The notes beneath the pieces were generated by a model. That model saw nothing but the letters and a program-made list of their open reading frames with translations. It did no database searches and was not told the DNA's origin. This document shows, one piece after another, positions 1 through 33,477 of a stretch of 33,477 nucleotides of DNA (within the stretch, counting starts at the first letter, position 1; each line of letters starts with the position of its first letter). The position numbers and the translations under genes were made by a program. Where the stretch lies: contig JARIDA010000031.1 of assembly GCA_029257065.1 (NCBI GenBank), positions 1 to 33,477 of the forward strand. The letters are read 5' to 3'. The stretch comes from Tissierellaceae bacterium. Lineage in GTDB: Bacteria > Bacillota > Clostridia > Tissierellales > Tissierellaceae.

Positions 1-301
1 AATATATGGGAATTTTAATAATATCACCTGGATGTATATTTGCATTTGAAATTCCATTTATAAATTCTATATCATATACAACTTTTCTCAAATCATAATT
101 TTTTGAATTATGTTCTTTAGCTATATCCCATAAAGTATCTCCTTTAGATATATGTACCTTAGAATATGAAGATTTTTGAATATTACCATAAACTAATTGA
201 CTTGGTAAAATCAAACTAATAATACAGTTGATTAAAAATATTAAAAAGAAAATAAATAACGTGAATCTAAACTTGCTAATAATTACATATCTCTTGTTCA
301 T
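1..301 (-). CDS. yneA: LysM-domain protein, YneA-like cell division suppressor (C-terminus cut off by window edge)
   Basis: Minus-strand reading from ATG at 301: MNKRYVIISKFRFTLFIFFLIFLINCIISLILPSQLVYGNIQKSSYSKVHISKGDTLWDIAKEHN...; N-terminal TM plus LysM motif (KGDTLWDIA). RBS ggaggg upstream; divergent from lexA as in Bacillus yneA. Not in the ORF track because it is truncated. Confidence 0.75.
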   Translation of the reverse strand, partial: MNKRYVIISKFRFTLFIFFLIFLINCIISLILPSQLVYGNIQKSSYSKVHISKGDTLWDIAKEHNSKNYDLRKVVYDIEFINGISNANIHPGDIIKIPIY

Positions 302-322
302 AAAATCCCTCCAAATATTCCT

Positions 323-334
323 GAACGTTTGTTC
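323..334. promoter_or_regulatory. LexA/DinR SOS box 1 (GAAC-GTTT-GTTC)
   Basis: tGAACgtttGTTCg, perfect inverted GAAC-N4-GTTC as in the Gram-positive LexA box, in the lexA/yneA intergenic region. Confidence 0.85.
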
Positions 335-345
335 GGTATACATAT

Positions 346-374
346 ATTCTATAAGAACTCTTGTTCGATGTCAA
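346..374 (-). promoter_or_regulatory. Putative sigma-A promoter for the LysM/yneA-like gene
   Basis: Minus strand TTGACA (369-374), 17-nt spacer, TAGAAT (346-351); SOS box 2 lies in the spacer. Confidence 0.65.
355..366. promoter_or_regulatory. LexA/DinR SOS box 2 (GAAC-TCTT-GTTC)
   Basis: aGAACtcttGTTCga, perfect GAAC-N4-GTTC inverted repeat. Confidence 0.85.
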
Positions 375-391
375 TAGTTATTGAGCAAAAA

Positions 392-403
392 GAACATTTG
401 TTT
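392..403. promoter_or_regulatory. LexA/DinR SOS box 3 (GAAC-ATTT-GTTT)
   Basis: GAACatttGTTT, one mismatch from the perfect box; overlaps the putative lexA -35. Confidence 0.7.
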
Positions 404-429
404 GAAATATATTATTAATATGTTATAAT
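402..429 (+). promoter_or_regulatory. Putative lexA promoter
   Basis: TTGAAA (402-407), 16-nt spacer, TATAAT (424-429), upstream of the lexA RBS. Confidence 0.6.
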
Positions 430-453
430 TACATAAAGGAAGAGGTGTAACAT

Positions 454-1074
454 ATGTTTGAGAATTTAAGTCAGAAGCAAATAGAAATACTATTATATAT
501 AAAGTCGGAAATACAAAGACAGGGTTACCCCCCTGCAGTTAGGGAGATCTGTAAAGGAGTTGGATTAAAGTCAACTTCAACGGTACATGGTCACTTGGAA
601 AAATTAGAATCAAAAGGATATATAAGAAAAGATCCTACCAAGCCACGTGCTATAGAGATATTAGATCAAAACAACGAGGAGGACATACTAAGCGTTAAGA
701 AGACTGTTGATGTACCTATAATGGGAAAAGTGACCGCAGGGGCTCCTGTTTTAGCGGTTGAAAACATCGAGGATACAATGCCCATACCATATGATCTGGT
801 AAAAGATAAAGAAGTTTTTATCTTAAACGTAAGTGGGGATAGTATGATAAATGCTGGAATCTTAGATGGAGATAAAGTGCTTGTTAAAAAACAAGATATT
901 GCTGAGAATGGTGATATAGTCGTTGCTCTTTTAGGCGAAGAAGCAACTTTAAAAAGATTCTTTAGAGAAAAGGATCATGTTAGATTGCAGCCAGAAAATG
1001 ATTTTATGGACCCTATAATAACAACTAGTATTTCCGTCATAGGAAAAGTTATTGGTGTTTATAGAATAATTTAA
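454..1074 (+). CDS. lexA: LexA repressor
   Basis: wHTH N-terminus ([28 protein letters not shown]), Ala-Gly cleavage site (GKVTAGAPV), Ser (SGDSM) and Lys (EEATLKRF) of the S24 peptidase dyad; RBS aggaagaggtg. Confidence 0.97.
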
Positions 1075-1085
1075 TAATAACATAT

Positions 1086-1132
1086 AAAAAATGCGCATCA
1101 AGAAAATAAAAGTTTTCTTGATGCGCATTTTT
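1086..1132 (+). terminator. Intrinsic terminator downstream of lexA
   Basis: aaaaatgcgcatcaagaaaa-taaaag-ttttcttgatgcgcattttt, about 20-bp stem with T tract. Confidence 0.9.
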
Positions 1133-1149
1133 AAATCACTCTAATTAAA

Positions 1150-1192
1150 CCTCATTTAGTTTACATATTATAATTACGTCAACTAAATGAGG
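1150..1192. repeat. Perfect 12-bp inverted repeat with 19-nt spacer
   Basis: cctcatttagtt (1150-1161) / aactaaatgagg (1181-1192); no T tract. Confidence 0.8.
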
Positions 1193-1203
1193 TGACTCAT
1201 AAA

Positions 1204-1548
1204 AATTCATTAACTTTACTTGAATTAATCGACCCCCTCTGTCAAACAGCTAAAAGCAGCTAAATTAGAACTTTAGTTCCATACCTATACATTTCCATTA
1301 GATGGTCCATAATATTACATCGGAAAGGGTGTTTTAGAGGCGGATATTCTCCACCTCTACGAGTTTCATACAATGGTAATTATATGAAACTCAATTAAAT
1401 AAGGCACATATTTAAGAACGTCTATAAATACAGCTTTGAAGAGGTTTTTAAATATGCTGCATGTATTATGGTTAAATTCAATAGCTAGAGATTCCCTAAA
1501 CGAGCCTATAGGTAAACTAAGTTTCCTTAAACGAGAGGAAGTTTTAGA
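1204..1548 (+). pseudogene. Possible decayed coding remnant of unknown family
   Basis: One frame gives NSLTLLELIDPLCQTAKSS*...*IRHIFKNVYKYSFEEVFKYAACIMVKFNS*RDSLNEPIGKLSFLKREEVLE*, interrupted by stops; ORF-free locus beside a recombinase. Family not recognised. Confidence 0.3.
1361..1392. repeat. Perfect 10-bp inverted repeat (hairpin)
   Basis: gagtttcata (1361-1370) / tatgaaactc (1383-1392). Confidence 0.7.
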
Positions 1549-1588
1549 ATAAGTTTTAAGTCTTTTTACTTGTATAAATTAACTGATT

Positions 1589-2152
1589 CTATAAATAAAA
1601 TGATTCCATTGATTCTTCTACTGCTTCATCTGTCATTCCAATATATTTCATGGTTACGCTTTGACTGCTATGATTAAAAATATACATAAGTTTTGCTATA
1701 TCTTTTGTTTGTTTATAAAAATGGTAACCAAAAGATTTTCTAAGTGAGTGAGTTCCAAAATTATTAATACCAAGATCTTCTGCAACTATCTTCAATCTAT
1801 TATAAGCCTGCCTAGTTGTAATATTTCTTAAATTACCATCTTCATCTTTTTCTCTACTAGGGAATAAAGGATCATTTAATTCCAATCTATTGTTTTCTAT
1901 ATATCTATCTATCTCTACTCCTATATGTCTTATGGGAAATCTTTTAAATTTCTTGGTTTTCTGTTCTCTTAGTTCTATAAAATCTTTCCTGTATATATCC
2001 TTTACTTTAAAGGATAGGATATCTCCTATTCTAAGTCCTGTATTAAATCCCATTAAAGATATTATGTAATCTCTCTCACTCCTATATCTTATCTCTTCTT
2101 TATACTTATCTATTAAATCCATATCTTTTATCGGTTCAACTAATCTCATCAT
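1589..2152 (-). CDS. Minimal tyrosine recombinase/integrase (catalytic domain only)
   Basis: R (TGLRIGD), K (EQKTKKFKRFP), HxxR (THSLRKSFG), H (FNHSSQ), Y (MKYIG); 187 aa, no room for a core-binding domain. Confidence 0.9.
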   Translation of the reverse strand: MMRLVEPIKDMDLIDKYKEEIRYRSERDYIISLMGFNTGLRIGDILSFKVKDIYRKDFIELREQKTKKFKRFPIRHIGVEIDRYIENNRLELNDPLFPSREKDEDGNLRNITTRQAYNRLKIVAEDLGINNFGTHSLRKSFGYHFYKQTKDIAKLMYIFNHSSQSVTMKYIGMTDEAVEESMESFYL

Positions 2153-2218
2153 ATCACCTCTCCTCTTAGTATATATTATAACACAAGACCTAAAATCTCA
2201 AAACAAGCAAAATGAAGT

Positions 2219-2239
2219 TTACATAATAATTTTATGTAA
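2219..2239. promoter_or_regulatory. Candidate operator: 8-bp perfect inverted repeat just upstream of a -35
   Basis: TTACATAA (2219-2226) - taatt - TTATGTAA (2232-2239). Confidence 0.45.
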
Positions 2240-2241
2240 GT

Positions 2242-2270
2242 TTGACTTTTTTTTAGTAAAGGAGTATATT
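2242..2270 (+). promoter_or_regulatory. Putative sigma-A promoter for the 2304-2962 gene pair
   Basis: TTGACT (2242-2247), 17-nt spacer, TATATT (2265-2270), upstream of RBS ataggaggag. Confidence 0.65.
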
Positions 2271-2303
2271 ATATATAATGAATATAGGAGGAGAATCAAA
2301 TAT

Positions 2304-2621
2304 ATGTTTACAAAAGACGAAAAGAATAATATATTTCTAAAACTATCAATAGATAAAAATATCCTAGATGAAAAAATAAAAGAAGATAAATTAATAATTT
2401 TTAATAATCCTAAGGATGCTTTATATAAAGCCTATAATATAAATATTAATAATATTAAAGGCGATAAGAATTCTAAACAATTAATTCTTAATTTATTAAA
2501 ATTAGACAAAGAACAATGTATAGGATTAGATGGTGAGCTAACATTAGCAGATGCATTTATAGCTTTTCACCACAAAACATGTAGAGCTTCAGACAATAAG
2601 TTTGTAGTAATCTTAGATTAA
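2304..2621 (+). CDS. Small protein of unknown function (paralog of the next ORF?)
   Basis: 105 aa ORF, strong RBS (aggaggag), promoter upstream; no family recognised. Confidence 0.75.
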   Translation: MFTKDEKNNIFLKLSIDKNILDEKIKEDKLIIFNNPKDALYKAYNININNIKGDKNSKQLILNLLKLDKEQCIGLDGELTLADAFIAFHHKTCRASDNKFVVILD

Positions 2622-2641
2622 GAACAGGAGAGTAATTAAAA

Positions 2642-2962
2642 ATGATTATAAATAAATTTCTTTCAATAGAAGAGATAGAAATGATTGAGAATTATTATGG
2701 TGAAAATGTTAATGAATTGTCAAATGCTTTCAACAATAGAAAACTCCAAATTTTTGAGTCTAAAGAGCATTTAGTAACCTGGTTAGCTACTTCAAGTGAA
2801 TCCAATGCATCTAATTTATTGAATTCCCTATTAGATTTGAAAATAAAAAAAATAAGAGAACCATATATTGAAAATTCTAGAGATGCATATATACATCTAG
2901 ATCCTAATATATGTGTAGTTAGTAATAACAGATATATACATTATAAAAATAAAGAAGATTGA
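2642..2962 (+). CDS. Small protein of unknown function
   Basis: 106 aa ORF, RBS aacaggag, tandem with the previous ORF, followed by a strong terminator. Confidence 0.75.
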   Translation: MIINKFLSIEEIEMIENYYGENVNELSNAFNNRKLQIFESKEHLVTWLATSSESNASNLLNSLLDLKIKKIREPYIENSRDAYIHLDPNICVVSNNRYIHYKNKED

Positions 2963-2990
2963 TTATAAAATCAATCTTCTTTATTTTTAT
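2943..2990. terminator. Bidirectional intrinsic terminator between convergent genes
   Basis: ataaaaataaagaagattga (2943-2962) / tcaatcttctttatttttat (2971-2990), perfect 20-bp stem with A/T tracts on both sides. Confidence 0.9.
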
Positions 2991-4280
2991 TTATATTCTA
3001 ATTAAGTTATCATCTATTAAATTACTTAAAGATTTATATATTCCTAATTTACAATGGGAATATGTAAGTCCACCTTGATAATATGCATAGTAGGGATCTC
3101 TCATAGGTGCATCTGCACTTAATTCTATTGATGATCCCTCTATAAAACTTCCTGATGCCATTATTACTTCGTTTTCATAACCTGGCATTTCTGATGCAAT
3201 TGGAGTAAAATGAGCATCTACTGCTGCTGCATCTTGAATACCTTTACAAAATGCTTTTACCTTTTTAGGATCCTTAAACTCGATTGCTTGAATTATATCA
3301 CTTCTCTCATCATCGACTTTAGGTATTACTTTGTAACCTAAAGAACTAAATACTTGACCTACTAATAAAGCTCCTTTAACAGCCTCCGATGTTATTAGTG
3401 GAGCTAGGAAAAGCCCTTGTAATATATTTCTAGTTTTCCCAAATGTTAATCCTGAATCTTTACCTAATCCTGGTGCAGTTAATTTATTAGCAATTCTTTC
3501 TATTAGTTTTTCTTTCCCAGCTATATATCCACCAGAAATAGCTATTCCTCCACCAGGATTCTTTATAAGAGAACCTGCTATAATATCAGCACCTACTTCT
3601 GTAGGTTCTTTATAGTCTAAAAATTCACCATAGCAATTATCTACCATTATATATATATTTTCATTAATAGTCTTGATTTTTTTAATTGCTTCATCTATTT
3701 CCTCTATAGTAAAAGCATTTCTATCACTATAGCCTGTTGATCTTTGGATCATTATTAATTTAGTATTTGCCTTTATATATTTTTCAATACTACTTAAATC
3801 TATTTTCCCATTAATTAAATCAATTTCATCATACTTGACACCCATTTCTATTAAGTTACCAGCTTCACTACCCTCTATACCTATTACCTGTTGTAATGTG
3901 TCATAAGGTGTACCAGTAATTGATAGTAAATGATCTCCAGGTAAAAGAATACCATTTAAAGCTAAACTCAAAGCATGAGTCCCTGACGCAATAGTAGGTC
4001 TAACTATTGCATCCTCTGAATTGAAAACTAACGAATATATTCTTTCTGTTTTTTCTCTACCCATGTCATTATATCCATAGCCAGTTGTCCAATTAAAATC
4101 TGTAGCTCCTAGTTTGACCTCATGCATTGCTCTTATTACTTTATATTGATTAAATTCTTTAATTTCATCTATTTTTTTAAATTTATTTATTATATAATTC
4201 TCTTCCTTTTTTACAAAATCTATAACTTCTTTAGATATATCAAAGTTATCCATTAGAAATTTCTCTGTGTGATTGATCAT
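2991..4280 (-). CDS. Methionine gamma-lyase family / YnbB-like PLP-dependent protein ('aluminium resistance protein' family)
   Basis: PLP-enzyme features (ASGTHALSLAL, GSLIKNPGGG), 429 aa; typical neighbour of miaA/mutSL/lexA in Firmicutes. Confidence 0.85.
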   Translation of the reverse strand: MINHTEKFLMDNFDISKEVIDFVKKEENYIINKFKKIDEIKEFNQYKVIRAMHEVKLGATDFNWTTGYGYNDMGREKTERIYSLVFNSEDAIVRPTIASGTHALSLALNGILLPGDHLLSITGTPYDTLQQVIGIEGSEAGNLIEMGVKYDEIDLINGKIDLSSIEKYIKANTKLIMIQRSTGYSDRNAFTIEEIDEAIKKIKTINENIYIMVDNCYGEFLDYKEPTEVGADIIAGSLIKNPGGGIAISGGYIAGKEKLIERIANKLTAPGLGKDSGLTFGKTRNILQGLFLAPLITSEAVKGALLVGQVFSSLGYKVIPKVDDERSDIIQAIEFKDPKKVKAFCKGIQDAAAVDAHFTPIASEMPGYENEVIMASGSFIEGSSIELSADAPMRDPYYAYYQGGLTYSHCKLGIYKSLSNLIDDNLIRI

Positions 4281-4298
4281 AATTAGTCTATTACCCCT

Positions 4299-5243
4299 TT
4301 ACATTATCTTTGTTTTAATATAATTTAATATTGCCTTATTTAACTCTGTCTCTGTATTAAATTCATCTCTATTAAACCACTTTATTCTATTATCTCTTCT
4401 AAACCATGTTAGTTGTCTTTTTGCATAATTTCTACTTTTTTGTTTAATAAGATTTATAGATTCTTCCAGGCTAATCTCATCTTCTAAATACATAATAATT
4501 TCTTTATAACCTATACCTTGAAGCGCCACTAAATCTGGGTCATAACCCATATTAATAATAGATTTAACTTCTTCTATTAAACCTTTGTCAATCATATTAT
4601 CAACTCTCTTATTAATTCTATTGTAAAGTGCCTCTCTATCCATATTCAATCCAATCATAGCTAAGTTGTATCTACTAACTGGTGTCCTAAAGTTTTTATT
4701 ATAATAAGTCATTGTATTTCCAGTTTCATTATATATTTCAAGAGCTCTTATAACTCTCTTAATGTCATTAGGATGTATTCTTTCAGCACTTTTAACGTCT
4801 ATTATTTCTAGTTTTTTATGAAGAGCTTTATTTCCATTTTCTTTTACAAAGTCTTCCATTTTTCTTCTGAAATTTTCATTTGCAGCAACTTCTGTAAAAT
4901 TAAGATCATATACCAATGAATTTATATAAAGTCCAGTACCTCCTGTAACTATTGGAACTTTATCTCTTTTATTAATGTCTTTTATATACTTTTCAGCTTT
5001 TATTTTATAATCAGACACACTGAATTCTTCATCTATATCAATTAAATCTACTATATAATGAGGGATACCTTTCTTTTCTTTATTCAATATCTTTGCAGAA
5101 CCTATATCCATATATTTATAAATCTGCATAGAATCAGAAGAAATTATTTCCCCATTTAAAGACTTAGCTAATTCAATAGAAGTACTAGTTTTACCAATGG
5201 CTGTAGGTCCTAACAATATAACCAAGTTATCTTTTTTTTTCAT
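4299..5243 (-). CDS. miaA: tRNA dimethylallyltransferase
   Basis: P-loop LLGPTAIGKTSTSIELA, DSMQIYKYMDIGSAK, VTGGTGLYINSL. ORF track starts at 5258, but the ATG at 5243 has a GGAG 9 nt upstream and is preferred. Confidence 0.95.
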   Translation of the reverse strand: MKKKDNLVILLGPTAIGKTSTSIELAKSLNGEIISSDSMQIYKYMDIGSAKILNKEKKGIPHYIVDLIDIDEEFSVSDYKIKAEKYIKDINKRDKVPIVTGGTGLYINSLVYDLNFTEVAANENFRRKMEDFVKENGNKALHKKLEIIDVKSAERIHPNDIKRVIRALEIYNETGNTMTYYNKNFRTPVSRYNLAMIGLNMDREALYNRINKRVDNMIDKGLIEEVKSIINMGYDPDLVALQGIGYKEIIMYLEDEISLEESINLIKQKSRNYAKRQLTWFRRDNRIKWFNRDEFNTETELNKAILNYIKTKIM

Positions 5244-5261
5244 TATACATATCTCCATCCT

Positions 5262-7133
5262 TTACAGGGTTCTTAAAAATTCTTTTTCAATATCTCTCTT
5301 ACTCATCTCTATCATAGTGGGTCTTCCATGAGGGCAACTATGAGGATTTTCACACTGTTTAAGCTGCTCAAAGAGAGCTAGCATTTCTTTCTCTTCCATA
5401 TTGTCACCACTTTTTATTGAATTGACACATGCAATCTTCATTATTTTTTCTACTCTTAAATCATAACTACTAGAAGGCTCTATATCTATATTATCTAATA
5501 CATCCATAAATAAATCTTTTATATCAGGATGTCCAAATATTATAGGAACACCTCTTATAATAATACTATTATTTCCAAAAACATCTAATTCAAAACCTAA
5601 TTTAATAAAGATTTTTTTATTGTTTTCAAGTTTACTAATTTCATTACTAGTAAGTTCAATAATTTCAGGAGCTATCAGCTGTTGAATATTTATACTCTCA
5701 TTTTTGAATTCGTTTAAATATCTTTCATACATAACTCTCTCATGAGCTGCATGTTGATCAATAAAATAAAATTTTCCATTTAATTTATCTTCAGCTAATA
5801 TATAAGTGCTAAATATTACTCCTATCGGTTTAATATTATCTAAAGTTTCTTTTACATTTATTTCATTATCTTCATTATAATTTTTCTCATTTATATTATC
5901 ATTTTTAATTTCTTGTAATTCTTTTTTAGAATATAATTTTCTACCTGTTTCTTTTATATAAATATCTTCATTTAATCCAATGTGATTATCTCTTAAATCT
6001 CTAATCACTATAGTATCTTCTTTACTTGAGTTGGTCTGTCTATTTTTTTTATCTAAATCAAATAACATAGGAATATCTTCTATTTCTTCATTTTTATTAT
6101 TTTTATTTCTCTGAAAATTTGCTTTTGGTATAAATATGTTATCATTTAATTTTTTATCTACAGTTTCTATTATAGTATTTAATATTGTTTCGTGGTTAGA
6201 AAATTTAATTTCCTGTTTAGTAGGATGAATATTAACATCAATTTTTGAAGGATCTATATCTAAAAACAATATATAGCTTGGAAATCTATTTAAGGGTATT
6301 ATGCTCCTATATATTTTTTCAATATTTCTAGATATATCTTTATTATCTATATATCTTCCATTTATATATAAATATTGATGACTCCTATTAGCTCTATACA
6401 GCTTGTTATTTGATATATATCCTTTTATAGAGAATTCTTCATTTTTATATTCAATAGCAATTAAATTTTTAGCAAAATCTGAACCCAATATACTATATAT
6501 ATGGTTTTTAAAATCACTATTTTTAGAAGTGGTTAAAATTACTTTACCGTCATTTATATATCTAAATGTATGATTAGGGTTTCCCAGTGCAATCTTATAA
6601 ATAATTTCAGTAATTCTATTAGTTTCAATTCGATTTGATTTTAAGAACTTTTCTCTTACAGGCAAATTATAGAATAAATTTTTTACTATCATAGTAGTTC
6701 CCCTAGGAGCTCCAACCAAATTTCTAGATATAATTTTCGATTCATCTACCTCAGCTTGAACACCACCATTAGAATTTTTAGTTTTTGTAATTATTTCAAC
6801 TTTAGCAACTGTAGATATACTTGATAATGCTTCTCCTCTAAATCCAAGAGAGGTTATTTTGTATAAATCATCTATAGTATTTAATTTTGAAGTTGAGTGT
6901 TTTTTAAAAGCATTTTCAATATCTTCTGATAAAATCCCATCTCCATCATCTGTTACACGTATATAGCTTTTACCACCATTTTTTATCTCTATAACAATAT
7001 TTCTAGAATTAGCGTCTAATGAATTTTCTATTAATTCTTTTACTATAGAAGCTGGCCTTTCTACAACTTCTCCTGCCGCAATCTTTTGAACAGTTATATC
7101 ATCTAAAATCTTAATTCTACCCAATTTAATCAC
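5262..7133 (-). CDS. mutL: DNA mismatch repair protein MutL
   Basis: GHKL motifs (IAAGEVVERPASIVKELIENSLDA, DDGDGI, GFRGEAL); endonuclease motif DQHAAHERVMYERY; CPHGRPT. Confidence 0.97.
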   Translation of the reverse strand: MIKLGRIKILDDITVQKIAAGEVVERPASIVKELIENSLDANSRNIVIEIKNGGKSYIRVTDDGDGILSEDIENAFKKHSTSKLNTIDDLYKITSLGFRGEALSSISTVAKVEIITKTKNSNGGVQAEVDESKIISRNLVGAPRGTTMIVKNLFYNLPVREKFLKSNRIETNRITEIIYKIALGNPNHTFRYINDGKVILTTSKNSDFKNHIYSILGSDFAKNLIAIEYKNEEFSIKGYISNNKLYRANRSHQYLYINGRYIDNKDISRNIEKIYRSIIPLNRFPSYILFLDIDPSKIDVNIHPTKQEIKFSNHETILNTIIETVDKKLNDNIFIPKANFQRNKNNKNEEIEDIPMLFDLDKKNRQTNSSKEDTIVIRDLRDNHIGLNEDIYIKETGRKLYSKKELQEIKNDNINEKNYNEDNEINVKETLDNIKPIGVIFSTYILAEDKLNGKFYFIDQHAAHERVMYERYLNEFKNESINIQQLIAPEIIELTSNEISKLENNKKIFIKLGFELDVFGNNSIIIRGVPIIFGHPDIKDLFMDVLDNIDIEPSSSYDLRVEKIMKIACVNSIKSGDNMEEKEMLALFEQLKQCENPHSCPHGRPTMIEMSKRDIEKEFLRTL

Positions 7134-9738
7134 CTCTTAAATCTTGAGCTTCTTTTACGATATCATTTAATCTATTTAAAGCTTCTATAGGAGATAAATC
7201 ATTAACATTTATTTTTGATAAATTATCAATATAATAATTTGTTCTAAAATCTTCTAATTTTAATTGTTTGCTTTCTACTTCATTTACTTTATCTAAATTA
7301 ATATCATTACCGTCTTCAATTGTATATAAAATTTCACTAGCCCTGTCTATTATTTTTTTGTGAACCCCTGCCAATCTAGCTACTTGTATTCCATAACTTT
7401 TATTAGTACTTCCCTCTATAACTTTTCTTAAAAAAACAATATCTTCACCTTTTTCCTCTGCAACAATAGTCAAATTATTCACTTCATTATAATTATCTTC
7501 CAATTGTGTCAACTCATGATAGTGTGTTGCAAATAAGGTCTTAGCTTTAATATCCTCTGCTATATATTCAATTAATGACCAAGCAATACTTAACCCATCA
7601 TAGGTACTAGTTCCTCTTCCAACTTCATCTAGTATTATAAGACTTCTATTTGTAGCAGATTTTACTATATTAGATACTTCATTCATCTCTACCATAAAAG
7701 TACTCTCTCCCTGTGATAGATTGTCTGCAGCACCTATCCTAGTAAAAATTCTATCAACTATTGATATATTAGCTGATGTAGCTGGTACGAATGATCCTAT
7801 ATGAGATAATAATGTTATTATAGCTACTTGTCTCATATAAGTAGATTTACCCGCCATATTAGGTCCTGTTATTATTTGGATCATATCATTTTCTAAATCT
7901 AAATAGGTATCATTTGGTATAAATAAATTATTTTCTATATTATTTTCTACAACAGGATGTCTCCCATCCTTTATATCTATTACCCCATTAATATTCATTT
8001 TAGGTTTAGAAAAATTTGATTTAAAAGCAGTTTCAGCAAAAGAATTCAAAACATCTATTTTAGATATTTCTCTACTAACTCTTTGTATTCTATCTACTTC
8101 TTTTTTTATAGTTTCTCTAATTTCAATGAAAATTTTATATTCGAATTCAAGTAGGTCATCTTCAGCAGATAAGATTTGATTTTCCATTTCTTTTAATTCA
8201 TCAGTGTAATATCTTTCAGAATTTGTCAGGGTTTGCCTCCTGTGAAAATGATCTTGTACTTTAGGTATATTAGACTTAGTTACTTCAAAATAATATCCTA
8301 ACATTTTGTTAAATCCAATTTTCAAATTATTAATTCCAGATTTTTTTCTTTCTTTTTCCTCTAAATCACTTAGCCATTGCTTTCCTTTAAAAGCTATTTC
8401 TTTGATTTTATCTAGTTCAGAATCATAGCCTTTCTTTATAATTCCCCCTTCAGTAATTAAAATAGGAGGTTGTTCAACTATAGATTTATCTATTAAACTA
8501 TATACATCCTGTAATGAATCTATATTCTTATTTATAGCCATTAACTCTTTATTATTTGTGCCCTTCAATATGGCTTTTAATTCAGGAAGTTGTCCTATTG
8601 AATTTTTTAAAGATATTAATTCTCTAGCATTACAGTTACCAGTGGATATTTTACTAGATAAACGTTCTATATCATAAATACCTTTTAATGATTTTTTAAC
8701 ACTATCTTTAATGTCTAAATTATTTATGAAATATTCTACAATTAAATGCCTTATATTTATTTTTTCTATATTTATTAGAGGTTGTTCAAGCCACTTTCTT
8801 AATAGTCTTCCCCCCATTGAAGTAGATGTATTATCTAAAAAACCTACTAATGAACCTTTCTTATCTCTACTTATAATTGTCTGGTGTATTTCTAAATTTG
8901 TTCTAGTACTAAAGTCCATAACCATATAATTATTCGCCTCATAAAAAAATAATTCATTGATGTGATTTAATGCGTTTTTCTGTGTTTCTTCTAAATATTC
9001 TATCAGTTTATAGGTTGCCATATTTGATAGTATTCTATCTTTATTATTAAACTCATCTATAATTAAAAGATGAAAATGTTTTTCAAATTTTTTTCCCCAT
9101 TCAGATAGATCATCATCCTTCTCTTTAAAAACATTGAAATATGGATTTAAATTATTTTTTATTATATTTATTATTTTTTTATTTTTATAGAAGTTTTCAT
9201 TACAAATGATTTCAGAAGGATATATCTTACTAATTTCATTTAACGCAAAATTTAACATATCTTCTTTAGATGAGTATAAATTAGTTGTATATAATTCTCC
9301 CGTTGAATTATCTACATAGGATATACCTATCCCTATTTCATCTAAATAAATAGAAACTAAATAATTATTTGATTTTTCATCAAGTATAGTTTGATCTGTT
9401 ATAGTTCCAGGGGTTACAACTCTTACTACTTCACGCCTTACTATTCCCTTTGCTTCAGATGGGTCTTCAACCTGTTCACATATAGCTACTTTATAGCCTC
9501 TTTCAACAAGCTTTGCTACATAGCTATCTGATACATGGTGTGGTATTCCACACATTGCAGCTTTTTCCTTTAAACCAACACCTCTTTGAGTTAATGTTAT
9601 TTCAAGTTCTTTGGATGCAATTTCTGCATCTTCAAAGAACATTTCATAAAAATCTCCTAATCTAAAAAACAAGATAGAATCAGTATACTCCTTCTTAATA
9701 TCCATATATTGTTTCATCATAGGTGTTAATTCTGCCAA
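7126..9738 (-). CDS. mutS: DNA mismatch repair protein MutS
   Basis: N-terminal mismatch-recognition region (FFRLGDFYEMFFEDA), Walker A GPNMAGKSTYMRQ, DEVGRGTSTYDG; overlaps the mutL start by 8 nt. Confidence 0.98.
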   Translation of the reverse strand: MAELTPMMKQYMDIKKEYTDSILFFRLGDFYEMFFEDAEIASKELEITLTQRGVGLKEKAAMCGIPHHVSDSYVAKLVERGYKVAICEQVEDPSEAKGIVRREVVRVVTPGTITDQTILDEKSNNYLVSIYLDEIGIGISYVDNSTGELYTTNLYSSKEDMLNFALNEISKIYPSEIICNENFYKNKKIINIIKNNLNPYFNVFKEKDDDLSEWGKKFEKHFHLLIIDEFNNKDRILSNMATYKLIEYLEETQKNALNHINELFFYEANNYMVMDFSTRTNLEIHQTIISRDKKGSLVGFLDNTSTSMGGRLLRKWLEQPLINIEKINIRHLIVEYFINNLDIKDSVKKSLKGIYDIERLSSKISTGNCNARELISLKNSIGQLPELKAILKGTNNKELMAINKNIDSLQDVYSLIDKSIVEQPPILITEGGIIKKGYDSELDKIKEIAFKGKQWLSDLEEKERKKSGINNLKIGFNKMLGYYFEVTKSNIPKVQDHFHRRQTLTNSERYYTDELKEMENQILSAEDDLLEFEYKIFIEIRETIKKEVDRIQRVSREISKIDVLNSFAETAFKSNFSKPKMNINGVIDIKDGRHPVVENNIENNLFIPNDTYLDLENDMIQIITGPNMAGKSTYMRQVAIITLLSHIGSFVPATSANISIVDRIFTRIGAADNLSQGESTFMVEMNEVSNIVKSATNRSLIILDEVGRGTSTYDGLSIAWSLIEYIAEDIKAKTLFATHYHELTQLEDNYNEVNNLTIVAEEKGEDIVFLRKVIEGSTNKSYGIQVARLAGVHKKIIDRASEILYTIEDGNDINLDKVNEVESKQLKLEDFRTNYYIDNLSKINVNDLSPIEALNRLNDIVKEAQDLRGD

Positions 9739-9766
9739 ATCAATTACCTCCGTTTAAATATTATAT

Positions 9767-11170
9767 TTAAATAAGTTTTCCTTCCATAGAGAATGTTTTA
9801 GCTCCAGTAATTTCTACTAATACCATTTTTCCAATTAAAGATTCATCTCCCTGAAAATGAACTATTTTAAAATCATCAGTTCTTCCACTCATTTTATTAT
9901 CATCATTTTTGCTCAATTCCTCAACTAAAACTCTAATTTCTTTACCTATTAACTTTTCATTGTTTTTTAAAATTATTTGATTAATTTCACTACTTAATTT
10001 TTCAAATCGTTTATGTTTAACTTCATATGATAATTGATTATCCATATTCTCTGCTTTAGTTCCTTCTCTTAAAGAAAATATAAAATTATATACAAAATCA
10101 AATTCTACTTCTTTAATTAATTCAACAGTGTCTTTAAAATCTTCTTCTGTCTCTCCTGGAAATCCTACCATTATATCAGTAGTTATAGATATATCTGGTT
10201 TCACTTCTCTGATCTTTTTTATTTTTTCTAGATAATCTTCTCTAGTATAATTCCTATTCATTCTTTTTAATACATTGTTACTACCAGACTGTATTGGAAG
10301 ATGAAGGTGATTACTTAATTTATCTAAACTTCCATAAGCATTTATTAATTCATCTGATAAATCTTTTGGATGAGATGTCATAAATCTAATTCTTTCTATT
10401 CCATCTATCTCATTAATATCAGTTAATAAATCTGTAAAACTATAATCATTATTTAAAGTTTTTCCATATGAATTAACATTTTGTCCTAATAACATTATTT
10501 CTTTATATCCATTCTTTGCTAACTCTTTAATCTCTTCCAATATATCATCTGGTTTTCTACTGATTTCTCTTCCTCTAGTATAAGGAACTACACAATATGT
10601 GCAAAAATTATTACAGCCGAAAATTATATTTACATAAGCCTTATAATCTGATTCCCTATTATTATTTAAACCCTCTACTAAGTCTAAATTATCTTCTAAT
10701 ATATCTATAATAGGTCTATCTTCATTTAAATGTTTATTAAATAATATAGGTAGTTTATCTATATTATGTGTACCGAATATTACATCTACATGTTGATGTT
10801 TTTTTTCAATTGTTTCTCTAATTTCATCTAATTGCATCATACAACCACAAACTGCTATCTTTAAATTTGGATTTTGTTCTTTTATTGTTTTAAGAGATCC
10901 TACCTTACCATAAACCTTTAGCTCTGCATTTTCTCTTATAGCACAAGTATTATATATTAAAAAATCAGCTTCACTTTCTTCAGTTGTTGGTTTATATCCC
11001 ATAAGTTCTAATATCCAAGAAATTTTTTCTGAATCATGTTCATTCATTTGACAACCATAAGTTCTAATAAAACTAGTTTTTTGTTTTCCTGTTCTTTTGT
11101 AATACTCATCATTTTTTTCCTTGATTTTATTAATTGAGTCCCAAAAATTCTTATCTATATTTTGCTTCAT
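9767..11170 (-). CDS. miaB: tRNA-2-methylthio-N6-dimethylallyladenosine synthase
   Basis: N-terminal cluster cysteines (TYGCQMNEHDSE), radical SAM CNNFCTYC, TRAM-like C-terminus. Confidence 0.97.
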   Translation of the reverse strand: MKQNIDKNFWDSINKIKEKNDEYYKRTGKQKTSFIRTYGCQMNEHDSEKISWILELMGYKPTTEESEADFLIYNTCAIRENAELKVYGKVGSLKTIKEQNPNLKIAVCGCMMQLDEIRETIEKKHQHVDVIFGTHNIDKLPILFNKHLNEDRPIIDILEDNLDLVEGLNNNRESDYKAYVNIIFGCNNFCTYCVVPYTRGREISRKPDDILEEIKELAKNGYKEIMLLGQNVNSYGKTLNNDYSFTDLLTDINEIDGIERIRFMTSHPKDLSDELINAYGSLDKLSNHLHLPIQSGSNNVLKRMNRNYTREDYLEKIKKIREVKPDISITTDIMVGFPGETEEDFKDTVELIKEVEFDFVYNFIFSLREGTKAENMDNQLSYEVKHKRFEKLSSEINQIILKNNEKLIGKEIRVLVEELSKNDDNKMSGRTDDFKIVHFQGDESLIGKMVLVEITGAKTFSMEGKLI

Positions 11171-11336
11171 TTATAATTTCCACCTTTCGTTAATCTTAAT
11201 ATATTATATCATAAATCTTTTTTGTATGTTATTTCTTATTTTATAATGTATCTATTTTGATAACATCTTCTTAGATTGTCTCCTACTAATATTTAGTATG
11301 ATATAATGTTATTAAATATTAATAGGAGGGATCGTT

Positions 11337-12380
11337 TTGAATCAAATTAAAACAATTGAATGGAGAAATGATAGTTTAATATTAATTGATTGTAGAGAAT
11401 TACCTATGAAAGAAGAATATTTGGTATGTAATAATTATAATACTCTTGCTATGGCTATAAAAAACCTTGCTGTTAGGGGAGCACCAGCAATAGGGGTTTC
11501 TGCAGCATATGGAGTAGTTTTAGCTTCAATAGAAGCTAAAAATAGAGATAAAGAGTCCTTTGTTGATTATATTAAAAAAGCTATTCTAGAACTCTCAGAA
11601 ACTAGGCCTACTGCAGTTAACTTATTTTGGTCTCTAAATCGTATGGATAATAAGTTAAATACTCTTTTATCTTTGAATAATGAAGATATTAAAAAAGAAC
11701 TACTAAAGGAAGCTCATAAAATTTATAATGAAGATATTAAAACTAATATAAAAATAGGTATATATGGCAATGAAGTTGTAGATTTAAATTCTAATATAAT
11801 TACTCATTGCAATGCTGGAGCTTTAGCTACTGCTGGATATGGTACGGCTTTAGGAGTTATTAGAGCAGCTCATAAAGACAATAAGAATATCCATGTCTAT
11901 GTTGATGAAACTAGACCTTTATTACAAGGTTCTAGAATGACAGCATGGGAGTTACTGAAAGAGGGTATCCCCAGTACACTTATAGCAGATAGTATGGCCG
12001 CACATGCTATGAAATTAAATAAAATAGATATGGTTATTTTTGGAGCTGATAGAATTGCTACTAATGGAGATGTTGCTAATAAAATAGGTAGTTATTCTTT
12101 GTCTATTGTAGCTAAGGAGCATAATATTCCTGTATATGTTGCAGCTCCAATTTCTACTATAGACCCTAATATTAGCTCAGGAGATGATATACCTATAGAA
12201 ATAAGAGATGATCGAGAAATCATAGAATTTCATGGAGTTCAAACAGCACCTAATGAAATCAATGTATATAATCCCGCTTTTGATATAACTCCTTCTCATC
12301 TTATAGCTGGAATAATCACTGAAAAAGGTATATTAAGACCACCATATAAATTAAGTATAAAGAAAGCTTTAGAATTTTAA
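11337..12380 (+). CDS. mtnA: S-methyl-5-thioribose-1-phosphate isomerase (TTG start)
   Basis: RGAPAIGVSAAYG, THCNAGALATAGYGTALGVIRAA, GADRIATNGDVANKIG; RBS aggaggg before TTG. Confidence 0.95.
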   Translation: MNQIKTIEWRNDSLILIDCRELPMKEEYLVCNNYNTLAMAIKNLAVRGAPAIGVSAAYGVVLASIEAKNRDKESFVDYIKKAILELSETRPTAVNLFWSLNRMDNKLNTLLSLNNEDIKKELLKEAHKIYNEDIKTNIKIGIYGNEVVDLNSNIITHCNAGALATAGYGTALGVIRAAHKDNKNIHVYVDETRPLLQGSRMTAWELLKEGIPSTLIADSMAAHAMKLNKIDMVIFGADRIATNGDVANKIGSYSLSIVAKEHNIPVYVAAPISTIDPNISSGDDIPIEIRDDREIIEFHGVQTAPNEINVYNPAFDITPSHLIAGIITEKGILRPPYKLSIKKALEF

Positions 12381-12391
12381 TTTAAATATAT

Positions 12392-12420
12392 AAAAACCAC
12401 CCATATGGGTGGTTTATTTT
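12392..12420. terminator. Intrinsic terminator between convergent mtnA and cheR
   Basis: aaaccaccc (12394-12402)-atat-gggtggttt (12407-12415) with flanking A/T tracts. Confidence 0.85.
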
Positions 12421-13202
12421 ATTTTCTTATAAAAGAAAGTTTTAAATGTTTCAAAATTATATCTTTCAGGCATTATAATTTGTTCAGTACTACCTACAAA
12501 AAATATACCATCTTTTTTAAGTGATTTGTTAAATTTTTCATATAAGTTTTCTTTTGCCTCATCTGTAAAATAAATCATAACATTTCTACAAGTTATAAGG
12601 TCGAAATTAGAAGGAAATCTATCTTTCAAAAGATCTATTTTTTCAAATTTAACTCTATTTTTAATTTCATCAGATATTTTAAAAAGACCACCTTCTTCTT
12701 TGAAATAATTACTTTTAAATTCTCTTGGAAGGTTTGCTAAAGCTTTTTCAGTATAAATTCCTTTTTTAGCTTTTTCAATAGCTCCAAGATCAATATCAGT
12801 AGCTAATACTTCTATATCTCTTAAATTATAAAATTTTGACAAAAGCATAACCAATGAATAAGGTTCTTCCCCTGTAGAACAAGCAGAACTCCAAATTTTT
12901 AATTTATTAGAATTGTATTTTTGTAGCTCTGGTATTATTGTTTTTTCTAACTCATCCCATTGCGATTTATTTCTATAAAATTCCGATACATTTATAGTTA
13001 AATAATTTATAAAATCTTTTAACAATTCTTTATCTTTTTCCAATGCTGTGAAATAATCATCAAAATCTTTATATTTATTTCTTTTCTTTAAAGAAGTTAT
13101 TCTTCTCTTCATTTGAGCTTCTTTATAGTAATCTAAATTGATTCCTATTAATCTATCAATTTTTCTTTTAAAAGATTCATACTTTGCCATAAAAACCTCC
13201 AT
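12414..13202 (-). CDS. cheR: Chemotaxis protein methyltransferase CheR
   Basis: NVSEFYRNKSQWDELE, WSSACSTGEEPYSLVMLL, CRNVMIYF; classic CheR motifs. Confidence 0.93.
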   Translation of the reverse strand: MEVFMAKYESFKRKIDRLIGINLDYYKEAQMKRRITSLKKRNKYKDFDDYFTALEKDKELLKDFINYLTINVSEFYRNKSQWDELEKTIIPELQKYNSNKLKIWSSACSTGEEPYSLVMLLSKFYNLRDIEVLATDIDLGAIEKAKKGIYTEKALANLPREFKSNYFKEEGGLFKISDEIKNRVKFEKIDLLKDRFPSNFDLITCRNVMIYFTDEAKENLYEKFNKSLKKDGIFFVGSTEQIIMPERYNFETFKTFFYKKIK

Positions 13203-13208
13203 ATAAAT

Positions 13209-13240
13209 TAAAGTATGAGGTGAATTTACCTCATACTTTA
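13209..13240 (-). terminator. Hairpin terminator downstream of ispH-S1
   Basis: taaagtatgaggt (13209-13221)-gaattt-acctcatacttta (13228-13240); perfect 13-bp stem. Confidence 0.7.
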
Positions 13241-13258
13241 ATTTTAAACCAGATTCAA

Positions 13259-15229
13259 TTATTCTATTATATCTCCTATAGTTACATCTTCTTCTTCTGT
13301 TTCTATTTCTTCTGATTTTACATCAGTTTTTTCATCTTCTTCTGATTTAGTACTTAAACTAATTTTCTGTTCTTCTTTATCTATATTTATTACTCTAACT
13401 TCTACATCATCACCTATTGCAAAAACATCTGCAGGTTTATCTATATGATCACTAGAAATTTGAGAAACATGAAGCAATCCATCTACTCCTTGTCCTAATC
13501 TAACGAAAGCACCGAAGTCTAATAAATTAACTATCTTACCAGGAACTGTATCCCCTTCTTCAACTTCTCTTACAAATACATCCCAAGGTTTTTCCATAGT
13601 TTGCTTAAGACCTAAAGAAATTCTATTTCTTTCTTTGTCTAAACCTAGAATTTGTACTTCTACTTCCTCATCAGCCTTAACTATTTCTGAAGGATGTTTA
13701 ACTCTATGCCAAGCTAAGTCAGATATATGAATTAAACCATCTAATCCACCTAAGTCAACAAAAGCACCAAAGTTTGTAAGTCTTCTAACAACACCTTTTA
13801 TTAATTGACCTTCTTCTAATTCTTTCCATAATTCTACTCTTTTTTCTTCTAATTCTTCTTTTTCAACTTCTTTTCTTGATAATATTATTCTTCTTTTAGT
13901 TTTATCAAAATCAATTATTTCTGATTCTAATTCTTTTCCCTTATAAGCTTTTAAATCACTTACAAAATTTACAGAAACATGAGATGCTGGCATGAAAGCA
14001 TTTAAACCTTCTACTAATACAGCTAGACCACCTTTTACGTCTCTTATTACTGAAGCTACTACTCTTTCTTTATTTTCATATTTTTCTTCTAATTCTTCCC
14101 AACTTTTTGACTCTTCCACTCTCTTAGCTGAAAGAACTACATTACCATCACCATCGTCCATTCTCATTACATAAACTTGAATTTCTTCACCTGGCTCAAA
14201 AAGATCTCTTGGTTCTACATCAGGATCATTTGATAATTCATCTCTATCTATTATTCCATCTGACGTGTAGTTTATATTAACCATAACCTCTGTATCGGTT
14301 ACAAATAAAACCTCACCTTTTAGGACATCTCCCCTGTGTATTTTTGTAAAGGAGCTATCGATAGCCTCCATCATTTCATTTGTCATTTCCATATCATTTT
14401 CACTATTCATAACTTGAATAACCTCCTTAATTATACAGTCAGGCGTTGAAGCACCTGCTGTTACACCTATTGTATTAAATTTTGCAATTTCTTGCAAAGG
14501 TAAATCTTTAATTGTTTCTATATGATAAACATTTTTACAATGTTTTTCACTAACTTCTTTTAATTTAGTAGTATTTGAGCTATGAAAACCTCCAATTACT
14601 ACCATAGCATCAACTTCAATAGATAATTGTTCACATGCTTTTTGCCTATTCGTTGTTGCACTACAAATTGTATTTAGAGTTTTTACCTCTTTGTTATTTG
14701 CTTTAATAATATCTACAATTTTTAAAAAATGATCTTCTTTATTTGTTGTTTGAGATACTATTAATACTTTATTTAATTTTATAATCTTATGAGCATCTTC
14801 TATATTATTTATAATAATAGCTTTATTCTTACACCATCCATTAATTCCAATAACTTCTGGATGATTAGAATCTCCAATTATAATTATATTATATCCCTTT
14901 TCCATAAATAATTGTACATTAGAATGAATTTTTTTTACATAGGGACAAGTTGTATCTATTATTTCTATATTTTTATTCTTAAAATCATTAATAACTTCTT
15001 CTCCTACACCATGGGATCTTATAATTATACGACCTGATTCAATCTCCGATATATTTTTAATAGGTATAATTCCTTTTTTAGTCAAAGCTTCTACTGCTTG
15101 ACTATTGTGTATTAATGGTCCATATGAATATAGGTTTTTATTAGATTGATTGACTTCTAAAACAGCTAGTTCTATAGCTCTTTTAACGCCAAAACAAAAA
15201 CCAGAATGTTCTGCTTGTATTATTCTCAT
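13259..15229 (-). CDS. ispH-rpsA: Fused 4-hydroxy-3-methylbut-2-enyl diphosphate reductase (IspH) and ribosomal protein S1-like (four S1 domains)
   Basis: IspH cysteines SGFCFGVKRA, DTTCPYV, TICSATT in residues 1 to about 280; then S1 repeats (e.g. GVVRRLTNFGAFVDLGGLDGLIHISDL; GKIVNLLDFGAFVRLGQGVDGLLHVSQI). Confidence 0.96.
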   Translation of the reverse strand: MRIIQAEHSGFCFGVKRAIELAVLEVNQSNKNLYSYGPLIHNSQAVEALTKKGIIPIKNISEIESGRIIIRSHGVGEEVINDFKNKNIEIIDTTCPYVKKIHSNVQLFMEKGYNIIIIGDSNHPEVIGINGWCKNKAIIINNIEDAHKIIKLNKVLIVSQTTNKEDHFLKIVDIIKANNKEVKTLNTICSATTNRQKACEQLSIEVDAMVVIGGFHSSNTTKLKEVSEKHCKNVYHIETIKDLPLQEIAKFNTIGVTAGASTPDCIIKEVIQVMNSENDMEMTNEMMEAIDSSFTKIHRGDVLKGEVLFVTDTEVMVNINYTSDGIIDRDELSNDPDVEPRDLFEPGEEIQVYVMRMDDGDGNVVLSAKRVEESKSWEELEEKYENKERVVASVIRDVKGGLAVLVEGLNAFMPASHVSVNFVSDLKAYKGKELESEIIDFDKTKRRIILSRKEVEKEELEEKRVELWKELEEGQLIKGVVRRLTNFGAFVDLGGLDGLIHISDLAWHRVKHPSEIVKADEEVEVQILGLDKERNRISLGLKQTMEKPWDVFVREVEEGDTVPGKIVNLLDFGAFVRLGQGVDGLLHVSQISSDHIDKPADVFAIGDDVEVRVINIDKEEQKISLSTKSEEDEKTDVKSEEIETEEEDVTIGDIIE

Positions 15230-15819
15230 ATTACCTCCATATTATCTTTTAAACTATATATTTCTTTAAGAACTTTTTCTCCTTTTAACTTATAATCTTC
15301 AGAAGAGAGTCTTTTGTTATAGCTTTCAGTAAATTCTAACTTTTCTCCGATATAAATATTAATCTTTGAAAAAGGTTTATAACTGGTTTCTATATATATT
15401 GGTAATATTGGAGTTTGTGTTCTTATACTTATTAAAGCTATTCCTGGTTTTGCATTATTTAAGTCCAATTTTTCAACTCTTGTTCCTTCTGGAAATATTC
15501 CTAAAGTTGAATCATTATTTAAAATTTTAGTAGAAGTTCTTATTGTAGAAAGACCAACACCATCTCTATCTACAGGAAAAGCTCCTAATTTCAAAAAAAT
15601 ATAATTTAAAAATTTATTTTCAAACAGTTCTTTCTTTCCCATCCAATGAATTTGATTTGGAAATATTATCGTTAAAATAATTGGATCAAAAATATGAATA
15701 TGATTTGAACAAATAATTAATTTTTCATTATTTATAAGTTCGTTTTCGTTTATTATATTTATTCTATATATTATTTTAAACAATACTGATACTATTGATT
15801 TTATTATTTTATAAAACAT
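15226..15819 (-). CDS. plsC: 1-acyl-sn-glycerol-3-phosphate acyltransferase
   Basis: NHIHIFDP (a variant of the NHxxxxD motif), FPEGTRV; between cmk and ispH-rpsA. Confidence 0.88.
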   Translation of the reverse strand: MFYKIIKSIVSVLFKIIYRINIINENELINNEKLIICSNHIHIFDPIILTIIFPNQIHWMGKKELFENKFLNYIFLKLGAFPVDRDGVGLSTIRTSTKILNNDSTLGIFPEGTRVEKLDLNNAKPGIALISIRTQTPILPIYIETSYKPFSKINIYIGEKLEFTESYNKRLSSEDYKLKGEKVLKEIYSLKDNMEVI

Positions 15820-16480
15820 AAGAATTACTCTCTATTATATTTAATATTTTCAATATAGATTCACTTTTTGTTAAATTTGTATTATCTATTAATATAGCAT
15901 CTTCAGCTTTCTTCAATGGTGCTATTTTACGATTACTATCTTTACAGTCTCTTTCTTCAATTTCTTTTTTTAATTGGTCTAAAGATACACTTGCATCTTC
16001 TTTTTCTAAGTCATTAAAACGTCTCTTTGCACGTTCTTCAAGACTAGCAGTTATAAAAAATTTGAAGTCTGCATTTGGTAGAACCACTGTACCAATATCT
16101 CTACCATCCATAACTATTGATTTATTAGATGCTATTTCTCTTTGTAGCTTTAACATATAATTTCTTACATTTTTTAAACTTGCTACCGTAGAGACTTTTT
16201 TACTAATTATATTTTTTCTTATTTCTTTATTAATATTAATGCCATCTAAATAAATTTCATTATCTTTAAAACTTATTTTAGTGCTATTGAGTAGATTGTT
16301 CATTTCGAACTCATTTTTAATATCAACATTGTTTTCTAATATCTTATATGTTAGTCCTCTATACATTGCTCCAGTATCTATATAATTTATATTCAATCTA
16401 TTAGCTATTTCTTTTGCTATAGTACTCTTACCTGAACTGGCAGGACCATCTATAGCTATAGATATTTTATCTCTTATCAT
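15809..16480 (-). CDS. cmk: Cytidylate kinase
   Basis: AIDGPASSGKSTIAKEIA, DTGAMYRGLT, MDGRDIGTVVLPNADFKFFITAS. Confidence 0.97.
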   Translation of the reverse strand: MIRDKISIAIDGPASSGKSTIAKEIANRLNINYIDTGAMYRGLTYKILENNVDIKNEFEMNNLLNSTKISFKDNEIYLDGININKEIRKNIISKKVSTVASLKNVRNYMLKLQREIASNKSIVMDGRDIGTVVLPNADFKFFITASLEERAKRRFNDLEKEDASVSLDQLKKEIEERDCKDSNRKIAPLKKAEDAILIDNTNLTKSESILKILNIIESNSYVL

Positions 16481-16482
16481 AT

Positions 16483-16857
16483 CTACTCTCCTCTTATATC
16501 AGGTCTTAGTTTTTTTGCATCTTTTAAGTATATATGTTTTGCTTTTTTTTGTTTTAAATTACTCTTATAAAGCAAATTAACTCTAATACACTTATTTAAA
16601 CTGTTTTCAACATTCATTTCTTGAAAACACATAAGACCTGCCGAAGTATATCCTAGCTCTCTAGCAGCCCTTGCAGGATAGACCTTGTTTAAGTCTTCCG
16701 TGCAAGTAAAAAATATACTTATAACATTTTCTCTTTTTATGTTATTAGTTTTTTCTATAATCTCTATCAATTCTTTAGTACCCTCTAATATTTCTTTTTT
16801 ATCATTAAAAGAAACAGTAGTAGCACCTCTTATTGATATAATACTCAAAAAAACCAC
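16483..16857 (-). CDS. aroH: Chorismate mutase AroH
   Basis: IRGATTV, FTCTEDLN, YPARAARELGYTSAGLMCFQEM; monofunctional AroH fold signature. Confidence 0.93.
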   Translation of the reverse strand: MVFLSIISIRGATTVSFNDKKEILEGTKELIEIIEKTNNIKRENVISIFFTCTEDLNKVYPARAARELGYTSAGLMCFQEMNVENSLNKCIRVNLLYKSNLKQKKAKHIYLKDAKKLRPDIRGE

Positions 16858-16929
16858 TCCTTCTTATAATTATATAATAAAAACATGAATTAAACAAGTT
16901 TTTATATAGAATAGATTCTTATAATAGGT

Positions 16930-18150
16930 CTAAATGCTATTTCCTGCTAAATATCCTGTGGAATATGCTATTTGTAAATTATATCCACCAGTTAAAGCAT
17001 CTACATCTATTATTTCACCTGCAAAATATAAACCTTCAATTATCTTAGATTCCATTGTTGAAGGATCTATTTCTAAAGTATCTATTCCACCAGAGGTTAC
17101 TATGGCCTCTGAGATATCCCTAAATCTTTTGAAAGTCATAGGTAACCCTTTTAACAAATTCAAAAGTTCCTTTCTTTCATCCTTATTAATTTGGTGAACT
17201 GGTTTATCAAGATCTATATTTGCTTTATTTAAAATAGGCTCTCTTAATTTCATAGGCAATAAATCATCTAAAGAGTTCTTTACAAATTTATTGTTATATT
17301 TATCAAAATCTCTTAGAATTCTATTATCAAGTTTTTCAAAATCTAATGCTGGTTTTAAATCAATATATATATTGATTTCTGAGTTTAAGTACTTATATAG
17401 ATATGTGCTCATAGATAGTACTATGGGACCAGATATTCCATAATGAGTAAATACCATTTCTCCAAAATCATTATATATTTTCTTACCATTTGATTTTGCT
17501 GTTATTTCTACATTTCTTAAAGAAAGCCCTTGTAATTTCTTTATATAACTATCATGAACTTCAATTGGGACTAATGATGGCAATAATGGTGTTATATTAT
17601 GTCCTAATCTTTTTGCAATTCTCAATCCTTCACCATCAGATCCTGTTTTAGGATAACTAATACCCCCAGTACATAAAACAACATTATCATAGATGAAAGT
17701 ATTCTTGTTGACTTTTATCTTGAATTTATCTTTTTCTCTTTCAATAGTTTTTATATTAGAATTTAATCTTATATCAACATTTCTTTCTTTTAGTAATTTC
17801 CAAAATACATTTATTACATCAGAGGATTTATTACTCTGTGGAAAAACTCTATTACCTCTTTCAACTTTTGTTTTTAATCCATTATCATTTAATAATTTTA
17901 ATATATCCTTATTTGTGTAAGTATATAGACTACTATACATAAATTCTTTGTTACTCATAATATTATTAAAAAAGTCTTCTATGGGACTTGCATTAGTTAT
18001 ATTACATCTACCTTTTCCAGTAATAAATAATTTCTTCCCAATCCTATCATTCTTCTCAAATAATGTCACATTATGTCCCTTATCCGATGCTGTAATTGCT
18101 GCCATTATACCAGCTGGTCCTGCACCAATTACAGCAATCTCTTTATTCAT
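16930..18150 (-). CDS. NAD(P)/FAD-dependent oxidoreductase, HI0933/BaiN-like family
   Basis: AVIGAGPAGIMAAI, GKKLFITGKGRCNITNA, CTGGISYPKTGSDGEG, GGYNLQIAYSTGYLAG. Confidence 0.9.
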   Translation of the reverse strand: MNKEIAVIGAGPAGIMAAITASDKGHNVTLFEKNDRIGKKLFITGKGRCNITNASPIEDFFNNIMSNKEFMYSSLYTYTNKDILKLLNDNGLKTKVERGNRVFPQSNKSSDVINVFWKLLKERNVDIRLNSNIKTIEREKDKFKIKVNKNTFIYDNVVLCTGGISYPKTGSDGEGLRIAKRLGHNITPLLPSLVPIEVHDSYIKKLQGLSLRNVEITAKSNGKKIYNDFGEMVFTHYGISGPIVLSMSTYLYKYLNSEINIYIDLKPALDFEKLDNRILRDFDKYNNKFVKNSLDDLLPMKLREPILNKANIDLDKPVHQINKDERKELLNLLKGLPMTFKRFRDISEAIVTSGGIDTLEIDPSTMESKIIEGLYFAGEIIDVDALTGGYNLQIAYSTGYLAGNSI

Positions 18151-18772
18151 TTAAATCTCCTTCTAAATGAGAAGTATCATTATAAGTAATCAATACATTA
18201 TTATAATCTCTAACTTCTACAATACTTAAACTAACATTACCCATAGCTAGATTTTTATAATTATTTAAAGAAGTATTTAATAAACTAAGTATCATAGTTT
18301 TTAAAGCTGTTCCATGAGATACAATTAAAATATTTTTACCTTTATTTACATTTATTATTTTTTTAACTTCACTTCCAACTCTATTTTCTAAATCATGGAT
18401 TGTTTCACCCTTAGGTATCTCTAATAATTCTGGTGATTTTACCCACTTCAAATAATCTTCTTTATGTTCTACTAGTATATCATTAAATAATTCACCTTCC
18501 CATATTCCAAAATTCATTTCTTGCAAATTAGAATTTTTAATTGGAATCATATTCTTTTCATTTGCAATGGTTAATGCTGTCTCATAAGCTCGGGTTAAAT
18601 CACTGGAATATATAATATCTATATCATGATTTTTTAGTCTGTTTGCTAATTTAGCTGCTTGTAATTTACCATTTTCCGTTAATAATGAGTTCTTTTGACC
18701 TTGAACCTTATTTATTATATTCCATTCTGATTCACCATGTCTTACAAAGTAAATTCTTGTTGTTTCTGCCAT
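18143..18772 (-). CDS. Histidine phosphatase family protein (phosphoglycerate mutase-like)
   Basis: YFVRHGESEWN, SDLTRAYETA, VSHGTALK. Confidence 0.9.
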   Translation of the reverse strand: MAETTRIYFVRHGESEWNIINKVQGQKNSLLTENGKLQAAKLANRLKNHDIDIIYSSDLTRAYETALTIANEKNMIPIKNSNLQEMNFGIWEGELFNDILVEHKEDYLKWVKSPELLEIPKGETIHDLENRVGSEVKKIINVNKGKNILIVSHGTALKTMILSLLNTSLNNYKNLAMGNVSLSIVEVRDYNNVLITYNDTSHLEGDLNE

Positions 18773-18788
18773 AATTACACTTCCTTTA

Positions 18789-19367
18789 TTAATTATTATT
18801 AGATTTTTCTAAACAATACAGTATTGGAGGATTATTTATTTGGTTTATAAATTCATTTTTTAAAACATTATAATCTTTTTGATTTATTTTTCTTAAATAT
18901 TCTTCCAATAATTCCTTTTCATCCATACCTGTCTTATGACCTGGATATGCAACTATTAATAACAATCCATTGTTTTTTAGTATTTTAAGAGTTTTTTCAA
19001 TGCTTTCCAAAGTTGTATTAATACTAGTTGTAATGCTCTTATCTCCCTTAGGTAAATAACCCAAATTATATATTGCTAAATCTATATTTTTATTTATATA
19101 TCTATCTATATTTTCATGACCATCTAATATTAATTCTACTCTGTTAATTAGTCCTTTTTTATTTAATTTAGAATAAGTATTATCAATTGCGGTTTGTTGA
19201 ATGTCAAAAGCGATTACCTTACCTTTTTCACCAACTTCTTTTGCTAACAATAAAGTATCATTTCCATTGCCCATAGTGCAATCAACAACTGTCATTCCTT
19301 TTTTCACATATTCTTTAATTAATTTTCTTGATAACTTTAATACACTGTAGATTTTATCATAAGCCAT
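18789..19367 (-). CDS. Class I SAM-dependent methyltransferase, MnmM/YtqB-like
   Basis: VVDCTMGNGNDTLLLAK, IAFDIQQTAID, YNLGYLPKGDK. Confidence 0.8.
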   Translation of the reverse strand: MAYDKIYSVLKLSRKLIKEYVKKGMTVVDCTMGNGNDTLLLAKEVGEKGKVIAFDIQQTAIDNTYSKLNKKGLINRVELILDGHENIDRYINKNIDLAIYNLGYLPKGDKSITTSINTTLESIEKTLKILKNNGLLLIVAYPGHKTGMDEKELLEEYLRKINQKDYNVLKNEFINQINNPPILYCLEKSNNN

Positions 19368-19376
19368 TAAAACACC

Positions 19377-20084
19377 TCATATCTTTTTTAAAAAATCCAC
19401 TTCTTCATTATTAAGATGTCTCCACTTTGATTCCTGTAAATTTCCAAGTTTTAGATCTCCCAAGCTAATTCGCTGAAGTTGTTTAACAGGATGTCCTATT
19501 GCTGCACACATTTTTCTAACTTGTCTATTTCTTCCTTCGTGTATTGTTATTTCTAAAACAGATTCATTTTTATTTTTATTTAATATTTTAATTTTAGCCG
19601 GAGCAGTAACATAGTCTTCAATATCTAATCCTTTAGAAAAAATCTCTAATTTATTTTCATTAGGTATTCCTTCAACTAATGCTAAGTATGTTTTATCCAC
19701 TTCAAAACTTGGATGAGTAAGTTTATGTGTTAGTTCACCATCATTTGTAATCAGCAGAAGTCCACTTGTGTTTTTATCTAATCTACCTACAGGGTAAATC
19801 CTTTCATTTATACCATCTATTAAGTCTGTAACTATTTTTCTATCTTTTTCATCTCTCAAAGTAGTTACATATCCTACCGGCTTATTTAGTAATATATAAA
19901 CCTTGTTTTCCTCTAATTCTATATATTTGTTATCAACTTGTACTTTGTTTTTTGTTTTATCAATTTTTGTTCCTAACTCAGTTACTATATTTCCATCAAC
20001 TTTTACTCTTCCATCTGTTATTAGTTTCTCTGCTTTTCTTCTTGAGGTAATGCCACATCTGGAAATATATTTTTGTAAACGCAT
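19377..20084 (-). CDS. rluB: Pseudouridine synthase RluB family
   Basis: S4 domain MRLQKYISRCGITSRRKAEKLI, GRLDKNTSGLLLITNDG, HEGRNRQVRKM. ATG at 20084 with RBS gaggagggt preferred over the ORF-track start 20120, which overlaps scpB. Confidence 0.93.
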   Translation of the reverse strand: MRLQKYISRCGITSRRKAEKLITDGRVKVDGNIVTELGTKIDKTKNKVQVDNKYIELEENKVYILLNKPVGYVTTLRDEKDRKIVTDLIDGINERIYPVGRLDKNTSGLLLITNDGELTHKLTHPSFEVDKTYLALVEGIPNENKLEIFSKGLDIEDYVTAPAKIKILNKNKNESVLEITIHEGRNRQVRKMCAAIGHPVKQLQRISLGDLKLGNLQESKWRHLNNEEVDFLKKI

Positions 20085-20085
20085 C

Positions 20086-20658
20086 TTAACCCTCCTCAGA
20101 AACTTCTTCTTTAAATACATCTTCTTTTATTTTATCCTCTATTTCTAGTTCATCTATTAGTGGAGGCAATCTATCTAAATTTTCTAATCCAAAAGTTTTA
20201 AGAAATTTATCTGTTGTTCCATAAATTATAGGCTTACCAACTCTATCTAATCTCCCTCTTTCTTCAATCATCTCTTTATCTAAAAGAGTATATATTGCAG
20301 TATCACATTTAACACCACGTATAGTTTCTATTTCCGATTTAATTACTGGTTGTTTATATGCTATTATGGAAAGTGTCTCTAATGCTGCATTTGATAAACT
20401 ACGTTCTTTTTTAGGTCTTTTTAATTTTTTTATCCATTTGTAGTGTTCCGATCGAGTACCAATCTGATAAGAATCATTTATTTTTATAATTTGTAATCCT
20501 CTCATATTATAATTAAATTCATCTTTCATCTCATCTATTATTTCTTTTGCTTCTTTTTTGGATAAATCTAATACAGAAGAAATATCTGAAATTTCTAATG
20601 GATCACCCCACGTAAAAAGTAATGCTTCTATTATAGCTTTAATTTCTTTTTTATCCAA
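20086..20658 (-). CDS. scpB: Segregation and condensation protein B
   Basis: IEALLFTWGDPLEISDIS, ALETLSIIAYKQPVIKSEIETIRGV. Confidence 0.95.
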   Translation of the reverse strand: MDKKEIKAIIEALLFTWGDPLEISDISSVLDLSKKEAKEIIDEMKDEFNYNMRGLQIIKINDSYQIGTRSEHYKWIKKLKRPKKERSLSNAALETLSIIAYKQPVIKSEIETIRGVKCDTAIYTLLDKEMIEERGRLDRVGKPIIYGTTDKFLKTFGLENLDRLPPLIDELEIEDKIKEDVFKEEVSEEG

Positions 20659-20659
20659 T

Positions 20660-21397
20660 TTACGTATCCTTATCCTTTCTTTTTATAATTAATATATCAG
20701 TAAAATCTTTTTTTTGTTTTACTTCAATAAATTCAAGTCTAATCAATTCTAACAAGGAAAGAAAATAAGTTATTACTTCTTCCACATTACTATTAGAATC
20801 TAGTAGTTCTGTAAAATTAATATTATCTTTTAAAGTTAACTGATGTCTAATAGATTCAATACAGTCTTCTAATGTATACTCTTCTCTTTGTATTTCATTT
20901 ATAGATAATAATATTTCTTTTTTTTCTCTGTTTTTAAGTATATTATTAACAGCTTTTAATAACATTGATATGTCCATATTCTCTACTACTATTTCAATGT
21001 TATTTTCAAATATATCTTCTTTTGGCTTATAGTATACTTTTCTTTGAACCACTTCTTTAACTCTAAGTTCTTTAGAAACCGTTTTATATTTTTTATACTC
21101 TATTAGTCTTTTAACTAATTCTATTCTAGGGTCTATCTCTTCTATTTCCATTTGTTCATCAATTGGCTTTTTAGGCAAAAGCATTTTAGATTTTATTTCT
21201 ATTAGAGTTGATGCCATAATCAAAAATTCACTTGCTATCTCTAAATCTAATTCTTCCATTCTCTTTAAATATACTAAAAATTGTTCTGTTATAGTATTTA
21301 TTGGTATATCATAAATATCAATTTCCGCTTCATTTATCAAATGAATTAGTAGGTCCATTGGTCCTTCAAATATATCTATATCTATTTTATAACTCAT
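20660..21397 (-). CDS. scpA: Segregation and condensation protein A
   Basis: FEGPMDLLIHLINEAEIDIYDIPI. ATG at 21397 (MSYKIDIDIFEG, RBS-like agaggt) preferred over the ORF-track start 21448. Confidence 0.94.
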   Translation of the reverse strand: MSYKIDIDIFEGPMDLLIHLINEAEIDIYDIPINTITEQFLVYLKRMEELDLEIASEFLIMASTLIEIKSKMLLPKKPIDEQMEIEEIDPRIELVKRLIEYKKYKTVSKELRVKEVVQRKVYYKPKEDIFENNIEIVVENMDISMLLKAVNNILKNREKKEILLSINEIQREEYTLEDCIESIRHQLTLKDNINFTELLDSNSNVEEVITYFLSLLELIRLEFIEVKQKKDFTDILIIKRKDKDT

Positions 21398-21504
21398 TTT
21401 ATCAACCTCTATCCTTAAAAGACAATATTTATTAAATAAGTATTTCACTTTAATAATTCATAGAATTTATTGGCACAGGCTTACCCAATCAAATCTATAT
21501 ATTA

Positions 21505-21522
21505 ATTGGATTCGAATCCAAT
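21505..21522. repeat. 18-bp perfect palindrome in the pdp-scpA intergenic region
   Basis: attggattcgaatccaat. Confidence 0.6.
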
Positions 21523-21557
21523 CTCTCTTATTATTTTGCTAAAGTCCAAGGTTTAAC

Positions 21558-22862
21558 TCATACTATTCTTTTATAAATCATTTTTTTATTATTATTCGCT
21601 TTTTTCGAAATAATAAATGATTGCTCAACTTTTTCCTTTGCTTTCAATAAACTTGGCTTGTCATTTGTATATAGGGTAAATATTTTCTCATTAATTGAAA
21701 TCTTATCATTAACTTTTTTATTTAATAAAATCCCAGCAGCTAAATCAATCTTAGAAGACATATCTTCTCTGCCAGCACCTAGTATCAATGAAGCCTTGCC
21801 TATATCTTCTGCATCTATTGATGAAATATAACCTTCTTCTTTACTTTTAATTTCCATTGAATATTTACCCTTATCAAGTAATTGAGTATCTTTAATATAT
21901 AAACTATCTCCACCTTGAAGCTCTACCATTTCTATTAATTTATTATATGCTTTCTTATTTTCTATAACTTCTTCTAATTGGATTCTAGCTTGTTCTCTTT
22001 CTTTAAATTTTCCAGATAATAATAATATTTCTATACCTAGTGCCATGCAGAGTTCATATAAATCTTCTGGTCCATTCCCTTTCAATGTCTCTATGGCCTC
22101 TATAACTTCCAAATTATTACCTACAGCATAGCCTAAGGGTTCATCCATATTTGTTATTAAAGCTGTGGTATCTCTTCCATAAGCCTTGCCAATTCTCACT
22201 AATTCATTAGACAATTGAATGGCATCATCTAAGTTTTTCATAAATGCTCCAGATCCTAATTTTACATCAAATACTATTCCATCAGATTTTATTGCTAGTT
22301 TTTTACTCATTATACTACTAGCAATTAATGGTATACTATCCACAGTAGCTGTTACATCTCTTAATCCATATATTTTTTTATCCGCAGGAGCTATATTACC
22401 TGTTTGACTTACTATAGATATATTTATATTATTTATATTATTTATAAATTCTTCATAATTCAATTCAAGATTTATTCCTTTAATAGCTTGTAACTTATCT
22501 ATTGTTCCACCTGTATGGCCTAATCCTTTTCCAGACATTTTTGCAAATGGAATACCACAGGCTGCTATCATAGGGCCTAATATAAGTGTAACAGTATCCC
22601 CTACGCCCCCTGTAGAGTGTTTGTCAATTACTCTGCCATTAATCCCAGACATATAAAATATATCACCAGAATCAATCATAGATTTAGTCATATTAAAAGT
22701 TTCTTCTTCATTCATTCCATTTAAATAAATAGCCATTAATAATGCTGACACTTGATAATCTGGGATTAAACTCTTAGTATAATCCTGAATAAAAAAATTC
22801 ACTTCTTTTTCTGTTAAGGGATTACCGTCTCTTTTTTTTTCTATAATATCATACATTCTCAT
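21558..22862 (-). CDS. pdp: Pyrimidine-nucleoside (thymidine) phosphorylase
   Basis: KHSTGGVGDTVTLILGPMIAACG, KMSGKGLGHTGGTIDKL. Confidence 0.96.
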   Translation of the reverse strand: MRMYDIIEKKRDGNPLTEKEVNFFIQDYTKSLIPDYQVSALLMAIYLNGMNEEETFNMTKSMIDSGDIFYMSGINGRVIDKHSTGGVGDTVTLILGPMIAACGIPFAKMSGKGLGHTGGTIDKLQAIKGINLELNYEEFINNINNINISIVSQTGNIAPADKKIYGLRDVTATVDSIPLIASSIMSKKLAIKSDGIVFDVKLGSGAFMKNLDDAIQLSNELVRIGKAYGRDTTALITNMDEPLGYAVGNNLEVIEAIETLKGNGPEDLYELCMALGIEILLLSGKFKEREQARIQLEEVIENKKAYNKLIEMVELQGGDSLYIKDTQLLDKGKYSMEIKSKEEGYISSIDAEDIGKASLILGAGREDMSSKIDLAAGILLNKKVNDKISINEKIFTLYTNDKPSLLKAKEKVEQSFIISKKANNNKKMIYKRIV

Positions 22863-22873
22863 ATTATCACCTC

Positions 22874-23683
22874 TTACATTCGATTAAGTGTATTAAGAAC
22901 TAATTGCTGGAACTCCTTTTTTACTTTTTGTGAAGTTTCAACTACTTCTTCATGATTCAATGGTTTATCTAATATACCTGCTGCCATATTTGTAATACAA
23001 GAGATTCCTAATACTCGAACATTCTCATGATTCGCAACTATTACTTCTGGTACTGTTGACATTCCAACAGCATTAGCTCCAAGAATTCGTGAGAGTTTAA
23101 CCTCTGCAGCTGTTTCATAAGTAGGTCCTGTAAACCAAATATAATTCCCCTCTCTTATATTTAAATTTAGTTTTCCTCCTTCTTCTTTAGCTATCTCTAT
23201 ATATTTCCTATCATATGGATTAGACATATCAAGAAATCTAGGTCCTAATTCCTCATAATTTTTTCCTATTAATGGATTTTGACTAGTATAGTTTATATGA
23301 TCCTTTATTATCATAAGGTCTCCTGGTTTAAAGTTTTTATCCACTCCTCCTGCAGCATTGGTAACAATTAAGCTTTTTATGCCTAAACGAATTAAAACTC
23401 TAACAGGTAAAACAACTTCTTTTATATCATAACCTTCATAAAAATGAAATCTCCCTTGCATAGCAACTACATTTTTTCCTGATAATTTACCAAACACCAA
23501 TTGACCTTCATGTCCTTCCACTGTTGATATAGGAAAACCTGGTATATCTTCATATTTTATTTTTATAGGGTTTTCTATCCTATCAGCTAAGTCACCTAAC
23601 CCTGAACCCAATATAAGTCCTATTTCTGGCTTTATATCTATTTTTGTTTTTATAAAATCATTCGATTGAACTATTTTATTCAT
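22874..23683 (-). CDS. Purine-nucleoside phosphorylase
   Basis: GLILGSGLGDLAD, GRFHFYEGYD, TNAAGGV, TGPTYETAAEVK. Confidence 0.95.
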   Translation of the reverse strand: MNKIVQSNDFIKTKIDIKPEIGLILGSGLGDLADRIENPIKIKYEDIPGFPISTVEGHEGQLVFGKLSGKNVVAMQGRFHFYEGYDIKEVVLPVRVLIRLGIKSLIVTNAAGGVDKNFKPGDLMIIKDHINYTSQNPLIGKNYEELGPRFLDMSNPYDRKYIEIAKEEGGKLNLNIREGNYIWFTGPTYETAAEVKLSRILGANAVGMSTVPEVIVANHENVRVLGISCITNMAAGILDKPLNHEEVVETSQKVKKEFQQLVLNTLNRM

Positions 23684-23692
23684 AATAACCTC

Positions 23693-24568
23693 CTAAGCTC
23701 TTGGATGAGTATTTTTGTATATTTCTCTAATGTTTTTATTTTCAGACGTTAATGCATATAACTGAGTTGTAGATATATCTGAATGACCTAATATTTTCTG
23801 TACCGTTTTCAAATCAGCACCATTTTCTATCATATGTACAGCAAAAGATTGCCTTAATATTTGTGGTGTAACTTTTTTTTCCAAACCTGACTTCTTCTCA
23901 TATTCTTTTATATTTTTCCATAAACCCTGTCTACTTATTCTTGCTTTATTTCTATTTAAGAAAAGAGCTTCTGATTTAGAGTTTTCTTTATATACTTTTA
24001 AATATCTTTCAAGATAGTTAATTGCTATACTACCTATCGGAATTGTTCTTTTAACTCTAGAATTTATTTTTATAATCTCTAAATCAAAATCTATGTCTGA
24101 TCTATCTAATGATATTAATTCATTTATACCTATTCCTGTAGAATAGATCAACTCTAACATAGCTCTGTCTCTTAGGCCTTTTAAAGTATTTAAATCTGGC
24201 TGTTCTAATACTAACTCAATTTCTTCTATTGTTAAAACTTCTGGTATTTTCTTTTGAATTTTAGGTGTTTTTAAATTAATCATTGGATCTTCTGAAATAT
24301 AACCATTATTTAATAAGAATTGATAAAAAGATCTGATAGAAGATATATTTCTAGCTATTGTTGATGTTGCCTTTCCATCTTTTTGTAACTTCATTAAATA
24401 TTTAAGCACAATAGTTTTATTTGTTTTTTTAATATCCTTAATATCTTCATTATTTAAGTAGTCTCCATATCCACCAATATCTCCTATATATGAATTCATA
24501 GTGTTTTTGCTAGTATCACTATTATTTCCCATATAAATAGTATATTCATTTATTAAATTCTTTAGCAT
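23693..24568 (-). CDS. XerD-like tyrosine recombinase family protein with apparently degenerate active site
   Basis: SAM-like N-domain; catalytic-region alignment by eye: STGIGINEL (usually TGLRxSEL), TPQILRQSFA (usually TPHxLRHSFA), LGHSDISTTQLY retained. Confidence 0.88.
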   Translation of the reverse strand: MLKNLINEYTIYMGNNSDTSKNTMNSYIGDIGGYGDYLNNEDIKDIKKTNKTIVLKYLMKLQKDGKATSTIARNISSIRSFYQFLLNNGYISEDPMINLKTPKIQKKIPEVLTIEEIELVLEQPDLNTLKGLRDRAMLELIYSTGIGINELISLDRSDIDFDLEIIKINSRVKRTIPIGSIAINYLERYLKVYKENSKSEALFLNRNKARISRQGLWKNIKEYEKKSGLEKKVTPQILRQSFAVHMIENGADLKTVQKILGHSDISTTQLYALTSENKNIREIYKNTHPRA

Positions 24569-25116
24569 ATAATAATACCTTTTTCTTCTAAGAAATTACG
24601 AGCCATGTGTAATCCTATAATTGTTTTACCATCTGCTATTTCTCCTCTTTTAATTTTTAAGAATATATCTTTAAATTTCATAGAAGAGTTCTCTATATAT
24701 TCCCCTTTTTCCAAATTTCTTTCCCCTTTTATCAAGTCGGTTGCTAAAAATATATGCATTTTTTCAGTTGTTATTCCAGGAGATGGGTAAAACTCAAAAA
24801 GATATTCTAGTTTACCCGCATCATAACCTGTTTCTTCTTTTAGTTCTCTCTTTGCAGTTTCCCTCGGTTCTTCATTGATTTCTAATTTACCTGCTGGTAT
24901 CTCCAATAAAAACTTCTCTATAGGTTTTCTATACTGCTTAACCAATAAAACCTCTTTCTCATCAGTTATAGCTACTATAGCTACTGCGCCTGGATATTCA
25001 ACAATCTCTCTTTTTGAATATCTCATATTAGGTAACTCAACAGTGTCAACTCTTAATCCTAATATTCTGCCATCATATATTTTCTCTGATTTCATAGTTT
25101 TTTCTTCTTCTAACAT
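24562..25116 (-). CDS. NUDIX hydrolase, ADP-ribose pyrophosphatase-like
   Basis: GKLEINEEPRETAKRELKEETGYDAG NUDIX box. Confidence 0.94.
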   Translation of the reverse strand: MLEEEKTMKSEKIYDGRILGLRVDTVELPNMRYSKREIVEYPGAVAIVAITDEKEVLLVKQYRKPIEKFLLEIPAGKLEINEEPRETAKRELKEETGYDAGKLEYLFEFYPSPGITTEKMHIFLATDLIKGERNLEKGEYIENSSMKFKDIFLKIKRGEIADGKTIIGLHMARNFLEEKGIIIC

Positions 25117-25132
25117 AAAATCCCCCTCTAAC

Positions 25133-26206
25133 TTATTTAAATAACTTTAATACATAATTTCCTACAGCACCAAATGTTTGAAAATATTCATTATCCGAAT
25201 GGATATTGCGTCCCATTGTTTTTATATCTAGTTCAAAAAAATCTAAAGCTTCATCAATTCCTTCAGTATTTTCAAATATTAAATTGTGTTTTTTATTTAA
25301 ATCATTCTCATCTATTTGCTTTTTTATTTTATCACTATTTATTTTTTTAAGTTTTGGTAAAACAACATTTGATTTTGTTTTAGCTATTTCTTTTAATACA
25401 GTTATACTATGATGACTTAGGCCATTATGCCTATCTCTTTTGTCTTTAAAACTAATCCTAGGAACAACTATAGGATCCCCGCCTAATGTGTTTACAGCAT
25501 CTATTTGTGTTCCCTGATCTATACCTGAAAAACCATATTTCGTTCCAGTTCCAACTATCCCAGGGCCCATGGTAATAATAGTAAGATCACCTTTTAAGAT
25601 TTCTTTTGATGCAATAAGACCTGTATATATATTTGTACATTCAAAGTCCCCACCAAAAGCATGTCCTATAGTTATAGTATTATCTATAATTTTTTTGTTT
25701 TTCAAATCTCTAACCGTATTACTAAAACCTATAGGTAATGCTCCTGAATCAGTCATAATATAATTAATTTTAATATCCCTTTTATTATATTTCATCATAG
25801 CAGCTATGGGTGCTAACATACTATGTAATGTACCTATTATTACAGGATGTTTATTTAATGTTTTAAAGTTTTTTATACTATCATGATAAGGACTATCTTC
25901 TTCTTCAACTGTCAAAAATCTCATTTGATTTGGTGTATATCTATTTTTCATAATATGTCCCTTACCATTTAATTGCTTTGAGGGATTAGAATGATTATAC
26001 ATGACAAAGTGTTGTCCTCCTGTACCTAGTCTTAAATTGACTGCCGTAGTGTTTAATACAACTATATCATCTAATTCAACTTCTCCTGTTATTTGATTGT
26101 AATTAATCGCTTTTGATATTTTATTTCCAATTTCTACTTGTATCCATGTAACATCTTTATATTTTTCTTCTATGGATTTAACTATTCCATTTTCATAACT
26201 AATCAT
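25133..26206 (-). CDS. DUF3866 family protein
   Basis: 357 aa; GTGGQHFVMYNHSNPSKQLNGKGHIMKNRYTP, HHSITVLKEIA; position beside NUDIX/xerD/steAB matches this family. Confidence 0.75.
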   Translation of the reverse strand: MISYENGIVKSIEEKYKDVTWIQVEIGNKISKAINYNQITGEVELDDIVVLNTTAVNLRLGTGGQHFVMYNHSNPSKQLNGKGHIMKNRYTPNQMRFLTVEEEDSPYHDSIKNFKTLNKHPVIIGTLHSMLAPIAAMMKYNKRDIKINYIMTDSGALPIGFSNTVRDLKNKKIIDNTITIGHAFGGDFECTNIYTGLIASKEILKGDLTIITMGPGIVGTGTKYGFSGIDQGTQIDAVNTLGGDPIVVPRISFKDKRDRHNGLSHHSITVLKEIAKTKSNVVLPKLKKINSDKIKKQIDENDLNKKHNLIFENTEGIDEALDFFELDIKTMGRNIHSDNEYFQTFGAVGNYVLKLFK

Positions 26207-26209
26207 ATT

Positions 26210-27025
26210 TTATCTTCCTATCATATCTATATAGTTTAATACTTTTGAATTTTTTATTATTTTTGTAAAAGATACTTTTTCTGCTATTAGATGTAAAATC
26301 AACAAAATTACAACTATAAGTAATTTTGTATATATATTAAATGTATTTGCAAAATAAAATCCCAGTGTATATCCTAAAACATTAGATCCTGTATCCCCCA
26401 TCATAACTTGAGCTTTCAAATCATATTTCATATATATTATTAAACTTCCAATTAAAGAATATAATATATAGTTATACTCTACATTAAAATTTAAGATTAT
26501 TGACACAAATGATATGGATATAAATAGCTTTCCTGCTCTTCCTGGTCTTAAATCAAATAAATTCATAAAGTTTGTTAATAAAGCTATTAATAAAGCATTA
26601 ATAACTATATTAAACAAACTATTAGAGAGGTAAGTACTTACATACATAGCTATAAATCCACCTAATAGCGCTTTAATATTCCCAGTAGTTAACTCTCCTT
26701 TTAAAAAAGCACCTAAATGACCTCTCAACCCTTTATATTTATCATCACCTATTGTATCATCAATTAATCCTAATAATCCTATGAATATAAAACCAATTAA
26801 ATATACAATTAGAAACTCATCCTCTAAAGATAGAAATATTTTCAATATTCCCAATGTAAGAGTTTGAGAAAATAAGAAAGTTAATCCCATAGCTGTTGGT
26901 ATTTTTATATTTTTATAATTCAAACACACTAAATTACTCTCCCCTACCATTTTTATTAACATTGGTAGAAATAGATGTGTTAGAATTATGGATATAAAAA
27001 AGCTAAATAAAAAAACAAAATTCAT
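26210..27025 (-). CDS. MraY/WecA-like glycosyl-1-phosphate transferase (GT4-like), multi-TM
   Basis: LLGLIDDTIGDDKYKGLRGH, NLFDLRPGRAGK, MGDTGSNVLGYTLGF. Confidence 0.82.
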   Translation of the reverse strand: MNFVFLFSFFISIILTHLFLPMLIKMVGESNLVCLNYKNIKIPTAMGLTFLFSQTLTLGILKIFLSLEDEFLIVYLIGFIFIGLLGLIDDTIGDDKYKGLRGHLGAFLKGELTTGNIKALLGGFIAMYVSTYLSNSLFNIVINALLIALLTNFMNLFDLRPGRAGKLFISISFVSIILNFNVEYNYILYSLIGSLIIYMKYDLKAQVMMGDTGSNVLGYTLGFYFANTFNIYTKLLIVVILLILHLIAEKVSFTKIIKNSKVLNYIDMIGR

Positions 27026-27029
27026 CTAA

Positions 27030-27734
27030 TCACCTTCCATATCCTTTAAATTTCATTATCATAAGAGTCTTTAGTATATCTTTAAATTGTTTACCCCTAT
27101 GAATAAAACCTTTTATACTTCTATCTGTATATCTATGACTCATAATAACTGGAATTTCTAAAATTTTAAAGCCCATATTCAAACTTTGAATAGTCATTGC
27201 AATCTCGATTCCATAACTGTCAGGAATATATTTAATTTTCTCTAAAACTTCTTTCGTATAAAATCTTTGACCTGATAGTGTACTGTCTATTTCTTTACCA
27301 GTGAAATATTTAACACCTTGCTTTGCAAGACTCTTAACCAGTCCTAATCCACCTTTTTTATCTGTCATTGTCTTTGCTTCTGGAAATTTTGCAATAGTAA
27401 TATCTGATTTACCCTCTATAACTGGCTTTATTAATTTTAATGCTTCACTACTAGTTTCCCTAAGATCACCATCTATTAAAAGTAAATAATCATAATTAAT
27501 ATTACTTAAAGCATATTTTATAGCATATCCTTTACCCTTGTTTTTTTCGTAACTTAATGTTAATATTCCATCTATCTTGTTTAAAACGTCTATAGTATTA
27601 TCTGTTGACCCATCATTAACAATGACAAGTTCATCAACCTCTTTTATCTTTTTTAAAAATTGTATAGTTTCTTCAATAGTATCTTCTTCATTATATACTG
27701 GTACTATACAAACTATTTTTTCTTTTTTTTTCAT
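27030..27734 (-). CDS. Glycosyltransferase family 2
   Basis: CIVPVYNEEDTIEETIQFL, VIVNDGSTDNT, NKGKGYAIKYAL, LLIDGDLRE. Confidence 0.92.
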   Translation of the reverse strand: MKKKEKIVCIVPVYNEEDTIEETIQFLKKIKEVDELVIVNDGSTDNTIDVLNKIDGILTLSYEKNKGKGYAIKYALSNINYDYLLLIDGDLRETSSEALKLIKPVIEGKSDITIAKFPEAKTMTDKKGGLGLVKSLAKQGVKYFTGKEIDSTLSGQRFYTKEVLEKIKYIPDSYGIEIAMTIQSLNMGFKILEIPVIMSHRYTDRSIKGFIHRGKQFKDILKTLMIMKFKGYGR

Positions 27735-27743
27735 ATTAGCTCC

Positions 27744-28553
27744 TTATTTAATAGGTAAAATACTTTCTGCTGTACCCTTTATCCCAAAATGACCTCCTTT
27801 ACCTTGTAAAGACAATATCATTGCTATTTTTCCTATTTTTGTTTCCACATTATCTATTGTTGATATATTGTATTCCTTATATTTTCCTATATAAGATTTT
27901 TCTGATATAGATTTCTCAACACCTAATATTTGAATGTTTTCTTTTTTACAGAAATCTATTATATTTTTATCTATAGATGTGTCACTGGAATTTTTATTAA
28001 AAGATCCTCCAGCTATTATTATAATATCTATTTTATCTGAATAATTACCCAGTATATCAATATATCCTTCTTCTTCTAATTTAATTAGCTCTTCTTGATT
28101 TCCCCCATAAACAATATTACTCATAATATTATTTATTAGTTTTTTGTCCATATTTTCTTTTATTAATTTATTATTTATTGTAGTTATATTAGATAAATTC
28201 GCCCCTGCAAATTCTAAATCTCTACCTATTCCTGAAATAACATAATCAGAATTACTTTCAATTATAGCTATATTAAATCCAGATAATCTCTCAGGTAAAA
28301 TATAATTATAACTACTGTCTATAAACTCATTTTTATTTTTCTCATTAGCTTCTAGTTTTTCATTAATAGATATAAGATTTTGGTTTTCTTCGGTTATTGT
28401 TTCAAAATTAGATTCCACAATTTCAATTAAACCTTCTTGTCTTTCTGTTATAAAATCCTCTGTATCCATTGCAAATCCTATATATATACCTAGTCCTAAG
28501 GCTGTAAAAATTGCTACTATGGATACTACATAAAATTTCATACTTGGTAACAT
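27744..28553 (-). CDS. Copper transporter/MctB (SteB-like) family protein
   Basis: N-terminal TM FYVVSIVAIFTALGLGIYIGFAM plus coiled coil; adjacent to SteA-like gene as in actinobacteria. Confidence 0.8.
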   Translation of the reverse strand: MLPSMKFYVVSIVAIFTALGLGIYIGFAMDTEDFITERQEGLIEIVESNFETITEENQNLISINEKLEANEKNKNEFIDSSYNYILPERLSGFNIAIIESNSDYVISGIGRDLEFAGANLSNITTINNKLIKENMDKKLINNIMSNIVYGGNQEELIKLEEEGYIDILGNYSDKIDIIIIAGGSFNKNSSDTSIDKNIIDFCKKENIQILGVEKSISEKSYIGKYKEYNISTIDNVETKIGKIAMILSLQGKGGHFGIKGTAESILPIK

Positions 28554-28565
28554 TTGATTTCCTCC

Positions 28566-29687
28566 TTAAATTCCTAATAATAATCTTATTCTTATTTTCA
28601 TAAGAGTTATAAAGCTCCTAGTAATTGGATTCAATAATGTTAGTACTATTACTGGTATTAATGCTGCTAATATTATGAATCCTAAATATTTAGGATCAAA
28701 GCTTGATCCATATAACTTATTTACCCCTCTTGCATCCACCAATCTATCTCCCACTTTAAGTCTTACTAAAAATGTACTAGCCATACCTGGTCTTCCTTTT
28801 TCTAGAAAATCAATCATATTTGTATGAGTTCCCAATGCAACTATTAAATCTGCATTTTTTTCATAAGATAAAAGAAGAGCTATATCTTCACTAGTTCCAG
28901 GTGAAGGATATATAATTGGTTTTATACCTAGTTTTTCAACTCTATCTACACCAGGTGCTTCACCATCTTTAAAAGCATGAACTATAACTTCTTTGGAAGC
29001 TTTTAAGCATTCATCAGAAACACTATCCATATCTCCTATTATTATATCAGGAATATATCCAAATTCCATAAGTGCATCACCCCCACCATCAACACCAATC
29101 AATATAGGTTTTATTTCATCAATATAGGTTTTAATGGTTGCTAAATCTCTTTTATAATCCATACCTCTAACCACAATTAAAACATGTTTGGAATCTATAT
29201 TCGTTTTAATTTTAGGAACTTTAACATGTCCAGTAACCAATCCTTTTTCTTTTTTAGCATATTCTAAAGTATTCTCTATAAATCTATCTAATTCTAAATC
29301 TAAATTATCTGTACCTTCTTCCAACATACTATATATATCATCTTCTTTTAGATGCCTGTAATTTGTTATTGTTTTATCATTTAATAGTATCCTTCCACCC
29401 CATATCTCTATAATATCTCCCTCTTTAATAGACTCTAATTCTTTGAGATTTTCAACCTCAAAAATAGGTATAGAATTTTTAATTAAAACTTCTGGACCAC
29501 GATTAGGATATTTTCCACTAATAGTTTTTTCTGTATTTATTATACAGGAAATACCTTTTTCAACCAAGGACAAGGCTGCTATTTCATCTAAGTCTTTATG
29601 AGATATTAAAGCTATATCTCCAGAATCCAGTCTATCTGTTAGATTCTTAGTCACTTTATCCCTTTTAACTCTTCCTTTAATATACAT
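28566..29687 (-). CDS. SteA-like putative cytokinetic ring protein (thiamine pyrophosphokinase-like fold, C-terminal TM)
   Basis: GVDGGGDALMEFGYIPDIIIGDMDSVSDE, C-terminal TM YLGFIILAALIPVIVLTLL; between recN and the SteB-like gene. Confidence 0.85.
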   Translation of the reverse strand: MYIKGRVKRDKVTKNLTDRLDSGDIALISHKDLDEIAALSLVEKGISCIINTEKTISGKYPNRGPEVLIKNSIPIFEVENLKELESIKEGDIIEIWGGRILLNDKTITNYRHLKEDDIYSMLEEGTDNLDLELDRFIENTLEYAKKEKGLVTGHVKVPKIKTNIDSKHVLIVVRGMDYKRDLATIKTYIDEIKPILIGVDGGGDALMEFGYIPDIIIGDMDSVSDECLKASKEVIVHAFKDGEAPGVDRVEKLGIKPIIYPSPGTSEDIALLLSYEKNADLIVALGTHTNMIDFLEKGRPGMASTFLVRLKVGDRLVDARGVNKLYGSSFDPKYLGFIILAALIPVIVLTLLNPITRSFITLMKIRIRLLLGI

Positions 29688-29711
29688 AGATTACCTCCAT
29701 TATGTATGATT

Positions 29712-31406
29712 TCAACCCTTTAAACTTTCAGACATCTGAATCATTTCTAATGCATGTTTAAGTGTAGTGTCTGTTAGGTCTACCCCACCAATTAATCGGG
29801 CTAATTCTTCGACTCTTTCCTCAAGATTTAACTTGTGTATATAAGAGCCAGTCTTATTATCAGATACCTCTTTACCTATTACATAATGACTATCAGCTAA
29901 GGCTGTAATCTGCGGTAAGTGAGATATACAAATTACTTGATGATTCTGTGAAATATTATAAATTTTTTCTCCTACTATTTGAGCTGTTCTACCTGAAATA
30001 CCCGTATCAATTTCATCAAATATCATGGTTTGAATATTATCATATTTTGCCAAAATACTTTTAAAAGCTAACATTATTCTAGACATTTCTCCTCCTGATG
30101 CAATCCTAGAAAGAGGTTTCAAACTTTCACCTATATTAGGTGAGATTAAGAATTCTATTCTATCCAATCCGTTTAATACATAATTATCTAATCTTTTAAA
30201 GTCAACTTTAAATTTAATTTCATCCATATTTAATAATTCTAACTCATTTTGAATTAAAACTTCTAATTTTTTTGCAATATCTTTTCTCATACTTGTTAAA
30301 TTTTCACCCTTGGAATTTAATATAGATTCTATTTTTAAAATCCTAGACTTAACTTCTTTTATTTCCTTTTCTTGATTTAATAGAACTTCTAATCTCTTTT
30401 TTGCATTGGATTCATAATCCAATATTTCTTCTATTGTATTTCCATATTTGTTTTTCAATCTATTTATAAAATCTAGTCGTTTTTCTAATTCCATAAGTTG
30501 TTCATTACTAAAATTTATATCTTCTATGAAATTTATACATTCTAAGTTTAAATCCTTTAATTCATATTGTAAACTTTTGAATCTTTTAAATATTTTATAA
30601 ATATCTTTATCTAAATCATTAATTTTCTCTAATTCAATAGAATGACTATTTATTTTATCAATTATTCCAATTGACTCAAAGTCATTGCCATTAAAAGAAT
30701 TAAATACATTTGAAAATACTTCTATTATATTATTAACGCTCTTCATTTTTTTATATTCATTTTCAATATTTGCATCTATTGCAATATCCAAATTAGCTTC
30801 CTGTATCTCATCAATTTGAAAGTTAAGCATATCAATTTCTCTATCTCTTTCCATAAGATTCAAGGAGATACTATCTAAATGTTGTTTTTCTTTTTCTAAT
30901 AATTCATAATTATATTTAAAAGCTTCTTTAACTTCCCTAAAAGATTTATCTCCAAAAGAATCTAAAAGTATTCTATGATTACCTATATTTAATAATGATT
31001 GGTTTTGATGTTGTCCAAAAATATCAACTAAATTCCTTGTTATATTGTTTAGCATTGATAAATTTACATTTTTACCATTAATCTTCGAAAGACTTGGTCC
31101 TGTTTTAGAAATTTCCTTGCTTATTATTAATAATCTATCAGAATCTACTATAATTCCATATTCTTCCAACAAGCAATCTAAATCATTAATATTATCTAAA
31201 AAAAATACAGCTTCTAATAATGATTTTTCTTCACCAGTTCTTATGAAGTCTTTATTAGATCTAGAACCTAGTAAGATACCTAATGCATCTATTAATATGG
31301 ATTTACCTGTTCCAGTTTCTCCTGTTATTATATTAAGTCCTTTAGTAAATTTAACATTTAAATCTTCTATTATTGCAAAATTACTAATATTAAGTTCTAG
31401 TAACAT
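29712..31406 (-). CDS. recN: DNA repair protein RecN
   Basis: GETGTGKSILIDALGILLGSR, ASGGEMSRIMLAFK, FDEIDTGISGRTAQIVGEK. Confidence 0.97.
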   Translation of the reverse strand: MLLELNISNFAIIEDLNVKFTKGLNIITGETGTGKSILIDALGILLGSRSNKDFIRTGEEKSLLEAVFFLDNINDLDCLLEEYGIIVDSDRLLIISKEISKTGPSLSKINGKNVNLSMLNNITRNLVDIFGQHQNQSLLNIGNHRILLDSFGDKSFREVKEAFKYNYELLEKEKQHLDSISLNLMERDREIDMLNFQIDEIQEANLDIAIDANIENEYKKMKSVNNIIEVFSNVFNSFNGNDFESIGIIDKINSHSIELEKINDLDKDIYKIFKRFKSLQYELKDLNLECINFIEDINFSNEQLMELEKRLDFINRLKNKYGNTIEEILDYESNAKKRLEVLLNQEKEIKEVKSRILKIESILNSKGENLTSMRKDIAKKLEVLIQNELELLNMDEIKFKVDFKRLDNYVLNGLDRIEFLISPNIGESLKPLSRIASGGEMSRIMLAFKSILAKYDNIQTMIFDEIDTGISGRTAQIVGEKIYNISQNHQVICISHLPQITALADSHYVIGKEVSDNKTGSYIHKLNLEERVEELARLIGGVDLTDTTLKHALEMIQMSESLKG

Positions 31407-31425
31407 TTATTTCCTCCAATAATCT

Positions 31426-32232
31426 TTATTTTAAACTCCTATGAGATTTTTCTATAACATCTAATATATCTCTATCTTTTAATTTCTCTTGATTTATATC
31501 CTCTTTATTCTTAAAGTATAATAAAAATTCTATATTACCTTTTGCACCTGTTACGGGAGAGAAATCCAGTTTTTTTACATAGAAATCTATAGAGTCAATA
31601 AACTCTAATATTTCTTTTAAAACTTTAAAGTGAATATTTTTATCATTTATAATTCCACCTTCACCAACCTCTGATTTTCTAGCTTCAAATTGTGGTTTGA
31701 CCAATGCTACTATCTCACCTGATTCCTTTAATAGTTCTTTTAATACTGGTAATACAAGTTTCAATGAAATAAAAGATACGTCTATTGTTATAAAATCCAG
31801 GTCTTCTTTTATATCCGATCTTTTAACCTCCCTAATATTAGTTCTCTCCATAACAACAACTCTTTTGTCATTTCTTAACTGCCAAGCTAACTGACCATAT
31901 CCCACATCAACAGCATATACTTTTTTAGCACCCTCTCTTAACATGCAGTCTGTAAAACCTCCTGTCGAAGATCCTACATCCATTGTTACTTTATCCTCTA
32001 ATCTTATATTGAAAAGTTTTATGGCTTTCTCTAATTTTAGCCCTCCCCTTGATACAAAATCATGTTTACCTTTTTTAATATATAAATCAGAGTTATTATC
32101 TATATTATGTCCTGGTTTATCTACTTTTTCATCATCAGCATAAAATAATCCTTGCATTATTAAACTTTGAGCCTCTTTTATATTTTTTACCATTCCACTT
32201 TCCAAAAGTACTTTATCCGCTCTCTCTTTCAT
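31426..32232 (-). CDS. tlyA: TlyA family RNA methyltransferase/hemolysin
   Basis: S4-like N-terminus, DVGSSTGGFTDCMLREGAKKVYAVDVGYGQLAWQLR, VKPQFEA. Confidence 0.96.
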   Translation of the reverse strand: MKERADKVLLESGMVKNIKEAQSLIMQGLFYADDEKVDKPGHNIDNNSDLYIKKGKHDFVSRGGLKLEKAIKLFNIRLEDKVTMDVGSSTGGFTDCMLREGAKKVYAVDVGYGQLAWQLRNDKRVVVMERTNIREVKRSDIKEDLDFITIDVSFISLKLVLPVLKELLKESGEIVALVKPQFEARKSEVGEGGIINDKNIHFKVLKEILEFIDSIDFYVKKLDFSPVTGAKGNIEFLLYFKNKEDINQEKLKDRDILDVIEKSHRSLK

Positions 32233-32859
32233 CTATTTCTCCTTATTATTTTTTCTCATCTTTTTATCTTTTTTTTCTTTTATATCTTTCTTGTCCTTTA
32301 ATAAATTTATACCAAATTTTTCATCTAAAAAATATAATATTTTAGACACAAAGAATATTATTTCTTCATTATAATTCATTCCTAGGTCTTTTCCAAAAGC
32401 TTTTCCCCCAACTGTTAATGAAGCTACTAATGAGGTTAACAATATTGACAATACAACACCATTTAAGTCTTTATATATCGTTATTACATTAAACATTATA
32501 TTTGTACTTATAGCCCCAGAAATTATTCCACTTATATCTCCTATAACATCATTACAAAAGTTTGATACCTGTGATGCATTTCTTACCAATTTTATTGCAT
32601 GTCTGGCTTCTTTGATTCTATTTGAAGCCATTGAGTGAAAAACTTGTTCTCCACCAGTTGCCACAGCAATACCTATGACATCAAAAACTATACCTATTAA
32701 AACAATCGATAATAAAACTATAAATGACATAAATACATTTAAATTTTCCACTAGTCTCTCACTCACTACAGTAAAAACTATAGCCATTAAAAAAGTCCAA
32801 ATACTTATTAAAACAATCCATTTTATATTATATTTCTCTTTAAATGATTTTTTTTTCAT
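32233..32859 (-). CDS. oapA: OLE-associated protein A (OapA)-like membrane protein
   Basis: About four TM segments, DVIGIAVATGGEQVFHSMASNRIKEARHAIKLVRNASQVSNFCNDVIGDISGIISG signature, Lys-rich C-tail; directly downstream of the OLE-like RNA, directly upstream of tlyA. RBS aaggagga. Confidence 0.85.
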   Translation of the reverse strand: MKKKSFKEKYNIKWIVLISIWTFLMAIVFTVVSERLVENLNVFMSFIVLLSIVLIGIVFDVIGIAVATGGEQVFHSMASNRIKEARHAIKLVRNASQVSNFCNDVIGDISGIISGAISTNIMFNVITIYKDLNGVVLSILLTSLVASLTVGGKAFGKDLGMNYNEEIIFFVSKILYFLDEKFGINLLKDKKDIKEKKDKKMRKNNKEK

Positions 32860-32875
32860 TTAATCCTCCTTCAAA

Positions 32876-32915
32876 AATAAATAGCTGATAGCCCTAGGGC
32901 TATCAGCTATTTATT
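32876..32915 (-). terminator. Perfect 40-nt palindrome plus U tract between the OLE-like RNA and oapA
   Basis: aataaatagctgatagccct/agggctatcagctatttatt, perfect; followed on the minus strand by TTTG then the oapA RBS. Confidence 0.8.
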
Positions 32916-33477
32916 AAAGTGGTAATAATAAGTGTAAATCTTACGGCTTTGGTCCAGTAGGATTTCCCTAACAAAAACTATTTGTCGCCATAATAGCGGT
33001 TTCCCTTTAATTTCATTACTATCCTGTCACCACAGATAGAACTGGATTACCACTTAGGCCGCACTGTAATCCACAAATTATTTCTCTTTGAACAGTCTAG
33101 GAGTTTTCCTCAACAGCCATACTATCTCCTTAGCCTCTTTTGCAAAATAGGTTTCGGCAACAAAACCCAGAAGATTTTGGGCCCTGCTAAATCCTCTGGA
33201 TGACCTGCCATCTGCCTGATTTCACTCAAGGCAGGCTACTCTGTTACTTTGTAACCTAGTACGTAACAGGTGTATCACATCTATTTTCTAGATATGTCTC
33301 CACGAAGGTAGGGTCATCGCCCGCATGCCTTTGCAGATCGCCCCATCCCCCTTACTCCCCACATAGACCCCCGACTGGGCGTCGCAAGCCTATACAAGAA
33401 ACTTCATCGATATGCCCTTCAACGGATTTTTAGCCCCGTCTTCCAGAGTAGTTGTACTGACTAGAATACTGCACCAC
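32876..33477 (-). ncRNA. ole: OLE (ornate large extremophilic) RNA, 5' end at or beyond window edge
   Basis: About 600 nt without ORF in the track, markedly G-richer on the minus strand than the AT-rich surroundings, many complementary helices (e.g. 33046-33055/32917-32926; 33041-33046/32953-32958; 33241-33247/33263-33269; 33212-33219/33226-33234); synteny ole-oapA-tlyA-recN as described for OLE loci. Confidence 0.85.

Follow-up and report, generated by a model that had tools for sequence, protein, structure and literature searches.

The window, which is the whole stretch of 33,477 nucleotides analysed here, ends inside an OLE RNA gene, and its minus strand carries at this locus the gene order ole-oapA-tlyA-recN. 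The oapA gene (OLE-associated protein A; 32233–32859, minus strand, with the stop codon included at 32233) begins with an ATG that has GGAGG a few bases to its 5' side, and encodes a protein of 208 amino acids. This open reading frame had been singled out in an earlier note made from the letters of the DNA; we confirmed it on the minus strand and found all the segments quoted there, letter for letter. Directly after oapA starts a gene for a tlyA-type S4/FtsJ rRNA methyltransferase (31426–32232, minus strand), recognized by both Pfam and NCBIfam, and the next gene of the cluster is recN (29712–31406, minus strand; NCBIfam TIGR00634, 507 bits). This order agrees with published work in which ole is grouped with genes for translation and DNA repair.

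The OLE RNA gene lies directly upstream of oapA on the minus strand (33477–32903), where the covariance model RF01071 matched with 450.4 bits (E 2.9e-129), above its gathering score of 50. The match covers model positions 17–616, and the 16 positions missing at the 5' end are accounted for by the end of the contig. At the junction of the two genes there is a hairpin followed by a U-run (32876–32915, minus strand), with arms GCTGATAGC and GCTATCAGC; its 5' arm and the end of the Rfam match overlap.

Assembly breaks inside OLE were observed at the window end (33477) and also in genomes G062 (L174, L175), G067 (L176, L177) and G103 (L178). Split OLE genes in these three genomes were considered and rejected, since the pieces overlap and stop at runs of N or at contig ends. 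Because several assemblies have contigs that stop within OLE, the RNA may be under-counted or seem to be split.

Co-occurrence of OapA and OLE

To survey the family, an alignment-based search of named genomes was used, which returned 564 relatives spread over Bacilli and Clostridia, 80 of them kept; a single-sequence scan of the same genome collection found none. Residue conservation was assessed on 113 OapA proteins and their loci. Of the 150 genomes of the same order that were analysed, 64 have both OapA and OLE and 86 have neither, and in the named loci that were scanned, from both Bacilli and Clostridia, OLE was found just upstream of the OapA gene in 20 out of 20. A lack of co-occurrence with OLE, which the earlier note had named as evidence against its own assignment, did not occur.

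Other known partners were less evident. Our searches of the window's own genome, which is 92% complete, gave no match to an OapC candidate (L7Ae family), these searches being weak, and no clear KOW match for OapB with a 32-position KOW model that is itself insensitive. An L7Ae-family protein was found in most of the family members sampled, and its absence here may reflect the incomplete genome.

The biochemistry has been described for Halalkalibacterium halodurans, in which OapA is published to bind OLE at about two proteins per RNA and to localise the RNA to the membrane. Binding takes place near P2 and P4a, and both the localisation at the membrane and the stress phenotypes depend on the protein; the RNA also forms dimers and may be membrane-spanning (PMC12265935, PMC12286853).

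Conserved residues and relationship to CNNM transporters

The window protein is about 40–63% identical to its OLE-adjacent relatives, the closest relative found (L005) being 62% identical. Residues D60, D104, D108, S114, G115, T149-V-G-G-K153, G156 and K157 (TVGGKxxGK) are invariant in all 113 OapA proteins. They include the DxxxD signature D104-V-I-G-D108 (32536–32550, minus strand) at the start of helix 3, D60 in helix 2 (32680–32682, minus strand), and the motif T149-VGGKAFG-K157 at the end of helix 4 (32389–32415, minus strand), in which K153 replaces the conserved Glu of the CNNM motif FGExxPK. Published work gives two hallmarks of OapA, the DxxxD signature and a missing CNNM proline (PMC11332333), and the window protein agrees with both, since D104 and D108 are present and the proline conserved in CNNM proteins is absent.

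An AlphaFold2 model built on 42 homologues (mean pLDDT 84.4) has long helices at residues 12–37, 42–68, 95–128 and 134–162, which correspond to four predicted membrane helices, followed by a further helix and by a basic tail of low confidence (pLDDT about 60–66). The earlier note had described a conserved-looking patch lying between helices. This holds for HAIKLVRNA, which is a linker in the model, but the rest of the patch is intramembrane, with DVIGIAVA in helix 2 and VSNFCNDVIGDISG starting helix 3; most of the patch falls within these two helices, at positions of the CNNM ion site.

There is no family model for OapA in either Pfam or NCBIfam. The window protein has no NCBIfam match and reaches only 16.3 bits with Pfam CNNM (PF01595), below the gathering score of 28.4, so the suggestion that the gene is under-annotated and the ribonucleoprotein could be missed is plausible. 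Similarly weak CNNM matches were found in 31 of the 42 aligned OapA proteins, and comparison of the OapA profile with CNNM by hhalign gave a probability of 93% (E 3.5e-7), pairing OapA helices 2–4 with CNNM helices 1–3. Sequence searches of the PDB found no match, either with the single protein or with the profile, and the fold search alone reached CorB: the top Foldseek entries were MtCorB (7m1t/7m1u) and CorC (7cff/7cfg), no others having meaningful probability. As the E-values are modest (best 3.7e-3) and the TM-scores are near 0.44, the kinship is a distant one. Both the profile comparison and the structural model had been proposed in the earlier note; the first matches CNNM/CorB, the second gives four helices in a CNNM/CorB-like fold, and placement in an unrelated family, which the note had set against its reading, was not obtained. 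By profile and model, the window OapA is a distant relative of the membrane domain of CNNM (CorB/CorC/MpfA) Mg2+ transporters, with one extra N-terminal helix.

In the profile alignment D60 is paired with the Ser of FFSASE and D108 with an Asn of GNN, and FGExxPK has its invariant Glu opposite K153 and its Pro opposite G156; OapA reads G-K153-A-F-G156-K157 here, and the FGExxPK motif is not present in the window protein. The invariant Lys at K153 (32401–32403) opposite an invariant Glu stands alongside the changes of Ser and Asn to Asp. We take the aligned CNNM positions (Ser, Asn, Glu, Pro) to belong to or border the Mg2+ site, and their replacement suggests that the ion site of OapA was rewired rather than copied; Lys in place of Glu argues against a copied Mg2+ transport mechanism. 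The CBS pair and the CorC/HlyC domain are absent, and the membrane domain of this 208-residue protein is followed just by a helix and the basic tail.

Full-length MpfA-type CNNM proteins were detected in 36 of the 64 OLE-positive genomes versus 83 of the 86 OLE-negative ones (p about 1e-9, phylogeny ignored), which repeats the published anticorrelation. The window's own genome runs against this general trend: it encodes an MpfA-type protein of 448 amino acids with a strong CNNM domain (L002, C108:3128-3682), which coexists with OLE and OapA.

Identity of the protein and role of the lysine-rich tail

Taken together, the adjacency to OLE, the co-occurrence, the invariant residues and the published hallmarks identify the protein as OapA. 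The OapA-like identity proposed in the earlier note is borne out: the RNA is adjacent, the co-occurrence is perfect, the signature residues are present and the fold is CNNM-like. The gene is OapA proper, beyond merely OapA-like. The explanation that accounts very probably for the locus as a whole is that the gene is an OapA ortholog and the obligate protein partner of OLE RNA. OapA and OLE form an already described system, of which the window gene is a member with no variant feature.

A small CNNM-type Mg2+ exporter, for which the OLE neighbourhood is a mere operon convenience, would be in agreement with the profile and fold kinship to CNNM, and the lower frequency of full CNNM proteins in OLE-positive genomes is consistent with a shared function. 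We regard this as very improbable, however, given the perfect co-occurrence with an RNA gene, the missing CBS and CorC domains, the replacement of CNNM Ser, Asn, Glu and Pro by D60, D108, K153 and G156, the published binding of OapA to OLE, and the report that in H. halodurans function is lost on deletion of OLE alone. It is of negligible probability that this is an unrelated, low-complexity membrane protein with a mere resemblance to OapA: no family model names the window protein and the single-sequence PDB search was empty, but its identity to OLE-adjacent relatives and the invariant polar and glycine residues that it has in common with them speak against chance resemblance, and the alignment together with the co-occurrence with OLE refutes it.

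The lysine-rich tail (residues 186–208; 32236–32304, minus strand) was found exactly as quoted in the earlier note, LLKDKKDIKEKKDKKMRKNNKEK. In a comparison of the C-termini of 28 minus-strand open reading frames of the window, it ranked first in both net charge (+7) and number of Lys (11). Among the 113 OapA proteins the stretch beyond residue 185 has a median charge of +5, reaching at least +4 in 73 of them, and is absent or neutral (at most +1) in 21; the charge is often kept, the sequence and length are not. As a feature of the family, the proposed extra RNA contact of the tail finds no support. L005, the closest relative found, and also L111, L115 and L142 lack the tail and still have OLE directly upstream, which indicates that the tail is not required and is no defining RNA contact. 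Judged on these comparisons, it is neither special to the window protein nor required for the partnership with OLE.

The tail may nevertheless touch RNA in this species. In its strongest form, this idea makes the tail a dedicated contact, flexible and cytoplasmic, which binds OLE domain 1 and strengthens anchoring. The retention of positive charge while the sequence changes favours such a contact, as does the predicted topology, which puts both termini and the basic linker that joins helices 2 and 3 on one side of the membrane. We think it unlikely, given the 21 tails that are absent or neutral, four of them in the OLE-adjacent loci named above, and given that basic cytoplasmic ends are ordinary in membrane proteins, as expected from the positive-inside rule. 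The tail could add non-specific affinity in the window protein.

For OapA as the partner of OLE, we propose the following mechanism. As published for H. halodurans and other OLE ribonucleoproteins, an OapA dimer would sit in the membrane, bind OLE RNA near P2 and P4a and so anchor the RNA there, and the complex would help with divalent-metal and other stress. D60, D104, D108, K153 and K157, located in or at the ends of helices 2–4 at CNNM ion-site positions, would be the core machinery, and the Lys tail a cytoplasmic accessory, often conserved in charge and variable in sequence, with at most a weak electrostatic affinity for RNA or lipid. Few structured bacterial RNAs that lack a known biochemical task are as large as OLE, which seems always to have OapA as its partner; the residue map, with D60, D104, D108, K153 and K157 constant in 113 proteins and the Lys tail not, gives experimenters targets for mutation.

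The junction hairpin and comparison with known systems

Beside this known system lies a less expected find, the hairpin between ole and oapA. It is perfect, with a folding energy of -28.9 kcal/mol (z -6.7), and was not listed by a simple terminator scan. Its core (32884–32907) is conserved in the clade: GCTGATAG and CTATCAGC, the arms of the core, are present in 56 of the 113 OapA loci when a single change is allowed, and the hairpin lies upstream of oapA in L005, L006, L017, L030, L034, L064 and others. Among 52 distinct sequences, conservation is 98–100% at all but one of the 16 arm positions, and T occupies on average 5.9 of the 8 positions that follow. In three loci the ninth pair is T-A instead of C-G; the arm spacing (5–18 nt) and the upstream flank vary.

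The strict pattern is present in 41 of the 150 genomes of the order, one copy each, and in 40 of these 41 it is at the 3' end of ole. In a class-wide sample, 10 of 116 OLE-positive genomes had a looser pattern at the 3' end of ole and 9 of 291 genomes had it at other sites, so the looser form has a background. The hairpin was not seen in the Bacilli loci examined, and it is a clade feature. A generic terminator used throughout the clade was rejected on account of the single strict copy per genome and its place at ole, and a DNA operator is disfavoured because the spacer between the 8-nt arms is variable and a U-run follows. No complementarity of 7 nt or more was found between the hairpin arms and the OLE body.

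The one exception to the strict pattern, G136 (L182/L210), has neither OLE nor OapA and keeps the hairpin with tlyA on one side and, on the other, a gene that looks like a polyprenyl synthetase from motifs read by eye; this is the site of ole-oapA in its relatives. Four other OLE-negative genomes have a hairpin before tlyA with one or two arm changes (L194 in G023, L201 in G095, L204 in G079 and L212 in G083), and this resembles the footprint of a joint loss of ole and oapA. Exact arms were counted in 48 of 56 cases with OLE versus 1 of 5 without it (Fisher p 0.004), a comparison of few, related genomes obtained in different searches. In our reading of these sequences, the hairpin would be the ole terminator, its exact sequence mattering while OLE is present; after loss of ole and oapA the hairpin seems to stay and its sequence to drift.

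For H. halodurans, a discrete OLE RNA has been ascribed to its own promoter and presumed processing (PMC9723947). We found no description of the hairpin in the open papers searched. We tentatively propose, with rather more doubt than confidence, that in Tissierellales and nearby anaerobes the hairpin (GCUGAUAGC-loop-GCUAUCAGC with U-run), which lies outside the Rfam model, terminates the OLE transcript and is in addition recognized through its sequence, for example by a protein or the ribonucleoprotein, setting the ratio of OLE to OapA. The idea is simple and testable, and concerns how an operon could yield a discrete RNA of about 600 nt in a set proportion to its protein.

With intrinsic terminators the hairpin shares a stable G+C-containing stem, a short loop and the U-run; it differs from them in an arm sequence that is almost invariant across many families and in a strict form that is found solely at the ole locus in 40 of the 41 genomes having it. 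The CNNM domain of MpfA, CorB and CorC (PF01595; 7m1t, 7m1u, 7cff) resembles OapA in the alignment of helices and is its best fold match in the PDB, whereas OapA has the extra N-terminal helix, a Pfam score below the cut-off, Asp in place of Ser and Asn, Lys in place of Glu and Gly in place of Pro, lacks the CBS and CorC domains, and is tied to an RNA gene. OapA of H. halodurans (WP_010898928.1) and its relatives (PMC11332333, PMC12265935) share with the window protein a gene that follows directly downstream of ole, a prediction of four membrane helices, DxxxD, the absence of the CNNM proline, a CNNM-like fold and near-strict co-occurrence with OLE RNA. The tail of the window protein (23 residues, +7) falls inside the limits seen in the family, 0–27 residues and charges of -1 to +11.

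Follow-up and report, generated by a model that had tools for sequence, protein, structure and literature searches.

OLE RNAs are among the largest structured bacterial RNAs that still await a biochemical role. The class has thousands of catalogued members, and a published catalogue lists 2,822 hits in Bacillota (PMC11332333). Work on the OLE RNA of Halalkalibacterium halodurans has described a dimeric RNA that is located at the membrane and has a role under stress. The co-occurrence of OLE with its protein partner OapA has been stated for Bacillota generally, and the partners OapB and OapC are not universal across the class. The H. halodurans ole gene has been reported to have a promoter of its own (PMC9723947), and its RNA has been reported to be processed from a polycistronic transcript (PMC12265935, PMC11332333). 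Two variant forms, variant 1 (TANB77) and variant 2 (RF39), were described by Fernando and Breaker in 2024 (PMC11332333); in these, features of P7-P9 and P13 are shortened or missing.

Here we describe an ole-oapA locus at the right-hand end of a 33,477-nt contig (the window, i.e., the whole stretch of DNA that was analysed) from a bacterium with a small, Tissierellaceae-type genome. Its RNA is a full-length OLE and a fresh example of an already known class, from a lineage in which OLE is expected. It resembles the OLE RNAs of H. halodurans and Clostridium acetobutylicum (RF01071) in length, conserved segments, secondary structure, k-turn sequence and GGCC kissing loop, and its locus resembles theirs in the adjacent oapA, a promoter-like site of its own and the ispA/tlyA/recN neighbourhood. 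It differs from them in that its P5 is short. The RNA belongs to the same class as variants 1 and 2 but, unlike them, has the corresponding arms, most of which were supported. The membership of the OLE family, the conserved structure, the adjacent and co-inherited OapA and the CNNM-like predicted fold of that protein are established here. What is new, the constant hairpin at the 3' end of ole and a scar left by the loss of the locus in a relative, is modest in both cases; neither the hairpin nor the absence of ole-oapA as one unit from relatives turned up in the OLE papers searched.

Identification of the OLE RNA

A cmscan search with Rfam 15 matched the ole region on the minus strand to the OLE family RF01071 with 450.4 bits (E = 2.9e-129), far above the family cut-off of 50 bits, over model positions 17-616 of 616 (Table 1). 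This match is the decisive evidence for the identity of the RNA, and it bore out the first-pass annotation, which had proposed an OLE-class RNA at 32876-33477. Those limits were essentially right, as the body of the RNA ended near 32903-32915 and the remainder to 32876 was the 3' hairpin. Fourteen control genomes gave no OLE match.

The other properties that had drawn attention to the region were also confirmed. The ole stretch contained no ORF of at least 80 aa on either strand, the G+C content of the RNA was 0.44 vs 0.21-0.38 elsewhere in the window (500-bp steps), and the dense self-complementarity claimed for the minus strand was reflected in a fold of -174.3 kcal/mol, vs -158.6 +/- 6.2 kcal/mol for shuffled sequences (z = -2.5; 1 of 100 shuffles folded as well). 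The genome was, as had been suggested, of a clostridial, Tissierellia-like bacterium, with relatives in Tissierella, Anaerosalibacter, Sporosalibacterium, Schnuerera, Gudongella and Tepidimicrobium, all Tissierellaceae-type genera.

Table 1. Coordinates of the ole-oapA locus and its neighbours in the window.
Feature	Position	Strand	Basis or remark
ole, OLE noncoding RNA (RF01071)	32903..33477	-	cmscan; contig end removes the 5' 16 model positions
CGUGGAGAC in J4a/5 (joining region), 5' strand of the k-turn for which OapC binding is reported	33296..33304	-	invariant, 15/15 family OLEs
GGGCCC palindromic loop of the long P9 arm (GGCC kissing loop)	33179..33184	-	invariant, 15/15 family OLEs
3' hairpin, 18-bp stem, probable intrinsic terminator and OLE 3' end	32876..32915	-	fold; core conservation
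GGAGG ribosome-binding site of oapA, straight after the U-tract	32865..32869	-	sequence
oapA, OLE-associated protein A, 208-aa membrane protein	32233..32859	-	identity to family OapAs; AlphaFold/Foldseek
tlyA, TlyA family rRNA methyltransferase, usual ole neighbour	31426..32232	-	TIGR00478, 250 bits
recN, usual ole neighbour	29712..31406	-	TIGR00634, 507 bits

Missing 5' End and Putative Promoter

The window ends where its contig (C65) ends, leaving 575 nt of ole in the window and cutting only 16 positions of the OLE model. To recover the remainder, IspA from the nearest relative was used as a query against the same assembly, and this located contig C97. This contig overlapped window positions 33351-33477 by an exact 127 nt and carried OLE model positions 1-144 (L149:1-143), thereby supplying the missing 5' end and bearing out the earlier suggestion of a short 5' portion, possibly a few tens of nt, beyond the window. 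A contig break within the 5' region of ole with an exact 127-nt overlap is typical of graph-based assembly.

In the joined sequence, ispA was followed by a TTGAAT hexamer, a 17-nt spacer and a TATAAT box preceded by TG; the RNA begins 12 nt further on with GUGGUGCAGUAUUC. In all 15 OLE-bearing members of the family, a TATAAT-like box stood ~8-16 nt before the GUGGU start of the RNA, in most of them with a TTGA-type hexamer upstream. The box was likewise present at most of the named loci of other families. This arrangement suggests that a sigma-A-type promoter between ispA and ole would serve ole itself and give a discrete RNA of ~600 nt.

Conserved Structure of the RNA

An alignment of the 15 family OLEs had a mean column identity of 84% with long invariant runs. 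When the Rfam structure was applied to this alignment, 87.5% of cells paired vs 37-48% when the 3' partners were slid by 1-3 columns, a percentage that can be inflated because the structure was used as fitted to the window sequence. More weight is therefore given to two-sided changes, which were found in 55 pairs vs 35.3 +/- 3.1 in shuffles, with none of 500 shuffles reaching 55. Absence of covariation in homologs, which the first-pass annotation had named as grounds for abandoning its proposal, was thus not what we found. Two variable helices paired poorly in the alignment, probably a consequence of uncertain plain alignment in those regions.

Helix names were matched to the text of the published papers, not to their figures. 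The long P7-P9 arm and the 3' hairpins were present in ole. P5 and P6, which bear on the P5.1-P6.1 loop-loop dimer contact, were short and variable in this lineage. The location of the k-turn in OLE and the binding of OapC at it have been reported (PMC9723947, PMC12286853), and in the cryo-EM structure (PMC12286853) the palindromic loop makes the dimer contact called bridge B3, a kissing loop. Both sequences were retained here (Table 1) and, as judged by sequence, are predicted to form the k-turn for OapC and the palindromic dimer loop.

Two other readings of the region were considered. That a different large structured RNA (RNase P, a tmRNA or a group II intron) had been misread as OLE has nothing in its favour and a negligible probability: of 4227 Rfam families searched with cmscan, OLE alone matched the region, and ARAGORN found no tmRNA in the window, which together refute another family or a tmRNA. 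It is also very improbable that the RNA is a decayed, non-functional remnant of an OLE at a contig end. Such a reading would draw on the interruption of ole by the contig end and on its score, which at 446-450 bits was the lowest among the 15 family OLEs (446-509 bits). The absent end, however, was found on C97, 134 of the 143 model pairs covered by the window sequence were standard pairs, neither the k-turn, the GGCC loop nor the segments of high conservation had been lost, and the oapA reading frame was intact. Moreover, the relatives that have lost OLE lack the whole ole-oapA unit and do not carry degraded copies. The low score gives some justice to the earlier description of this OLE as divergent, but the term is slightly strong for a full-length RNA without the published P7-P9 truncations. 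Taken as a whole, the locus is almost certainly best explained as an intact ole-oapA locus, in which an RNA of ~600 nt would be made from its own promoter, have its 3' end at the hairpin and form a membrane particle with OapA.

OapA and Other Candidate Partners

The gene immediately downstream of ole, previously noted only as OapA-like, encodes an OapA orthologue that was 47-63% identical to its counterparts in the 14 other family genomes with OLE. The order ole-oapA-tlyA-recN was likewise upheld by the TlyA and RecN matches. OLE and OapA occurred together in 15 of the 28 family genomes and were both missing from the other 13; oapA adjoined OLE in every OLE-bearing genome (15/15) and was found in none of those without it (0/13). 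Among named Bacillota, OLE was just 5' of oapA at 19 of 20 OapA loci.

The AlphaFold model of OapA (pLDDT 87) had long helices at residues 12-38, 42-68, 95-128 and 134-162. The six best matches to this model in the PDB by Foldseek were all CNNM/CorC transmembrane proteins, with probabilities of 0.91-1.0 and weak E-values (best 0.0058). OapA is therefore predicted to be a small membrane protein with a CNNM-related fold of four transmembrane helices, subject to those weak E-values; this fits the published proposal of kinship between OapA and CNNM proteins. At the sequence level, OapA had no significant Pfam match (some relatives match CNNM weakly), a profile comparison with the CNNM protein of its own genome gave nothing significant, and there was no match among PDB sequences. 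The predicted fold of its transmembrane part is like that of the MpfA/CNNM Mg2+ exporters but, unlike these, OapA has no CBS and CorC domains. The genome keeps a single MpfA-like CNNM-CBS protein. As this protein family anticorrelates with OLE, its presence counts somewhat against an intact OLE system, but one copy is compatible with the 2024 survey (PMC11332333).

OapB, identified through PDB 7k9b, was found in 26 of 28 family genomes irrespective of OLE, and L7Ae/OapC-type proteins in 23 of 28. Neither the OapB nor the OapC gene was found in this assembly, which was likewise without ribosomal proteins S12 and L24. Since these ribosomal genes, from the same neighbourhoods, were also missing, the absence of OapB and OapC reads as an assembly gap and was not taken as a true lack of them in the organism.

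By analogy with H. halodurans, the OLE RNA would dimerise and would bind the CNNM-like membrane protein OapA. The resulting particle would sit in the cell membrane and help the cells to grow when stressed by cold, alcohol, Mg2+ or carbon source, a location and role taken from the literature.

The Hairpin at the 3' End of ole

The core of the 3' hairpin, GCUGAUAGC-CCUAGG-GCUAUCAGC, lies at 32884-32907 and runs into a U5 tract (32877-32873), which is followed by the oapA ribosome-binding site; the fold of the hairpin was -27.1 kcal/mol. A hairpin was present between ole and oapA in all 15 OLE-bearing family members, with a common stem and differing loops and with one base changed in G005 and G014-G016. 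The exact core occurred at most once per family genome: 12 genomes carried it, 11 of them beside ole, the remaining one being G022, which lacks OLE. In a class-wide search it was present in 7 of 292 genomes, beside ole in five (three of these, G049, G160 and G294, outside the family) and elsewhere in two (G193 and G250). With both searches pooled, the exact stem was found in 17 distinct genomes, beside ole in 14, once in each. The copies in G193 and G250 lay away from any OLE match, at L198:1500-1524 and L197:1500-1523.

Versions of the hairpin were also found 3' of ole in Natronincola, Alkaliphilus and Anaeromonas (with the arms swapped). The constant-stem hairpin is shared with related clostridial lineages, but it was absent from the ole-oapA junctions of the named Bacilli examined. 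It was also absent from Acetobacterium, which carries another hairpin. The 616-position Rfam OLE model does not contain it, and no mention of it was found in the OLE literature searched.

The hairpin looks like the intrinsic terminator of clostridial OLE. If so, the 3' end of ole would be set just before oapA, and oapA would be expressed by read-through past the hairpin; in contrast to H. halodurans, with its processed RNA, clostridial OLE would instead end at the hairpin. A consensus terminator scan missed the ole hairpin, probably due to the stem pairing into the U-tract.

Terminator stems require pairing, not a constant sequence. The fixed sequence of this stem is accordingly more than a terminator needs, and a role beyond termination is a possibility. 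We think it probable, nonetheless, that this is an ordinary terminator whose constant stem reflects common descent and not selection on sequence, as a U-tract accompanies most copies and two of the seven class-wide genomes carry the motif away from OLE. Against this stand the 9-bp stem itself, which was unchanged, or nearly so, over seven genera plus two or more other families as the loop and flanks varied, and the case of the nearest relative (G001), in which the stem is retained next to a poor U-tract. We offer more tentatively the alternative that the hairpin with the constant stem (GCUGAUAGC/GCUAUCAGC) adds a functional element to clostridial OLE RNAs, one in which the sequence, not pairing alone, is selected, e.g., to bind a partner protein or to control read-through into oapA. 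The hairpin is a concrete handle on the end of OLE and on the balance of RNA and OapA in clostridia.

Probable Loss of ole-oapA in Related Genomes

In all 13 family genomes lacking OLE, ispA was directly followed by tlyA, with a gap of 14-78 nt or, in G022, 369 nt, which indicates that ole and oapA are missing as one unit from one site. The ispA-tlyA gap of G022 retained the ole hairpin (L165:1380-1830), and this hairpin is the scar of the lost ole-oapA unit. Aside from it, a search for OLE or OapA remnants at the 13 loci gave nothing significant. The scar also favours loss over gain. In a tree of TlyA and IspA, the OLE-lacking genomes fell in ~4 groups among the OLE-bearing ones, consistent with about four separate losses of ole-oapA, a number that is approximate because some deep branches were poorly supported. 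The family is therefore a natural experiment, with 15 species that have ole-oapA and 13 cleanly without it at the same ispA/tlyA site, and comparing the OLE-plus and OLE-minus groups could hint at the role of the complex.

Other Features of the Window

Several observations were made outside the locus. Two adjacent ORFs of ~105 aa without a Pfam match lie on the plus strand at 2304-2962. A near-perfect inverted repeat just past lexA (1068-1151) is probably a two-way terminator and was the source of weak, spurious Rfam matches. A lone CheR-type methyltransferase gene (12414-13202) stands beside a gene at 13259-15229 that encodes IspH fused to ribosomal protein S1 (NF000907), a fusion known in clostridia.
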